62,688 bases of DNA from Chthoniobacteraceae bacterium (lineage in GTDB: Bacteria; Verrucomicrobiota; Verrucomicrobiia; Chthoniobacterales; Chthoniobacteraceae), in assembly GCA_947479475.1 (NCBI GenBank), contig CANJZW010000014.1, forward strand, positions 1 through 62,688, read 5' to 3'. Positions 1 to 62,688 of the stretch are shown here, one piece after another. Each line of letters begins with the position of its first letter. Positions within the stretch are counted from its first letter, which is position 1. The notes below the pieces were generated by a model. It worked only from the letters and a program-made list of their open reading frames with translations, was not told the origin of the DNA and did not search any database. The position numbers and the translations under genes were made by a program.

Positions 1-3000
1 CGGGTCTCGCCCCCGGACTGACGCTCAATTCTGCGAATGGTATAATCAGCGGGACGTTGACAACGGTGGGCGTGTTCAGCGGGACGCTGCGAGCGACAAA
101 CTCGACTGGCACTGGGACGGCACCGCTGGAGATCACCGCGCTGATCCCCGCACCGGTGCTGACGGGTACGGTGAAGGCGAGCGGGGTTGCGGGCAGCGCG
201 TTTATCTACCAGATCGGTGCGACCAATTTGCCGACAAGTTACGGCGCCACGGGCCTTGCGCCCGGGTTGACGCTCAATTCTGCGACGGGCCTGATTGGAG
301 GGACGCTGACGACCGTGGGCGTGTTCAGTGGGACGTTGAGTGCGACAAACTCGACTGGCACTGGGACGGCGCCGCTGGAGATCACGGCGGTAATTCCGGT
401 GCCGGTGCTGACGGGCACTTTGAATGCGAATGGTATTGTGGGTAGCGCGTTCAGCTATCAGATCGGCGCGACGAACACCCCGACCCGTTTCACCGCCACC
501 AACCTGCCTGCGGGCCTCACGCTCAATGCAAGCACCGGACTTATTTCCGGCACACCCACCGCGTATACAGCCGCCCAAAAGGTGTCGATCACCGCGTCCA
601 ATAACGGCGGTACATGCACTGGCACGCTGTGGTTAAGTATCAACGTACTGGCGCCCGCAATTTCCAGTGCGCTGACTCAGCAGACAGCTTTTGGTCAACC
701 CTTCGCCTACCAAATCGCCGCAACCAATTTGCCCACGGGGTTCGCGGTTAAAAATTTGCCCCAAGGTTTGTCCTATGACGCCGCAACGGGCGCTGTGTCT
801 GGTACGCCCACAGCGAGTGGTGACTTTGTCGTAGCGCTGGAGGCCTATAACAACGGAGGAACGGGTAAAGCGAATTTGGCGCTGCGTGTCCTGCCCCCGC
901 TTCCCGTGATCAGTTCCCCTCTGGCGGTGAGTGCGCGGGTGAACTCGGCGTTTATTTATGGCATTATGGCCTCAAATACTCCCACGCAGTACGCGGTTTC
1001 TGAGTTGCCTGTGTGGTTGAGCTTTGATTCCACGCGCGGGGTGCTCACTGGAAAACCTTTGAGTGTGGGCATGGTTGCTATCCGCATAGAGGCAACGAAT
1101 GCAGGAGGGACAGGCACGGCGCAGCTGTTTTTGAATGTAACCGCGCAACCGGTGGCGCCCGCATTGTCGGTGGTGCAGGGTCTCACAGTGCCTGTGGCAA
1201 CTCCGTTTAAATACGCGGTGCGCGCAAGTAACAATCCTGCTTCGTATACTGCCAAAGGCCTGCCTGAGGGAGTCTTGCTGGATGCGAATTCGGGGGTTCT
1301 CAGTGGTACGCCGACCGTGGTGGGTGTGTACGCCATCGAGTTGGGAGCCACAAACGAGGGCGGCACGGGAAGTTCAGTATTGAATGTGAGGGTGGTGCCG
1401 CCAGCGCCTGTGATTGGTGGAGAACTGGCGGCAAGTGCGACGGCGGGTTCGTCTTTTAGGTATCAGATTCTAGCGACCAATCAGCCGAAGAATTACGCCA
1501 CGGGTGTTTTGCCTGCAGGCCTCGTGCTTAATTCCCTCACGGGGCTTATTAACGGCACGCCCCTCTCTGCGGGCAGCGCGGCTTTTGCGCTGAGTGCCAC
1601 TAACGACGGCGGGACAGGAAATGCGACGCTGGTCCTCAATGTCCTGCCGCCGGCGCCTGTTTTACCCGCGGTCTTGAAAGCCTTGGCAATAGCTGGAGCC
1701 CCGTTTTCGTATCTGATTCCGGCACGCAACACAGTAAGTCAGTTCACTGCGCAGAATCTTCCTGAGGGGCTGCAGTTGAATTCCCTGACAGGGGTGATCA
1801 GTGGCGTGACGGTTTCTACGGGCACGCAGCAGGTTGCTGTGACGGCCTCAAGCGAATCGGGCACGGCCACTGGGGTGTTGGAATTGAGCGTGCAGGCGGC
1901 TTTGCCGGTGTTTTTGGTACAGCCGGCGAATGCGCTGCGATTAAAGTGGGGTGAATCTGCACAGCTCAATGCGTCCGCGAACGGGTTGCCTGTGCCCTCC
2001 TACCAGTGGAAACTCAATGGAGTGGTTGTGGAGGGAGGGACGGGAGCGACTCTGATCCTGGCGCCAAGTGCGAAGGCAGCGGTTGATCGGTACACGGTTG
2101 TGGCGAGCAACGCCGCGGGTGCGGTCGAGAGCGCGGTGTCCGTCGTGGAGCGACTCGCATTTACGGTGGGTGGCCCGGTGCTTTCTGTCGGCGGCCAGAG
2201 TGGGCCGGGCGCTCCTCGCGGACTGGTGCTCGGCCAGTCATTCGCGCTTGCAGCCGAATTTATCGGCCCTGCGGCTGGTGAAGTCTCCGCCCAGTGGTTT
2301 CGCAACGGAGTGGCTGTTGGAACGGGGACACAATTTTCGAAGGCCACGGCTGTGGCAGGAGATACAGGTGTTTACCGCTTGGCGATGAGCAGTGCCGGGG
2401 TGCAGGTGTGGAGTCCTGAGTTGAGAGTGGAGCAGGGAACGCCGATGGTGCGAATCACGCCATCCGGAGCCGTGGCGGCTGAGGGTGCCAGCCAGACCTT
2501 CACTGCGACCCTTCAAAACAGTGCGGTCTTGGAGGATACGGCGGTGGAGTATGTTTGGAAATTCAAGGGTGAGGAAGTTGGGCGTGGTGCATCGCTAACG
2601 CTTCCCAATGTGGGGCGTGCGCTCGGTGGCATCTATGAACTGAGTGTCATCGCTGCCAATTATGGGACGACGGTGGAGAGAGCCTTGCTGCAGGTGTCGA
2701 CTCTGGATATTCAAACACAACCGCGCGGTGTGATAGCGGCCCAGGGAGAGTCGGTCCGGCTCAGCGTGAATGCGGCAACCTCAGGGGGCACGATTTCTTA
2801 TCAATGGCGGCGCGACGGCAACCCTCTTGCGGATGGTTCTGGTGTTTCCGGGGTTGGGACGACGGCGTTAGTGCTCTCCAATTTTAGCGCCGCGGTTGCG
2901 GGAGTCTATGATGTCTTGGTCAGTGCTCTGGTTGCGGGCCAGAATCTGAGTGTCACCAGCGCGCCAGCCCCTGTGCAGGTGCTTGCACCCGTGGTGATTG

Positions 3001-6000
3001 ATGGTGCCCTTTTCAGCAGCCAGGCGCGTCGAATTCGGGCGGGACAAGGTTTGGGGCTTGAAGTGGCGACCAAGGGAGGGACGGGTCCATTTGTTTACCA
3101 GTGGTACAAGGTGGATGGTTCTAATGCAGTGGCCCTGCAAGACGGTGTGGCGGGAAACCAGACCGTGCTTGGAGCACGCTCAGCGCGACTCGTTGTGACG
3201 CCCCTAGACAAGGCGAATCTTGTGTCAGGCACCTACAAGGTTTTGGTTGAAAACGGCGTGGCCGCCGCCTCCAGTGGGAGCTCTAGTGGGTGGCAGGGAA
3301 GTTCCAGCGCCGAGTCTCCTGTCGTGTCGATCTCAAGTTTAGTGCCGCCTCCGTCGACGCTGGCTGTCAGTTCCAATGCAGTCGTCCCTTGCGCTCCCGG
3401 CTCGGCACTGAAGCTTTCGCTTCCTTCTTTTGCGGATGCTGGGGAAGCGCGTTACCAGTGGCGTCGGGATGGAGTCCCAATTAAAAACGAGCGCTCCTCA
3501 ACTTTTGAGGTGACTGTCAACGGTTCCGCTCAAACAGGGGTGTACGATGTGGTGGTGTCCAATGACGCTGGTGTCGTCAATGCGAGGGGACTGGCCGTGG
3601 ATTTGCTGCAGGCGCCGGCGGTTTTAATCTCGCCGATTGCGGGTTTGACTCTGCTTGAAGGGCAGCGGTTGGAATGGCCGGGGTGTGGCGTTTCCGGCGA
3701 CAATTTGCAGAAAACATGGAGTCGCACGGGGGCGTCGCTGCCGGTTTCTGCGCTTGTGAGTGCTGGGACGTTGGTGATTCCGTCGGTGTCGTTTGCAGAC
3801 GCTGGGAGCTATACAGCGAAGGCTGCCAACAGCTTTAGCGAAGTGACCTCAAGTGCGGTTTTGAGAGTGGTTGGGAAAGTGCGGATTCTTACCAACCCCG
3901 TAGCGCCGGCTTTGTTAACCCCCGGGAAACCGGCTTCTTTAAGTGTGACTGCTGCAGGTGGCTATGCTGGAGCGAGCGGCGCTGGAGGAGAGTTTAAATA
4001 CCAATGGTTGCGAGACGGCCAGGCAATCCCGGGCGCCAATGGACCGCAGTATACGTTGGGTTCAGTTTCCATTGAGGACAATCAGGCGAGATTTTCGGTG
4101 CGCGTTTCCGTGCAGGATGGAGAAAAGGTGCTCCACTCGGTGACGAGTGCTTTTGCCCAGCTACAGGTAAGACAGCCTGTTGAGATCACGGGGCAACCTG
4201 AAAGCGTGACCGTTGATTTAAATGCGAGCATTGCGCTTTCTGTGGCAGCCACTGGCAGTGAGCTGACCTACCAGTGGCGCAAAAACGGGGTCGCGATTAC
4301 GGGCGAAAATAAAGCGACGTTGCTGCTGAAGGGTTCCGAGATAGCCGCAGGTGTCTACGACTTAATTGTGAGCAACGCCGTGAATTCGGTTGCCAGTAAA
4401 GCGGCCAAAGTGGATGTGCGGATTCCGGCGCGGATCACGGGGCAGCCCGTCTCGAAAACGGTAAACCGGCTTGGGTTGGTGCGTTTCAGAGTGGAGGCAA
4501 CGGGGACCGATCCGCTGCGTTACCAGTGGCGCAAGGATGGCGTCATGCTGGCGGAGGCGCCCGGAATGACCGGTACGACCTCTGCAATGCTCAGTATTAC
4601 CAGCGTAGATTATCGCAACGAAGGTGATTACGACGTGGTTGTGAGCAACAAGATCGGCAGCCCTGAGGTGAGTTCGGCGGCAAACTTGAGCATCAGCGAC
4701 AACGTGAAGATTCTCACTCAACCCGCCGATCGCACCGTCCTGAGCGGAGGGTCAGCAACCTTCAGTGTGTCAGCCGAGGGGAAGGGCTTGCGATACCAAT
4801 GGCGTCGCAACGGAATAGCCTTGGTTGGCGCAGTATATCCTGTGCTTTCCATTTTACCGGCTTCGCTTTCGGTCGCCGGCGATTACGACGTCCTTGTCAC
4901 GAGTGGGGCGATGGAAGTGGCCAGCCAAAACGTACGTTTGGATGTTTACGAGCCAGTACGTCTTGTGGTGTTACCGCAGGGGACGACGACTCTTGTGCCT
5001 GACAACGAGGCGTCCGCAAGCGTACAAACCGTGCTGCAGGCCAGTGCCATCGGTGGAGCCGCCCTTAAAACGTGGGAGTGGTACCGCAATGGAGTTCTCG
5101 TGAGCACTGGAACGGCGGGCGGAAATAGTACCCTGAATGTGAATGCTGTCGACAAAGCGGCGCTTTACAAGGTGTTGGTGAAATCGGCGGTTCGTGTTGG
5201 AAGCGGCACACTCAATTTGGGTGTGGATGTTTCGCCCGAAGTTTCCGTGGCGCTGCTTCCAAAGGTTCGAATTCTTAGTGAACCCCAGGAAGCGGTCTTG
5301 GCAGCGGGAGGGAATGCGCGCTTTGCTGTGAGCGCGGAGGGTGGTGGACGTCTCAGCTACCAGTGGGAAAGGGAACGTGGCGGCCGCTGGAGCAGTCTGG
5401 CGGGTGTGGACGACTCGACGCTTCTTCTCAACGGCCTGCACTCTAGTGATGCTGGAAGCTATCGCGTGACGGTAAGCAACCCGCGTGGCGGGGTGAGTAC
5501 GGCGGGTGCGACTCTGTCAGTGAGAGAGGTGGACATTATTGAGAAACACCCCGTTTCTGTGAGTGCAAATCCCGGTAACGCAGCGCTATTTACCGTAATG
5601 GCCACGGGGACGAACCTGGCCTACCAGTGGCGCAAGGATGGACGGGATATCACGGGTGGAACTTCTGCGAGTTTGAAGATATCTCCGGTGAGTGCTTCAG
5701 ACGGAGGTTCCTACGATGTGGTTGTGACTCACGCTTACGGTACTTCCATTAGTAAAGCGGCTGGGTTGAGCGTCAATGTTTCACCGGTTATCATTGCCTC
5801 GCCTGTGGGTTCCGCCGTGGCCCTGGACAAGCGCCTTACACTCGCTGTGCGTGCGAGCGGGAGCGAGACGCTTCACTACAAGTGGCGTTACAATGGCACA
5901 CCGATTGCCGGTGCTCCCGACCGTGCAGTCTACTTGATTGAAAAGACGGAAGCTTCGCACGCGGGTCTGTATGACGTGATTGTGGAAAACGAGGCGGGCA

Positions 6001-9000
6001 GCGAGACAAGCGCCGCGGCGGTGGTGAGCATTTTGAGTGGCGTGCGCATCATTCAGAACCCGATCTCCCAGACGACGACCCCCGGCCGGGTCGTGCAATT
6101 CAGCGTTGCCGCCACGGGTTCGCCAAGGTCGGCCACTGGAGCGCTGAGTTACCGCTGGCGCAAAGACGGCGTTGAATTGGCGGATGAAAGCGGCCGCGTC
6201 AGTGGTTCGGGCACTGAAACCTTGGTGCTTGAAGGTGTGGAAGGGGCTTCTGTTGCCTCCACGGGTGCCAATGGGAAGTATGACGTTGTGGTCTCCAACG
6301 ATGTCAATGCCTCGGTCAGTATCGCGGCGAATCTTGCAGTCTATTCAGCGCCAAACATTGTGGTGCAACCCCAATCGGTTGCCGTGAATTTAGGGGAGAC
6401 GGCTCGGTTTAGTGTCGCGCTTGATAATGTGACTCCCGCCCAGTTGACGTGGTACCGGCGATTGACGGGTGAGAGTGCTGCGACACGTACCGTGGTTGGC
6501 GCGGGACGTGATTTGGTTGTCAAAAACGTCGGTGCGGCAAAGGACGTTGGCACCTACTGGCTGGTGGCTGTGAACGATGTGGGTGAGGCAACCAGTAAGA
6601 GTGTTTCGCTCGCGCTGCTGGACATCTCCGTGCCTGATGAAGGCGCGTCCATTCTCGCCGACGCGGTAAGTTCTGGACCAAACGACCGCGGAACGGCGGT
6701 CGCCGCCCGCATACTGGAGTGCAAAAGGGGTGCTGCGGTGAGCCTGCCCTTTACCACGGTGATACCCACCCAGGAGGGAGTGGAGCTCGGCTACCAGTGG
6801 CGCTTTAACGGCGTACCACTCGCAGATGGGGGGCGGTATTCCGGGGTGAAAACGCGGACGCTTTCGCTGCCCTCGGCTGTGGATGCCGATTCAGGTGTCT
6901 ACGATCTTGTGGTGAGCGCCGTTTCAGGCGGGCTTGAAAAGGCGCGTTTTACGGTTCGGACAACGCAACTAAACGTGTTGCGTCCGCCAATCGTGAGCGG
7001 CTTTACAAGCGTGTTGGTGCGTCCGGGACAGTCCGTGACGTTGGCTCCGTTGGTGCGCTCGGCGAAGGTGGGTGCGGATCTCCAATACCAGTGGTTTATC
7101 AACGGCACTCTGCAGGCTTCCGTGACAGGCGGTTCATATGCGATTGAGTCGGCGTCCAGCGCCAGCGCAGGTGTCTATCGATTTGTGGCAACCGACGAGT
7201 ATGGGACCAGCACCGTGGAGGCAACGCTTGCGGTGGCGGCGCCTTTGACGGTAGAGGCACTTCCGGAATTTGTGCAGGGAGAGTTTCGATCGAGGGTAGT
7301 GCTGTCCGCCCTCGCTAAGAGCAATGCCGACGACAATGTTCTTTATTACCAGTGGCGTTTTGAGGGGCAGCCTATTCGTGGAGCGGTGACTTCAAAGTTG
7401 ATTCTCGACTCATTCCTGCCCGCGCAGGCCGGCGTATACGACGTGATTGTTTCGAATAAACTCGAACGCGTGGTAAGCACGCCGTGCCACGTCAGAGCCA
7501 ATGCGTCATGGCGCTTTACTACCCAGCCCCCTCTGAGTACGACCGTGAATGCTGGGGAGGCTGTCTCCTTAGGATTTGCCTTGTCACGGACGGACTCGAC
7601 TTCTGTGCAGTGGTACAGGGGAACGGGACGTTCCGCGCAAATAATTAGCGCTCAGACAAATTTCACCCTTAGTCTCCCCGCGGTGAAAGCTTCCGACGAG
7701 GCCGTCTACTTTGCGATGGTGACAACGCCTTTGGGCCGGATGGTGACGTCTTTAAGCCGGTTAATTGTAAACAAGCCTGTTGCCTTTACCCGCCAACCGC
7801 AGGGCAAATCTGTGCGGCCCGGAACGTCCGTGACATTTTCTGCGGAGGCCGAGGGAACGGGAGTGCTTTCATTCCAGTGGATTAAAGATGGGTTGCCCGT
7901 GCCCGGGGCTACGGGCAAAACTTTCACGCTGTCGTCCGCAGTGAGTGCTGATTCAGGAACGTATGAGTTGTTGGCTCGCAATTCTGTAAGTGTGGACGGT
8001 GTCTATTCAGCCAAGGTGGTGCTGCTGGTCACCGCACCGCCAGCCATTGAGGTGCACCCCGTGGATCGGAAGATTCTGGCGGGCGGAAGTTTCACAATTG
8101 GTGTACATGCTCATGGGGAAGGAACTCTTTCCTACCAGTGGAGTCGCAACGGCATTGAGATCGCTGGAGCAACTTCTGCCACTTATACCCGCACTGCCGT
8201 CTCAGTCTTTGATTCTGGAGACTATGAATGTGTTGTTTCAAACAAGGTTGGAAACCAGAGCATTGGCTCTACGGTAACGCGCGGCGCCGCCGTGCGGGTT
8301 TTTGATCCGGTGCAAATCGTGGCAGCGCCTCCCGGCCGTGTGGTTGTGATGACGGGGAGTGCGAGTCGTGCAGCGAGCTTTAAAGTGCTCGCTTCTGGAA
8401 CGCCGCCTTTAGTGTACACTTGGATCAAGGCAGGAGTCCCGCCGAATGCCGACACAGTGCTGGATACCACGGGGGACACACTTGCCTGGTCGGAGGTGAC
8501 GGCCGCGGATTTCGGAGAGTACAAAGTGCAGGTGACTGGCGCGCTGGGAGACACTGCGACAGCCTCGGGAATCGTCCTGAGCGGCACTGCCGTTGCGGCC
8601 TTTACGCAACAGCCATCTGCCTATACGGGATTCGAAGGCAAGGCTGGAGGGTTAAGTGCGGTCGCGGCTCCTGGATATACAATTACGAAGTGGCAGCGAA
8701 GCGCCCCGGATTCTGACACCGGTATCTTGACGACAGAGGATCTTGCCACGGGGTTGAATGCGGGGTCGTTAGATTTTGCTCACTTAAAAACGACGGATAC
8801 GGGCTACTACCGAGCCGTGGCCGTTTCCTCCGGCTCCGTTTCGTCCGGATCGATAGAGGTGGTTAGTGACAGCGCCCTGCTTTTTGTGAACTCGGTTGAT
8901 CCGTTGTATAATTTCGAATCGAGGACTGACGGTCTTTCGAGTGAAGGGGTGAGGGTCTTGCAGACAATCCTTGCTAAAGAAGGGGATTACGTGGCATTTC

Positions 9001-12000
9001 CGTTACACACTGCAGGGCAGGGACTGTCATTTCAATGGGCAAAAGAAAACGGGATCCTTCCTGAGAGCGCCAGGGGAAGTGAAAGCGCGACCCTCAGTTT
9101 GCGGAGTGTCGGGCCTGAGGATGGTGGAGTGTATTCCGCGACGGTGCAGGTTCCCATCGGAGGCGGTAGCCTCGTCACGGTGCAATCGATACCGTGGACG
9201 TTGATTGTGGAGCCTTTGCCGAGAATTCTTGCCGACCCCGAACCGATTCAGAACCGGTTGCCTGGGGAGTCTGCGGTATTGAGCGTCGCAGCGAAAACGA
9301 CGAAGGACACAACCTTTCAGTGGTTCTTCCGTAGGCCCGGATCAGGCTTCTGGGTGCCAGTGCCTGGGGCCACGATTGGTAGCGGCACGGGGAGCACGTG
9401 TGTGATTGCAGGAGTGCGGGAATCTGAGGAAGGAGAGTACCGCGTGGAAGCGAGCAATTCTGCAGGGACGGTGGTAAGTGAGAGCGGTTATGTGAACGTC
9501 TATGATCCTGTGACGGTGAGTTTGGCGGGGTCTGACTTTGTGAATCCCGGAGACACAATCACTCTGGAGGCCACGGCGACAGGCGCGTTACAAGCGGATC
9601 ACCAGTATATCTTCTTGCGGCAGTTGCGCACTGGGAGTTGGGAGATTTTGGCCAAGCAAGAATCCGCTGTGCTGGAGCTCAAAAATGTGAGTGAGATCCA
9701 GCAGACAGCATACAAGGTGCGTGCGTTTGGCCGGGTGAACAACGCGGTCGAGAGCGCACCATGGAAAGTGACGGTGAACAATCCTGTCGTATTTGCAGCC
9801 GGCACGGTGGCGAAAACTGTAGCTTTGGTGAAGGGTGAAAGCGCCAGTTTTAAAGTGCTTGCGCTGGGTGATGAAGTGCAGTTTGAGTGGTACTTGCGGC
9901 GACCCAATGCAACGGAGTGGACCCTCATTGCAGGGGCCACAACGGACACTTTGGCTCTGGGTTCGGTCAGAGCCGAGGATGCGGGCTTCTACGGTGTGCG
10001 GCTGCATAACGCGTTTTCGAATGCGCCAACGCTGGGCTCTGAGCCAAGGCAAATTGGGGAACTCGTGGTGCATGGGCCTCCGGTGGCGGCTCTGGCCACA
10101 ACAGGTCCGGGCGTTATCCAGGCAGCGGAGGGAAGCCATTTCCAATTGTCGGCAGAATTGCGTGATAGCGAAGCCGGGCGGTTAAATTATCAGTGGCGTA
10201 AAAACGGAAGAGCAATAGCCGGAGCGTATGGAACGATTTTAGGATTTGGGTCAGGCGGAGTGACAACAATAACGTTGAAGAGAGAGGTTCTCTCCCTTGC
10301 AGATGCCGGGTATTATGACGTGCTGGTTTCCAACGTGTACGGCTCTGGAGTGAGTAATGGCGCACCACTGGTCGTCAATCCAAAGCCTGTGATCGTGAGT
10401 CAGCCGGAATCAGTTCTCGGTTCTGTGGGAGCGACGGCGACCTTCCGGGCGGAGGCAAATGGAGCAGGGGTATTGACGTTTGCGTGGGAACGCCTTTCTG
10501 GCTCGGTATGGACTCCCGTTCAGGGTGGAACGCAGTCAGTGCTCAGCTTAAAGGGGCTGACGGTGGCTGACAGTGGCGTTTCATACCGGCTGCAAGTGAC
10601 AAGCCTTTACGGAGGCACGGTGTCCAATGCGGCAGTTTTAACGGTGGCAGATGCCGGAGCGCTGAGTGTGGGAAGTCCAGTGTTGCAGGCGGGAAGCGTT
10701 GTGGTTGAGGGGACCGCCAATGTGTTAAGCGCGGGATCGTCGAACTTGAAGTTGAGGGCGGTGGTGGCAGACAGTTCGAGCGCAACGGTGGTCTCCTACC
10801 GCTGGCGCAAAGACGGACGGGATCTTTTTGCGGGGACGGCTAACCGGACTGGGACCGCGAATTACGTGGTGACGTATGCGCTTCCCCCGGTCACAAATGA
10901 GACGGACGGAAGTTATGACCTTGTTGCAGACAATGGCGCGGGTTTTGCTGGAAGCATCCCAATGACGCTTGTGGTGGATCCCAGAATTGAGGCGTTTGAT
11001 GTGCCTGCGAGCGTAAATTCCGGAGATGGCTGCAAGTTGAGCGTCAGTGTGCGGAACGCCTCCACGGGCACGTATTCGTACAGCTGGTATCGGAACGGAG
11101 AAAAGTTGCAAAACGGCAGCTTGTATGGAGGCGTTACAACCTCCGAGTTGACGCTTAACGCAGCGCCTGCGTTATGGGGAGGGAGCTCGAGTTTCAAGGT
11201 GTCCGTAAGAAACGAGGCGAGCAAAGCGGTGATGGAAAGCGGAGAGCGAGTTTTGAGTGTTTTGGCGCCAATCACGATTGCGTCGCAGCCGGTGTCTGTG
11301 GCGACAATCGAAGGCGGACGGGTTGGGCTATCGGTGGTTGTTGTTGGAGGAGGAGCGGTGCGGTATCAGTGGTTGCATGACGGGGTGGAATTGGCGGGTG
11401 AAGTGGCAGCGAGCCTAGTGCGTTCGCCGGCAACGACATTGGATGCAGGTCTCTATCAGGTGCGTGTGAGCAACGAGTTGGGACAGAGTTTTAGCGATGT
11501 GGCGAGTGTGGACGTGGCGGCGAAACTGAAAGTGGAGTTGGCTGCCCCTGATGCGGTGCCGTTGGGAGGAGGCGTGAATTTGGTGGCGCGTGTGAGTGGC
11601 GCCACAGCCGGCGAGCGGCTCGGGTACCAGTGGAGCCTCAATGGAAAAACGCTGCCTAATGCAGAGACGGACCAGTTCCGTGTGAATTCAGCGACAACCT
11701 TGGATGCTGGTTTGTACGCGGTGGAGGTGACACGTGCTGCGACGGGTGAGACGGTCACGAGTGGAAGTGTAGTGCTGGAAGTAAAAAGGGTGCCTGTCGT
11801 GGTTGTGGCGCCTGTGTCCCGCGTGGTTGTTGATGGCTCTGGCACAGGAGTAAATTTTGCCGTTGTGGTGCGCTCCGAGAGTGAGGTGAATTATTCTTGG
11901 AGTAAAAATGGCGTGGTGCTTGTCGGAGCAAACCGTGCGAGTTACCGCATCGGCGCTGCGACGCTTGCGGATGCCGGGCAATACTCGGTGCGGATCACGA

Positions 12001-12614
12001 ACGCGGTCGGTAGTGTCGAGGTGTCGGCAAAGTTGACGGTGCTTTCCGCAGGGAGTGCGCTGGCGGCGCGGGCGACCGCCGGTTCGAGTGGGACGGGTTT
12101 TGCAAGCACCGCGTGGTGGGCTTACTGGGTGGACGCGAAGGCTGCTCGTTCTGAAAACGACCGCAACGGATACTGGTTGCTGGAGCGTAATGTGGTGACC
12201 GTTGAAGGGATGCTGACGGTGACTCCTGGCCGCTCGCTGTGGGTGTGGGGGAGTGCGACAAGCTTGGGCCAGAGCCCCTATAGCGACCAATGGATGGCGT
12301 CGGACCAAGTGGTGCAGGACGGCGTGGCGAGCGATCGCAATGAGTTCAGCGTTTTGGCAGACCGGTTCCCAGCGGCGTCCTACACATTAGCAGGAAAACT
12401 GGAGGGGCTTAGTGAAGCCGCGTTGTTTGGGGCTCCAGAAGTTGTGAAGGGCGATTACACCGACAATACCGAGGTGTTGTCGGTGAGCTTGGCGTGGGAT
12501 GCGGAGCAGGTGGCGATCTTGGATTCGATGGGAACTCCAGGCTCGCTGCGTGACATCGAGGAAATACTCAAGAACAGCCTCCAGAGAGAACTCGCGGCGA
12601 TTGCCGGCGAGTAA
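1..12614 (+). CDS. Giant Ig/PIG-repeat exported protein, 5' end outside window
   Basis: The frame is open from base 3, so the start lies upstream. The visible part is about 4,200 residues. The first ~620 residues hold about eight modules with the pattern YQIxATNxP...GLxLNxxTGxIxGTP, typical of putative-Ig (He_PIG, cadherin-like) domains. After that come Ig-like modules of roughly 85-95 residues; by eye I count about 36 copies of a Y-x-W-x-x-[DN]-G core (YQWRKDG and variants), each followed by a D-A/S-G-x-Y-x-V strand. The last ~180 residues are non-repetitive (WWAYWVDAKAARSENDRNGYW onward). No sortase, PEP-CTERM or membrane anchor is visible at the C terminus. Such proteins are usually secreted or surface adhesion/scaffold proteins; that role is inferred. 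The repeat structure is certain, the ligand unknown. Confidence 0.9.
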   Translation, partial: GLAPGLTLNSANGIISGTLTTVGVFSGTLRATNSTGTGTAPLEITALIPAPVLTGTVKASGVAGSAFIYQIGATNLPTSYGATGLAPGLTLNSATGLIGGTLTTVGVFSGTLSATNSTGTGTAPLEITAVIPVPVLTGTLNANGIVGSAFSYQIGATNTPTRFTATNLPAGLTLNASTGLISGTPTAYTAAQKVSITASNNGGTCTGTLWLSINVLAPAISSALTQQTAFGQPFAYQIAATNLPTGFAVKNLPQGLSYDAATGAVSGTPTASGDFVVALEAYNNGGTGKANLALRVLPPLPVISSPLAVSARVNSAFIYGIMASNTPTQYAVSELPVWLSFDSTRGVLTGKPLSVGMVAIRIEATNAGGTGTAQLFLNVTAQPVAPALSVVQGLTVPVATPFKYAVRASNNPASYTAKGLPEGVLLDANSGVLSGTPTVVGVYAIELGATNEGGTGSSVLNVRVVPPAPVIGGELAASATAGSSFRYQILATNQPKNYATGVLPAGLVLNSLTGLINGTPLSAGSAAFALSATNDGGTGNATLVLNVLPPAPVLPAVLKALAIAGAPFSYLIPARNTVSQFTAQNLPEGLQLNSLTGVISGVTVSTGTQQVAVTASSESGTATGVLELSVQAALPVFLVQPANALRLKWGESAQLNASANGLPVPSYQWKLNGVVVEGGTGATLILAPSAKAAVDRYTVVASNAAGAVESAVSVVERLAFTVGGPVLSVGGQSGPGAPRGLVLGQSFALAAEFIGPAAGEVSAQWFRNGVAVGTGTQFSKATAVAGDTGVYRLAMSSAGVQVWSPELRVEQGTPMVRITPSGAVAAEGASQTFTATLQNSAVLEDTAVEYVWKFKGEEVGRGASLTLPNVGRALGGIYELSVIAANYGTTVERALLQVSTLDIQTQPRGVIAAQGESVRLSVNAATSGGTISYQWRRDGNPLADGSGVSGVGTTALVLSNFSAAVAGVYDVLVSALVAGQNLSVTSAPAPVQVLAPVVIDGALFSSQARRIRAGQGLGLEVATKGGTGPFVYQWYKVDGSNAVALQDGVAGNQTVLGARSARLVVTPLDKANLVSGTYKVLVENGVAAASSGSSSGWQGSSSAESPVVSISSLVPPPSTLAVSSNAVVPCAPGSALKLSLPSFADAGEARYQWRRDGVPIKNERSSTFEVTVNGSAQTGVYDVVVSNDAGVVNARGLAVDLLQAPAVLISPIAGLTLLEGQRLEWPGCGVSGDNLQKTWSRTGASLPVSALVSAGTLVIPSVSFADAGSYTAKAANSFSEVTSSAVLRVVGKVRILTNPVAPALLTPGKPASLSVTAAGGYAGASGAGGEFKYQWLRDGQAIPGANGPQYTLGSVSIEDNQARFSVRVSVQDGEKVLHSVTSAFAQLQVRQPVEITGQPESVTVDLNASIALSVAATGSELTYQWRKNGVAITGENKATLLLKGSEIAAGVYDLIVSNAVNSVASKAAKVDVRIPARITGQPVSKTVNRLGLVRFRVEATGTDPLRYQWRKDGVMLAEAPGMTGTTSAMLSITSVDYRNEGDYDVVVSNKIGSPEVSSAANLSISDNVKILTQPADRTVLSGGSATFSVSAEGKGLRYQWRRNGIALVGAVYPVLSILPASLSVAGDYDVLVTSGAMEVASQNVRLDVYEPVRLVVLPQGTTTLVPDNEASASVQTVLQASAIGGAALKTWEWYRNGVLVSTGTAGGNSTLNVNAVDKAALYKVLVKSAVRVGSGTLNLGVDVSPEVSVALLPKVRILSEPQEAVLAAGGNARFAVSAEGGGRLSYQWERERGGRWSSLAGVDDSTLLLNGLHSSDAGSYRVTVSNPRGGVSTAGATLSVREVDIIEKHPVSVSANPGNAALFTVMATGTNLAYQWRKDGRDITGGTSASLKISPVSASDGGSYDVVVTHAYGTSISKAAGLSVNVSPVIIASPVGSAVALDKRLTLAVRASGSETLHYKWRYNGTPIAGAPDRAVYLIEKTEASHAGLYDVIVENEAGSETSAAAVVSILSGVRIIQNPISQTTTPGRVVQFSVAATGSPRSATGALSYRWRKDGVELADESGRVSGSGTETLVLEGVEGASVASTGANGKYDVVVSNDVNASVSIAANLAVYSAPNIVVQPQSVAVNLGETARFSVALDNVTPAQLTWYRRLTGESAATRTVVGAGRDLVVKNVGAAKDVGTYWLVAVNDVGEATSKSVSLALLDISVPDEGASILADAVSSGPNDRGTAVAARILECKRGAAVSLPFTTVIPTQEGVELGYQWRFNGVPLADGGRYSGVKTRTLSLPSAVDADSGVYDLVVSAVSGGLEKARFTVRTTQLNVLRPPIVSGFTSVLVRPGQSVTLAPLVRSAKVGADLQYQWFINGTLQASVTGGSYAIESASSASAGVYRFVATDEYGTSTVEATLAVAAPLTVEALPEFVQGEFRSRVVLSALAKSNADDNVLYYQWRFEGQPIRGAVTSKLILDSFLPAQAGVYDVIVSNKLERVVSTPCHVRANASWRFTTQPPLSTTVNAGEAVSLGFALSRTDSTSVQWYRGTGRSAQIISAQTNFTLSLPAVKASDEAVYFAMVTTPLGRMVTSLSRLIVNKPVAFTRQPQGKSVRPGTSVTFSAEAEGTGVLSFQWIKDGLPVPGATGKTFTLSSAVSADSGTYELLARNSVSVDGVYSAKVVLLVTAPPAIEVHPVDRKILAGGSFTIGVHAHGEGTLSYQWSRNGIEIAGATSATYTRTAVSVFDSGDYECVVSNKVGNQSIGSTVTRGAAVRVFDPVQIVAAPPGRVVVMTGSASRAASFKVLASGTPPLVYTWIKAGVPPNADTVLDTTGDTLAWSEVTAADFGEYKVQVTGALGDTATASGIVLSGTAVAAFTQQPSAYTGFEGKAGGLSAVAAPGYTITKWQRSAPDSDTGILTTEDLATGLNAGSLDFAHLKTTDTGYYRAVAVSSGSVSSGSIEVVSDSALLFVNSVDPLYNFESRTDGLSSEGVRVLQTILAKEGDYVAFPLHTAGQGLSFQWAKENGILPESARGSESATLSLRSVGPEDGGVYSATVQVPIGGGSLVTVQSIPWTLIVEPLPRILADPEPIQNRLPGESAVLSVAAKTTKDTTFQWFFRRPGSGFWVPVPGATIGSGTGSTCVIAGVRESEEGEYRVEASNSAGTVVSESGYVNVYDPVTVSLAGSDFVNPGDTITLEATATGALQADHQYIFLRQLRTGSWEILAKQESAVLELKNVSEIQQTAYKVRAFGRVNNAVESAPWKVTVNNPVVFAAGTVAKTVALVKGESASFKVLALGDEVQFEWYLRRPNATEWTLIAGATTDTLALGSVRAEDAGFYGVRLHNAFSNAPTLGSEPRQIGELVVHGPPVAALATTGPGVIQAAEGSHFQLSAELRDSEAGRLNYQWRKNGRAIAGAYGTILGFGSGGVTTITLKREVLSLADAGYYDVLVSNVYGSGVSNGAPLVVNPKPVIVSQPESVLGSVGATATFRAEANGAGVLTFAWERLSGSVWTPVQGGTQSVLSLKGLTVADSGVSYRLQVTSLYGGTVSNAAVLTVADAGALSVGSPVLQAGSVVVEGTANVLSAGSSNLKLRAVVADSSSATVVSYRWRKDGRDLFAGTANRTGTANYVVTYALPPVTNETDGSYDLVADNGAGFAGSIPMTLVVDPRIEAFDVPASVNSGDGCKLSVSVRNASTGTYSYSWYRNGEKLQNGSLYGGVTTSELTLNAAPALWGGSSSFKVSVRNEASKAVMESGERVLSVLAPITIASQPVSVATIEGGRVGLSVVVVGGGAVRYQWLHDGVELAGEVAASLVRSPATTLDAGLYQVRVSNELGQSFSDVASVDVAAKLKVELAAPDAVPLGGGVNLVARVSGATAGERLGYQWSLNGKTLPNAETDQFRVNSATTLDAGLYAVEVTRAATGETVTSGSVVLEVKRVPVVVVAPVSRVVVDGSGTGVNFAVVVRSESEVNYSWSKNGVVLVGANRASYRIGAATLADAGQYSVRITNAVGSVEVSAKLTVLSAGSALAARATAGSSGTGFASTAWWAYWVDAKAARSENDRNGYWLLERNVVTVEGMLTVTPGRSLWVWGSATSLGQSPYSDQWMASDQVVQDGVASDRNEFSVLADRFPAASYTLAGKLEGLSEAALFGAPEVVKGDYTDNTEVLSVSLAWDAEQVAILDSMGTPGSLRDIEEILKNSLQRELAAIAGE
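21..518 (+). repeat. Two near-identical 249-bp coding repeats (83-residue PIG modules)
   Basis: The string acgctcaattctgcga occurs at 21 and 270, and a diverged equivalent starts at 519, so the period is exactly 249 bp (83 codons). Bases 21-170 and 270-419 are strikingly alike, including a long identical stretch encoding ATNSTGTGTAPLEIT. The third module is clearly more diverged. This points to recent duplication of modules at the left edge of the giant gene, and the array probably continues upstream. Confidence 0.85.
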
Positions 12615-12713
12615 GACTAGACCGGTGATAACAATGCGCTGAAGGATGGGTTTGCAGCCGTCGATGTTTAGAGTTTTGTCCCTCCGCTCCGGATTGAATC
12701 CCGAAGGGCGGAA

Positions 12714-13256
12714 TTATTTCGGCGGCGGAGTCGACTGAATCTTTTGAAGGAATTGGGCGGAGGCTTTTTGGACGCGCTGCGTGATGACAGGAAGGCGGTC
12801 CAGCGATGACTGTATGGCTTCCTCGTTTGCCTGCGGGAGTTTGTTTACAAACGCGTTTCCCACAGGGCCTTGGTAGAACAAGATGAGCCCGTCCACCTCC
12901 TCCTGTGAGAAGGTCTTCCGGTAAATTTTGAGGTAGGCCCCTTTGACTTTATTCCAGGCCAGTTCTTCGCGGGTGATTTTTTGGAGGTCTTTCGAGAAAT
13001 CTGGCAGTCTTCTGCGAAGCTCTGCGAGTTGAACTGGGGTCAACTTTTGTTTTTTGACGGCCTCATTCACAATGGCGTCGACGGCGGCGCTCATCTTTTT
13101 GATTTGTATGTCGGTCTGGGCCTGGACTTGCGATACTGCAAATAACTTTTCCAGGGAGTCCAGGGAAGGTTCCTTGGCCGTTGCGCAGAGGGGAAAGAGA
13201 ACTGCCATGAAAATGGCGGCCTCTGGCCAATGGCTGTATCGAGGAGGGGTAGACAT
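12714..13256 (-). CDS. Exported DUF2059-like protein
   Basis: A 180-residue protein with a start at MSTPPRYSHW and an N-terminal hydrophobic segment (AAIFMAVLFPLCATA) that reads as a signal peptide. The mature part is helical and charged, and ends with ITREELAWNKVKGAYLKIYRKTFSQEEVDGLILFYQGPVGNAFVNK. The F-[ST]-x-E-E-[VL]-x-x-L-x-x-F-Y-x-[ST]-P-x-G pattern is characteristic of DUF2059, a family of small periplasmic proteins of unclear role. An open frame continues 130 codons upstream of this start, but it runs into the CE15 gene and has no signal-like start, so I chose 13256. It lies downstream of the CE15 esterase on the same strand and may be co-transcribed. Function is unknown. Confidence 0.75.
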   Translation of the reverse strand: MSTPPRYSHWPEAAIFMAVLFPLCATAKEPSLDSLEKLFAVSQVQAQTDIQIKKMSAAVDAIVNEAVKKQKLTPVQLAELRRRLPDFSKDLQKITREELAWNKVKGAYLKIYRKTFSQEEVDGLILFYQGPVGNAFVNKLPQANEEAIQSSLDRLPVITQRVQKASAQFLQKIQSTPPPK

Positions 13257-13351
13257 AGGGTGGGTTTTGTTGGAGAAGGACGCCGACAGAGCGAATCTAA
13301 CCTGATGTTCTCGATTTGCAATGGAACCCGGAGCCTCACCGGTGGCTGTGT

Positions 13352-14635
13352 TTACGAGCCAAACTGGAGTCTCGCGAAGGGAAGGTATTGCTCCCAATCG
13401 TATCTCGTAATGTCGTGTTTGCCCGTGCGGATGTGGTAGCGGATGGTGTCTCCCGTGGGGGCGTTGGGAGCCGGTTGTTCGTTCACTCCATAGCCCTTTT
13501 TGCCGAACAATGTGAAAACAGGTTGCGCGTGGAGTCCGGCCAGGAATTCGCCTTTGGGGTCTGCCCAGCGGTCTTCTTCGGCGCTGGCAATGTACACCGA
13601 ACGCGGTGCGGCAAGAGCGACAAGCATGTGGCTGTCCACCGGGCATGCCGCCTCGTTGTGGGAGTAATTGGAGTACGTTTTGGTGAACCAGTGGGGGAAT
13701 GCCTTCGTGATGACCGCGGTGGTTTCGCCAATGTTACGGCGCATGATTGCGGCGCCGCCCTCGCCCGAGTTGTTCGAAATGACAACGCCAAAACGAGGGT
13801 CTTGGGCCCCTGCCCAAAGCGAGGTCTTTCCGAGTCGCGAATGGCCGACGACGGCGAGTTTTTTGGCATCCACCCCAGCTTCCGTGGTTAGGAAATCGGC
13901 TATACGACTCAATCCCCACGCCCAGGCTCCAATGGCGCCCCAATCTCCCTCTTTCCATTCGGTGCCGGCTCCATCCTTGCTGAGGAACCCGCGCAGGCCT
14001 GTTTTCCAGCCTTCGGCGTGGTCGGGTTCGACGTCTCCGCAGTAATACGTCGCAACGGCAAACCCCTCCGAAACAGCCAGGGCCAACTGCCAGCGATCTT
14101 TCTCAGTGCCTCGCGACTTTTCCGTGGAACGGTTGTCGACCACACCGTTCTCTTTGCCCGGCCGCATCCAGCGTGCGGAGAGGGGAATGTCGGTGTCTGG
14201 GGTGACGGCTTCGTTGCCCCCGAAGCTGGTTCCCACAAAACAGGGCACGGGTTTTTGTGTGTTTTTTGGAAGATGCAGCATGAGCTCAAGTCCCGGCCAA
14301 TGGGGATAATCTGCAAGGGAGATGCGTACGATCTTACGAATCGCTTTACCGTCGAGTGCGTCTGTTTTGACCGAGAGCGTTTCGTAAACAACTTTGCCCC
14401 AGTTTGCCGGAGTTTTCCCAAAAACGTGTTTCTGAAAAAGAGCAAGAACCTGGGGGCGTCTGAGCGCGGTCCACTCTTGGGCTGTGGTGACCGGATTGCC
14501 TGAGTCCGATTTGAGGAGTTCCGGAAGGCTGTAGGGCGGGATGGCTGATTCGTCGTAATTCGCCGGTTTTTGCTGGGAAAAAGCGGCAACGGGAATGAGC
14601 GCGAGGGCGCATCCGAGGGAGGAGAGGTGGCGCAT
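13352..14635 (-). CDS. CE15 glucuronoyl esterase-like alpha/beta hydrolase
   Basis: The protein has 427 residues, starting at MRHLSSLGCALALIPVAAFSQQ, a clear signal peptide. The nucleophile motif GHSRLGKTSLWAGAQD places the serine at about residue 266. It is followed by SNNSGEGGAA and, near the C terminus, by RTGKHDITRYDWEQYL with the probable catalytic histidine at about 407. This arrangement matches bacterial CE15 enzymes, which split ester bonds between glucuronic acid in xylan and lignin alcohols. FVGTSFGGNEAVTPD also fits the family. The longer upstream start at 14740 would add 35 Pro/Arg-rich residues before the signal peptide and is unlikely. It is divergent from dltD. The other option is a related acetyl-xylan-esterase-like hydrolase; true substrate is unproven. 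Confidence 0.85.
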   Translation of the reverse strand: MRHLSSLGCALALIPVAAFSQQKPANYDESAIPPYSLPELLKSDSGNPVTTAQEWTALRRPQVLALFQKHVFGKTPANWGKVVYETLSVKTDALDGKAIRKIVRISLADYPHWPGLELMLHLPKNTQKPVPCFVGTSFGGNEAVTPDTDIPLSARWMRPGKENGVVDNRSTEKSRGTEKDRWQLALAVSEGFAVATYYCGDVEPDHAEGWKTGLRGFLSKDGAGTEWKEGDWGAIGAWAWGLSRIADFLTTEAGVDAKKLAVVGHSRLGKTSLWAGAQDPRFGVVISNNSGEGGAAIMRRNIGETTAVITKAFPHWFTKTYSNYSHNEAACPVDSHMLVALAAPRSVYIASAEEDRWADPKGEFLAGLHAQPVFTLFGKKGYGVNEQPAPNAPTGDTIRYHIRTGKHDITRYDWEQYLPFARLQFGS

Positions 14636-14824
14636 AGGAGGGGGTGGGGAGGTGTGAAGGATTGGGGCAGGAGGGTTAGGAGGCAAGTCCGTCCTGCGGG
14701 TCGGCGGGTCGGAGGAAGGCTTGGCTGCCAGATCGCGCATGGTGCAGGCTGGGAAATGGCCTGCAAGGGATATTGTGGGCCGCTGAAAAAGTGCTACTGT
14801 ACTGGGCCCCTAGCTTTCCAGAAC

Positions 14825-16096
14825 ATGAAAACAGCTCAAACCGTTCCCCCCGGTACGGCGCCTTCCCTGCCTCTTGGTGACGACCGAGTGGGTGGGAGGC
14901 CTCCGTCGCATCTTGTTTCGTTTGTTTTGGCCATGGCGTTGGCGGGGGCTGCGGTTTTTGGGGGATATCATTGGGCGAGGGACAAAGAGGAGCGCTTGCT
15001 CCACAGTGTGGCGCCTGAGTTTTGCGATGCCAAATTGCATGGGGTGGCACTGATTAGGGAGGCGCTTTCGCGTCCGGACACCTTGGTTTTTTTTGGCAGC
15101 TCTGAGTTGATTCCAAACGTGCCGATGAAGGGGGTGGATTTTTTCTCGGGTTCGCCCACTGGGTTTACGATGTTTCCTGTTGGAAAGGCTGGAACCACAG
15201 CCCTTTCAGTGCTGCAAAAACTCGGGTGCGCGGGAGATGAACTTGTTGGAAAAAAAGTGGTGATCTCGCTGTCCCCAAGTTTTTTTCAGTCTGAAGAGGT
15301 GGATGCAAAGTATTTCGAGGGGAATTCCTCCAAGCTGCAGTTGAAGGAGTTTTTTGGAAGCGACCGGTTCACGGATGATCTCAAGCACGACGTGGCTGTC
15401 CAAACTCTGAAATACCCGAGGGTTTTTGAGGGGGATTGGACACTTGGATTTACCCTTCGCTGCACTGCGGAAGGGGGGGCTTGGAACCTGTTTTTGCTCA
15501 AGATTGTGGAGCCGTACGCGGCATTCAATAGGGCCGTGGGAAGGATGCAGGATCATGTGGAGGCGGCTTTCGCCCTCAATGGGGAGCCGGAACTCGCGGC
15601 TATTTCGGCGTTCCGACCGCAGCGGGGGCGTCTTTTGAATTGGGACGAACTGTTCCGGATGGCGGAAATGCAGTCCAAAACGCTGGCCGCGAAATCCAGA
15701 AGGGGGGCGCCTGTGGTGACGCGTGCCAAGGGGTCCTGGGACCGCCAGTTCGTGGCTAAAATGCATAAGGCTCAGGAGTGGAGGGATTTTGAGTTGGTCC
15801 TTCGGCTGTTGAAGGAGGCGGGGGCGCATCCTTTGATCCTTTCCATGCCATTGCATGCAGATGTGCTTGAAGCCCAAGGGGTATCCGGGGCGGCCCGGGT
15901 GGAGTATGGGGCACAGCTCCGGGCGCTGGTGAGTAAATACAACGCCCCGTTGGTTTATTTCAGCGACCATGAGGGCGACCCTGTTTTCTTTGTGGATCAG
16001 AACGACCACATCGGCTCAAAGGGATGGTGGTACTACAACAAAGTGCTGGATGATTTTTACCATGATAGGCTTTCTCCCCCCCAAGTTGTCCCTTAA
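14825..16096 (+). CDS. dltD: DltD, D-alanyl transfer protein
   Basis: A 423-residue membrane-anchored SGNH-like protein. One N-terminal helix (about residues 29-48, HLVSFVLAMALAGAAVFGGY) should anchor it, with the catalytic part outside. VFFGSSELIPNVP carries the nucleophile serine around residue 92. The C-terminal block VDQNDHIGSKGWWYYNKV (H about 395) matches the conserved D/H-GxKGW block of DltD. GKKVVISLSPSFFQ is also typical. In Firmicutes DltD takes D-alanine from the membrane system and puts it on lipoteichoic acid. I chose the start MKTAQTV at 14825: it gives normal family length, whereas the open frame upstream is low-quality sequence overlapping the divergent CE15 gene. It is first in the operon, which is unusual since dltD is normally last. 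Confidence 0.9.
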   Translation: MKTAQTVPPGTAPSLPLGDDRVGGRPPSHLVSFVLAMALAGAAVFGGYHWARDKEERLLHSVAPEFCDAKLHGVALIREALSRPDTLVFFGSSELIPNVPMKGVDFFSGSPTGFTMFPVGKAGTTALSVLQKLGCAGDELVGKKVVISLSPSFFQSEEVDAKYFEGNSSKLQLKEFFGSDRFTDDLKHDVAVQTLKYPRVFEGDWTLGFTLRCTAEGGAWNLFLLKIVEPYAAFNRAVGRMQDHVEAAFALNGEPELAAISAFRPQRGRLLNWDELFRMAEMQSKTLAAKSRRGAPVVTRAKGSWDRQFVAKMHKAQEWRDFELVLRLLKEAGAHPLILSMPLHADVLEAQGVSGAARVEYGAQLRALVSKYNAPLVYFSDHEGDPVFFVDQNDHIGSKGWWYYNKVLDDFYHDRLSPPQVVP

Positions 16097-16120
16097 CCCC
16101 ATCTCTGACCTGATTTTTTC

Positions 16121-16357
16121 ATGAAAGACAAAATTCTCGCCGTATTAGTTGAAGTTGCCGAAACCGAGGAGGTTTTGAAACAACCCGAGCTCGCCCTGTA
16201 CGATCTCCAGATCCTGGACTCCATGAAGACGGTGGAGCTGATCGTGGCTCTGGGGCGTGAACTTGGAGTGGAGATTTCACCCGCAGAGTTTGAACGGGAG
16301 GCTTGGGCCACCCCGGCCAAGTTTGTGGAAGACGTGGAAAAGCGACTCGCCACGTAG
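16121..16357 (+). CDS. dltC: DltC, D-alanyl carrier protein
   Basis: A 78-residue acyl-carrier-type protein, exactly the usual DltC size. The motif LQILDSMKTVELIVAL gives the phosphopantetheine serine at residue 34; DSM-x-TVEL is typical of DltC, where ordinary fatty-acid ACPs have DSL. EREAWATPAKFVEDVEKRL forms the last helices. The carrier is loaded with D-alanine by DltA and passes it to DltB at the membrane. It starts 24 nt after the dltD stop and ends 20 nt before dltX, so the genes are almost surely one transcript. A holo-ACP synthase is not in the window and must be encoded elsewhere. Confidence 0.9.
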   Translation: MKDKILAVLVEVAETEEVLKQPELALYDLQILDSMKTVELIVALGRELGVEISPAEFEREAWATPAKFVEDVEKRLAT

Positions 16358-16377
16358 TGTTTCAACTCGTTGTATTT

Positions 16378-16524
16378 ATGGACTTCGATGTGATGTTTGC
16401 GGGCCATCCCGCGCTCCGGCATGTGGCGCTTTTTCTGTATTACGCAGCCATCGTTTTCGCCCTGATTTTGATGTACGGACGCGGGGATTTTTCCACGCCC
16501 CCCTTTGTTTACCAGGAGTTTTAA
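16378..16524 (+). CDS. dltX: DltX, membrane microprotein of D-alanylation
   Basis: A 48-residue protein with one transmembrane helix (about residues 17-33, ALFLYYAAIVFALILMY) and a C-terminal tail STPPFVYQEF. The ending fits the FxYxxF tail of DltX. In Gram-positive dlt operons DltX is a single-helix microprotein, and its C-terminal tyrosine is believed to carry D-alanine between DltB and DltD. Its place between dltC and dltA, with 20 and 15 nt spacers, supports the call. It is short enough to be missed by routine gene calling. The ATG at 16378 gives the family length; a longer open frame upstream overlaps dltC and is unlikely. Confidence 0.85.
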   Translation: MDFDVMFAGHPALRHVALFLYYAAIVFALILMYGRGDFSTPPFVYQEF

Positions 16525-16539
16525 TCCAGACCCTACTGC

Positions 16540-18033
16540 ATGACCGCCGAGCATCTTCTTGATCGAATCAACCGCTGGGGCTCTGTCTGTCCCGAACGCG
16601 TCGCCGTCTCCAGCGGAGGCCGGAGTCTGACTTGGGGGGAGCTTGTTTCGCAGTCTGACAGGCTTGCCTACTGGCTGGACCGTGAGCTTGGCGTCAAGTC
16701 CGGGCCTGTGGCGATCCACGGACACAAGGAACCAGAGATGCTGGTTGCCTTTCTGGCCGCCGTGAAGTGCGGTCGGGCATACGTTCCGATGGACGCCTCG
16801 ATCCCGCAGGCCCGTGTGGCGAAAATTGTGGAAGGATCTGGGGCGGCGATGGTTCTGAGCCCGGGTCGGGTGGCGGAAGTGCTTTCGGCCCGGCCCTCGG
16901 AGCAAGGCCAAAGCCAAGGCACCGATGGGCTTCGCCGAGTGGAAGCTGTGGATCCCTTTTATATTTTGTTCACCTCAGGCAGCACGGGCGAGCCCAAGGG
17001 GGTGGTGATTACATTGGCAAACCTGACGAGTTTTACGGACTGGCTTCTTGGGGAGCACGCGTTTTCAGAGCAGGGGGAGACGTTCTTAAACCAGGCGCCC
17101 TTTTCGTTTGATTTGTCTGTGATGGACCTCTACGCCAGTCTGTTAACGGGGGGGACTCTCGTCTGTGTGACGAAGGAAGAGTTGGCCAACCTCAAGCTGC
17201 TTTATGAGCGGCTGGCGGCATCCGGGGTGACTTGCTGGGTTTCCACCCCTTCATTTGCACAGATGTGCATGATCGAAAAGGGTTTTCGGGCTGAAATGCT
17301 GCCCAGACTGCGGAGGTTTCTTTTTTGCGGCGAAACACTTGCGCCAGAGACGGCCTCCCAGCTTCTGGATCGTTTTCCGGACGCCGAAGTATGGAACACC
17401 TACGGTCCCACGGAGGCGACGGTTGCGACCACTTCCGTGCGCGTCGACCGGGCGCTGTTGGAGAAGTATTCCCCGCTGCCGGTCGGCTATCAGATGGCCG
17501 GAACGCAGGTTGTGGCGGTGGATGCGGCAGGAGCACCCGTGGCGGAAGGGGAGCGCGGGGAGTTGCTGATTGCAGGTCCCAATGTAAGCCCCGGCTATCT
17601 CAACCGGCCGGATTTGAATGCCAAGGCTTTCACTTGCTATGCAGGAGTTTCTGCCTACCGCACGGGAGACTGGGGCCGTTGCCGGGAGGGGTTGATTTTT
17701 TTCGAGGGGCGGATGGACGGGCAGATCAAAATGAATGGTTACCGGATTGAATTGGGGGACATGGAGGCCAATTTGCGGGCGCTTCCGGAAATCGCCGACG
17801 CGGTTGTTTTGCCTGTGGAAAAACATGGCAAGATCGATTCTCTGGCTGCGTTTGTGGTGCTCGCCGAGGCGATTGCCGGCAGCGAATTTGAGGTCGCCGC
17901 CCGCGTGAAAGCGCGGTTGGGGGAGCGTGTGCCAGCGTACATGGTCCCGCGGAAGTTCTATTTTCTGGAAGCTTTTCCAATGACGTCCAATGGCAAGGCA
18001 GACCGCCGCGCTTTGGCTTCACGGTTGGGCTAG
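16540..18033 (+). CDS. dltA: DltA, D-alanine--carrier protein ligase
   Basis: A 497-residue adenylate-forming enzyme, near the usual DltA length. Motifs in order: ILFTSGSTGEPKGVV (phosphate-binding loop, about residues 144-158), YGPTEATVATT, YRTGDWGRC, GRMDGQIKMNGYRIELGDME (hinge) and SNGKADRRAL with the C-terminal catalytic lysine. VAIHGHKEPEMLVAFLAAVKCGRAYVPMD is characteristic of DltA rather than of general NRPS adenylation domains. It activates D-alanine with ATP in the cytoplasm and loads it on DltC. It sits 15 nt after dltX and 30 nt before dltB. A stand-alone peptide-synthetase adenylation domain is the alternative, but the dlt context makes that unlikely. Confidence 0.93.
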   Translation: MTAEHLLDRINRWGSVCPERVAVSSGGRSLTWGELVSQSDRLAYWLDRELGVKSGPVAIHGHKEPEMLVAFLAAVKCGRAYVPMDASIPQARVAKIVEGSGAAMVLSPGRVAEVLSARPSEQGQSQGTDGLRRVEAVDPFYILFTSGSTGEPKGVVITLANLTSFTDWLLGEHAFSEQGETFLNQAPFSFDLSVMDLYASLLTGGTLVCVTKEELANLKLLYERLAASGVTCWVSTPSFAQMCMIEKGFRAEMLPRLRRFLFCGETLAPETASQLLDRFPDAEVWNTYGPTEATVATTSVRVDRALLEKYSPLPVGYQMAGTQVVAVDAAGAPVAEGERGELLIAGPNVSPGYLNRPDLNAKAFTCYAGVSAYRTGDWGRCREGLIFFEGRMDGQIKMNGYRIELGDMEANLRALPEIADAVVLPVEKHGKIDSLAAFVVLAEAIAGSEFEVAARVKARLGERVPAYMVPRKFYFLEAFPMTSNGKADRRALASRLG

Positions 18034-18063
18034 GCGCTTCCTCTTTAATCCACTGCGCGAGTC

Positions 18064-19674
18064 ATGGTTCCTTTCGGCGATTTCGAATATTTCGGGCTTT
18101 TGCTCTACGTCCTTTTGCCCCTGATCGTCCTTGGGTTGCTAGGGGTCTGCCATAGGGGATGGACGTTGCTGACGATGGCGGTGCTTCTTGTGCTGCAGGC
18201 GAGCGGAACGGTTCCTCTGCGCCCGGACATTCACGTTCGGGAAATTTATATCATCATCGGCTACACCGTGTTTCAGGGGGCCGTTGCCTGGGGGTTCTTG
18301 AAGTACAAAAGCCGCGCCGTCTTCTATAGCGCCGTGGGGCTCTGCCTGGTTCCGTTAATCACCTCCAAGATTCTGCCGAGTCTCTCACCGCATTCCGCCT
18401 TTGGTTTTCTGGGGATTTCGTACATCACGTTCCGGTCTCTCGACGTTCTTTTTTCCATTCAGGACGGGTTGATCAAATCCCTCTCTCCGGCCCCGTATGC
18501 GGCTTTTCTTCTGTTCGTGCCAGCGCTTTCGTCCGGGCCGATCGACAGGTACAGGCGGTTTTTGAAGGACTGGGAGAAGACCCGGGACAGGAAGGAGTTT
18601 CTCGAAGATTTGGATACGGCGCTTCACCGCATTGCCCGTGGATTCCTGTACAAGTTTGTGATCGCGGCGTTGATTAAAACGTACTGGCTGGATCCCTGGG
18701 CAACGGGCCGGAGCGTCGGCGCCCTCTGGATGTACATGTATGCGTATACGTTCTATTTGTTTTTTGATTTTGCGGGGTATAGCGCCTTTGCCATCGGGGT
18801 GGGCCGTTTCTTTGGGATTCGTCTGCCTGAGAATTTCGACCGGCCCTTTTTGTCGAAAAACATCCGGGATTTTTGGAACCGCTGGCACATCTCCCTTTCC
18901 TTTTGGTTCCGGGACCACGTGTACATGCGGTTCCTTCTTGCGGCGGCTAAAGGGAAATGGTTCACGGGAAAACACACCTCTTCCTATTGCGGGTTGTTTT
19001 TGACCTTCGGAATCATGGGTGTGTGGCACGGCCTTTCCCTCCATTACGTTGTATACGGCATTTACCACGCGGCGATTCTCAGCTTTTACGATTCGTTCGC
19101 GCGGTGGAACAAGACGCGTAAACTATTTGGTGAAAGTGCGGCACAGATTTTCGCCAATCGTCTGGCCACGTTTCACGTCATCGCGTTTGGGCTTTTGGTT
19201 TTTTCAGGGCGCCTGACTCCGCCACCCGCTCCCGCGATGGAGAAAATATTGGAAAAAGCGGATGCTCGTGAAGTGCATGGGATTGCGTGGGATCGATCGG
19301 CGCAGAAGAAGGAAATCAAGGTCGACCTGTTCATAGACGACGCCTTTATCGACCGCCGAAGCGCTGACTTTTTCCGCGAGGATCTGCGTGATCGCGGGTT
19401 TGGCGATGGGAAACACGGGTTCCGATTTGACCTGCCTTGGTGGGTGCGCGACGGGCGTCCTCACATCATCGAGGTGCGTGAATCAATCAACTCTGCTCCG
19501 CTAAAGGGCTCGCCGCTTACGGTTGAAGTTGAGCGCAATGAGGAGGAAATTCAGCGCGAGGAGGAAAAGCTGCGCAAGGCAAGGGATGCGGCGGAAGCGG
19601 CTGAGACGGCCCCTCAAACGCCCGCGCCCACCTCGCCACCCTTTCGCGCGCCGTCGCCTGCGGGTGACAAGTAA
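18064..19674 (+). CDS. dltB: DltB, MBOAT D-alanyl transporter with extra C-terminal domain
   Basis: The first ~385 residues are a full-length MBOAT protein with many hydrophobic helices. NIRDFWNRWHISLSFWFRDHVYMRF and GIMGVWHGLSLHYVVYGIYHA (catalytic histidine of WHG) are the family hallmarks, and the core ends with FHVIAFGLLVFSG, where normal DltB proteins end. It should pass D-alanine from DltC across the membrane. Unusually, about 150 more residues follow. Residues ~396-490 form a soluble domain (HGIAWDRS...VDLFIDDAFIDR...FREDLRDRGFGDGKHGFRFDLP...HIIEVRES), resembling beta-sandwich modules attached to some bacterial glycosyltransferases. A short Glu/Lys helix and a Pro/Ala tail end the protein. 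The last 61 bases overlap the convergent PHP gene. Confidence 0.9.
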   Translation: MVPFGDFEYFGLLLYVLLPLIVLGLLGVCHRGWTLLTMAVLLVLQASGTVPLRPDIHVREIYIIIGYTVFQGAVAWGFLKYKSRAVFYSAVGLCLVPLITSKILPSLSPHSAFGFLGISYITFRSLDVLFSIQDGLIKSLSPAPYAAFLLFVPALSSGPIDRYRRFLKDWEKTRDRKEFLEDLDTALHRIARGFLYKFVIAALIKTYWLDPWATGRSVGALWMYMYAYTFYLFFDFAGYSAFAIGVGRFFGIRLPENFDRPFLSKNIRDFWNRWHISLSFWFRDHVYMRFLLAAAKGKWFTGKHTSSYCGLFLTFGIMGVWHGLSLHYVVYGIYHAAILSFYDSFARWNKTRKLFGESAAQIFANRLATFHVIAFGLLVFSGRLTPPPAPAMEKILEKADAREVHGIAWDRSAQKKEIKVDLFIDDAFIDRRSADFFREDLRDRGFGDGKHGFRFDLPWWVRDGRPHIIEVRESINSAPLKGSPLTVEVERNEEEIQREEEKLRKARDAAEAAETAPQTPAPTSPPFRAPSPAGDK

Positions 19675-20360
19675 GAGCGCTTTTTGCTGAGACGCACCCA
19701 GTTGAAGAAGGTTTTTCGAAGCGCCTCCAAAGGGCTGAGCGGAACGCAGTGCAGCGAGGTTCCCTCTGCGAGGGAGTCCAGAATGGAGCGCATACTTAAG
19801 TTTGCTGCGGAAAAAATCGTGTGGGAGCGGCCGACGGAACCGTGGTGGTGGGAGTCGCTGCCGGCAGTCATCGGGAGCGATCGCCGGGTTGCGTAAGCCC
19901 TGGCGCTATCATTGTGGCGCTGGAGTGAGGTGGCCGCGTTGAAGACTTCAAGCGCATCCATTTCCAGTTCGTCGAGATGCCCTTCCCTGATTCCTGCCCG
20001 CATCCGGTCGTAGGGATGGGCTGGGATGGCCACCCCGTTCTGCGCGCGCACCATGGCGATGGCTTCTTTGGCGGGAATTCCTTTCAGCCCGTTTGGTAGC
20101 CACACCCCTAAACAAAGCAGGTGTCCTTCTTGAGTGGATATTTCAACCCCCGGGATAATCAAAAAACCGTCCACCGCTTCGCCGTCTTCACGCAGCAGAC
20201 CTTTGTCCCTGAGGTAGCGGCACCCATCGCAGGTATTGTGATCGGTGAGCGCAAATCCGTCCAAACCTGCCTTCTTTGCCGAGTGGATGATTGCCTCCGG
20301 GCTGCTGACTCCGTCTCCAGAAAAGAAGGAGTGTACGTGAGGATCAATGCGAAAGGCCAT
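19614..20360 (-). CDS. PHP-domain metal-dependent phosphoesterase
   Basis: A protein of about 248 residues with the PHP metal-binding pattern: DPHVHSFFSGDG (H-x-H), ALTDHNTCDG (D-H), IPGVEISTQEGH (E and H), IPAHPYDRMRAG (H) and TAGSDSHHHGSVG (D-x-H). Families like this hydrolyse small phosphoesters such as nucleoside bisphosphates or act on nucleic acids; the substrate cannot be told from sequence. I prefer MAFRIDPHVH at 20360; an ATG five codons upstream (20375) is possible. The gene is convergent with dltB and their 3' ends overlap by 61 bp. The C-terminal GDGARKGGEVGAGV is encoded inside that overlap and is probably not part of the enzyme core. Confidence 0.85.
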   Translation of the reverse strand: MAFRIDPHVHSFFSGDGVSSPEAIIHSAKKAGLDGFALTDHNTCDGCRYLRDKGLLREDGEAVDGFLIIPGVEISTQEGHLLCLGVWLPNGLKGIPAKEAIAMVRAQNGVAIPAHPYDRMRAGIREGHLDELEMDALEVFNAATSLQRHNDSARAYATRRSLPMTAGSDSHHHGSVGRSHTIFSAANLSMRSILDSLAEGTSLHCVPLSPLEALRKTFFNWVRLSKKRSYLSPAGDGARKGGEVGAGV

Positions 20361-20491
20361 AGAGAGGAGTATCATCCCCTGAAACGTCGCTTAGGAAAAG
20401 CGCCGATCTCTTAAACCCGGACGGGCGGGTCTCCAAGAGTGGGCGGCGGCCTGGCCGGGGTGGGTTAAATCGGCGCGCTTGAATGGCGAGC

Positions 20492-21454
20492 TTAAACTCC
20501 CGTCTGAGCCGGCGCCTGCGCGGGCTTGATTTCAGGCAGCCGAATGTCCCAAGCCAACCCAAGCATGGAAAGGATCCGGATCACACCGTAACTGCCGTCA
20601 AGCTCCCACCATTTCAGCCCATGACGCGCCGAGCGAGGGAAAGCGTGGTGCGTGTTGTGCCAGCCTTCGCCCATTGCCAGAACTCCGAAAATGAGGTTGT
20701 TGCGGCTTTGGTCTTTGCTGGGGTAAGGACGGCGGCCCCAAATGTGGCAGGCCGAATTGACACTCCAAGTCACGTGATGCACGAGGAAAAGCCGGACCAA
20801 GCCTCCCCAAACGAGTCCTGTGATGGCGCCCTTCCAGGAGAGGGTGATGAGTCCACCGGCGATGGCTGGCAGGAGGAATGTGAGACCGATCCAAAGGGGA
20901 AAGAGAGCATTGATCGCGCGTAGGGCGCGGCTGTTTTGGAGGTCCTTGATGTAACGCGCCATGTTCGGGGTCGCAGGCCTGAAAAACCAACCCATGTGAG
21001 CGTGCCATGCCCCTTTCAGAACGCCCCAGAAGCCTGAACCGTGGTTGCAGGGGGAATGCGGATCATCCTTGGTGTCGCTAAACTGGTGGTGCCGGCGGTG
21101 TGTGGCGACCCAATCAAAAAGAGACCCCTGAATGGCCATCGAACCGAGAATTGCAAAAACACACTTCACCCACGTAGGGGTTTCAAAGGATGCATGGGTA
21201 AACAACCTGTGGTAGCCCACGGTGATACCGAGCATGGTCACGGCGTAAAAGCCCAGCATGAGTCCCAAATCAACCGCGCTAAATCCCCAGCCCCAAACGA
21301 CAAACGGCGCAACCACGATCCCGATAAAAGGAACGATGATGACAGCCAGTGTGGCGGCCCGGGTTCCTACGGAGACTTTTTCGGTTTCCGTAGACGCGAT
21401 TTTGTCGGAGTTGACGTCCAACGGAGTAGATGCGGAAGGTATAGAATTCATCAT
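20492..21454 (-). CDS. Acyl-CoA/acyl-lipid delta-9-type fatty acid desaturase
   Basis: An integral membrane di-iron desaturase of about 320 residues. Three histidine boxes are visible: GYHRLFTHASF, WVATHRRHHQFSD and GWHNTHHAFPRSARHG. Two hydrophobic pairs flank them (AATLAVIIVPFIGIVVAPFVVWGW and LGLMLGFYAVTMLGITVGY near the N terminus; ALFPLWIGLTFLLPAIAGG later). These enzymes put a double bond into saturated acyl chains using O2 and so adjust membrane fluidity. WELDGSYGVIRILSMLGLAWDIR near the end is usual. Two adjacent ATGs (21454 and 21451) precede NSIPSAS; a start at 21502 would add 16 basic residues. It appears to be a single-gene unit. A 13-bp dyad lies upstream at 21530-21542. Confidence 0.9.
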   Translation of the reverse strand: MMNSIPSASTPLDVNSDKIASTETEKVSVGTRAATLAVIIVPFIGIVVAPFVVWGWGFSAVDLGLMLGFYAVTMLGITVGYHRLFTHASFETPTWVKCVFAILGSMAIQGSLFDWVATHRRHHQFSDTKDDPHSPCNHGSGFWGVLKGAWHAHMGWFFRPATPNMARYIKDLQNSRALRAINALFPLWIGLTFLLPAIAGGLITLSWKGAITGLVWGGLVRLFLVHHVTWSVNSACHIWGRRPYPSKDQSRNNLIFGVLAMGEGWHNTHHAFPRSARHGLKWWELDGSYGVIRILSMLGLAWDIRLPEIKPAQAPAQTGV

Positions 21455-21529
21455 ATTGGGGTGCAGGGGCTTCTCCCAACACTTCTTGCGCACGGATTGC
21501 ACAAAGCGAAAAGTTGAAATGGCACTTGG

Positions 21530-21542
21530 CTATTTACAATAG
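21530..21542. promoter_or_regulatory. Small dyad upstream of the desaturase gene
   Basis: The 13-mer ctatttacaatag is a perfect inverted repeat with 5-bp arms and a 3-bp centre. It lies about 75 bp before the desaturase start in an AT-rich patch where a promoter could sit. It may be an operator; a chance occurrence is quite possible. Confidence 0.25.
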
Positions 21543-21813
21543 GATGACTTCATTTTCCATCATTTGTTTTGTCTTGGTGGCTCTCCAGCCCTTTTGTGGG
21601 CTGTGCTAGCGTTATTTTTGGATCCGGAAAAATCACCAAACTGCCTGTAGCGGGGGCGAGGGCTATCGCATTTATAAGGCTTCACAAACGCTTGTTTAGA
21701 ATAGCCTTATTGCCGGATTTATCCCCGCTGTCAACTGGCGCTGAACGCCTCTAGCGCGCTCCGCCGCACGTTTCTGCGCAGTGCCGGGGACGAGGTGCTC
21801 ACGGGGGCGGGTT

Positions 21814-21828
21814 CCTCAAGGCTTGAGG
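21814..21828. repeat. 15-bp palindrome after the bat-type operon
   Basis: cctcaaggcttgagg is a perfect palindrome around one base, about 32 bp past the squalene-cyclase-like stop. It could form a short hairpin with a 5-bp stem, but no T-run follows on either strand, so it is not a classical terminator. Confidence 0.3.
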
Positions 21829-21859
21829 CTTGTGCTGTGGGGATCCGTCCGTCGCAACA

Positions 21860-22897
21860 TTACCGTTGATAGATTGGGAGGTAGTGGTATTTGACGCTCA
21901 GGCTTAGGATGGCCATCGCGGTACGGTAGACGCGGTTGCCTTCATTTCCCCCCGCGCTTTTCCACGAGCCATCATCTTCTTGGAGAGGGAGAAGCACTTC
22001 AGAAGCACGCTTTGCAGCCGTTTCCGAGTGTTCCCCACCCCTTTGGTACATGCCTTGAGCGTAGTAGTAGGTGCCGTAGTAAAACCATGAAGTCGTTGTT
22101 TTCGGGGGATTCTGCAGGAGCCAATCGGAGGTGGAAATGACCTCCTTGGAGTCGTATTCGCCGCAGACCTGAAGCGCTAGAAGCCCCTCGGCTGCCGTTG
22201 ACCACACCGGAGCCTGGTTGATTTCATAGCTGAATCCCACTGGGGCGTTCAGCCTGCCTGTGTCTTTGAAGGAGCGTTTGATATAACCGACGGCCGTATC
22301 GATTGCATCTTTGGGTACGGTGAGGCCTGCGTTTTTTGCGGCACGCAAAGCCATGAGTTGCCAAATCGTCACGGACAAATCGGAGTCGGTAGCCTGGGGC
22401 GTGTAGCGCCATCCGCCCTCAGTACCGGGGCGTTTTTGAACTTGTTGGGCTCTGAGAATTAGATCGATGGCGCGCTGACAACTTTGCCGAAGCGTGGCGT
22501 CCTGCTCTGCATCGCGTCCCATACCGAGCATTTCAGCGAGAAAAAGCGTCGTGATGCCATGGCCATACATTCGGGAACCGTCTTTGGCGCCAAAATAGCC
22601 TTCGCGATCCTGTCTATCGCCTCCGAGGAGAAAGGTGAGGGCTTTTTGAACGGCTTCTCCGCCAGGAGTGTGATCGGAGGGCAGGTTTCCAATTGCAGCG
22701 ATCGCGAGGCCGCTGAGGGCCGTGATGGCAGTCTCGTGTGCGTCCGTTTCGCGGATGGCCCCGCGTTTGTCCTGTTTCGTGATGAGGTAGGCCACCCCGT
22801 TCGTGGTTGCATTATCGATGCTGTCGGACTCGGCGTGTGAGACAAGCGATTGAAAAAAAAGGAAGCCCGAAAGGGCGAGAATGAAGTGCGGGATCAT
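21860..22897 (-). CDS. Exported squalene-cyclase/prenyltransferase-repeat protein
   Basis: A 345-residue protein with a signal peptide (FILALSGFLFFQSLVSHAES). The rest is an alpha-alpha repeat domain of the terpene cyclase/prenyltransferase type: AVQKALTFLLGGDRQDREGYFGAKDGSRMYGHGITTLFLAEMLGMG, then GGWRYTPQATDSDLSVTIWQLMALRAAKNAG, and later WFYYGTYYYAQGMYQRGG. Despite the fold name, small exported members like this lack the long cyclase architecture and no terpenoid role should be assumed. They are commonly found in MoxR/BatA operons of Planctomycetes and Verrucomicrobia. Its start overlaps the upstream stop by four bases (ATGA), so translation is coupled and it is the last gene of the operon. 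Confidence 0.85.
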   Translation of the reverse strand: MIPHFILALSGFLFFQSLVSHAESDSIDNATTNGVAYLITKQDKRGAIRETDAHETAITALSGLAIAAIGNLPSDHTPGGEAVQKALTFLLGGDRQDREGYFGAKDGSRMYGHGITTLFLAEMLGMGRDAEQDATLRQSCQRAIDLILRAQQVQKRPGTEGGWRYTPQATDSDLSVTIWQLMALRAAKNAGLTVPKDAIDTAVGYIKRSFKDTGRLNAPVGFSYEINQAPVWSTAAEGLLALQVCGEYDSKEVISTSDWLLQNPPKTTTSWFYYGTYYYAQGMYQRGGEHSETAAKRASEVLLPLQEDDGSWKSAGGNEGNRVYRTAMAILSLSVKYHYLPIYQR

Positions 22898-25800
22898 GGG
22901 CTTGATTTGACACCGCGCGCTCTTTCCGCAACGGCCTGGAAATAGGCGTCTATGGATGCACGATACTCGCTGGGGGTGCGTTCCTTTTTTCCTGCCATGA
23001 GATCGGTGGCAAGGCGTTTTGGAAGGTTGCCCCAGTTTGCGTCGCCTCCTTTGTCGGCCAGAGGCAGTCCGTTGCTGTTCGAGGGAGGGGCCTCTTGGGT
23101 TCCCTCATTCGAGTTGGAGGGGGACGAGCCCTCCGTGCTGCGTGCGAGACGGTCGGATTCCTTTTGAGCATCGACGGCCGCGCTAATGGCTTTTGTTGCC
23201 GCGTCGGTGCGGCCTGATTTGAGCGCTTCAAGCGCGTTGTTGAGGGCCTTTTGAGAATCTGCTGTTGGGAGGGACTGCGAGGAAGGAGATGTTTGTTTTT
23301 TCTCAGCAAGCATTTCCTCTAGTTTGGCTTGAGCTTGTTCGGCAGGAGACGCTGCGAGTTCAGCCATTTTGGCTGCACGGGATTCCCTTGCTTCAGCGGC
23401 ATCCCGTGTACCGCTCTGCTGTTCAGAGTTTCGCAAGTTCTCCCTCGAGGCTGCGATTTGCTCGGGCGTGCCAGATTCAAGATTCCTGAAATGTTTGGCG
23501 AGTTGTTGTAGTTGTTTGGCGGTTTGACTCTGCTGGTCAGCGGCTTTCTCCAAGGCTTTGGAGGCTTCGCTTCTGGATGCATTCGCTTCTTTGAGAGAGG
23601 CGAGGGCTTTTCCTGAATCCTTCAGTTGCGCTGCTGCCGCATCCGCATCTCTGGCTGAAGCGCGCCCTTCAGCGCGTGCGGAGTCCTGGCGGCTGGCTTC
23701 GGCCTGGAGTTCCTGCCGCAACTGCTCGAGTTGACGTGCCAGCTTTTGTTCGTTCTTGAGATTGGCTGCGGGAACAGGCGGGGTGGTTTGGGGCTCCACG
23801 GCTTTGAGTTGCCGCGTCTCGTTGGCAGCCTGATCCGACTTTGCGGCTAGAGCGTCCATCCGCGTAGCGATTGACGGAGAGAGCGCGTTGAGGGTGTCCC
23901 TTGCCTTTTTTTCGATTTCTAAAACTGCTTCTGCGGCCTGTTTCAGCGATTTCGCAGCCTCTTCGAAGTTCTGCTCGTTTTTTGCAAGGAGCGCGTTGTG
24001 AGCAGAAGTAGCCGCCGCGGCGGCAGCCTCCGGAAGGCCCGCGCGGCGCATTTCGGGAGCAAGCTTTTGAAGCTGTTCTGCCAGGGCCTTCTGCTGGATC
24101 ACATCGGGCGCGTGTGGCGCCTCCGGCTCCCGGGTTGCGTTGTGGGAAAGAAGATCGGTGTTCCTTCTGGCTTCGTTCAAGGCTGCGACGGCCTCAAGGG
24201 TTTGAAGGGCGCGAGCCGCTGCGGCTGTTTTGGAGTGAGCGTCCGCGGGAGAATCGGCTCCGGCGGCCGAATCCAGGGCGGAGGCCGCAGCGCGCAGATC
24301 ATGGTCCATTTGAGGAGAGGCGTTTCTGCGCGAGGCTTCCACGCGGGCATCAGCGCGTAAAACAGCGGCTTCCGCCTCAAGGCGTTCATTTGTGAGAAGG
24401 GTTTTGTCTTCGGGTGCGATTTCCTTTCGTTTCTCCAGAGTCTCCATTTCGCGGGAGGTTTGAGCGAGGCGTTCTGAGTTTCGGGATTGCTCGTTCTGGA
24501 GCCGCTGTCTGGCCTTTGAGGCGGCCTCCTGGAGGGCAGGGGCCAAGGCTTCGAGTGTTTCAGCCGTTTGCCCAAGGTCTTTGGCAAGTGCTTCACCTGC
24601 CTGGATGGCGGGAGTGGCTGAAGCTGCCTCATTTCGAGCGGTGATTTCGCCCTGGGCAGAGCGCAAGAGCCGGTCTGCCGTTTGCAGATCTTTTTGTAGG
24701 GTGGTCCGGACGTTCTTGAGTTTTGAAGCGGCTGTGGGTGAGCGTTCTGAAAGGGTTTGTAACTGAGTCTGCAAGGTGGCGGCGGCAGATTGATTGACCT
24801 GTTGGCGGCGAAGCGCCTCAAGGAGGCCTTCGTTTGAGGGGGAGTCGGCATTGCCTTCGGGCTGCTTCTGGGTCTGACCGAGGGTCGCCTGTTCAGTGGC
24901 GATCTGGCGCGATTCAGTGGCCAAGGCTTGCGCTTCCATGGCCGCCAGTCGCGTCTGGGCAACGTCTCTTGTGTTGTTTGCCATTGCGGCGCCTTTTGCC
25001 GAGGCTTCGGCGGCCCGTTTGAGTGTTTCGATTTGAGCGACTGGAGCTTTTGTTTCGCTGTCGGGCGGGGCGAGTCGATCGAGTGCCTGAAGAACGGGCC
25101 CAAGTTCGCCAAGCTCTATCCGGTTGAGCGCTTGAGCCTGAAGTTTCAAATCAACCAGAGCGCCGAGGTTACTCTCGTTTTTCATTTGGCTCAGAAGCTC
25201 TTCCCTGGCGGCGGCGGCGTTTTCCACCGCAGAATCGAGCGCCTGTTTTCCACGCGCGATGGACTGGGTTTGTTTCAGTGCATTTGGAGTGCGTGCCTCG
25301 TTCTCGGCTTTTGCTTCCTGCAGAGATTTTGCGGCCTCGTTTGCCTGCCTTGAAACCTCCTCCACGCGTCGTGTGAGGGCGCGTTGTGATGCAAGGGCTG
25401 GAGAGGCCGATGGCATCATGCCACGGGGGGCAAAGGAAATTTGGATCGCACGTGACTCTGTCCTTTGTCCCTTGGAATCGACGGCTACAAAACGCACGGA
25501 AATTGTATCACCCACCTTCGGGTTGTGGAGCAAGGGATCCCATAAGCAACGAATATCGTGGTGTTTTTGAGTTGGGATTGTGGCGGGCAGGGGCCGCCAG
25601 GCGCCCTGATTCAGGCTTGTTTCTTGCGTGAGGGAGGCGAGCCCGTAATCGTCTTCTGCAGCGCCGGTGAATTCGACCTTTTCACCCAGGGCCAGGACCA
25701 GGTCTTGGGCCGGCGTTTCCATGGTGATTGATGGAGGCAAGTCGATATCAACATGCACTTCATTTTCAAATCCCTTGGCAGAACTAAAGTGAGTTATACT

Positions 25801-26928
25801 TGAGATTAGACGTAAGGAGTACAGTCCATTTTGGTTTAAAAGGAGCTTCGTGTGCAGGAGCGTTTTGTCCGCGGGATCGGTGGTAAGAACGATTTCATTG
25901 ACTGTTAAACCCGAGGAAAATTTAAGCGTTCCGGCTTCGATGGGTTGGTCTGCCTTGAATGTAAGATCGACTAACGTTCCCTCAAGGGCGCTGATTTTTC
26001 CGGTCGCAGAAGTCTCGGTCGTCTCGGGCAGGTGGGTGTATGCAGGCGGGTGGTAGACTCGTGTGAAGGTTAGAATTTTTGGCCGGGCTCTCGGGGTGAG
26101 GTGGAAGAGTTTAGTGACGCCGTCTCCTGCTTTGATCCGGTAGTCGACGGGTGATTGTTCCACGTTCATGTCCGCTTGAAAGCGGTTTGCGCCGACCGAG
26201 TTCATGGAGATGAATCCTCCAGCGGGGGAGGCACTCGGAACGTGAAGGGTAGACGTCTCAACCGGCTTTCCCTGGATTTCAACCGTCACGGAAATCGGTT
26301 CCCCGGCAGGAACCGGCCCATCGTTGGGAGAGGGAGCCATGACCGTAATGATGCTTTCTGAGAAACGTTCGAGGGGTGCCAGAGGGAGGAGGACTCGGAG
26401 GCATTGCCGAATAAAACGTGGGCCGCCATAACCCATGCAGATGACCAGAGTGAGCAACGTGCCCGCCGCGGCAAAAGCATCGCTGCGGATTTTGAGCCAT
26501 GGGAGAAGGCGGGTGCAGTCCACGGCGGCGAGCGTCATGGCGGTCCGTTTTTGGTGAAGTTCGCGGAGGACAATTGAATCACCGCTGATTCCCGCAGGGC
26601 CGCTCAGTTCGACGGCAGAAAGGAGGGCGCCTTTGATTGAGGGTTCGGCTTGTTCGAGATTCGTTGCGAGTTCCCGTGGCGTGAGAGGGGTTGTGAGGAA
26701 AGTTCCCGCCCTGAACCAGGCCGCTCCCACGGCGGCTCCATAAATAACGGCCGCTGCGGCTAATCGCGCGGGGTCTTCGAAAAGCAAGGTGCCGTCGAGT
26801 GTGGCGCATAAAATGGTGAATAAGCCCAGAGCGGCGCAGGCTGTGAAAAGTCCTCGAATCAAAACCAACTTGCGGCAGCGCGCGTCAAAGGTCGCGAGAA
26901 GCTTTTGGAGATCGGGATGCAAGTTCAT
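22894..26928 (-). CDS. DUF4175-like membrane protein with very long coiled coil
   Basis: A 1,344-residue protein. The N terminus has paired membrane helices (LIRGLFTACAALGLFTILCATL and LAAAAVIYGAAVGAAWF), then ELATNLEQAEPSIKGALLSAVEL and a further helix (AAAGTLLTLVICMGYGG). Residues ~200-510 look like beta-sandwich modules (ITVMAPSPNDGPVPAGEPISVTVEI; VRFVAVDSKGQRTESRAIQISF). From about 520 to 1,250 the sequence is an almost unbroken Ala/Glu/Gln/Lys-rich coiled coil, and the Ser/Asn/Pro-rich end closes with an EYRASIDAYFQAVAERARG helix. This layout is like DUF4175 proteins of bat-type operons. I infer a membrane-anchored, periplasmic rod; partners are unknown. It starts 18 nt after the upstream stop and overlaps the next gene by four bases. 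Confidence 0.75.
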   Translation of the reverse strand: MNLHPDLQKLLATFDARCRKLVLIRGLFTACAALGLFTILCATLDGTLLFEDPARLAAAAVIYGAAVGAAWFRAGTFLTTPLTPRELATNLEQAEPSIKGALLSAVELSGPAGISGDSIVLRELHQKRTAMTLAAVDCTRLLPWLKIRSDAFAAAGTLLTLVICMGYGGPRFIRQCLRVLLPLAPLERFSESIITVMAPSPNDGPVPAGEPISVTVEIQGKPVETSTLHVPSASPAGGFISMNSVGANRFQADMNVEQSPVDYRIKAGDGVTKLFHLTPRARPKILTFTRVYHPPAYTHLPETTETSATGKISALEGTLVDLTFKADQPIEAGTLKFSSGLTVNEIVLTTDPADKTLLHTKLLLNQNGLYSLRLISSITHFSSAKGFENEVHVDIDLPPSITMETPAQDLVLALGEKVEFTGAAEDDYGLASLTQETSLNQGAWRPLPATIPTQKHHDIRCLWDPLLHNPKVGDTISVRFVAVDSKGQRTESRAIQISFAPRGMMPSASPALASQRALTRRVEEVSRQANEAAKSLQEAKAENEARTPNALKQTQSIARGKQALDSAVENAAAAREELLSQMKNESNLGALVDLKLQAQALNRIELGELGPVLQALDRLAPPDSETKAPVAQIETLKRAAEASAKGAAMANNTRDVAQTRLAAMEAQALATESRQIATEQATLGQTQKQPEGNADSPSNEGLLEALRRQQVNQSAAATLQTQLQTLSERSPTAASKLKNVRTTLQKDLQTADRLLRSAQGEITARNEAASATPAIQAGEALAKDLGQTAETLEALAPALQEAASKARQRLQNEQSRNSERLAQTSREMETLEKRKEIAPEDKTLLTNERLEAEAAVLRADARVEASRRNASPQMDHDLRAAASALDSAAGADSPADAHSKTAAAARALQTLEAVAALNEARRNTDLLSHNATREPEAPHAPDVIQQKALAEQLQKLAPEMRRAGLPEAAAAAATSAHNALLAKNEQNFEEAAKSLKQAAEAVLEIEKKARDTLNALSPSIATRMDALAAKSDQAANETRQLKAVEPQTTPPVPAANLKNEQKLARQLEQLRQELQAEASRQDSARAEGRASARDADAAAAQLKDSGKALASLKEANASRSEASKALEKAADQQSQTAKQLQQLAKHFRNLESGTPEQIAASRENLRNSEQQSGTRDAAEARESRAAKMAELAASPAEQAQAKLEEMLAEKKQTSPSSQSLPTADSQKALNNALEALKSGRTDAATKAISAAVDAQKESDRLARSTEGSSPSNSNEGTQEAPPSNSNGLPLADKGGDANWGNLPKRLATDLMAGKKERTPSEYRASIDAYFQAVAERARGVKSSP

Positions 26929-26946
26929 GGGGAGTGAGGAGACGGA

Positions 26947-29691
26947 TTATATCAGTCCAATCCGCTTTCTAAAAAGCCATTCCAAGGTGAGGAGTAAAAT
27001 CACAGCCGAAAACCAGAGGTAACTTTGCCCGAGCAAAGTCTCCGATTCGATCGCCTCGCCGACTTTGAGGGGGGATATCAAATTTGGAAGTTCGTTTGCC
27101 CGCTCTTCCCTCAGATACTTCCCGTTAGAATCGGTCGCCATTTTCAGGAGTAATTCCTCGTTCAGCGTGAGTTCGCCCAATTCGCCGGTCTGTGGTGGCT
27201 GCACCTCAAATCTGACGCGGGCCGTACTGCCCGGGGAGACGCCGGACTCCTCCACGCCGAAGTCGTAAACACCGGGTTCAAGTGGGGCAGACCGGCCGGC
27301 GAAAGTGTCGGGCCGCCCAGCCTCTTGAAGGAGGTTGACCGAAGCATATTTCTTTCCATCGCGCCAGAGCGTCGCGTCAAGATTAGTGCGCGGTTTGCCG
27401 TCGCGGAGGCGCACGCGCAGGCCTGCGCTGAGTCCCGGCGCATAGCTGAAGGCGTCGGTATCCAAGGCGATTTGCTCGTCCATTGTGGAAAACGTGGCCT
27501 CCCCAAGTTCGTTGACGAGTTGGCTCCAAAAACGTTCCTGATATTTCCCCGCGATTTCATTGCGCCATCTCCAGGTTTCATCGCTTGCCATATATGCGAT
27601 GTGTCCCGAGCCGTATTGGCGGAAGACGAGGACTGGGCTGCGCCCTTGCTGGGTTTCTGTTTCGATGAGTGTTTCTGTTCCTGGAAGAGCGGTGCATCGG
27701 GCGAGGTGCCTGGGGGGCGGAAGACTTTTCCAGATTTCATTGGGATCCTGAGCGTTGTCTTCAAGTTTGAGTGCGGCAAAGGAACGGCCCCTCTCGGTGA
27801 GTTCCAGCGGCCCAGCAATGAGGTCCGTTTGTCCCGCAGTCGGGCCTCCAAAAGTCACTGGTAAAAGACGGGTCAAAGGTCGGGTTCCGTACTCTGAAAG
27901 CATTTGTCTGGCGCCGTCCAAAAAGAGGAGGCCGCCGCCCCTTTTTGAAACAAAGTCTGTGATGGATTGAAGCTCCTCGTCGCTGAGCAGGGTTGGCGGA
28001 ACGTCGCCGTAAATGATCATGTCGTATTCGGACAGCGCCTGCTCATCCGCTGGGAATGCGCCTGGAGCGCGGCCCCTGGGCCAGGGTGTTTTGCCCTCCG
28101 GATCCGCAAGCAGTGTGTTGACTTGCCACTGCGGGTCGCGTTCAAACAAGCTTTTGATGTAGCGTGTTTCCCAGCGGGGGCGGCCGTCGAGAAGGAGGAG
28201 TTTTCTTTTTCCTGTGGTGGCCCGGACGATGAAGCGGGCTGAATTATTGCGGATCTCCCGCTCTTGGGGTAGCACGGTGAGAGATGCTTCAAAGGGAAGA
28301 GGAATGAGGGACTTCTTGGTCGGGGTTTCCAAGAGGTGGGATGCCACCAAATCCTTGACCGAGAAGTCGAAAGGGATCTTAAGAACGGAGCGCTGGGAGG
28401 TAATCATCTCCTTTTCCCAGAGAACCTTCTCTCCCAGGGTGATTCTGAGTTGAAACGGGATGCCTGCAGGCATGTCATCCTTGAGGGTGGCGGTGCCACT
28501 GACCCGGTCTTCGTGGAACACCGTTTTGGGGGCATCAATTCCCAGGAGGGCAAGGTCGGCGGGGCGGAGTTCAGAGCCGATTCCAATGCAGTAAAGTGGG
28601 ATGCCTCGGTCGCCAAGCAGCTTGGCGACGGTTGCGGGCGCGCCTGAATCATTGTGCCGGCCATCGCTTAAAAGCACCACGGCCGTCCGGGAATTCATGG
28701 GGGTCTTGAGGTTTGCACGCGCAACTTCGATGCGTTCGAGAAGGGCAGAGGCGATGTTTGTGAGAGTGGCTTCGGGTTGAGGCAATGCCACCGGTTGGAC
28801 ATCGGAACCGTCTTCGCTGCTCCAGAGAAGGCGGGTGTGCCTGTTTTCCAAAGACAGCAGCTCGATGTTAAAGTTTGGAGATAACCGTGAAATCAGGCTG
28901 TTCTGCGCGCCTTCAAGCAGGAGGGAACGGACGCGCTCGCTTCTGGAAGTTTGGTCGAAGCGGGCAAGCGCGGCAGTGATTTTGCGTTCGCCGCCCGATT
29001 CTGAAATCGCGAGGCTCCGTGCTTTTTGGGCGACGTTCGCCTGGAAGCGGGAAGCCGTTTCAATGAGTTCAAAGCAATCTTTGGGAACGGCCGTGGGACT
29101 GGAAGAGGCACGTTGGAAACGCTGCACCAGCTTTTTCAAGGGTAAACAAAGCTGGCGGTCCATTTCCTCAGCTTCGGAATTTGAGAACGTGTCCGCACGG
29201 AGCGATAGCAGCGTGGCTTGGATTTGTTTTAAAAAGGTTTCTAGCGAAGAGTGCAGTTCCGCCTCTTTGAGTTGTCCGTTGGAAAGGCTGGTGCGAAGTG
29301 TGTGTGCTGCCGCGGAGAGCTTCTCTGATGCTTCCTCAGCCTTCATGGAAGCCTGAGAGGGCGGCAACCAACCCAAGCCTCGGAGAATCGTCATTTTCCG
29401 AACAAGATCCATTTCCGGGTCTGAGACTCCCATGCTTTGGGAGGAGTCCACAAACACAAGGAGGCGCGTCAGCATGCCCGTGGAGGTGCGGTGCCGGAGC
29501 ACTGGCCCGGTGAGCATGAGGACCACTAGAAAAACGGCGCCGGCCCTCAGCCATGGGAGAACTCTGGCCCCGGGAACGGCGATGTTCCGGATCCCCCGTT
29601 GGTAAAGGAGGAATGCAGCGAGGGCGAGTAGAAGGGCGGTCGTGAGGCCAAGGAGAGGTGGCCAGTCACCGGCAAAACGCAGCGTGGTCAT
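26947..29691 (-). CDS. Membrane VWA / glutamine-amidotransferase-like protein
   Basis: A 914-residue protein beginning MTTLRFAGDWPPLL at 29691, where ATGA overlaps the upstream stop; an earlier in-frame start lies inside the previous gene and is unlikely. Two N-terminal helices (LLGLTTALLLALAAFLLYQ, WLRAGAVFLVVLMLTGPVL) precede a VWA domain with the MIDAS-like LVFVDSSQSMGVSD and AVVLLSDGRHNDSG. A class-I amidotransferase-like fold follows (KLLLLDGRPRWETRYIKSL ... YDMIIYGDVPPTLLSDEEL ... FVSKRGGGLLFLDGARQ), without an obvious catalytic Cys-His pair, so it is probably structural. A C-terminal helix (LWFSAVILLLTLEWLFRK) ends it. It is a BatB-like partner of the neighbouring BatA-like protein; role inferred from family. 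Confidence 0.85.
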   Translation of the reverse strand: MTTLRFAGDWPPLLGLTTALLLALAAFLLYQRGIRNIAVPGARVLPWLRAGAVFLVVLMLTGPVLRHRTSTGMLTRLLVFVDSSQSMGVSDPEMDLVRKMTILRGLGWLPPSQASMKAEEASEKLSAAAHTLRTSLSNGQLKEAELHSSLETFLKQIQATLLSLRADTFSNSEAEEMDRQLCLPLKKLVQRFQRASSSPTAVPKDCFELIETASRFQANVAQKARSLAISESGGERKITAALARFDQTSRSERVRSLLLEGAQNSLISRLSPNFNIELLSLENRHTRLLWSSEDGSDVQPVALPQPEATLTNIASALLERIEVARANLKTPMNSRTAVVLLSDGRHNDSGAPATVAKLLGDRGIPLYCIGIGSELRPADLALLGIDAPKTVFHEDRVSGTATLKDDMPAGIPFQLRITLGEKVLWEKEMITSQRSVLKIPFDFSVKDLVASHLLETPTKKSLIPLPFEASLTVLPQEREIRNNSARFIVRATTGKRKLLLLDGRPRWETRYIKSLFERDPQWQVNTLLADPEGKTPWPRGRAPGAFPADEQALSEYDMIIYGDVPPTLLSDEELQSITDFVSKRGGGLLFLDGARQMLSEYGTRPLTRLLPVTFGGPTAGQTDLIAGPLELTERGRSFAALKLEDNAQDPNEIWKSLPPPRHLARCTALPGTETLIETETQQGRSPVLVFRQYGSGHIAYMASDETWRWRNEIAGKYQERFWSQLVNELGEATFSTMDEQIALDTDAFSYAPGLSAGLRVRLRDGKPRTNLDATLWRDGKKYASVNLLQEAGRPDTFAGRSAPLEPGVYDFGVEESGVSPGSTARVRFEVQPPQTGELGELTLNEELLLKMATDSNGKYLREERANELPNLISPLKVGEAIESETLLGQSYLWFSAVILLLTLEWLFRKRIGLI

Positions 29692-31856
29692 TTGCGAGCT
29701 CCCGTGGCTGCAGAGGCGAAGCGTTGGTTTAAAAAAAGCTCCGCGAAAAGGAGCGAGAGGAGCAACCAAAGCAGAGGGCGCCAGACTTCCCTGCCCCCGC
29801 TTTGGGCGCGATCCAGAGCGATCAGTTCATCCTTGTTGTGGGCGAGGGTTGCCCCCAGTTGGGTTGCGATGGAATCAATCTCTGAAGGTTCTAGTCTGGC
29901 GGGGTCGGATTCTTCTCTGGAGGTGTTCACGGCGTATTGTCGAACCTCTCCATCTGCTGTGGTCAGGTGATAAATTCCTGGGTGGCGCGTGTTATAAAAC
30001 TCGGCGATCGAGCCGTCCCGTTCTTTGCGGGGGAGTGTCTGAGAGGTGGAACCATCGGGAGCGGTAAGGTAGACAGGCAGGCTGGAAAACTTCGGGGCGA
30101 TTTGAACGATGATGGGTTGGCCTGTTGTGATGTTCCAAGACGGCTGCGCGGCGATTCCGGCATGAAGGGTGAGGCGTTGTAGGAGAGGAAGGTACGCGGG
30201 CCTTGTTGGGAGGTTGCTCCACGCGGCGCTGCAGGGCAGGGCGCTTTGAATAACGATTCCTGCGCCAAAGAGTCGCTCGACAAAGAGAGGTTCTCCATTG
30301 TCCAGCGCCAGAATTGTATTGGGCGGCGCTGTTTGGGTGGGCGGGTTTTTAAGCGAGTACCAGTTCCAGATTTTAGTTTCTGCAAACGGTGCGGTTTCTT
30401 GAAGGAAGGGTTCCAAAACAGGATGGTTTGATAGGGTTTGGGAGATCGTCGCGGCTCCTTGCATCTCCGTGGCAGGAGCGTTCTGGAGAGACTCCATTCG
30501 GAGAGGAAGTAAACCAAGGCCGCCGTTGTGTAGGGTTTTGTTACTCCAATCCACATCGGTTTGGCGGCCTGGAAAAACGAGGAGGCCACCGCCGCTGCGC
30601 ACAAAGGATTCAAGATCGCCGACCTGTTGCTTCGTCAACGTGCGGACATCAGCGAGGATTGTGATGTTGAAGCGGGATAACATCTTTGCATTGAGTGCGC
30701 CCGCTTCGATGACGGAGGGCAGGATCAAACCGGTTTGCCCCGAGTTAGCTACGATTTTTGGGCGCAGCGCGATTTCGAGAAAATCGCTCTCGCCGAGCAA
30801 GGGTTCGGGCGAGGGGCGGCCGTTGATGATGAGGACCTTTAGTGGATCGTGGATAAAAACGCTTGCTGAGATTGAATCGTCCGATGGGTGAAGATCTTTT
30901 TCGCAAATGACTTCCACAGTGTGCGCACCGACATCTTTAAAAGCCGTTTCAAAGACGAGTTGGGTGCTTTCTCTCGCTCCGATGGATGCAGGGGTCGTGG
31001 AAGCTGTGATTCCATCGACTTTCCAGTCAACGGTTCGCGTGGCTTGAGAGTGCCCGCCGTAGTTTCGCAGGGTCGCCACAAAGCGCATTCGCTGTCCCGC
31101 GCCCGTCGGGAGTTTGGTGAATGCGAGAGATTCGACGGCTACGTTTTCTGGAAAGGGGGAGCCCGCATCAAATAACACAAAAGACGGGGAATGGCTTTGG
31201 GCGTGGAGGCGTTCGAGAATGTTTTTGCAGGCTTCAACGTTTGCGGCCGACCAGTTGGATTTTTGAAAGTCGCTCAGCAATACGATGCGTCTGCGGGCTT
31301 GATGGGCTTTAGTGAAAATCGTCGCGGCGGCTTCGAGGCCGCCGCTCAGCAGGGCTGGAGCGGGCGCGTAGGCGCAGTTTTTGAGGAGCTTGTCGGCGCC
31401 GGAGGTGTGGACGGTAAGCTCTGTCAATGGGAGGTCAGGATTGGTAAGCGGGACAATGCTGACTTCCGAGCTGCGTGGCAGTTTTTTCAACAGCAGGCTG
31501 CAAGCTTCTTTAGCGGCTGTAAAGGGATCGCCAGCGCCTTTGCCCGCGGCCATGGAGGGGCTGTCGTCTAGGAGCAGCACGAGGCTGATGGGGGTCGTGT
31601 TTTGAGCTGACGTGAGGCTTGAAATCAGGGGTCTCGCCATGCATAGGGCGAGTAGGATGGGAATACTGATCCGAACCAATAGCAGGAGCCATTGTTCGAT
31701 ATTTAAGCGCCTTCGTTGGGTGATGGTTTTTGCCAGAAGAAACTGCATGGCACCCCAGCGCACGGTTTTGCGGTCCTTACGCTGCAGAAGGTGGATTGCC
31801 AGCGGGATTGCTCCTGCGGCAGTGCCACCCAATAACAGCGCGTTTAGAAAAGTCAT
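29688..31856 (-). CDS. BatA-like protein (aerotolerance N-terminal domain + VWA)
   Basis: A 722-residue membrane protein. The N terminus (LGGTAAGAIPLAIHLLQRKD, then KTVRWGAMQFL) is the signature of the BatA N-terminal domain, followed by a helix LLLLVRISIPILLALCMARPL. The VWA domain starts with VLLLDDSPSMAAGKG and continues to RRIVLLSDFQKSNWSA. Later parts include Ig-like beta modules (FVATLRNYGGHSQATRTVDW), a GATase-like stretch (LESFVRSGGGLLVFPGRQTDVDW), and a last helix (LLWLLLSLLFAELFLNQ). BatA-type proteins are thought to be clients or partners of MoxR ATPases in envelope stress. It starts 14 nt after the DUF58 stop and overlaps the next start by four bases. Confidence 0.87.
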   Translation of the reverse strand: MTFLNALLLGGTAAGAIPLAIHLLQRKDRKTVRWGAMQFLLAKTITQRRRLNIEQWLLLLVRISIPILLALCMARPLISSLTSAQNTTPISLVLLLDDSPSMAAGKGAGDPFTAAKEACSLLLKKLPRSSEVSIVPLTNPDLPLTELTVHTSGADKLLKNCAYAPAPALLSGGLEAAATIFTKAHQARRRIVLLSDFQKSNWSAANVEACKNILERLHAQSHSPSFVLFDAGSPFPENVAVESLAFTKLPTGAGQRMRFVATLRNYGGHSQATRTVDWKVDGITASTTPASIGARESTQLVFETAFKDVGAHTVEVICEKDLHPSDDSISASVFIHDPLKVLIINGRPSPEPLLGESDFLEIALRPKIVANSGQTGLILPSVIEAGALNAKMLSRFNITILADVRTLTKQQVGDLESFVRSGGGLLVFPGRQTDVDWSNKTLHNGGLGLLPLRMESLQNAPATEMQGAATISQTLSNHPVLEPFLQETAPFAETKIWNWYSLKNPPTQTAPPNTILALDNGEPLFVERLFGAGIVIQSALPCSAAWSNLPTRPAYLPLLQRLTLHAGIAAQPSWNITTGQPIIVQIAPKFSSLPVYLTAPDGSTSQTLPRKERDGSIAEFYNTRHPGIYHLTTADGEVRQYAVNTSREESDPARLEPSEIDSIATQLGATLAHNKDELIALDRAQSGGREVWRPLLWLLLSLLFAELFLNQRFASAATGARK

Positions 31857-31870
31857 GGCTTGGTGGGCGC

Positions 31871-32764
31871 TCAGCCCCTGGCGAGACGGTTGCCGAGGTG
31901 CCTGCCCAGAGCCGTTTCACAGGGTTCGTCCGTGGTGATGGGATAAAGCTGTATCCGATTTTTTCCGCATCCAACGGCGAGGTCGGTTCGAAATTTTGCG
32001 AGGTTTTCGAGATAGATTTGGCGAATGGTCGCGGGATCGGATTCGAGATGGTAGTCGGGTATTTCGAGGGATTCAAAACGGGTCCAGCTTTGGAAGGGAA
32101 AGGTGAGTTCGTCTTTGTCGAAGATTTGGAAAACAAGAACTTCGTGGTGTTGGAGGCGCATTTGAGCGAGCGCTTTGACAAGAGATGCCGGCTCTTCCAG
32201 GCAGTCTGAGACAAGAATCAACAGACTGCGTCGCCCTAAACGCGGTGCCACTTCCCGGAGCACCCTGCTTAGACTTGTTTCGCCCCCGGGTGCGTGGTTT
32301 CGGAGTGTGCTCTCGAGGATTTGCAAGTGACTGGGGCGCGTGCTGGGAGGCACGAAGGCGCGAACCTTTGAGTCAAAGGCAACGAGACCAACGGCGTCCT
32401 GCTGGCGAATGAGGAGTGAAGCCAGCGCGAGCGAGAGGACTTTGGCGTAGTCCGCCTTGGTCTGCGCGGCGTCTACACCGGAGTAATCCATCGAGCCGCT
32501 TAGATCTAGGAGGATTGTCGCTCTGAGGCTCGTTTCTTGTTCGTACTCGCGGATGTAATATCGGTCGGAGCGCGCAAAGACTCGCCAGTCGATATGTCGG
32601 ACTTCGTCGCCGGGAACGTAGGGTCTGTGCTGTTTAAAGGTGACGCTCGCGCCCCGTTGTGGCGAGCGGTGGAGGCCCGTGGAAAATCCTTCGACGAGTT
32701 GGCGCGCCAGAATTTGGAGTTTCGAAATGGTACGCCAGAGGCCGCTTGTGGGTGGCGGATTCAT
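31871..32764 (-). CDS. DUF58 protein of a MoxR operon
   Basis: A 297-residue cytoplasmic-looking protein. GASVTFKQHRPYVPGDEVRHIDWRVFARSDRYYIREYEQE is the DUF58 hallmark (HIDW...). A VWA-like metal site follows as ILLDLSGSMDYSG. DUF58 proteins sit next to MoxR ATPases in nearly all bacteria and are believed to act with them on membrane VWA proteins. Start at MNPPPTSGLWRT; the gap to the upstream MoxR fusion is 102 nt and to the BatA-like gene 14 nt. No membrane helix is visible, unlike many DUF58 proteins, which begin with one or two helices; this is the shorter, soluble subgroup. Confidence 0.9.
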   Translation of the reverse strand: MNPPPTSGLWRTISKLQILARQLVEGFSTGLHRSPQRGASVTFKQHRPYVPGDEVRHIDWRVFARSDRYYIREYEQETSLRATILLDLSGSMDYSGVDAAQTKADYAKVLSLALASLLIRQQDAVGLVAFDSKVRAFVPPSTRPSHLQILESTLRNHAPGGETSLSRVLREVAPRLGRRSLLILVSDCLEEPASLVKALAQMRLQHHEVLVFQIFDKDELTFPFQSWTRFESLEIPDYHLESDPATIRQIYLENLAKFRTDLAVGCGKNRIQLYPITTDEPCETALGRHLGNRLARG

Positions 32765-32866
32765 GGGAGCGCTTGGGGGTGGGAACCGCTGTGGGAGGGC
32801 TCTGTGAGCAGAGCGGTTCTGAGGCGCTGCTTCGCTGGAGTCCGTGGAAGTATTTTGGAAGGCGGG

Positions 32867-34723
32867 TTACAACGCGGTGCTGGGAGGAATGCGAGGGATG
32901 GAGGCAAGCAGGCGGAGGATGATTTTATCCGCGTCGATTCCTTCGGACTCTGCATTAAAGGTGGGCACGATTCTGTGGCGCAGGACAGGCAGTGCAAGCG
33001 CTTCGATGTCTTCCACGCTGACGTGCAAACGGCCTTGCAAAATGGCGCGCACCTTTGCTCCGGTCACGAGACACTGGCAGGCGCGGGGGCCAGCTCCCCA
33101 CGCGATAAGGTCGCGCACGAAGGCGGGTGAATCGGGTTCGTCTGGCCGGGTGCTGCGCACGAGGTTGAGTACGAAGTCCATTACGTGCGCCGGAACCGGA
33201 ACACGCCTCGCCGTTTTCTGGCATTCGATAATTTGGGGGCCATTGATGACGGCCTGTACGTCCGCCTGATAATCTCCGGTCGTGCGTTCGATGACGAGGC
33301 GTTCGGATTCGCGGTCTGGATAGCCGACTCGAATGTGAAAGAGAAACCGGTCTTTTTGAGCCTCTGGCAGCGGGTAGGTGCCCTCCTGTTCGATGGGATT
33401 CTGTGTCGCTAGGACGAAGAAGGGTTGCTCCAGTTTCACGGTGTGCCCTCCGGCAGTGACCGAGTGTTCCTGCATCGCTTCCAGCAGCGCCGCCTGTGTT
33501 TTGGCCGGGGTGCGGTTGATTTCGTCCGCAAGGAGCATCTGGGTGAAAATCGGGCCCTTTTGGAAGACGAGGCTGCGCCGGCCCGTGGCGGGGTCTTCTT
33601 GGAGGATATCGGTGCCAGTGACGTCGGCGGGCATCAAGTCCGGAGTGAATTGAATGCGCCGGAAGGCGAGCTGCATGGTCTGGGAGAGGCAACGGATGAC
33701 TGCGGTCTTGGCCAGCCCGGGAACTCCCTCCAGCAGGCAATGACCGCCGGCGAGCACGGCGATGAGCAACTGCTCGATGACTTCTTCCTGGCCCACGATG
33801 AGTTTGGCGATTTCCGTGCGAATTGCGTGGTAGGTGGCCACGAGGAACTCCACACGTGCCGCGTCGTCGGTGGGCAGGGCAGTCTCAGAGCGTGCGAATT
33901 GGGTTTCGGGAGGAGTCTGGAGTTCCGAGGGGGCGGAGATCGCCTCGGTGGAGCGCATCCGATAAAAGGTGGAGCGGTGTTTTCTCCAGGATCGGGCCCA
34001 TTCTTCGCCCGAGCGTTTGGTAAGCTGGCTTTCAAGTTGGGCTGGGTCCTGAATGTCGAAGTAGTGCAGGAGGTGTTCGGGGGCCGCATGAAAGATGAGT
34101 TGCCCTTCGTGGAGGACAATCAGGGAGTCTGGCATGCTGAGGTCCCGAAGCGTGTCCGGTTTGAACAAGACGGTACGGCCCCTCGCGCTGGTGGCCTTGA
34201 GGAGGGTGAGAAAGGCGGTTTCTTCCGAGGGGTCAAGATGGCTTGTCAGATCGCCGCATAGGATGAGCTCCGGATCATGGAGGAGCGCTTGGGCAAGGGA
34301 GAGACGCGCCTTGAGGAGGCCGGAGAGGGCGCCTAGTTTATGGTCCGCAAAAGCCGTAAGTTGAGTTTCATTCAGGACCCGCTCGATGGGGGCGGCTGAA
34401 TCCGTGGAAGGTCCAGCGGACCGGAGGTGCTCCCTGAGTTCAAGGTTGGGGTCGAGGTCCGGTTGGCTTTGGGCGAATCGGATGGGGCCGGGCGATTGTT
34501 TTTGGGAGGCGCCCACTTCGAGACCCTTCCAGAGAATGTTGCCGATATAAGCATTGCCGGTTCCGGCGACGGCTTGGAGCAATTCGTCCACACCGCTTTC
34601 GGGGCCGCCCCAGAGCGCGACGCAGCGCTCGCTGGGAGCGAGTCTCAGGCTGATTCTATGGAGGGGCGGAAGACCGTCGCGGTCCGCTTTAGGGAGGAGG
34701 GAAATGTCCTGTAATTCCAGCAC
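32867..34723 (-). CDS. Fusion of a degenerate ABC-ATPase domain and a MoxR AAA+ ATPase
   Basis: A 618-residue two-part protein. Residues ~1-225 follow the ABC nucleotide-binding fold from end to end: Walker A place [12 protein letters not shown] (38-49) without lysine, signature [17 protein letters not shown] (132-148), Walker B place [13 protein letters not shown] (153-165) lacking both the Walker B Asp and the catalytic Glu, and the H-loop place VLFKPD without histidine. It therefore probably cannot hydrolyse ATP. Residues ~285-618 are an intact Mox[11 protein letters not shown] (332-341), [23 protein letters not shown] and [26 protein letters not shown]. It is first gene of the six-gene bat-type operon. 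The MoxR part should remodel partner proteins with DUF58/BatA; the N-terminal domain may recruit clients. Confidence 0.85.
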
Positions 34724-34767
34724 GCTCTTTTACTCAACGGGATGCGATCACTTGTCAGTAAGGAAAC

Positions 34768-34790
34768 GCTAAATGAATGGTTTATTTAGC
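34768..34790. promoter_or_regulatory. Inverted repeat upstream of the MoxR fusion operon
   Basis: Arms gctaaat (34768-34774) and atttagc (34784-34790) flank a 9-bp centre in an AT-rich gap between the marR stop and the MoxR-fusion start. It lies about 45-70 bp before that start, a plausible operator position. It could instead be a weak hairpin ending the marR transcript. Confidence 0.3.
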
Positions 34791-34806
34791 AGGGAAGGGG
34801 TCTCTG

Positions 34807-35253
34807 TTAGATTTGGGACCGTTTGGCGGAAGTTTCTTCGATGGCGGCGTCGCCCACGCGTTCGAGGAGGGTTAAAAACTGGCGGGATTCGCTCAGGCTG
34901 AGACAGCCCAGAATGTTGCCTTGAAGTTCAGCGGCGAGTTGTTGAGCGTGCACAAAAGTGGCGTGGCCCGGAGGAAGGATTCGGACGCGTACGGCGCGGC
35001 CGTCGCTCTCGTGGGGGAGGCGCTCCAGAAGGCCGGCGTTGACCATGCGCCGGACGGTGGCGGTGATCGTATTGGGATCGCTGGCCATGTGCCGCGTGAT
35101 TTCGCTTTGGGTCAGGCCCTCGGGATCGCTTTCTGCGAGCCAGCGCAGGATGGTGTACTGGTCAGGCGTGATTCCCAAGGGGATGAGGCGCTGGCGGAAG
35201 GCTTGGTTGAGGGAAAACCAGGCTCTTCGCAGGAGCGGGGGAAGGCGGCGCAT
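34807..35253 (-). CDS. MarR-family transcriptional regulator
   Basis: A 148-residue winged-helix protein: RRAWFSLNQAFRQRLIPLGITPDQYTILRWLAESDPEGLTQSEITRHMASDPNTITATVRRMVNAGLLERLPHESDGRAVRVRILPPGH. The recognition helix and the wing (ESDGRAVRVRIL, equal to the D-x-R-x-x-x-V-x-L wing of MarR) are clear. I chose MRRLPPLLRR at 35253 because it gives the normal MarR length and starts 20 nt after the upstream stop; the longer open frame upstream is a shadow of that gene. MarR proteins usually bind palindromes and release them on binding small phenolic or oxidant ligands. Its place next to a flavin-split-barrel gene suggests a redox or xenobiotic signal, which is inference. Confidence 0.85.
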   Translation of the reverse strand: MRRLPPLLRRAWFSLNQAFRQRLIPLGITPDQYTILRWLAESDPEGLTQSEITRHMASDPNTITATVRRMVNAGLLERLPHESDGRAVRVRILPPGHATFVHAQQLAAELQGNILGCLSLSESRQFLTLLERVGDAAIEETSAKRSQI

Positions 35254-35273
35254 GAGAACACGGAGCGCCTCGC

Positions 35274-35738
35274 CTAGGGGCGGGGGATGGGGATTTCGTG
35301 GTATTGCAGGGCCCATTCCCGCATGAAGCGGATGCGCGTCGGGCGGATTCGGTAGATGATGAGGGAGGGGTTGTCCGGCTGGCCCAGATACCTGCGCAGA
35401 AGAGGGTTGTCGCGCCAGATTTGCTCCAGCAGGACGGGGTCGGCGAGGATTTCCGCCACGCCCGAGATCCGGACCTGGTCGTGGGCGTCGTCGAGGTAAC
35501 ACAGTTCGACCTTCGGGTTGTGGGCGATCTGGTTGGTTTTGCCGTAGGCGCGCAGGTTGGCGACGTAGACGGTGAAGCCATTCGTGAGGACGGGCGAAAC
35601 CGGGCGCAGATGGGGTTGGTCGCCGTCAGCGGTGGCCAGCATTGGAAACTTGGCCTTGAGCATGGTCTCCAAGGCGATCCGCGGGGCGTCTTCTGCGGAG
35701 ACGGGCGCGGGGGTCGGGGGCTTTTCGCGAGAAGGCAT
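35274..35738 (-). CDS. Pyridoxamine 5'-phosphate oxidase-fold (split-barrel flavin) protein
   Basis: A 154-residue protein: FPMLATADGDQPHLRPVSPVLTNGFTVYVANLRAYGKTNQIAHNPKVELCYLDDAHDQVRISGVAEILADPVLLEQIW. The pattern TxxxxxPHxRPVxxV...K...I..NP.VEL.....DQVRISG.A is that of the split-barrel flavin-binding family that includes PNPOx-like and general-stress FMN-binding proteins. It is too short and lacks the C-terminal part of true PdxH, so vitamin B6 synthesis is unlikely; flavin or heme binding is possible. It starts 20 nt after lepA and stops 20 nt before marR, so the three genes are probably co-transcribed. Confidence 0.8.
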   Translation of the reverse strand: MPSREKPPTPAPVSAEDAPRIALETMLKAKFPMLATADGDQPHLRPVSPVLTNGFTVYVANLRAYGKTNQIAHNPKVELCYLDDAHDQVRISGVAEILADPVLLEQIWRDNPLLRRYLGQPDNPSLIIYRIRPTRIRFMREWALQYHEIPIPRP

Positions 35739-35758
35739 GTCGGCGATGAGTTGGGAGG

Positions 35759-37564
35759 TTAGTTTGTTTTAAGAACTTCGATGAAGGCTTCCTGGGGAAT
35801 GTTGACGCGTCCGATGGCCTTCATCCGCTTTTTGCCTTCTTTTTGTTTTTCCAGCAGCTTGCGTTTGCGGCTGATGTCCCCGCCGTAACACTTGGCCGTC
35901 ACGTTTTTGCGCTGTGCGCTAACGGTTTCACGGGCGACAACTTTGCCCCCAATGGTAGCCTGGATGGGAACGGTGAACAGCTGGGTGGGGATGACTTCCT
36001 TGAGTTTCGCGGCCAGCGCGCGGCCCCGGCTTTCCGCCTTGTCGCGGTGCACGATGCTGGAGAAGGCGTCCACGGGCTCCCCGTTGACGAGGATGTCGAG
36101 TTTGACGAGTTTGGAGGGGCGGTGGTCCGCATGTTCGTAATCCATCGAACCGTAGCCGCGGGTGATGGATTTGATCTTGTCCACGAAGTCCACAAGAATT
36201 TCGTTCAGAGGGATTTCGATGGTGAGCATGACGCGGCGCGTGTCCAGGGACTCGGTGTGTTTGAGCACGCCCCGTTTTTCGAGGATGAGCTGCATGATCG
36301 GCGAAATGCTTTCGTTGGGCAGCATCAAAAAGCAGCGCACCATCGGTTCGCGGATTTCCTCCACGACGCTCATGTCGGGCAGATGTTCGGGATTGTCGAC
36401 AAGCACCATATCTCCGTTGGTTTTGTAGACCTGGTAAATGACCGAGGGATAGGTTGCGATGATGTCCATGTCGAACTCTCTCCGGAGGCGTTCCTGGATG
36501 ATTTCCATGTGGAGGAGTCCCAGGAAGCCGCAGCGGAAGCCGAAACCGAGGGCGACGGAGCTTTCTGCCTGGAAGACAAAAGCGGCGTCGTTGAGCTGGA
36601 GTTTGCCCATCGCGAGCTTGAGGGCTTCAAAGTCGGCGGTGTTGATGGGGTAGATTCCGCTAAAGACCATGGGCTGGACTTCCTGGAAGCCGGGGAGCGG
36701 CTCCGTGGCGGGGTTGCGCGAGCTTGTGAGCGTGTCGCCCACTTTGACTTCCGAGCTCGTTTTCATGTTCGCAATGACGTAGCCCACACTGCCCGCGGGC
36801 AGTTCGGGCTGGGCGACAAACTTGGGGTTTGTGGGGCGGAAAATTCCCACTTCCTTCACCTCGTAGGCCCGGTTCGTGTTCATCATCCGGACCATGTCCC
36901 CGGGTTTGATGGAACCGTCGACCACGCGCACGTACACGACCACGCCCCGGTAGGTGTCGAAGGTGGAGTCAAAGACGAGGGCGCGCATCTTGTCTTCGGC
37001 CTTGCCCCTGGGAGGCGGGATGCGTTTGACGACGGCTTCCAAAATCTCGGTGATGCCGATGCCCGCTTTGGCGCTTGCGAGGACGGCCTCTTCGGCGGGA
37101 ATGGCGAGAATTTCCTCCAACTGGCGGCGCACGCTGGGGAGGTCCGAGTTGGGCAAATCAATCTTGTTGATGACGGGAACCAGCGTGAGGCCCTGCTTCA
37201 TGGCGAGGTGCACGTTTGCGACCGTCTGCGCTTCGACGCCCTGCGCTGCATCCACCACGAGAATGGCACCTTCGCAGGCGGCGAGGGAGCGAGAAACTTC
37301 GTAGGCAAAATCGACGTGCCCGGGGGTGTCCATCAAGTTGAGTTTGTACTCCAGGCCGTCCTGCGCCGTGTACGTCATTGCCACGGGGTGCGCCTTGATG
37401 GTGATGCCGCGCTCCCGCTCCAAATCCATGGCGTCCAAGAGCTGTTCCTGCGATTCGCGTTTTTCGACCGTCCCGGTGAACTCCAGAAGCCTGTCTGAGA
37501 GGGTTGTTTTCCCGTGGTCGATGTGGGCGATGATGCAGAAATTACGGATGCGGTCGTTGGACAT
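35759..37564 (-). CDS. lepA: LepA/EF4, ribosome back-translocation GTPase
   Basis: A 601-residue translational GTPase, close to the ~599 residues of LepA. G1 [16 protein letters not shown]2 region [15 protein letters not shown]3 [17 protein letters not shown] and G4 [10 protein letters not shown] are all present. The C-terminal part with [55 protein letters not shown] and the end [29 protein letters not shown] is specific to LepA and excludes EF-G. I take MSNDRIRNF at 37564 as start, as other LepA proteins begin at this point; nine extra codons upstream are possible. It is probably first gene of a unit with the split-barrel and marR genes. Confidence 0.97.
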
Positions 37565-37740
37565 AAGGAAGGACGGATCGGGCACTGCCAACCGGCGTGC
37601 TCACAACCCACACTATGGAGGCGCCGCCCCGCAGGGTCAACCGGTGAGGCTAATGAACCACGCATCAATCGCCGGAGGCGCGAGAAGAGGGGGAGCGGTG
37701 GGGGCGGGAGGTTCGCCCCAGAGCGTCGCTGGCTGCGAGG

Positions 37741-38730
37741 TCAGGCTAGCCAGCGAGCCAAATCTCGGGCCGCGTAAGTGACGATGCGGTCGGCGCCGGC
37801 CCTTCGGAAGGCGGTCATCGTTTCGAGGAGGCAGGCCTTTTCGTCCAGCCATCCTTGGGCTGCGGCGGCCTTGAGCATGGCGAACTCGCCGCTGACGTGG
37901 TAAGCAAATGTCGGGACGCCAAAGCGTTCCTTCACCCTGTGGATGATGTCGAGGTAGGGGAGGCCGGGTTTGACCAGGACCATGTCCGCGCCTTCCTCCA
38001 GATCGAGGGAGACCTCCCTCAGGGCTTCGTTTCCGTTGGCTGCGTCCATTTGGTAGCCGCGGCGGTCGCCGGCGCTGGGGGCGCTTTCGGCGACGTCGCG
38101 GAAGGGGCCGTAAAAGGCGGAGGCGAATTTGGCGGCGTAACTGAGGATGGGGGTGTCGTGAAATCCTGCCAAATCAAGGGCGGCGCGCATGGCCCCGATG
38201 CGGCCGTCCATCATGTCGGAGGGGGCGACGATATCGGCGCCTGCGCGGGCGTGGGAGACGGCGGTGCGGGCGAGCAGGGCGACGGAGGGGTCGTTGAGGA
38301 CGTGTGCGGTTTGGTTCTCGAAGTGGGTGATGCCGCAGTGGCCGTGGCTCATGAACTCGCAAAGGCAAACGTCTGTGATCACGATCAGGGAGGGGCAGGC
38401 TGCCTTGAGGGCGCGAACCGCCTGCTGGACGATCCCGTTGTCGTCATAAGCCGAGGAGGCCTCTTCATCTTTGTGGGTGGGAATCCCGAAGAGCAGCACG
38501 GCGGGAACGCCCTCGGAATGGGCGGCGACGGCTTCTTTGATGAGATCGGCAAGCGGCAACTGCGAGACGCCGGGCATGCTGGCCACGGGGACTGGGAGGG
38601 AGATTTTCTCGCTCACAAACAGCGGCAGAATGAAATCCCCGGGGTGGAGTTCGGTCTCGCGCACGAGCGAGCGCATGGCGGGCGAGGAACGGAGTCGGCG
38701 AGGGCGTTGGACGAGCGGAAGGGAAGACAT
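37741..38730 (-). CDS. hemB: HemB, delta-aminolevulinate dehydratase (porphobilinogen synthase)
   Basis: A 329-residue enzyme that joins two 5-aminolevulinate molecules to porphobilinogen in heme and cobamide synthesis. DVCLCEFMSHGHCG provides three cysteines (about 122, 124, 132), so this is the zinc-dependent type. Schiff-base lysines lie in SYAAKFASAFYGPFR (about 201) and MVLVKPGLPYLD (about 254). PSDMMDGRIGAMR and the end AYHVSGEFAMLKAAAAQGWLDEK are also typical. The first 30 residues are the usual arm (RPRRLRSSPAMRSLVRET). It ends 176 nt before lepA, and no other heme genes are in the window. Confidence 0.97.
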   Translation of the reverse strand: MSSLPLVQRPRRLRSSPAMRSLVRETELHPGDFILPLFVSEKISLPVPVASMPGVSQLPLADLIKEAVAAHSEGVPAVLLFGIPTHKDEEASSAYDDNGIVQQAVRALKAACPSLIVITDVCLCEFMSHGHCGITHFENQTAHVLNDPSVALLARTAVSHARAGADIVAPSDMMDGRIGAMRAALDLAGFHDTPILSYAAKFASAFYGPFRDVAESAPSAGDRRGYQMDAANGNEALREVSLDLEEGADMVLVKPGLPYLDIIHRVKERFGVPTFAYHVSGEFAMLKAAAAQGWLDEKACLLETMTAFRRAGADRIVTYAARDLARWLA

Positions 38731-38771
38731 GGGGATAAGGGGCGGCTGTAGGAACCGGCTGGGGTTAGGAA

Positions 38772-38802
38772 CCGGTTGGCCGGTTAGAAGCCGGCTGGCC
38801 GG
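38772..38802. terminator. GC-rich hairpin across the stop codon of the 38784 gene
   Basis: Arms ccggttggccgg (38772-38783) and ccggctggccgg (38791-38802) can pair over 12 bp with three G-U wobbles, around a 7-nt loop that contains the stop codon. Related ccggytgg copies lie just beside it near 38756. No T-run follows on either strand, so it may be a mRNA-stability hairpin rather than a true terminator. Confidence 0.35.
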
Positions 38803-39671
38803 TCGGAAAGTTTGGAGCGTTCGGGTCCGGTTGGTGCGAGTTCGGCGTTGTTGACCCGGATGCCGCCTGAGATGACGAGTTTGCCATCGGGGTTTCGTTG
38901 GAGGGAGGGGCGTCCGGCCCTGGGGGTTTTGGAGCGGTAAACCGCCTGTCCCGACTGGCCTGAGGAGACGTCGATTTGGGTGAGCATATAGGATTCGTCG
39001 TCCGCCGCATGGAGAACGTAGAGGTTGTTATCCCGGTCGATCTGGGCCTGGGGTTGCATGGCTGACAACATGCGGCCAAGGAGGTAAGGGGGGTAGCGCC
39101 AGCCCGCGTCTTTGCCTTCGAGCTTGGCGTACAGGAAGATTCCTTCTTTGCGCTGGAGTTGAATGAGGGAAAAAGTGCGGGTGTCGCCCCCCGCCTGTTT
39201 GCCTTCGGGGACGCCGACGGTGGTGCTCCACGTGGTTTTCCCCGGATCCGTGTTGATGTAAACTGGCGCTGTGACGATTTGATTGCGGCCCTGGCCCATG
39301 CTAAGGCTGGCCTTGATCCGGTACTGGCCCGGAAGATTCATTTCGTAAACGTCGGTGACGTCGACGGTTCGGGAGATAGTTTCCCCTGCCTTGATTGAAA
39401 GGGGAGGAAACTGGGGCCCGTTCTTGCGAGGGATGGGTGTTTCCCCTCTGACGGCGGAGACTTGGATCTGGCACCAGGGCACGTCCTTGGATTCTTCTCC
39501 TAGGATGAGGTCTCGGCCGGCCATGTTGGTGAGGCGCAGGGTTGCAACGGCGTGTTCATCCACGAGGAAGGTGGTGCGTTGGAAGACGAGTTCGGCGTTG
39601 ATTTGCGCGTGGACTGAGTGTGGTAGCCAGAGACAGCCTAGGACGATCAGGAAGAGGACGCGCAGGTTCAT
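38784..39671 (-). CDS. Exported protein of unknown function, last gene of coupled operon
   Basis: A 295-residue protein with a signal peptide (LRVLFLIVLGCLWLPHSVHAQ). The first ~140 residues read as a beta-sandwich: INAELVFQRTTFLVDEHAVATLRLTNMAGRDL ... ISRTVDVTDVYEMNLPGQYRIKASLSM, similar in rhythm to domains that bind partners in the periplasm. The second half (SLIQLQRKEGIFLYAKLEGKD, AQIDRDNNLYVLHAADDESYMLTQIDVSSGQSGQ) looks like a few propeller-type blades. I do not recognise a family. Its start overlaps the stop of the receiver/kinase-like/FGE-like gene by four bases, so translation is coupled and a common job is likely. A hairpin lies over its stop codon. Confidence 0.7.
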   Translation of the reverse strand: MNLRVLFLIVLGCLWLPHSVHAQINAELVFQRTTFLVDEHAVATLRLTNMAGRDLILGEESKDVPWCQIQVSAVRGETPIPRKNGPQFPPLSIKAGETISRTVDVTDVYEMNLPGQYRIKASLSMGQGRNQIVTAPVYINTDPGKTTWSTTVGVPEGKQAGGDTRTFSLIQLQRKEGIFLYAKLEGKDAGWRYPPYLLGRMLSAMQPQAQIDRDNNLYVLHAADDESYMLTQIDVSSGQSGQAVYRSKTPRAGRPSLQRNPDGKLVISGGIRVNNAELAPTGPERSKLSDRPAGF

Positions 39672-41782
39672 GGGCTGGGTTGAGCGGGAGGGCTGGCGGT
39701 GCGGAAGCCCAGGTTGATGGAGCGAGATTCTGAAGGAATCGCCGAGGCCGCGTCGAGGGTGAGCAGCGGCGCGTTAAAATGGCCGCCCTTGACAACGACC
39801 TTGCCGTCGCGCCGCGTCGCCGTCCATTCCGAAACATTGCCTGAAAGCCCTTTGACTCCAAACACGCTTGGATCGTTGAGGCTGTCCACGTTCTTCGGGC
39901 TGTTTGTTTCCCCCGGTTTGAGGAGGTATTCGGGCCGGCTGACATTGGAGCGTTCCGGTTCGGGTTCGTCGCCCCAAGGAAAGAGGAGGCCTCTGGGGCC
40001 CCGGCCGGCAGCCTCCCATTGCTCCTCGGTGGGCAAGACGCGCCCCGCCCACGCCGCGAAGGCGAGGGCGTCCCACCAGGTGACATTAGAGACGGGAAGG
40101 TTCCAGCGGGGATCGGCCTTGGTTTTTTCGGGACGAAATTTTTCCGGAAACATCTCCGGCCAGGAGGGGGGAACGTGGGAATGATGCGGGGGCTGCTCTG
40201 GATGATCAAACCGGGCGGCCTCCTTGGGGTGGGTACGCACCCAGTCTATAAATTTAAAATATTGGCGGTTTGTGACTTCCGTGGAGTCTATGGCGAAAGC
40301 TTCCAGAGAGATGCGGCGTCCGGTGCCTAGGGGATAGAGGTCCTTTGGGATGTTGATCTGCGAGGGGGTGAGCGGCTCTGGAGCCATGAGATAAAAAAAT
40401 CCGGCGAGGGCGCCCGCGGCAAGAAGGGCGGCGAGGGACAGGGCGGCGAGCAACCGCTTTTTTGGGTGCTTCGTGGCGGGCGGTGGCGACCAAGGCGTCT
40501 TGGGCGCGGGGGCCGAAGCGTGCGAAGGTGCGGCTGGGGCTGCCGAGGGGGAGGGGTTGTTGTTGTTGGTTTTCTCCGGAGCCAGGCCTTTCAAGAGCTC
40601 TTCCCAGCCAGCCAAACGGTGTGGATGCCCCCGGGCGGTGCGCTCCAGGAGGGTGCGCAGTTCTGGAGTGGCTTCCGGGGGCAGAAGTTTGAGCAGGCAT
40701 CCGCCAAAAAGGGAAAGGTCTGCGGCGGTGTCGGTTGCCGGATGGAGGCCCCCGAGTGCGATGTTTTGGATGCGGATCGTGCCATCGAGTTGCAGCAGGA
40801 CATCGGCGGGCTGGAGCGGCAGCGTGGGCACTTTGGCTTTGCGCAGGTAGAGGAGGCACTCGGCCACCGTTCTGACGGTGTCTGTGAGGGCGGCGACGCT
40901 GATTGAAAAGCCCTTTAGGAGCAGGCTTTCAATGGACTCTGCGGTGATTCTTTCGATCGCATAAAAGGTGCGGTCTTCCAGTTCACCCGCTTCATAGACG
41001 GCGAGGATCGAGTCGTTTTGAATTTGGGCCTTGGCTCTGGCGTCTGCGAGAAAAGCTTCTTTAAGCTCTGGATTTGCGGCCTTTTCAGGATCCATCACGA
41101 CAAGATAAACTTGGCGGCTCAGGGTGGTGTGTAATGCCGAAAAACGCTGGCCTAGAGGGTGATGGCCCTCCTCCCCAAAAACATGGTAGGGCCCAAGACT
41201 GGCGCCGGGGTAGAGCGCCGCGTACGTGCGCGGGGGCGCGAGGGGTTCGTTGGCAGGCATCTCCCCTCTGGACGCACGCGGCTGGGGAAGTGCTTCTGGA
41301 GTAGATTGGCGAGGAGAGAGAGGCTGCGGAGAGGGGGGCTGGATGCTGGGCGGCGTCCGTTCCGCCCTTGGCTCGGGGGTTGGAGCTGGGGGCGCGAGCG
41401 TCGGATTGAGCGAATTTGCGGGCAGCGCCTTGGCGGGGCGCGCGTGTTGGAGTGCGGAAAGCACCGACTCGGGGTTTACGGGAATGGGCAGTACGGGAGT
41501 CTGCCTGATAGCATCCGAATAGGCGCCGAGGTTGTGGCGGGTCAAAAAGAGGGTGAGCAGGGAGGGGTAACGCGTCTGGAGCTCGTCCCGAACAGAGAAT
41601 CCATCCACCCCAGGGAGGAACACTTCCGTGATGAGCACATCCACTCCGCCCAGCAGATTGACGTGTTGAATCGCCGTCGTTCCGTCGGGCGCGCAGTACA
41701 ATTCCATTCCCTGAATGGAAAGCAGGGTGGACTGAAGCGCTGGCAGCAGGTCGGCAACTGGGTCGACTAGGAGGACTCTCAT
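39668..41782 (-). CDS. Receiver-like + kinase-like + FGE-like fusion, all apparently catalytically dead
   Basis: A 704-residue membrane protein. Residues 1-113 are a response-regulator receiver fold (MRVLLVDPVADLL ... VDVLITEVFLPGVDGF) with Glu53 where the phosphorylated Asp should be; the usual PKPF lysine is replaced in PIPV. A Pro-rich linker (115-185) follows. Residues ~195-400 track a Ser/Thr kinase, but the beta-3 lysine (VYLVVMDPE), HRDLK...N (LPLQPADVLL) and DFG (IQNIALGG) are lost. One helix (443-465, LLAALSLAALLAAGALAGFFYL) leads to an FGE-sulfatase (SUMF1) domain with STEVTNRQYFKFIDW, VTWWDALAFAAWAGRVLPTEEQWEAA, LSGNVSEW and NLGFRTA, which has no cysteine at all. I infer a scaffold or sensor. 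Both neighbours overlap it by ATGA. Confidence 0.82.
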   Translation of the reverse strand: MRVLLVDPVADLLPALQSTLLSIQGMELYCAPDGTTAIQHVNLLGGVDVLITEVFLPGVDGFSVRDELQTRYPSLLTLFLTRHNLGAYSDAIRQTPVLPIPVNPESVLSALQHARPAKALPANSLNPTLAPPAPTPEPRAERTPPSIQPPSPQPLSPRQSTPEALPQPRASRGEMPANEPLAPPRTYAALYPGASLGPYHVFGEEGHHPLGQRFSALHTTLSRQVYLVVMDPEKAANPELKEAFLADARAKAQIQNDSILAVYEAGELEDRTFYAIERITAESIESLLLKGFSISVAALTDTVRTVAECLLYLRKAKVPTLPLQPADVLLQLDGTIRIQNIALGGLHPATDTAADLSLFGGCLLKLLPPEATPELRTLLERTARGHPHRLAGWEELLKGLAPEKTNNNNPSPSAAPAAPSHASAPAPKTPWSPPPATKHPKKRLLAALSLAALLAAGALAGFFYLMAPEPLTPSQINIPKDLYPLGTGRRISLEAFAIDSTEVTNRQYFKFIDWVRTHPKEAARFDHPEQPPHHSHVPPSWPEMFPEKFRPEKTKADPRWNLPVSNVTWWDALAFAAWAGRVLPTEEQWEAAGRGPRGLLFPWGDEPEPERSNVSRPEYLLKPGETNSPKNVDSLNDPSVFGVKGLSGNVSEWTATRRDGKVVVKGGHFNAPLLTLDAASAIPSESRSINLGFRTASPPAQPSP

Positions 41783-42762
41783 GGGGCGGCGTCTCTGGCA
41801 AGAAGCCTGGGCGGCGGGTATTGCTGGCCCAGACGGACAGGGTCCGCCCGCGTGTCCAGAAGCTTGTCCTTGTAGTAAAGGCTCGCAACGTAACCGAAGT
41901 AACGGCGGTCTTCCCCCATGGAGCGGCTCTGGGTCTGGCGGTAGTCTACCTCCAGGGTTTCAATCGGTTCGTCCCGCCAGTCGACGGGAGCGGTGGCCCA
42001 TTTCCAACGGATCGCTGCGTTGGTGCGCTCCAGGGTGCGGCCGTTGAGTTGGTCGTAAAACTGGACTTGCACCGAGACGTCGCGCACCTCGATGGTGTGC
42101 GTTTCGCCGCGCAGGACTGGGATTTCCAGAGTAAAGCTGCGGCGCCCCGGGGAACTTCCTTGTAGATCTTTGAGGGCCAGCTTGGAGAAGCGAAGGGCCG
42201 CTCCTTTGAGCGCGTTGTTGACCTCCGCCTTGGACTCCTCTGCCGTTCTTTGTTGAAGCAGGTTCAATTTCGCATCCGCCGCGGAGTAATAAATCCCTGC
42301 CGAGAGGCCGAATTGATGCACTCGCTCCCAGAGTTTGAGGGCGCGTGCAGGCGCGGAACATTTCTCCAGCTGTACGGCGACTTCTGCAAGTGCGGCCGCC
42401 TGCTGGGGTACCTGCGCTTCGGCTTCCTCCAGAAGCTTGATGGCAGAGTCTGTGTCGCCCTTGGCGGCGGCCGCTCTGGATTCCTCCACAAGTTCCTGCC
42501 ATCCGGCGCGGAGAGAGGGGGCTCCCAGACGGGGCTGGATCAGAAGGCTTTCACCGGTGGAAAACTCGGGTTCCACACCGCGGTCGATGTTGGCAGTGGA
42601 ACGCCTAACCTTTCTTTGGGCCGGCGTTGGGACAAGGGAAAGCAGCGCGAGCTCCATCCCGAACGCCAGCAAGAGCACCCCCAAGGCGCAGGGAAGCGTT
42701 CGTCCGCGCGGGACGCGCAGCCAGGCGGGAAGCTTCAAGTTTAGAACATCGGCGGGGTGCAT
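41779..42762 (-). CDS. Membrane-anchored TPR-like protein of unknown function
   Basis: A 327-residue protein, first in the three-gene operon. A helix at about residues 25-45 (LPCALGVLLLAFGMELALLSLV) should anchor it. Residues ~85-190 look like two or three helical TPR-type repeats (ELVEESRAAAAKGDTDSAIKLLEEAEAQVPQQAAALAEVAVQLEKCSAPARALKLWERVHQFG). The last ~120 residues are beta-rich: FTLEIPVLRGETHTIEVRDVSVQVQFYDQLNGRTLERTNA ... YFGYVASLYYKDKLLDTRADP. I do not recognise a named family. The protein's stop overlaps the following start (ATGA), coupling it to the pseudo-kinase fusion; an assembly role is plausible but unproven. Confidence 0.7.
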   Translation of the reverse strand: MHPADVLNLKLPAWLRVPRGRTLPCALGVLLLAFGMELALLSLVPTPAQRKVRRSTANIDRGVEPEFSTGESLLIQPRLGAPSLRAGWQELVEESRAAAAKGDTDSAIKLLEEAEAQVPQQAAALAEVAVQLEKCSAPARALKLWERVHQFGLSAGIYYSAADAKLNLLQQRTAEESKAEVNNALKGAALRFSKLALKDLQGSSPGRRSFTLEIPVLRGETHTIEVRDVSVQVQFYDQLNGRTLERTNAAIRWKWATAPVDWRDEPIETLEVDYRQTQSRSMGEDRRYFGYVASLYYKDKLLDTRADPVRLGQQYPPPRLLARDAAP

Positions 42763-42953
42763 CGAGTGTGGTTCGGCGGCGGGGTGGGTTTTAGCGATTG
42801 GGTTTGGACGACGCCTTCAGACCGTAAAAATACAGGGTGCAACGGTCAATGGGGAGAGGAATCAGGGCTGGAGGGATTGCAAGCGAGTTATCCCTGTAAA
42901 TTGCGGGGGCATTAAGGAACTAACAGATTCAAAGCAAATTGCGTTCCACAAGC

Positions 42954-42975
42954 CAATGCGGGGGGGGGCGCATTG
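42954..42975. repeat. Hairpin with a nine-G run
   Basis: caatgcg (42954-42960) and cgcattg (42969-42975) are perfect complements around eight Gs; with the arm base the G run is nine. Long homopolymers like this are prone to length change on copying. It lies about 195 bp before the pseudo-kinase operon start and about 260 bp before the cyclase start. Confidence 0.6.
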
Positions 42976-43029
42976 ATCGGGGAATTCTGGAGGCAAGAAA
43001 AGGAGGGGTCAGGGGGATGCTTGAGTTCG

Positions 43030-43045
43030 GGTTAAGACTTTAACC
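43030..43045. promoter_or_regulatory. Perfect 6-bp dyad, possible operator
   Basis: ggttaa (43030-43035), gact, ttaacc (43040-43045). A perfect inverted repeat with 4-bp centre midway between divergent genes. No known binding motif is matched with confidence. Confidence 0.3.
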
Positions 43046-43230
43046 GCGCCGAGAACCATTTGCCGCTAGTTTTCAAGCGCCCCGCAAGGGGAGGAATGGG
43101 TTTCGTCGCCGCTGGCCAAAGGGAATTACTCTGAGGCGGACAACCTTCAACCTAGCCTGTCAATTTCCACTAGGGATGGAAAAAGCTATTCCGTGGGCTT
43201 AAATCTTGCTGTGTCTCTTATAGAGGCACC

Positions 43231-46065
43231 ATGAATTTTAAGAAGTTTGTTAGAAAGCTAAATTCCCATCTCAGGCAGGCGAGGAAATACCGCACTCCTG
43301 TCATTGTTCTCATTTCGCTGGCGGTGATCGGCCTTTTTCGGGTGCCCCAAGTGCGAGATTCAGAGGCGCTCAAAAAATTTGAAGGACAGGCGATCGACAA
43401 GCGGTTCCTCATTCGGAACGAAAACGCTCCCCTCAAGCAACATCCGCAAATTGAACTTGTGGGGATTACCACCCAGTCTTTGGACCAGGGGCTTCTTGCC
43501 CCGCTCCTGGAAGAAGCCCAGAACGCCGAGGAGGAGAGAATTTTGAAGGGCAAGCCTGCATCTGCCCCAGCGCCTCAAGCCCCGAAGGCACCCGCACCTG
43601 CACCTGCACCGGCGGTTGAAGCCCCGAAGGCGCCTGCACCTGCCCCGGCGGTTGAAGCCCCGAAGGCGCCTGCACCCGCACCGGCGGTTGAAGCCCCGAA
43701 GGCGCCTGCACCCGCACCGGCGGTTGAAGCCCCGAAGGCGCCTGCACCCGCACCGGCGCCTGAAGCACCGAAGGCCCCTGCACCAGAGGCAGAGCCGTCC
43801 AAGAGTCCGGGATCAGCCTCGGCGTCTGAGCCGATTTTGGGTTCGCTTGAATTGTCTAAAGTTCCACAGGCTCCTGTTTCAGAGGGGGCGACTGCTGAGC
43901 CTGCAGTGGCGAAGTCTGCTGCGACCGGGGATGTGGCCGCGGCGCCGGCGACCCGGAATTACAGCGAGGCCTTGAAGCTGATGGCGAAGGGTTCGTGGCC
44001 CTTCCCTCGGGCCGTCTACTCGTATGCATTGGAGCGGCTGTTTGAACTGGGCGCAAAGACGATCGCCATCGACATTTTGTACGTTTCCGACCGCAAGGAC
44101 GACTCGGATCCGAGGATTCTTGCGGCGATGGACCGGTTGGAGGCCATGCAGCAGGCTTACGGGATTTCGGATGAACTTCTCGAGAAGGTCGAAGCGGAGT
44201 TGGACGAAAACTTTGAGATTGCCCCGGCAATGTTGCTGGCGCTGCAGCGCCTGGAGGCAGCCAAGAGCAAGTTGGGGGCGGCCCCCGAGCTTTTTGCGCG
44301 CATCAAGTCGCTACTGGAGAGGGAGGGTAAAAAAATCCGCGAAGGGGATGAGGTGTTTGCCGAGACTCTGGAGCGGCACCGCGGCAAAATCGTGCTGGCC
44401 TTTTCAAACAACAAAACCCTGGATGATAACGGCAAGGAGACGATTCAGTTCCTACGTCCCAATCCGACGCTCACAAAGGCCCTTGGAGAAGATGGTCTTG
44501 GGTACGCTTTCTTCCAACCAGACGCCGACGCCGTGGTGCGTCGGGTGGACACGACGACTTCCCAGTTCAAAGAAAGCAACAAGGCCTTTTTGCAGACTGG
44601 GCCTGACGACTGGTTGAAGTTCTCCGCGCTGGCAGTGTCAAAGTTTGCCTCGCGCAAAATTGAGCCGCAGCACGAGATCATCAACTATCGCGGGGCGGCT
44701 GGGACCTTTGAAGTTCTGCCGATTGAGGAGCTTTTCAGCGATCGGCTTCTGAAGGAAGATCCCCGTTATCAGGGTGGGAACCGGTTTAAGGACAAGCTGG
44801 TTTTCCTGGGGCCGATTTCAGAGACTTTTCACGACGAACATCGCACCCCGCTGGGCACCCAGCCCGGGGTGGAAATTCACGCGCATTACGCCGGGTCGCT
44901 TTTGGACAATATTCCAATCACCGAGTACCCGAAGGAGAGGGAGATCTGGCTGGTGGTCGGGGCTGTGCTGGTGGCTGCGATCCTGTTGCTCACGTTTGAG
45001 AGCCTGCCCAAGCGCGTCGGGTTTGCTGGCTTTGCGATCGGCGGGTTTGGGTATGCCTCCTACATTCTGTTTAGGGACCATCACCTAATGCTGCCGGTGG
45101 TTTCGCCTTTGATTGCGATCGGATTGGTGGGCGGCATCATCACGGCCTTTGACTTTGCGATCGAACAGTTGGAGAAGGCGCATGTTCGCGGGGTTTTGGA
45201 TAAGTACGTCTCCAGCAACGTTGCCAGCATGGTGATGAATCAGGGGGATTCCTTTGACCAGGCTCTGCGCGGGGAAAACAAGGCCGTGAGTGTTCTTTTC
45301 TCCGACATCCGCGGGTTCACTTCTCTCTCAGAGTCCCGCAGTCCAGAAATGCTGGTGGCCCAGTTGAACGAGTATTTCATGCAGATGGTGGACCGGGTAC
45401 TAGGCCAGGGTGGAACGCTCCAGAAATTCATCGGTGACGCCATCATGGCGGTATGGGGTGATACGCATTCGATGGGAATCAACGTGGACTGTCTAGGGGC
45501 GGTTCGCGCGGCATTGAAGATGCGGGTGGCCTTGCACGAATTAAACCAGGGCTGGGCTACGAATCCAGACCGGGAGGAGCTGCATATCGGCGTGGGGATC
45601 AATCACGGGCACGTGGTGGTAGGTGAGTTGGGGCACCCCCAGCGGATGGAGTTCACGTGTTTGGGTGATGGGGTCAACCTCGCGGCCCGTTTGGAAAGCG
45701 CCACGAAACAGTTCGGCGTGGATATTCTCGTGGCCTCTGAAGCGGAGAAAATCACGCGCGATCAGGTGGTGTATCGGCGCGTGGACCTGGCCGTTTTCAA
45801 AGGCAAGACACAGCCCATTCAGGTGTTTACCCCGCTTGGTGAGGTTGGAATGGATGTGCCGGCCTGGCTTGCAACGTACCACGCGGCTCTCGACCTCTTC
45901 CATGAGCGGAAGTTTACGGAAGCCAAGGGGGCGTTTGCCGCAGTCGATACGGAAATGGGGGGCGACGACTATCTCTGTAAAATGTACCAGAAACGCTGCG
46001 ACCACTATCTGGCGGAGCCGCCCGCAGCGGAGTGGGACGGATCCTGGACGTTGACTGAAAAATAA
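43231..46065 (+). CDS. CHASE2-domain adenylate cyclase with Pro-rich insert
   Basis: A 944-residue membrane cyclase. A first helix (about 22-38) leads to a large extracytoplasmic CHASE2 sensor; its parts are IELVGITTQSLDQ (74-86) and WPFPRAVYSYALERLFELGAKTIAIDILY (256-284), split by a Pro/Ala-rich repeat region from about 111. Another ~85-residue helical insert follows. Three closely spaced helices (about 570-645) precede a class III cyclase domain: VLFSDIRGFTSLSES (metal Asp about 692), QKFIGDAIMAVWG (Lys 732, Asp 736) and FTCLGDGVNLAARLES with the Asn/Arg pair. All catalytic residues seem present and the lysine favours ATP, so cAMP is the expected product. SD-like agagg lies four bases before the ATG. 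A terminator follows the gene. Confidence 0.92.
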   Translation: MNFKKFVRKLNSHLRQARKYRTPVIVLISLAVIGLFRVPQVRDSEALKKFEGQAIDKRFLIRNENAPLKQHPQIELVGITTQSLDQGLLAPLLEEAQNAEEERILKGKPASAPAPQAPKAPAPAPAPAVEAPKAPAPAPAVEAPKAPAPAPAVEAPKAPAPAPAVEAPKAPAPAPAPEAPKAPAPEAEPSKSPGSASASEPILGSLELSKVPQAPVSEGATAEPAVAKSAATGDVAAAPATRNYSEALKLMAKGSWPFPRAVYSYALERLFELGAKTIAIDILYVSDRKDDSDPRILAAMDRLEAMQQAYGISDELLEKVEAELDENFEIAPAMLLALQRLEAAKSKLGAAPELFARIKSLLEREGKKIREGDEVFAETLERHRGKIVLAFSNNKTLDDNGKETIQFLRPNPTLTKALGEDGLGYAFFQPDADAVVRRVDTTTSQFKESNKAFLQTGPDDWLKFSALAVSKFASRKIEPQHEIINYRGAAGTFEVLPIEELFSDRLLKEDPRYQGGNRFKDKLVFLGPISETFHDEHRTPLGTQPGVEIHAHYAGSLLDNIPITEYPKEREIWLVVGAVLVAAILLLTFESLPKRVGFAGFAIGGFGYASYILFRDHHLMLPVVSPLIAIGLVGGIITAFDFAIEQLEKAHVRGVLDKYVSSNVASMVMNQGDSFDQALRGENKAVSVLFSDIRGFTSLSESRSPEMLVAQLNEYFMQMVDRVLGQGGTLQKFIGDAIMAVWGDTHSMGINVDCLGAVRAALKMRVALHELNQGWATNPDREELHIGVGINHGHVVVGELGHPQRMEFTCLGDGVNLAARLESATKQFGVDILVASEAEKITRDQVVYRRVDLAVFKGKTQPIQVFTPLGEVGMDVPAWLATYHAALDLFHERKFTEAKGAFAAVDTEMGGDDYLCKMYQKRCDHYLAEPPAAEWDGSWTLTEK
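43615..43758 (+). repeat. 36-bp coding tandem repeat in the cyclase gene
   Basis: Four in-register 36-bp units begin at 43615, 43651, 43687 and 43723, each encoding VEAPKAPAPAPA; diverged units lie on both sides (about 43565-43614 and 43759-43795). The last two units are nearly identical, so recent copy-number change by whole units, which keeps the frame, is likely. Confidence 0.9.
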
Positions 46066-46076
46066 TACTTTGGGGT

Positions 46077-46113
46077 CCCGCCGAGATCTTGCTCTCGGCG
46101 GGCCTCGTTTTGT
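46077..46113 (+). terminator. Rho-independent terminator after the cyclase gene
   Basis: A perfect 10-bp stem, cccgccgaga (46077-46086) and tctcggcggg (46093-46102), with a 6-nt loop, followed by a T-rich tract (ttttgttt). It begins 12 bp after the cyclase stop and ends about 12 bp before the next start. Confidence 0.8.
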
Positions 46114-46124
46114 TTCGATTAATT

Positions 46125-47315
46125 ATGGAACTTTCTTCCCTCAGTTTAGAAAGAGCAGTTGCCGGAACCGGGCCAAGCAAAGTGGGTTTGGCTTGCTTCA
46201 CTGTCACGCAGTGCCTCCTGCTGGGAGGCGTTCTTGCCGCACCGGCTTCGCCCCCGGTCAGCGATGTGGCCGTCCGACAGGCGGAATCCCTTAAGCAGAA
46301 GCAGGCTCAAGCTCCTGCCGCCCCCTCGGCGGATGAACCCCCGGAAACGTATCCGGGCGAGAATCAGGATTTGGGGCCGCAGATGTTGCTTAAGAAAAAG
46401 AAAGTCAAGGCGTTGTTTGAGTTCTCGAGCGACACGATGTTTTCGTGGACCTCGAACGCCTTTTCCTCTTCGGTCAATCCTAGGGAGGCGGGGATTGTGG
46501 CCGAGACCTTCTCGCTGGCACTTGCTCCGGAACCGGTGGATTTGGGGCCCGGGAAGGCCGGGGTTAGGGCGGGCTACCGGCACTTGCTCTGGATGTACGA
46601 CGCGGCCAAGGTGGGCCATGCGAGGTCGGTGAACGGCACTGAATATGGATCCCTCAATGGGAGCAATTTTGAAATGTCCACCTTCTTTGTCGGGGCAAAT
46701 TACAGCTTCGCCGAGAATTGGAACGCTTCCTTGGGAGTAGATTTCAACCGGATCATGAACGATGAAAAGCTGGATGCTTCCGGGATTGAAGCGACATTCA
46801 ATGAGGGCAAAGACAGCACGCCCAGCGAGTGGAGCCTCGGCCGGATGATCGATTACAGCAAATGGCAAGAAATCTATTCGGAGTGGAATCCAAACTGGGC
46901 TCTTTTTCGCAATGTGTCCGTGAGTGACAAAATCAATTTGTCAGTCTCTTATTCCGGAAGTTATCACTTTACGACAACGGATCCCGCGCCTACGGGACCT
47001 AGAAGGACGAACCCTGCGGACAAGCTCGACAACGGTGTGACGGTGAGCGTGACCTTTGCGCCCTTGGAAAAGGTGATCGTGCAGCCGAATGTGCGCCTGT
47101 CGCATTCCCTATACACCCAACCGCAGACAACCCAATCCCTTCGGCGAGACCGCGGCGTGACGCCCGGACTGACCGTGATGTATATGCCGTCCCCCCGGGT
47201 CTCTCTCCGCGGGGTGGTGAGCGCTGATTTCCGTCATTGCAACGACCAGGATCTTTCCCCCAACAGCAGCAAGCTGGATGCATCCATCGGGGTTTCCTTG
47301 ACCTTGAAGTTCTAG
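46125..47315 (+). CDS. Predicted outer-membrane beta-barrel protein
   Basis: Starting at MELSSLSLERAV the protein has 396 residues. A hydrophobic stretch (VGLACFTVTQCLLLGGVLAAPAS) serves as signal peptide after a long n-region. A Gln/Ala/Pro linker follows, then regular amphipathic strands with glycines and aromatics (AGVRAGYRHLLWMYD, MSTFFVGANYSFAENWNASLGVDFNRI, INLSVSYSGSYHFTTTDP, VRLSHSLYTQ, VSLRGVVSADFRHCN) and a C-terminal phenylalanine (SIGVSLTLKF), as in outer-membrane proteins inserted by BamA. This suggests a diderm host. The cargo is unknown. The gene follows a strong terminator closely, so it probably depends on read-through or on a start site very near its own ATG. The PQQ-type gene begins 19 nt later. 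Confidence 0.72.
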   Translation: MELSSLSLERAVAGTGPSKVGLACFTVTQCLLLGGVLAAPASPPVSDVAVRQAESLKQKQAQAPAAPSADEPPETYPGENQDLGPQMLLKKKKVKALFEFSSDTMFSWTSNAFSSSVNPREAGIVAETFSLALAPEPVDLGPGKAGVRAGYRHLLWMYDAAKVGHARSVNGTEYGSLNGSNFEMSTFFVGANYSFAENWNASLGVDFNRIMNDEKLDASGIEATFNEGKDSTPSEWSLGRMIDYSKWQEIYSEWNPNWALFRNVSVSDKINLSVSYSGSYHFTTTDPAPTGPRRTNPADKLDNGVTVSVTFAPLEKVIVQPNVRLSHSLYTQPQTTQSLRRDRGVTPGLTVMYMPSPRVSLRGVVSADFRHCNDQDLSPNSSKLDASIGVSLTLKF

Positions 47316-47334
47316 CGTTTTCCAGGGCTCCCCT

Positions 47335-48600
47335 ATGAGGACAACGACAGGCGGCACTTGGGGGAATCCTGTCAACATCCTGATTCGGAAAGCGACTGGG
47401 AGTTTTAGCCTGCTTTGCGCGTGGGTTTGGCTCCTGGGTGGCCTCCCCGCGCTGGCCGCCGATTGGACCCACTACCGAGGGCCCGCGGGAAACGGGGTGT
47501 CTGCGGAGGCTTTCAATCCCCCGCCGGGACGCGATTTTGGCGTCCTCTGGCGTGCCAAGGTGGGGGTGGGTACTTCCTCCTGTGTGCTCGGAGAAGGAAG
47601 ACTTTACACGATGGGCCATGTGGGTGCCATGGACTGGGTTTACTGCCTGGATGCAGCCACAGGGACGCCGGTTTGGAGTTTCCAGCAACCCGTTTCGCTG
47701 GATCCCAACCTTTTCGAGGGAGGGACCCGCTCTACGCCCACTTTGGACGGGACGCGGCTGTTTGCCCTCAGCCACGAGGGACAGGTCGTATGTCTGGACT
47801 CTGCCACGGGGAAACTCCTGTGGCGGCGCCATTTGGTCAGGGATTTTGGGGGCAGGAAGCCGGACTGGGGATTTTCCGGCGCGCCTCTGGTAGACGGCCG
47901 CCGGCTGATTCTGGATGCAGGCGGGGTCGGAAGTTCGACGATCGCGCTCGATGTGGATTCCGGCCAGCTTGTGTGGAAAAGCGGCTCTGAGCCCGCAGGG
48001 TACGCCGCGCCGCTCATCCTGCATCTGGACTCCGTTCGCACACTCGTCGTGCTCAAGGGGGACGTTCTTTTGGGGTTGGATCCGGAGGACGGCCGCGCAC
48101 TCTGGCGTCTCCCTTGGAAGACCAGCTACAACGTGAACGCGGCAACCCCACTCCAAGTGGCCTCGAACCGGTTGCTGATTACCTCCGGATACAACATGGG
48201 GGCGTGTGTGGTTGCGATCGAAGGGGGGCGTCCGCGCGAGGTCTGGAGGAACAAAAACCTGCGCTCGCACATCAATTCTCCCGTGTTTTGGGGAGGCAAC
48301 GTTTTTGGAGTGGACGGGAACACCGGGGGAGGCAATCTCGTCTGCCTGGATCCTGTGACAGGGGCGCGCCGATGGGAGGAAAAAAGTGTCAAAGGTGGCG
48401 CGCTGATGGTGGCAGGAGCCAAGCTCATCCTCGTTTCAGAAAAGGGCGATTTAGTCCTCGCCGACGCGCGAGGTGAAGCGTTTCAGCAGGTCTCCCGGCA
48501 GACGGTACTCACTCAGCGCACGTGGGCCCAGCCAGTCCTCTCCAATGGCCGACTGTATTTGCGCGACAATCAAGGTCATCTGGTGGCTCTGGCTCCATAA
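47335..48600 (+). CDS. Exported PQQ-type beta-propeller protein
   Basis: A 421-residue protein with a signal peptide (FSLLCAWVWLLGGLPALAAD) and mature start DWTHYRGPAGNGVSAE, the W-x-x-[FY]RGP-x-G-x-G opening of verrucomicrobial/planctomycete PQQ-like proteins. Propeller blades recur as VYCLDAATGTPVWSFQ, VVCLDSATGKLLWRRH, TIALDVDSGQLVWKSG, LLGLDPEDGRALWRLPW and LVCLDPVTGARRWEEKS. No dehydrogenase residues or heme site can be seen, so it is likely a binding or assembly propeller (BamB-like fold) and not an enzyme. It sits 19 nt after the barrel gene, so the two may be co-transcribed. An upstream start extension is possible since the n-region is long. Confidence 0.85.
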   Translation: MRTTTGGTWGNPVNILIRKATGSFSLLCAWVWLLGGLPALAADWTHYRGPAGNGVSAEAFNPPPGRDFGVLWRAKVGVGTSSCVLGEGRLYTMGHVGAMDWVYCLDAATGTPVWSFQQPVSLDPNLFEGGTRSTPTLDGTRLFALSHEGQVVCLDSATGKLLWRRHLVRDFGGRKPDWGFSGAPLVDGRRLILDAGGVGSSTIALDVDSGQLVWKSGSEPAGYAAPLILHLDSVRTLVVLKGDVLLGLDPEDGRALWRLPWKTSYNVNAATPLQVASNRLLITSGYNMGACVVAIEGGRPREVWRNKNLRSHINSPVFWGGNVFGVDGNTGGGNLVCLDPVTGARRWEEKSVKGGALMVAGAKLILVSEKGDLVLADARGEAFQQVSRQTVLTQRTWAQPVLSNGRLYLRDNQGHLVALAP

Positions 48601-48680
48601 GCCGACGCGACCGCTCCCACCCAGGCGAGGGCCGTCCGTCCAACCAGCAGGGTGCGGGGCCAGCGGCCCTGTAACTGGAG

Positions 48681-48770
48681 GCCAAGGGAGGCCAAGGGAG
48701 GCCAAGGGAGGCCAAGGGAGGCCAAGGGAGGCCAAGGGAGGCCAAGGGAGGCCAAGGGAGGCCAAGGGAG
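48681..48770. repeat. Nine perfect copies of a 10-bp tandem repeat
   Basis: gccaagggag is repeated nine times without a single change, flanked by partial copies (ggag before, gc after). It fills the convergent gap between the PQQ-type gene and the DUF721 gene, ending six bases before the DUF721 stop. The period is close to one helix turn and not a multiple of three. Confidence 0.95.
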
Positions 48771-48776
48771 GCTTTC

Positions 48777-49136
48777 CTATCCGAGGCGGAAACGAATTTC
48801 CCGCACCGTGGCTTTTCCGAAGCGCTCTTGAAGTTTGGTGAGCAGTGTTTTTTTCCAGACCCGCTCCAATTCAAAGTGCACCGTGGGTTGCAGGACGTGA
48901 ACTGAAAGCACTCCCTGGGTGAGGGTGGCGGGCGCCGCATGCCTTGAGAGGAAATCCCCCACAAGCCCGTGCCAGGCTGCCTTGATTTCATCCTCTCGGA
49001 TCCGCTGGTTTAATCCGAGGCTGCCCAGCAGTTTTTCAACGAGCGGCCCCGGAGCCTTGGCTGTGTCCCGTGGGAAATGTTCCTCAGGCAAGCCTCTCCA
49101 GTCTGCGATGACCTGTGCTTTGAGTCTGGGGTTCAT
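48777..49136 (-). CDS. DUF721 / DciA-like protein
   Basis: A 119-residue protein starting MNPRLKAQVIADWRGLPEE. The core LVEKLLGSLGLNQRIREDEIKAAWHGLVGDFLSRHAAPATLTQGVLSVHVLQPTVHFELERVWKKTLLTKLQERFGKATVREIRFRLG is typical of DUF721: W...VG...A.HT.P..L..G.L.V.V..P....EL......LL..L....G...I..I.FR. The family includes DciA, which helps load the replicative helicase in many bacteria that lack DnaC. The role in this organism is inferred. An upstream in-frame extension to 49226 lacks similarity and I rejected it. Confidence 0.82.
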   Translation of the reverse strand: MNPRLKAQVIADWRGLPEEHFPRDTAKAPGPLVEKLLGSLGLNQRIREDEIKAAWHGLVGDFLSRHAAPATLTQGVLSVHVLQPTVHFELERVWKKTLLTKLQERFGKATVREIRFRLG

Positions 49137-49229
49137 TTCTAAAACGGGCGCCGCTGCCTTTCTGCATCTAGCTCGGGGTAGGGGGCGCTTCCAGCATGGA
49201 GTGGAGTGGAGCGCTTGAACACTCAAACC

Positions 49230-50651
49230 TCAGGCGAGCACTCCGGAAAGCACCTGGCCGTGAACGTCGCTGAGCCTGAAATCCCTGCCGCCAAAGCGGT
49301 AGCTGAGCCTTTCATGGTCCATGCCCAAAAGATGCAACACCGTGGCCCAGAGGTCGTAAACCGTCGCAGGATTTTCCACCGCGTAGTAGCCCAGGTCGTC
49401 GGTGGCTCCGTAGGTAATGCCCCTTTTAAGACCGCCGCCGGCGAGCATCACGCTGAAACCCATCGGATTGTGGTCCCGGCCGTCGGAGCCCTGTGAAAAA
49501 GGGGTGCGTCCAAACTCGCCGGCGAAGATGAGCAGGGTGCGCTCAAAAAGCCCCCGTTGCTTGAGATCCTGAATCAGCGCGGCAACGGGCTGGTCCACCT
49601 GGTGAGCCATCAAACCGTGGCCTTCCTTGATTTTTCCGTGCTGGTCCCATGGGTTGGCGGCGCCCCCCGCGCCGATTCCTACCGACAAACAACTCAACTC
49701 CACAAAACGCACTCCGCGTTCCACCAAACGCCTCGCCACAAGGGCCTGCCGGGCGTAGGCCGCTGTGTATTTGTCGGGCGAATCCAGGCCGTACATTTTT
49801 TTCACCGCCTCGGACTCTCCCTTGATCTCGCAGAGTTCGGGCACGGCGGTTTGCATCCGGTAGGCCGTTTCATAATTAGCGATGGCCGCAGCCACCTTGG
49901 AATCGGGCGCCTCTTTGAGAAAGTCGCTGTCCAAGGCGTTGATGAATCCCAGGCTGGCCCGCTGGCGTTCGTCGGACTCCGTCGGGCTGATGAAGGCGAG
50001 AGGGCTACCCGCGTCGGATTTTAAAATGGACGCCTGATGCTGGGCGGGAAGATAGCCCGAGCTAAACACCCCCACGCCTCCATGGGGCGTGGTTGCCTCG
50101 CCGCTTTGAAGCACGACAAAGGCGGGCAGGTTCCGATTTCCCGAGCCCATTCCATAGCTGACCCACGCGCCGGCGCTGGGGTGACCCATGAAGGGAAAGC
50201 CGGTGTGGAACATGTAGTTGCCCTGGGCGTGTTCGTTCACCTTGGTGCTCATGGAGCGGATGATGGTCAGGTCGTCCGCGCAGCCGGCGATTTGGGGGAA
50301 GAGATCCGTGAGGAGGATGCCCGCCTTTCCGCGGGGGGCGGCCTCCCAGGGACTGGCCATGATGTTGCCATTGTTGTTGAACATCGTGGGCTGTACGGGC
50401 ACGGGCATGGGCTGTCCCTGGCGCTTTGCCAGCTCTGGCTTTGGGTCGAAGGAGTCGACGTGGGAAAAGCCCCCGCTCATGTAGCAGAAAATGACCGAGT
50501 CGACCTTCGGGTTGCGCCGGGGGACCGCGGGGGCATCCGCTGCGAGCGAGGCCGGGGCGGCCTCCGCTAAGAGGTTGCCAAGAGCCAGGGAGCCAAACCC
50601 AAGGGAACAGCGGGCCAGCATGGAGCGGCGGGAGAGGGCTGGAATATTCAT
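49230..50651 (-). CDS. DUF1501 Tat-exported protein
   Basis: A 473-residue protein with a twin-arginine leader: [25 protein letters not shown]. The body has the DUF1501 features: [99 protein letters not shown], and [75 protein letters not shown]. The domain belongs to the alkaline-phosphatase/sulfatase-like superfamily; exact activity is not established. It begins 33 nt after the PSD1 gene stop, and such pairs are nearly universal in Planctomycetes and Verrucomicrobia. Confidence 0.93.
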
Positions 50652-50684
50652 GAAAAAAAGCGTGTTGAAGGCTGGCTGGGCGGG

Positions 50685-53600
50685 TTAGCGCAGGTAGATA
50701 AACTCTTTGAGGTTGAAGAGGGCGTGGGCCAGAGGGGTGAGGTTGTCCCCGTTTCCTGAGGCATTCAAAAACGCTTGCGCCTTGGCGGCTTCAGTTTCCG
50801 AGGGCGGGCGCCCAAACGCAGAGACAAACATGGCCCGGATTCTTGCATCGGTGCCGGGGAAGTTGGCGCGGACCGCTTCCGCCCAGCGTTTGGAGAGCTG
50901 CATAATCGCCGGATCGTTGAGCAGCAGCAGCGACTGGGCCGGGACCGTCGTGCTGTCGCGGCGCCCCAGCGTGGTGAACGGTTTCGGGGCGTCGAAGGTG
51001 GTGAGTAGTGCCGGCAGGTTGTTGCGGCGCTGCTGGAGGTAGATGCTCCGGCGCGCAACCGCAGGGGCCACCGACGGGCCGAACTGCTGGGGCTCTAGCG
51101 CTCCGGATACACTCAAGAGGGCGTCGCGGATGGACTCCGCCTCCAGTCGCCGCACGTTTGCGTGGGAGAGCAGGGCGTTGAGCGGGTCCTTTGTGGCGGC
51201 TTCTTCGGAGGCAAGCGAGGAGCGCTGGAAGGCGTCGGTCTCAAGCAGGTAGGCGAGAGCGGTCTTCAGCGACCAGCCTTCCTGCTGGAGTTTGAGCGCG
51301 AGAAAATCCAACAACTCGGGGTGGGACGGTTTTTCGCCCATGCGTCCAAAGTTGTCCGGAGTGGGGACGATGCCGGCTCCAAACGTCCACTGCCAGATCC
51401 GGTTGGCCATCACGCGCGAGGTGAGGGGATTGTTTTTGGAGAGCATCCGTTCCGCCAGTTCCAGCCGGCCGCTTTGCGCGCCTTGGATGGGGCGCGCATC
51501 CAGCACTTCCAAAAATCCGCGTGGCACTCTTTCTCCCGGCTTTTTGTAGTCACCTCGGGGCAGAAACGCGGCGTCGACGGCCTGGTGTTCGAGCACTCCG
51601 GGGGCGAAGTTGGGCTGGGGCATGGCCTGGGTGAGTCCGCGGTACTGGGCAATGGCCTGTTCCAGTGCAGCCGAGCTCGAATGTGTGGCGGGCAAAATTT
51701 GGCATTGGATACTGCTATCCAAAAGCTGGCGCTGGGCCTCGCTCAAGGTTCCTTCCCTCCAGGCCTGGACGGCCTCTGCAAGGCAGTTCCCGAATTCCGC
51801 AATGAACCCCTGGGTGGTGTTGGACTGGCAGCGCGTGAGCAGCATTTCGAGCGCGGGGTGCACTTCCTTTGGCGGCTCCTTGCCATCATGGAAGACGACC
51901 TTTTCCACGACAAAATAAGAGTCGCCCCCTGTGAACGGAGTGGCTCCCTTGGGCTGCTCGGAGCGGCGGGTCTGGTGTCCAGGGGTTGTCAGTTCGAGAA
52001 AGGCGTTGGAATCGATCCGGTAGGTGCTGTCCAGGAGGGACCACGCCGCATCCCTGCGCTGTACGATGGCGCGGGGGAAAATCGAGGCGGTTCCAAGAGG
52101 GTAGTTGTCCGGGATGAGGCGGAGCATGGCTCCGTTGGTGGCGGCGAAACGCACGCTGATGCTTTTGGAGGCGATTTTGAAATCGGGCGACATCGTCACG
52201 CCCCCAAACTGCGGCACCAAAGCGGAGGCGCCCAAACCTGCGGGCAGCAGACCGGCGAACGTTTTTTCGCCAGTGGGTTCGACCCGGAAATCCCCTCGGC
52301 TTACAGGCGCGGCGTCCGGTCCGCTGGTGAACCACTTGGTCTGCTCGGGATTGCTCAGATCCCAGGCTTCCTTGAAGTTTTCGGTGTTGAACACCTTGGC
52401 CGCCTCGATCTTGGCCAACAGCTTCGCCCTGTATTCGGGGAGGAAGGTGGCGAAGGCAGCAGGTGACAGGGTGGCCGCTTTGAATGCGAGGTGCAGAGGG
52501 TGTTCGGGGGCGGCGCTCATTTTTGCAAAGGATTCCGCAACTTCAGCCGGAGCCAGTCGCTTGATCTCCGCGCGCAGCCCCGCCGCTTCAGCGCTGAGCT
52601 TCTCCACCCCGCCTTCGCTGCCTGCGTTCAAGCCCCCTTGGCCCCCTTGGCCCTCCTTCTTCGGTGCGGTTTTGGGAAGGGTGCCGCCCACGAAGGACGC
52701 CGCGATCTCCCCCGCGGAAAGGGCGCGCGTGTAGAGGCGTACCTCCTCGATCTTGCCTTCGAAAAACCCACTGCCAGCGTTGGTGTGTCGCAGGCCGATG
52801 AGCAGTCGCGTGTCCCCCGCTGGATAGGTGTGGAGAGAGTCCTTCCGAAAAGGTTTTCCGTAGGGTTTCCCGTTCTGGAAGACGGAGATGGTGCCGTCGG
52901 CGGCGTAACTGAGGGCAACGTGGATTCTCTCGCCGGTTCCCGCCGCTTCTTCAGGGCCGTCCGTTTGTTCGGTGCGTTTGTGGTTGTTGCTGCCTGCCAG
53001 CCATTTGCGGTTTTGTTTTTCGGCGTAAACGACCGAGTCGAAAGCGTGGGTGGCAATCTGTTCGATCCCGACGATGCCCCCGCCGCGCTGCTCAAGGTTG
53101 GTGGTGCTCAGCCAGGCCTCGAAGGTGCGTTCGGTAATTTCCACCGGCAGGGGAGCGGTTTTGAGGAAAGCCCCCTTGCCATTCAAAACAAGGGCCCCAT
53201 CCCGGACGGCTGCACCTCCAACCAGCTCCGAGCTGACCCGCCCCATCCGGTCTTCCGCGCCCTCGCCGAAGGTCCAGATTGCGTAGGGTGCGGGGGACTC
53301 TCTGCGTGTGCCCGCGCTGATGGCGGCCCATTGCGTTTCAGCCAGTTTTTTATCCACGACGAGGAGGCGGGACTGCAGTTCTGCGACGGCTTTATCCACG
53401 GGCGGCTTGGACGCCTGCGCGAGGGTCGCGGGGAGTTGAGCAAGCTGGGAGAGCCACTGCGCCGAGAGTTCAGCGCGGATGGTTGTTTTCAGTTGGACGA
53501 GCTTTGTCTTCTGAAGGAGTTGCAGGCGGGCGTCGGATTCAATGGGAAGCTGGGCAGGACGGATGCTGGAAAAAACACCGTAGAGTGCGGTGTAGTCGCG

Positions 53601-54764
53601 CTGGCTGATGGCGTCGAATTTGTGGTCGTGGCAGCGGGCGCAGGAGACGGTGAGTCCCTGGAATGCCTTGGAGACGACGTCGATCTGGTTGTCCACGGCC
53701 TTAACCTGATCGTCAAGGGTGTCCACCGGTTGGTAGCCGTGGTCGACCATGCGCAGGTGGGCGGGGCCGATGCGGGATTCGTTGATTCCCCCGGGCGAAA
53801 CGCGTGGGGAGGTTAGAAGATCGCCAGCCAGATGTTCCCTGATGAGCTGGTCCAGAGGAACGTCGGCGTTAAAGGCGCGGATGAGATAGTCCCGGTACTG
53901 GTAGGCGTTGGGGATTTCAGGGTCGCCTTCGCTGCCGTGGGACTCTGCGTAGCGCACGAGGTCCATCCAATGGCGGGCCCAGTGTTCACCAAAGGACGGG
54001 GAGGCCAGTAGTTTTGTAGCACGTTCGCGCACCGCCGCCTTGGGATCTCGCGCATGGGCGGCGAGGAAGGAGCTCACCTCCGTCGGAGAGGGGGGCAGCC
54101 CAACGAGAAGGAAGTGCAGTCGGCGTACAAGCACTTCGCCTGGCGCGGCGGGCTGGGGAGTCAGGCCGGCTTTGGAGAGGGAGCTGTTTAGAAACTGGTC
54201 GACGGGGTGTGACCGGCCTGCAGCGGATTGCGCGGTTTGATCAGGGGATGGGGATGGGGTCGGCAGCTGCGAATGAAGTGGTTGGAGGGACCACCAGGAG
54301 CGGCGGGCGGCGAGTAGTTCGGGCCAGGCCGGTTTTCTCGCGGCAATTTGTGGAGGTTCGTCGCGGGTGTCCGGGGCTCCCATCGCGATCCAGCGGGTGA
54401 AGTTCTGAAGGACGGCGGCGTCCAGTTTTGGGGCCTTCTCCGGCATTTTCAGATCCGGCTCCAGATGTTTGATGGAGCGCAGTAGAAGACTGCCCTCCGG
54501 ATCCTTGGGCACGATGGCGGCACCGGACTCTCCGCCCTTTTGCCAGCCTGGCCTCGAGTCCAGGCGCAGACCGCCCTTTTGTTTTTCTGCGCCGTGACAC
54601 TCCATACACTCCGCTACGAGAGTGGGGCGGATGAAAGTCTCAAAAAAAGAGGCTTCCTCGGAAGATATTTTTGGAGAGTTGGCGGGAGCGCTGAGGGCTG
54701 CCAGCAAGTGCAGGCCTGAAGCCAGAGCACTCACAGAAAAAAGGGGCGTGGAAGGGCGCATCAT
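50685..54764 (-). CDS. PSD1-type cytochrome-domain protein (DUF1549-LamG-DUF1553)
   Basis: A 1,359-residue exported protein. A signal-like N terminus (FSVSALASGLHLLAALSAPA) is followed by a planctomycete-type cytochrome domain with the heme motif CMECHGAEKQKGGLRLDSRPGW. The DUF1549 part begins near residue 190 (VDQFLNSSLSKAGLTPQPAAPGEVLVRRLHFLLVGLPPSP) and has a second CxxCH (VSCARCHDHKFDAIS). A LamG-like sandwich sits at about 520-690 (ITERTFEAWLSTTNLEQRGGGIVGI). The C-terminal DUF1553 part reads LSKNNPLTSRVMANRIWQWTFGAGIVPTPDNFGRMGEKPSHPELLDFLALKL. It probably acts in electron transfer coupled to a carbohydrate-related reaction, but no member has a fully settled role. The iclR gene ends 33 nt upstream. 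Confidence 0.93.
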   Translation of the reverse strand: MMRPSTPLFSVSALASGLHLLAALSAPANSPKISSEEASFFETFIRPTLVAECMECHGAEKQKGGLRLDSRPGWQKGGESGAAIVPKDPEGSLLLRSIKHLEPDLKMPEKAPKLDAAVLQNFTRWIAMGAPDTRDEPPQIAARKPAWPELLAARRSWWSLQPLHSQLPTPSPSPDQTAQSAAGRSHPVDQFLNSSLSKAGLTPQPAAPGEVLVRRLHFLLVGLPPSPTEVSSFLAAHARDPKAAVRERATKLLASPSFGEHWARHWMDLVRYAESHGSEGDPEIPNAYQYRDYLIRAFNADVPLDQLIREHLAGDLLTSPRVSPGGINESRIGPAHLRMVDHGYQPVDTLDDQVKAVDNQIDVVSKAFQGLTVSCARCHDHKFDAISQRDYTALYGVFSSIRPAQLPIESDARLQLLQKTKLVQLKTTIRAELSAQWLSQLAQLPATLAQASKPPVDKAVAELQSRLLVVDKKLAETQWAAISAGTRRESPAPYAIWTFGEGAEDRMGRVSSELVGGAAVRDGALVLNGKGAFLKTAPLPVEITERTFEAWLSTTNLEQRGGGIVGIEQIATHAFDSVVYAEKQNRKWLAGSNNHKRTEQTDGPEEAAGTGERIHVALSYAADGTISVFQNGKPYGKPFRKDSLHTYPAGDTRLLIGLRHTNAGSGFFEGKIEEVRLYTRALSAGEIAASFVGGTLPKTAPKKEGQGGQGGLNAGSEGGVEKLSAEAAGLRAEIKRLAPAEVAESFAKMSAAPEHPLHLAFKAATLSPAAFATFLPEYRAKLLAKIEAAKVFNTENFKEAWDLSNPEQTKWFTSGPDAAPVSRGDFRVEPTGEKTFAGLLPAGLGASALVPQFGGVTMSPDFKIASKSISVRFAATNGAMLRLIPDNYPLGTASIFPRAIVQRRDAAWSLLDSTYRIDSNAFLELTTPGHQTRRSEQPKGATPFTGGDSYFVVEKVVFHDGKEPPKEVHPALEMLLTRCQSNTTQGFIAEFGNCLAEAVQAWREGTLSEAQRQLLDSSIQCQILPATHSSSAALEQAIAQYRGLTQAMPQPNFAPGVLEHQAVDAAFLPRGDYKKPGERVPRGFLEVLDARPIQGAQSGRLELAERMLSKNNPLTSRVMANRIWQWTFGAGIVPTPDNFGRMGEKPSHPELLDFLALKLQQEGWSLKTALAYLLETDAFQRSSLASEEAATKDPLNALLSHANVRRLEAESIRDALLSVSGALEPQQFGPSVAPAVARRSIYLQQRRNNLPALLTTFDAPKPFTTLGRRDSTTVPAQSLLLLNDPAIMQLSKRWAEAVRANFPGTDARIRAMFVSAFGRPPSETEAAKAQAFLNASGNGDNLTPLAHALFNLKEFIYLR

Positions 54765-54797
54765 ACAAAAAAGGGAGTGCTTGCGGGGGTGAAGAGA

Positions 54798-55565
54798 TCA
54801 GAGAAGAAACTGCAGGGCTGCGTCCGCCGCGGCTGCGGTAATTGCCGCTCCCCAGTCGCCGAATGACGCCTCGGTAATCCGGGAGGAGGGGCCCGCAATG
54901 GTGATGGCGGCAAAGGGGTGGCCGTGGGCGTCGAGAAGGGGCGCGGCGATGCAGTGAATCCCTTCAAAATGTTCCCCCCGGTCCAGCGCGTAGCCCAGTT
55001 CGCGGACCGTTTTCAACTCTTGAGCCAAGTCCTCGGGCGAGAGCAGGGAGTTCCGCGTGTGCGGGTGGAAATGCAGAAGGCCGATCGCTTCGGAAAGTTC
55101 GGGCTCCGGTAAAAAGGCGAGCATCGCTTTGCCGGGGGCGCAGCATTGGGTGGGGGCGCGCGATCCCAGGTCGACTACGTATTTGAAGGGATGCCGGGAG
55201 GGGATTTGTTCGAGAATGACGCACTGCGCCTCCGCCAGGACGCAAAGCTGGGTGGTCTCCCCGGTGAGGCGTGCGATGTCGCGGAGGGCCGGAATGCAGG
55301 CCTCGATTAGGCTGCGGCTTCCCGAGTGTGGTTGGCCAAGGAGAAGGAGTTTTTGGGTGACGCGCAGCGTGCGCGTGGGCGCGTGTTTTTGCACGTAACC
55401 GAGATGCTCCAGCGCCGCCGCGATGCGGTGGACGGCGGTCTGGGGCAGTTTGAGGAGGACTGCGAGTTCACTCTGGGAGGCGCCGTTGGGGCGGGTGGCG
55501 AGTTCTTGGAGCAGGGCCAGTCCTCTCTGGAGGGCTGGGGCGTGTGGTGTCCCTAGTGTTTTCAT
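54798..55565 (-). CDS. IclR-family transcriptional regulator
   Basis: A 255-residue protein starting MKTLGTPHAPALQRGLALLQELA. The N-terminal winged helix (SQSELAVLLKLPQTAVHRIAAALEHLGYVQKHAPTRTLRVTQKLLLLG) and the IclR effector domain (IPALRDIARLTGETTQLCVLAEAQCVILEQIPS, LGSRAPTQCCAPGKAMLAFLP, ELGYALDRGEHFEGIHCIAAPLLDAHGHPFAAITIAGPSSRI) are complete. IclR proteins often respond to sugar acids or aromatic catabolites. I prefer 55565 to the 65-codon upstream extension, which is basic, low-quality sequence. The gene is in line with the PSD1-DUF1501 pair with only 33 nt between, so the regulator probably controls its own operon. Confidence 0.9.
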   Translation of the reverse strand: MKTLGTPHAPALQRGLALLQELATRPNGASQSELAVLLKLPQTAVHRIAAALEHLGYVQKHAPTRTLRVTQKLLLLGQPHSGSRSLIEACIPALRDIARLTGETTQLCVLAEAQCVILEQIPSRHPFKYVVDLGSRAPTQCCAPGKAMLAFLPEPELSEAIGLLHFHPHTRNSLLSPEDLAQELKTVRELGYALDRGEHFEGIHCIAAPLLDAHGHPFAAITIAGPSSRITEASFGDWGAAITAAAADAALQFLL

Positions 55566-55829
55566 GGGCGGATGCACTTTCTTTAGTGGATAAAACCACG
55601 ATCGCGGGCATTTGTTAGAAAACTTTGCATTTTTAAAGAGGTTTCGGCGCGCGTTCGCCCTGCGGCGCACGGGCGTGCGTACGGATTTACGGCCGAACCT
55701 CTCGGCAAATAGAGAGTGAACCGGAGCTGTGCAAAAAAGCTTTTTGCTGCGGGCGTTCATCGCGGCCCTGGTGGCGAGGCGTGACTTTCACGCAAAGTAA
55801 AGGGCCCTTGCGGAGCCATGTTCAACGGG

Positions 55830-56468
55830 TCAGCCGCGTTTTGTTTTCAAGCGGAGTGGTTCGCCTTGAAGAATGGCTTTGCATTTGGCGATCGGAGTGA
55901 GAGCTGCAAACGTCGCGATGGCCTCAAAAGAATCGAGGCCTGCCGGTTCCAGTCGCTCCCTGTGGATTTTTCTAAACAACTCCACCACTGTAAACACGTC
56001 ACTCAAGGCCTCGTGGCTGCGGTTGGTTTTTAGCGCGAACCGTGCCTTGAGTGCATCAAGGCGATACCCTCCGATACCCGGCAGAAGCCTGCGTGAGAGG
56101 GTCAGTGTGCAAAAGCCGCGGCTGCCAATGGAGGGGATGCCGAGGCGTGCCCACTCGGGCTGAAGGCAGCGGTTCCAGTCGTAACTTAGATTGTGCGCCA
56201 CCACGGGACAGCCGTCGGCGTACTCTCTGAAGGCGGCGTGGACGGCGCGCGGATCGTTGCCGTTTTTGCGCAGGAACTCCCGACTATATCCGTGCACGGC
56301 GAAGGCCTCTGCCGGGATGGGGACATTGTGATCGAGAAACATTCGAAACGGGGCCCCGACCGGTTCCCAGCCCTGCATCCGTTGAGCGGCAAGTTCAACG
56401 ATATGAATGGGTGCGCAAAGACCGTCTGTTTCCGTGTCGACGATTACCCAGTGAGTTCCATGCTTCAT
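55830..56468 (-). CDS. DEDDh 3'-5' exonuclease (DnaQ/RNase T fold)
   Basis: A 212-residue protein starting MKHGTHWVIVDTETDGLCAPIHIVELAAQRM. All five metal/catalytic residues of DEDDh exonucleases can be found: D and E in VDTETDG, D in VVAHNLSYDWNRCL, and H and D in RSHEALSDVFTVVELF. The spacing fits the DNA polymerase III epsilon-type family. There is no fused polymerase or other domain, and the C-terminal tail (TPIAKCKAILQGEPLRLKTKRG) is short. It may trim DNA or RNA ends; which one is not clear. A longer start at 56573 adds basic residues without similarity. The gene stands alone, between the iclR and MFS units. Confidence 0.88.
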   Translation of the reverse strand: MKHGTHWVIVDTETDGLCAPIHIVELAAQRMQGWEPVGAPFRMFLDHNVPIPAEAFAVHGYSREFLRKNGNDPRAVHAAFREYADGCPVVAHNLSYDWNRCLQPEWARLGIPSIGSRGFCTLTLSRRLLPGIGGYRLDALKARFALKTNRSHEALSDVFTVVELFRKIHRERLEPAGLDSFEAIATFAALTPIAKCKAILQGEPLRLKTKRG

Positions 56469-56650
56469 GCCGGTCACGGAATGCCATCTCGCGCGGTGCG
56501 CTACAATGAATTTAGTCAAACTAACGGGACTATCTCCGCGTTTTCGCGCTGATGGCGGGCAAAAAGTAAACACAGGCTGCCAGCGTGGGGGATTGGTGGA
56601 AAAATGCCTTCTGCATAGGAGCCAGCATTTGGGTTGAGCGGAGAGTGCAC

Positions 56651-56687
56651 AAAAAAGCCCGCAGGTCGTGAAGACCGGCGGGCTTTT
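56651..56687 (-). terminator. Rho-independent terminator after the MFS gene
   Basis: Arms aaaagcccgc (56653-56662) and gcgggctttt (56678-56687) pair perfectly, and inner ggtc/gacc extends the stem. On the minus strand a run of six T follows; on the plus strand there are four. It begins about 20 bp after the MFS stop and could also act in the other direction. Confidence 0.85.
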
Positions 56688-56708
56688 GGGAGGGGGAGTC
56701 TGCGGCGG

Positions 56709-58280
56709 TTAGGCTTTGGACGCTTCCTCGATGCTCACGGGGCGATATCCGCCTATGGCTTTGAAGTAGAACAGCAGGAGCAGGTAGATTGCCGCCATCG
56801 CCATGGGGATGAAGGAATCAGCCTTGAGGGTGGCGCGGTCGCCTGCCTGGTTGGCTTTCACGATGGCCTTCTGGTCGTCAGAGGCCTTGTCTTCCTTCAC
56901 GGCTGTTTTGGCTTCTTCCAGTTTCTTTCCGTCGATGGCGTTTACGCTCGAGAGAAAGAGGAACTTGGATTCGGTGGCGGATTTGGCCTGGTCGTAAAGA
57001 GCGGCGTTTTCCGTTTTGAGGGCTTCGGAGGCGAAGCGATCCTTGGAATAACCAAGGCCGGGGCCCCCCAGAAGGCCGGCGGAAAGCATTCCGACGCCCC
57101 CCATGATGGACATGGCAACCGCACCGGAGCGCGGGAAGCGGTCACCGACGACGGCGAGCATGGTGGGCCAGAAGAAGGTTTTGCCAAGGGCGTAGACCCC
57201 GAGGGCCATCAGAGCGATGCTAAAGGTCTGCATCCCGCTGGCGAGCGTGAGGCCCACAGAGGCGAGCACAGCGGACAGCAGCAGGAGGCTGATCGGGGTG
57301 AAGCCGAGTTTGGTTTCGATGAAGTGGGCGCAAAAGCGCAGTCCGAACATGATGGAGGAGGTCCAGATGAAGAGCATCTTGCCTTGGTCCGCCGTGAAGA
57401 GGTTGCCGGTGATGCTTTCGATCCAACCATCGGTTCCCAATTCGACGGCGCCCACGAGGGCGTGGGTGACAAAGAGAACGAAGAGGAGGATGGAGCCGAA
57501 GGAAAAGCGGGTGATCAAGCCGACTGCGACGACCAAGGCGCCGCCGATGGCGAGGCCCAAGGTGGGGTTTTTGAGAACGCCTCCTAGGAAGATGGAGAGG
57601 AGGTAGCAGGCTACGAGGGAGCCGATGATGCCGACGTCTTTAAACATCGAGCCCATGCTGGCGCCACCTGCGGCGGCTTCGGACTTGGGAAAGTGCTGGC
57701 CCATGAACATGACCGCGTAGGCGGCGGTGGGGACCAGGTAGAAGGAAAGCTGTCCCTTCCAGCCGAGACCGAGCACGGTGCCGAGGAGGTAGCTGGCTGC
57801 GGCGCCGACCACCATCCCGAGCGGCCAGGAGGCGTGCAGGATGTTGAGGTAGTGCATTCTCTTCTGCGGGAAGACGGTTGCGACCAGAGGATTGGCGACA
57901 GCTTCGAGCGTTCCGTTCGCGTAGGCGAAGATGAACATGCCCCAGTAGAGGAAATCGTAGGCGTTTTCAGGGGTGCTGGCACCGAAGGTTACGACGGCGG
58001 AGAGGATGTGTCCGACCAGGGCCAGGGCCACCAGTTTGCCGTAGCCCAGTTTGTCGACGATCACACCACCGATGATGATGCCGAAACAAAAGCCGGTGAA
58101 GCCAGCGCCGCCGATGGCGCCGAGCTGGGTGGCGGTGAAGCCGTATTCCTTGGCCCAGAGGCCGAAGATCCCGCCGCGAATGGCGAAACCGACGCCAGCG
58201 GCCAGAATGGCCATAAAGCCAGCCCAAAGGAGCCGGTGTGCATTTGCAACAATGCCTTGGTTGTTATTTGGACTATTCAT
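56709..58280 (-). CDS. MFS transporter (sugar-type)
   Basis: A 523-residue integral membrane protein starting MNSPNNNQGIVANAHRLLWAGFMAILAAGVGFAIRGGIFGLW. About twelve hydrophobic helices can be counted, with the MFS loop motif GGVIVDKLGYGKLVALALVGH between helices 2 and 3. FPQKRMHYLNILHASWPLGMVVGAAASYLLG and WPTMLAVVGDRFPRSGAVAMSIMGGVGMLSAGLLGGP are like sugar and nucleoside permeases of the FHS group. A long polar segment (about residues 435-500, rich in Lys/Glu/Ala) is inserted before the last helix, which is not typical. The substrate is probably a mono- or disaccharide, judged from neighbours with GH16 and sulfatase domains. A strong terminator follows. Confidence 0.87.
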   Translation of the reverse strand: MNSPNNNQGIVANAHRLLWAGFMAILAAGVGFAIRGGIFGLWAKEYGFTATQLGAIGGAGFTGFCFGIIIGGVIVDKLGYGKLVALALVGHILSAVVTFGASTPENAYDFLYWGMFIFAYANGTLEAVANPLVATVFPQKRMHYLNILHASWPLGMVVGAAASYLLGTVLGLGWKGQLSFYLVPTAAYAVMFMGQHFPKSEAAAGGASMGSMFKDVGIIGSLVACYLLSIFLGGVLKNPTLGLAIGGALVVAVGLITRFSFGSILLFVLFVTHALVGAVELGTDGWIESITGNLFTADQGKMLFIWTSSIMFGLRFCAHFIETKLGFTPISLLLLSAVLASVGLTLASGMQTFSIALMALGVYALGKTFFWPTMLAVVGDRFPRSGAVAMSIMGGVGMLSAGLLGGPGLGYSKDRFASEALKTENAALYDQAKSATESKFLFLSSVNAIDGKKLEEAKTAVKEDKASDDQKAIVKANQAGDRATLKADSFIPMAMAAIYLLLLFYFKAIGGYRPVSIEEASKA

Positions 58281-58580
58281 ATCGATTTGTTTTTGGGTTG
58301 GGGGTGGAGTCGGGTGCGAAACACACAGCGCTCTCAATGGAAAACGGTGGGAGGTCGCGGTTCTGGGGTTGGATGGAGGGGGCTGGGAGACGATTCGGCA
58401 GTTCCCTTTCGGAAAGAACGAATGGATCAGACAGAAACCCACCAGCCGGAGGCTGGGGTGTCAACGCCGAAGTGGTGCCTTGCAAGAGGTGGGGGCGCGG
58501 GAAGCTGCCTGACAACCTCCCCGGGCCGCTCATCCTTCGTGGGTAGAACGGCTGGCGATCGTAACGCGCCACGGGCAGGC
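58281..58580. other. Intergenic region between MFS and GH16 genes (300 bp)
   Basis: It is upstream of the MFS gene and downstream of the esterase-GH16 gene on the same strand. The open frames across it have low-quality, Pro/Arg-rich sequence and I do not regard them as genes. No clear hairpin terminator or RNA was seen. Confidence 0.55.
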
Positions 58581-60437
58581 TCACGGCTTTTGCCAAACGC
58601 GAATGTAGTCAAAAACGACGCTGTCTGGGAGCTGCGCCTTCGTGATGTCGCCAGGCCAGGAGCTCACTTCGCCACTCAGAATGATGTATTCGGGCACGTG
58701 GGACCGGGCCTGTTGGGTTTCAAAGGTTTTGCGGCCATCGATGTAAAATGCGTAATAGTCGGGCGTCCATTCGCAGCCGACGGTGTGGAAGCCGCTGGTA
58801 AGATCCGGGGCGGGCGGATGGTGGCCGATGCTTTTGTGCGCCTTGCCGTAGCCGTTCCAATGGAGGGCGTGCTGGAGTTGGTCGCCCCGGATGCGCAGAT
58901 ATTCAAAGATATCGATTTCGGTGCCGTTTCTCAGGGTGTCGTCGACCTCGCCTTTGCCTTTGTCGGGGGCTGCCACGGAGTTGCTCATGAGCCAGAATCC
59001 GGGCCACCAGCCCTGTTGGGTTTGAAATTGGACCCTCGCTTCGAAGTAGCCGAACTTGGGTTCGAACAACCCTTCGGTGCAGATCATGTCGACGAGGATT
59101 TTGTCATCCTTGCGGCTGCAGGTGAGAACGAGGTGGCCCTGGCCGTCGAGGGAGACGGCGGAAGGATCGTTGAAGCCGTCCTTGCGGGGGCCGGGATAGC
59201 GGTGCTTCCACTTCTTGGAATCCAAAGCGTTGCCATCAAATTCATCGCTCCATACCAGTTTGTAGTCGGGGGACGGCGGGCCTGAGGCGCTTTTCCGGGC
59301 AAGTTGGGTCTCCAGCCAGGGGGCGAGTTTTTGTGCCCAGAGCTCTCCGTGTTTGCGCAGGCCGGCGGCGTTGAAGTGCACCCCCTGCCGGTACTCGGCG
59401 CGGAGCGCGTCGGTATCCGGCCCCTCCAGCGTGAGGCCGGTTTTCCAGGCGCGGCTTTGGGCCTCGCGGAATTCTACGTCTGACGGATCCTGTTCCGAGT
59501 GGTAGGTGGTTTGGGCGGAGAACCACGGAAGTGGCCAGCCTGCGTCCTTTTGAGAGGCGGCCACCAGCTTTCCAAGAAACACAGTGTATTGTTCGCCGGA
59601 AATCTGGCGGTCAGCGGGATAGCCGCTCCGGGCCTGGCCTGCGTCGCTTTCACCCTGGTGCCAGAGGACGGCGCGGGCTCCCAGGCCACCAAGTTCGCCC
59701 AGGCGCGAGGCGAGGGTATTGTACAGGGCGCCGGTGCTCTCCCAGCCGCCCTCCTTGGCGGGGCGGACGCCCTTGCCGGTGGTGGTTTGTTGCGCGAATT
59801 TTTCGCCCTCGGGCAGCCACTCCCTCACGCTCGTGCCTCCGGCGGCAATGGGGACGAGTCCGATGGGGACGTGGAATTGTGCGGCAAGGGCGTCTCCGAA
59901 CGCGGGCAAAAAGCTCCCGCCCTTGCCTCCGGCGCCGCGCTGCGGATCGTTTGCCAGTTCCCAGCTTTTGCCTTCAAAGTTGGCGACAAGGCCGCTCTCG
60001 GAAAGCTGCGCTTCGGAGCCGTAGTTTCCTGCGTTGGACTGTCCGGCGACGATGAAAACCTCGCCCACACCCACGTGTTCGACGGTTCCCGAAGCGTTGG
60101 TGGCGCCGGCTTTGAGTCCCCGGATTTCAAACTTGTACCAGCCACCTGCGGGCGCCGTGGTCAGGAAGTCGAAGCGGTCTTTTTGCAAGGGGGTGGGAAA
60201 GTTGCGCCAGGTTTCGGGAAGGGGTGTTCCCTCCGCGGACTTCCCTTCAAAGCGGTACTGCCAGACATCGCTTCCCTCTGAGGCTCTGCCATGCACTCGG
60301 ACCGTTCCGGAATTCCGGTCGGCTCGTTGGAATACCTGATAGTTTTTAGGGGACTGGATGGCGAGATCGGCAGCGTTCAGAAAGGATGACTGCAGGCAGG
60401 CCAGTAAAAGGGGCAGTAAGGCGGGTTTGGGAAACAT
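58581..60437 (-). CDS. SGNH carbohydrate esterase (SASA type) fused to GH16 glycoside hydrolase
   Basis: A 618-residue exported protein starting MFPKPALLPLLLACLQSSFLNA (signal peptide). A beta-rich N-terminal domain leads to a SASA/SGNH esterase at about residues 100-385: VGEVFIVAGQSNAGNYGS (nucleophile Ser), VPIAAGGTSVREWL, VLWHQGESDAGQ and GVHFNAAGLRKHGE (catalytic His). Residues ~400-618 are a GH16 jelly-roll: YKLVWSDEFDGNALDSKKWKHR, GYFEARVQFQTQQGWWPGFWLMSN, the active-site NGTEIDIFEYLR with both catalytic Glu, and VFDYIRVWQKP at the end. GH16 enzymes split beta-glucans or galactans such as agar and carrageenan; the exact substrate cannot be told. Joining an O-acetyl esterase with an endo-hydrolase suggests an acetylated polysaccharide. 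Confidence 0.88.
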   Translation of the reverse strand: MFPKPALLPLLLACLQSSFLNAADLAIQSPKNYQVFQRADRNSGTVRVHGRASEGSDVWQYRFEGKSAEGTPLPETWRNFPTPLQKDRFDFLTTAPAGGWYKFEIRGLKAGATNASGTVEHVGVGEVFIVAGQSNAGNYGSEAQLSESGLVANFEGKSWELANDPQRGAGGKGGSFLPAFGDALAAQFHVPIGLVPIAAGGTSVREWLPEGEKFAQQTTTGKGVRPAKEGGWESTGALYNTLASRLGELGGLGARAVLWHQGESDAGQARSGYPADRQISGEQYTVFLGKLVAASQKDAGWPLPWFSAQTTYHSEQDPSDVEFREAQSRAWKTGLTLEGPDTDALRAEYRQGVHFNAAGLRKHGELWAQKLAPWLETQLARKSASGPPSPDYKLVWSDEFDGNALDSKKWKHRYPGPRKDGFNDPSAVSLDGQGHLVLTCSRKDDKILVDMICTEGLFEPKFGYFEARVQFQTQQGWWPGFWLMSNSVAAPDKGKGEVDDTLRNGTEIDIFEYLRIRGDQLQHALHWNGYGKAHKSIGHHPPAPDLTSGFHTVGCEWTPDYYAFYIDGRKTFETQQARSHVPEYIILSGEVSSWPGDITKAQLPDSVVFDYIRVWQKP

Positions 60438-60577
60438 ACTTGGGGGGGTGAGTTTGCGGAGAGCCAAGATGGTTTCACAAGTGCGGGTCTGTTCGAAGGA
60501 GATAATCAGGGGGATTGGGGGGGGATCGGTCGTGACTCGCCGCGCTGAAAATGTACGCTCACGTAAAAATCCCCCCC

Positions 60578-62119
60578 ATGAAACGCCATATCTTACCTGT
60601 CTTAGCCTGTCTCCTCGGAGCGGGTCTTTTCGTTCCTCCAGCCGGCGCGGCGGATTCTTCGAAACCGAACGTTCTATTCATCATTGCGGACGATCTTAAT
60701 AATTTGCTGGGGTGTTACGGCGATCCCCGGGTGAAAACTCCCAACATCGACAAACTGGCCGCCCGCGGGGTTCGGTTCGAGCGCGCCTATTGCGCTTTTC
60801 CTTTGTGCGGACCGAGTCGGAATTCGCTGCTCACTGGAATGTACCCCAATTCCACCGGTATTCTGGCGAACTCCCAGATTTTCCGCCAGACGGCCCCGGA
60901 CCGGATCAGCCTGCCTCAGGCCTTTCGGCAGCAGGGATATTTTGCGGCGCGGATTGGGAAGCTCTACCATTACGGGGTTCCGAATTCGATTGGGACGGAC
61001 GGGGCGGATGATCCGGCTTCCTGGGAGCTGCAGTTGAATCCTGCCGGTGTGGACCGCACTGAGGAGCATCCGAAGATCTTCTCCCTGACCCCGGGCAGTT
61101 TTGGAGGTTCTTTGAGCTGGCTTGCCTCCCCCAAGAGTGACGAACACCACACCGACGGAAAGATCGCGGCCGACGCCGAGTGGGTTTTGGAGCGGTGCGC
61201 AAAACAGAAGGACCGGCCGTTCTTTTTGGCAGTGGGTTTTTACCGTCCTCACACGCCGTTTGTTTCGCCTAAGAATCCGTATTTTGATATGTACCCTGTG
61301 GGGAAAACCCCGGTGGTGAAGGTCACGCCGGAGGAGCGGGCCGAGATTCCAGCGGCGGCGCTGATGAGTTACAAACGCGAGCAGGATTCCCTCACCGACG
61401 ATCTCCGGCGCGAGGCGCTGCAGGCGTACTCTGCAAGCATCAGTTTCATGGATGCCCAGGTGGGCCACGTGGTGGCAGCGCTGGACAGGCTCGGTCTGAG
61501 CGAGAATACGATCATCGTTTTTACGAGCGACCATGGGTACCACACGGGGGAACACGGCCTCTGGCAGAAGCAGAGTCTGTATGAAGAAAGTGCGCGGGTC
61601 CCGTTGTTGATTGTGGAGCCGGGAGCCAAGGCCAAAAACGCCGTCGCCAAGGCGCCTGTAAGCCTGATTGATTTGTACCCCACCTTGGCACAGATGGCGG
61701 GGATCGCCGCGCCAAAGGATTTGCAGGGGCAAAGCCTCGCGCCCTTGCTCAAGGATCCCAATGCGCTTGGACGCGGCTGGGCATTAAGCCAGGTAGTCCG
61801 GGGTGGCGGATTCCGCCGTGTGGGCGCGAGTGCGGCCGTGGGCGATGATGCAAAACGTTTTTTTGGTTATTCTCTGAGGACTCCCCGCTGGCGCTACACG
61901 GAGTGGGAGGAGGGCAAGCAGGGGCGCCAATTGTTCGATCACGAGACGGATCCAAAGGAGCTCAAGAATCTGGCGGACAAACCGGAGCTCGCCGCCACGG
62001 TAGTTGGTCTGGCCGAACAATTACACGCCGCCGTGAAAGCCAGCTTTCCGCCCGATGGCGTGACTCCCCTCAACAAGACCGGCGGCACGCTCTGGGAACC
62101 CGAGGCGTTCCCCCGGTAG
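60578..62119 (+). CDS. Exported S1 sulfatase (iduronate-2-sulfatase-like)
   Basis: A 513-residue protein with a signal peptide (LPVLACLLGAGLFVPPAGAAD). NVLFIIADDLNNLLGCYGD supplies the metal aspartates and PLCGPSRNSLLTG is the C-x-P-S-R sulfatase signature with Cys77, to be changed to formylglycine. TSDHGYHTGEHGLWQKQSLYEESARVPLLI is also typical, and PHTPFVSPKNPYFDMYP resembles iduronate-2-sulfatase-type (S1_7) enzymes. A start nine codons upstream is possible but would place extra residues before the signal. It is divergent from the esterase-GH16 gene with 140 bp between starts. Desulfation of a polysaccharide taken up by the same region is likely. Maturation needs an active FGE, which is not convincingly present in the window. 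Confidence 0.93.
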   Translation: MKRHILPVLACLLGAGLFVPPAGAADSSKPNVLFIIADDLNNLLGCYGDPRVKTPNIDKLAARGVRFERAYCAFPLCGPSRNSLLTGMYPNSTGILANSQIFRQTAPDRISLPQAFRQQGYFAARIGKLYHYGVPNSIGTDGADDPASWELQLNPAGVDRTEEHPKIFSLTPGSFGGSLSWLASPKSDEHHTDGKIAADAEWVLERCAKQKDRPFFLAVGFYRPHTPFVSPKNPYFDMYPVGKTPVVKVTPEERAEIPAAALMSYKREQDSLTDDLRREALQAYSASISFMDAQVGHVVAALDRLGLSENTIIVFTSDHGYHTGEHGLWQKQSLYEESARVPLLIVEPGAKAKNAVAKAPVSLIDLYPTLAQMAGIAAPKDLQGQSLAPLLKDPNALGRGWALSQVVRGGGFRRVGASAAVGDDAKRFFGYSLRTPRWRYTEWEEGKQGRQLFDHETDPKELKNLADKPELAATVVGLAEQLHAAVKASFPPDGVTPLNKTGGTLWEPEAFPR

Positions 62120-62269
62120 CGGTCCAGAACTGGCGAAAAGTTGACAGTCTTCCCCGCCTCGCCGCGGATTCCGGGGCCTTGAACTTTTGCAACGCTCGGA
62201 GGCCGCGGGCGGGGCGGGCTGAGGCAGAGACTCAGAACTCGATTTTTTAGAGGAGCTTAAAGCGAGGGC

Positions 62270-62688
62270 TCAGAGTTGCTGCGCGAAGGCCTCGATGCAT
62301 TCGGAGCGGAAAGCCGTTTCAATAAGCCTCTCCAGCCGCTGGGGATCATTGATCGCCTCCACCGCCTCCCGGATCCCCTCTGGATAGGCGCTATGCCGGA
62401 TTTCGAGCGCGCGCAGCACGGCGGTTCTGAATGCGCGTAACTGCCCCTCGGTGAGCCCTTCCTTTGTGCCCTTGAGAACGCCCTCGCGTTCGCCTTCTAA
62501 TTTGCCCTCTAATTTGCCCTCTAATTTGCCCTCTAATTTGCCCTCTAATTTGCCTTCCTGTCGGAGTTGATCGGCAAGTGTCATGGTTTTGGTTTGAAGG
62601 GGTTTGGTCTGGATTTTTCCGATGCGCTCCTTGAGCAGGGTGACGTTGACTTCTGCGTTGAGAATGTACCTCAGGATGCGTTCCAACG
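62270..62688 (-). CDS. Rpn-type PD-(D/E)XK nuclease/transposase-like protein, N-terminal part outside window
   Basis: Only the C-terminal ~139 residues are in the window; the frame is open at the right edge, so the start and the nuclease domain lie outside. The visible part has LERILRYILNAEVNVTLLKERIGKI, then six consecutive KLEG-like tetrapeptides and a helical end (AFRTAVLRALEIRHSAYPEGIREAVEAINDPQRLERLIETAFRSECIEAFAQQL). The tail of Rpn (recombination-promoting nuclease) family proteins is like this: a charged G-x-x-E-G repeat segment followed by 'RF' and 'L..LI..A...' helices. The call rests on this tail alone. No inverted repeats of an insertion sequence can be seen. Confidence 0.6.
   Translation of the reverse strand, partial: LERILRYILNAEVNVTLLKERIGKIQTKPLQTKTMTLADQLRQEGKLEGKLEGKLEGKLEGKLEGEREGVLKGTKEGLTEGQLRAFRTAVLRALEIRHSAYPEGIREAVEAINDPQRLERLIETAFRSECIEAFAQQL
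62495..62554 (-). repeat. Five 12-bp tandem repeats encoding KLEG
   Basis: ctctaatttgcc is repeated at 62507, 62519, 62531 and 62543, with a one-base variant at 62495. Each unit encodes four residues (G-K-L-E), so gain or loss of units keeps the frame. It lies in the Rpn-like gene. Confidence 0.92.

Follow-up and report, generated by a model that had tools for sequence, protein, structure and literature searches.

What can a protein do that joins a receiver, a kinase-like part and a formylglycine-generating enzyme (FGE)-like part, and in which the catalytic residues of all three seem to be missing? This question is raised by one gene in a stretch of 62,688 nucleotides from a Chthoniobacteraceae bacterium, which is called the window here. 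The gene, named gene B in this study, and its parts lie as follows.

39668..41782, minus strand: gene B, a receiver, pseudokinase, transmembrane (TM) and FGE-like protein of 704 aa (ORF, Pfam and family profile).
41438..41782, minus strand: pseudo-receiver, residues 1–115, with D7, P8, E53, T81 and I100 (Pfam, PhoP alignment and ortholog alignment).
40574..41212, minus strand: pseudokinase, residues 191–403, without beta-3 Lys, HRD Asp and DFG, and with a short activation segment (profile, PknA alignment and row counts).
41030..41032, minus strand: K251, a family-specific basic residue in alpha-C (row counts).
40763..40765, minus strand: N340, an invariant Asn at the DFG Asp position (row counts).
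40388..40456, minus strand: TM helix, about residues 443–465, probably N-inside (hydrophobicity and flanking charge; helix 443–465 also in a low-confidence model).
39689..40357, minus strand: FGE-like domain, residues 476–698, predicted to lie outside the inner membrane, without Cys (Pfam, profile and alignment).

When the gene B protein alone was searched with Pfam, FGE-sulfatase (PF03781) matched at residues 490–696 with an E-value of 2.2e-32 and 113.2 bits, passing the cut-off of 23.3. Response_reg matched at residues 3–84 with an E-value of 6.3e-6 and 26.8 bits, below the cut-off of 30.2, and the kinase models gave merely 13–14 bits. A family profile of 16 rows was then compared with solved structures, and all three parts were matched among the best 60 of 214 matches. 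Among these 60, SUMF2 was the top solved relative (2.9e-35) and human FGE reached about 1e-32 over the FGE part; the kinase part matched StkP (2.6e-24) and PknA (7e-22), receiver positions 2–116 matched 6tne, deposited as 'Histidine kinase' (3e-16), and PorK/GldK appeared further down. An AlphaFold2 model of the whole protein, calculated from a three-row alignment, had a mean pLDDT of 43, so the fold assignments rest on the profile matches and not on the model. The order of helices and strands in this low-confidence model is consistent with a receiver, a kinase N-lobe and a TM helix. Four K/R are found in the 12 residues preceding the TM helix and none in the following 12, and K/R before the helix exceed those after it in 29 of 38 rows, equal them in 6 and are fewer in 3. 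An N-inside topology fits this excess, with receiver and kinase inside and the FGE-like domain outside.

Residues at the active sites were called from phmmer alignments to PknA and PhoP and from the ortholog alignment. The receiver retains D7 and T81, has P8 at the second acidic position, E53 at the phospho-site and I100 at the Lys site, and the five active-site positions (DD, D, T/S, K) of the window protein thus read DPETI, which is not the set of a phosphorylatable receiver (PF00072). Being a receiver by sequence with key phosphotransfer residues gone, it is a bacterial pseudo-receiver. The kinase part has V228 at the beta-3 Lys site, D247 at the alpha-C Glu site, P322 at the HRD Asp site, D327 at the HRD+5 Asn site and N340-I-A in place of DFG. 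An active Ser/Thr kinase would have beta-3 Lys, HRD Asp and DFG Asp where gene B has V228, P322 and N340; a kinase by profile with degraded catalytic motifs, this part is a bacterial Ser/Thr pseudokinase. Its activation segment is short: counted from N340 as far as an alpha-F column chosen by hand (357), it has 17 residues. An active kinase-FGE protein of the same genome has 42 between its DxG Asp and its alpha-F Asp, a span with differently defined ends. Formylglycine-generating enzymes carry a catalytic Cys pair after an RGG motif, and there is no Cys in gene B between residues 478 and 698. On the main losses, as well as on the recognisable folds and the membrane topology, the analysis agrees with an earlier reading of the window, made from the sequence only, which had reported Glu for the phosphorylated Asp and no conserved Lys in the receiver, no beta-3 Lys, HRD Asp or DFG in the kinase-like part, and no cysteine in the FGE-like part. 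That reading would have been contradicted by displaced catalytic residues; judged from the alignments, those of gene B are lost, not displaced, and an active FGE or kinase with displaced residues is ruled out by the PknA alignment, the family profile and the row counts. We also rejected an identity as the defence kinase PD-T4-6 (PADLOC), because the best match (E-value 1.1e-15) covers the kinase part alone and the catalytic residues are absent.

Named matches to gene B came from Verrucomicrobia bacterium Chth-196 and from one Chthoniobacteraceae MAG. Among the 38 genomes of the genus, family and order, the window's own included, 37 gave a match, many of them kinase-only or FGE-only. By our reading, gene B proper is present in 30 of the 38, full-length in 23 and truncated or divided by contig ends or frames in 7, and is absent or not recognised in the other 8 (G009, G010, G026, G027, G029, G030, G035 and G036). 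In G035, a frame of 441 aa gives receiver-like and kinase-like matches. Over the phylum, the gene B profile matched in 301 of 387 genomes, with 2 candidates scored per genome, and among the matches listed, stretches spanning kinase and FGE together occur within the class only.

Losses were counted in rows with >80 receiver residues, or >150 kinase or FGE residues. G036 and G027, in which an FGE part but no receiver or kinase was seen, were excluded from kinase counts and trees; G037 (contig end) and the rows of code f14, in which the receiver is not recognised, were excluded from receiver counts, and locus L132 (f8) from trees. HRD Asp is present in none of the 36 kinase rows and Asn stands at the DFG Asp position in all 36, while beta-3 Lys, gone in the window protein, is retained in 12. 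Activation segments measure 16–20 residues in 35 of 36 rows, the remaining row being cut. A new basic residue is conserved in alpha-C at position 251, with K in 34 of 36 rows and R in 2; when the alignments were compared by eye, paralog L159 had Ala and PknA had Thr at this position. The Cys pair of the formylglycine-generating enzyme, sought as a motif over the C-terminal stretch, was found in 0 of 38 FGE parts, and the same motif recovered it in locus L135 of the window's own genome as a positive control; single Cys do occur elsewhere in the FGE part of other rows, at 0 to 4 per row over 31 rows. The missing pair says little, however, since a motif search of 30 loci of this genome, out of 37 FGE matches, gave 13 segments, only 1 of which has the pair.

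Receivers are distributed differently. All five residues are present in 11 of 33 receivers, which are 11 of the 24 outside the window's genus and none of the 9 inside it. Since the kinase and FGE losses are family-wide, this distribution indicates at the level of sequence that the pseudokinase and pseudo-FGE are common to the whole family, and that the receiver loss in the window's genus was a separate one. In a tree built from kinase and FGE columns, a branch with 100/100 support sets the genus apart, and it lies amid lineages whose receivers are canonical. With outgroup rows added and with f14 rows, G007 and G037 excluded, the receiver site requires 8 changes between D and not-D and 5 between E and not-E, the outgroup not falling cleanly on one side. 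Moreover, f17 and f24 rows likewise have E at this site, so that the ancestor shared by the entire class may or may not have possessed a canonical receiver. Nor is a phospho-switch the rule in the family: among the 24 receivers outside the genus, 13 lack one or more of the five residues, although in 1 of them this is due only to a cut row. Three coordinated losses are therefore ruled out, the kinase and FGE losses being family-wide and the receiver loss separate. Of the earlier argument from the loss of three activities to a scaffold, the non-catalytic, scaffold-type role is retained and the joint loss is given up, given the 11 of 24 intact receivers; likewise, the losses of HRD Asp, DFG Asp and the Cys pair are shared by all rows counted, but those of the receiver are not.

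When the window protein was compared with those of G007, G001, G011, G004 and G005, the three domains were 46–85% identical and the linkers 16–55%. Where dS could be estimated, dN/dS was 0.05–0.11 for the receiver, 0.17–0.27 for the pseudokinase and 0.10–0.12 for the FGE-like domain, and for the linkers 0.34–0.59 (first) and 0.27, 0.32 and 1.25 (second, with the TM helix); these ratios are rough, as dS was near or at saturation in most comparisons. Low dN/dS and domain identity within the genus suggest that the degenerate receiver of gene B is in use. Recent pseudogene decay is ruled out by the open frame and by the conservation of the three domains in the genus.

Gene B does not stand alone. 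It overlaps each of its two neighbours by 4 bases, both junctions reading ATGA.

41779..42762, minus strand: gene A, 327 aa, with an N-terminal TM helix (read from sequence), weak TPR and a conserved C-terminal part (ORF, Pfam and locus comparison).
38784..39671, minus strand: gene C, 295 aa, with a signal-peptide-like start (read from sequence) (ORF, profile and locus comparison).

Gene C has a weak Ig-like match in 3 of 14 members, with a best E-value of 0.0079. The arrangement A-B-C, with all three genes on the same strand, occurs in the window. Of 23 long loci from the taxonomic order, all selected for holding B, 21 repeat it; A is missing from L040 and C from L046, and L042 carries B as two separate frames. 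Under code f17, all 3 fetched loci have a receiver-kinase-FGE protein flanked by A and C. Under code f14, L098 and L134 show A-B-C with no recognised receiver in B, L123 has A-B and L126 has A-C, and A and C can lie apart, as in L124 (A alone), L096 and L097 (C alone) and also L123; L125 (f24) has A-B. A and C are adjacent without B in three fetched loci (L126, L129 and L130), and in L132 merely a receiver and a second small domain, presumably of PATAN/DUF4388 type, lie between them. Gene B is thus modular, and not universal in this setting. Of all other families around this trio, one recurs in 3 lineage groups and no family exceeds that number. In the phylum, gene C was found in 259 of 387 genomes (E-value up to 1e-5) and gene A in 83 of 387 (up to 1e-8); among 20 stretches picked by hand around C, 18 show neither A nor a kinase-FGE B next to it.

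The domain order, the residue losses, their differing spread over relatives, the operon and the conservation of gene B are direct observations. On balance, we consider gene B to be probably a one-pass inner-membrane scaffold that works in a complex with its partners A and C. According to this explanation, the cytoplasmic receiver and pseudokinase would form a protein-binding module, the TM helix would span the inner membrane, and the outside FGE-like domain, as a non-enzymatic member of the SUMF fold, would bind a partner or ligand. A would join the complex as a membrane-anchored TPR protein and C as a secreted Ig-like protein; the three may bind one another, B may transmit its state across the membrane, and the complex may have a role in the envelope. 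In relatives with a canonical receiver, phosphorylation could set the state of the scaffold, and in the window's genus, which has a pseudo-receiver, control would be fixed or exerted via protein binding. A wider proposal can be made only tentatively: A-B-C may be an unrecognised envelope machine of one Verrucomicrobiota class, with an inner-membrane pseudokinase scaffold under the control of the two-component receiver fused to it; K251 and N340 would have been retained for a new ligand, and several lineages would later have cut the receiver off from phosphorylation.

Alternatively, gene B may be a transmembrane ligand sensor, in which the FGE-like domain binds a ligand outside and the pseudokinase and receiver relay to cytoplasmic partners, A and C being accessory. 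Periplasmic FGE-type domains are indeed common on the one-pass Ser/Thr kinases of Planctomycetota described in PMC11032199, and the window's own genome encodes L159, a kinase with an FGE domain and an intact HRD. However, the output domain of gene B is gone, as kinase activity is not expected and Pfam found no DNA-binding or cyclase part at E-values up to 1. The recurrent partners A and C, which had gone unmentioned when a stand-alone ligand sensor was suggested from the sequence only, resemble envelope proteins and fit an envelope complex better; we regard the sensor as unlikely. The suggestion of a constitutively 'phosphorylated-like' receiver, with Glu53 locking gene B in the active state, fares less well still and is improbable, although 8 of the 9 receivers in the genus have Glu at the phospho-site, and gain or loss of Glu takes 5 changes on the tree. 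Among aspartate-less receivers, Glu is also the residue most often found at the D position, and it can act as a phosphomimic, but such hypotheses have been disproved for some pseudo-receivers, and a phosphorylated-like state would use the T and K of the receiver, as described in PMC12632262. T81 is retained, but none of the 9 genus receivers has kept the Lys to which Glu would bind, which makes the phosphomimic idea weak here. At the second acidic position 8 of these 9 have Pro and 1 has Lys, the genus member G006 retains Asp at the phospho-site, and other losses of this Asp lead to Q, G, N or A.

The conserved pair of K251 and N340 could reflect a repurposed pocket rather than a pure scaffold, especially as 12 of 36 rows also retain beta-3 Lys. 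In that case the pseudokinase pocket would bind a nucleotide or another ligand, or have gained a new transferase activity, via these two family-specific residues, of which N340 is found in 36 of 36 rows and the basic residue at 251 is replaced in L159 and PknA; SidJ and SelO are precedents for new activities (PMC12599244). Nevertheless, no row of the 36 has Asp at the HRD or DFG position and the window protein is without beta-3 Lys, and we hold this explanation to be very improbable. The membrane scaffold therefore remains our preferred explanation.

Gene B, part of a conserved operon, fuses a two-component receiver to a Ser/Thr pseudokinase and places an FGE-like domain on the other side of the inner membrane. 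Its relatives provide a natural series, with the receiver intact, dead or not recognised, or with B absent, and through this series it becomes testable how pseudo-receivers and bacterial pseudokinases act without phosphotransfer. We found no description of this architecture, and nothing relevant on an Akkermansia phenotype, in the open-licence literature searched; the terms FGE, formylglycine, receiver, sulfatase and Verrucomicrob are absent from the main text of a 2025 review of bacterial pseudokinase families (PMC12599244).

Several known systems share features with gene B. Ser/Thr kinases with an FGE-type domain (DUF323/NirV) are known from Chlamydia and Planctomycetota (PMC1262709, PMC11032199), and those of Planctomycetota are mostly one-pass proteins with this domain on the periplasmic side (PMC11032199). 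These proteins are described as kinases, whereas in the gene B family catalysis is lost in all 36 rows and an N-terminal receiver has been added. From this likeness we infer that the parent type of gene B was likely such a kinase-FGE protein. SUMF2, which we take to be pFGE, and PorK/GldK have an FGE-type fold like gene B. However, SUMF2 stands alone and PorK/GldK is named as a T9SS ring lipoprotein, whereas in gene B the FGE-like domain forms the outer portion of a membrane protein that also contains a receiver and a pseudokinase. pFGE has been called a non-functional counterpart of FGE (PMC1262709).

Aspartate-less receivers as treated in PMC12632262 are, like that of gene B, receivers by sequence and can have Glu at the D site. 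The receiver of gene B differs in being fused to a pseudokinase, a TM helix and an FGE-like domain. The MviN pseudokinase is attached to a MurJ-type membrane protein and acts through FhaA; unlike in that setting, Pfam gave no FHA match for any of the 21 window proteins scanned. As a member of family ActPs3, MviN resembles gene B in being a bacterial Ser/Thr pseudokinase in which all three motifs are altered (PMC12599244). EssB/YukC is a transmembrane pseudokinase in which all three motifs and the activation loop are degraded, and it serves as a scaffold in type VII secretion (PMC12599244). Gene B, as far as its sequence tells, is likewise a transmembrane pseudokinase with a shortened activation segment. 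It differs by its receiver and FGE-like domain, neither of which is described for EssB in the account given in PMC12599244, and by its neighbourhood: Pfam recognised no type VII secretion family in any of the 21 window proteins scanned, and only A and C recur around gene B in >3 lineage groups. Gene B is not a member of the EssB/YukC family, and by analogy EssB/YukC is its nearest working counterpart.

Gene C, the third gene of the A-B-C operon (38784-39671, minus strand), belongs on its sequence to what is a widespread, uncharacterised family of predicted secreted proteins. Its profile matched 259 of the 387 genomes in the phylum-wide search, and neither A nor B was adjacent to C in 18 of the 20 fetched stretches that carry it. 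The window protein itself matched no Pfam family at E values up to 1.

On the other side of the operon, in divergent orientation, lies a cyclase gene:

43231-46065, plus strand, CHASE2-adenylate/guanylate cyclase (domain match to the window ORF)

The protein has a proline-alanine-rich repeat close to its N-terminus. In L033, L034, L035, L036, L037 and L058, all loci of the genus, a relative adjoins the operon; in L039 it does not.

Two further features of the window were recorded from their genes and domain matches:

14570-19674, plus strand, consecutive DltD-like, AMP-binding and MBOAT genes
32867-34723, minus strand, single ORF with two ATPase-type matches

In the latter ORF, residues 21-156 match an ABC transporter ATPase and residues 328-462 a MoxR-type AAA_3 domain; DUF58 and BatA/VWA genes adjoin it.

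At five loci (L045, L125, L132, L062 and L063), an additional small domain, which we take to be PATAN/DUF4388, lies within B or at its place. In the relatives' genomes G036 and G027, the small domain occurs with a transmembrane segment and FGE, without receiver or kinase.

The window's own genome is rich in FGE-type domains, with 37 matches to PF03781, among which are a kinase-FGE protein with intact HRD motif (locus L159) and one FGE carrying the catalytic cysteine pair (locus L135).
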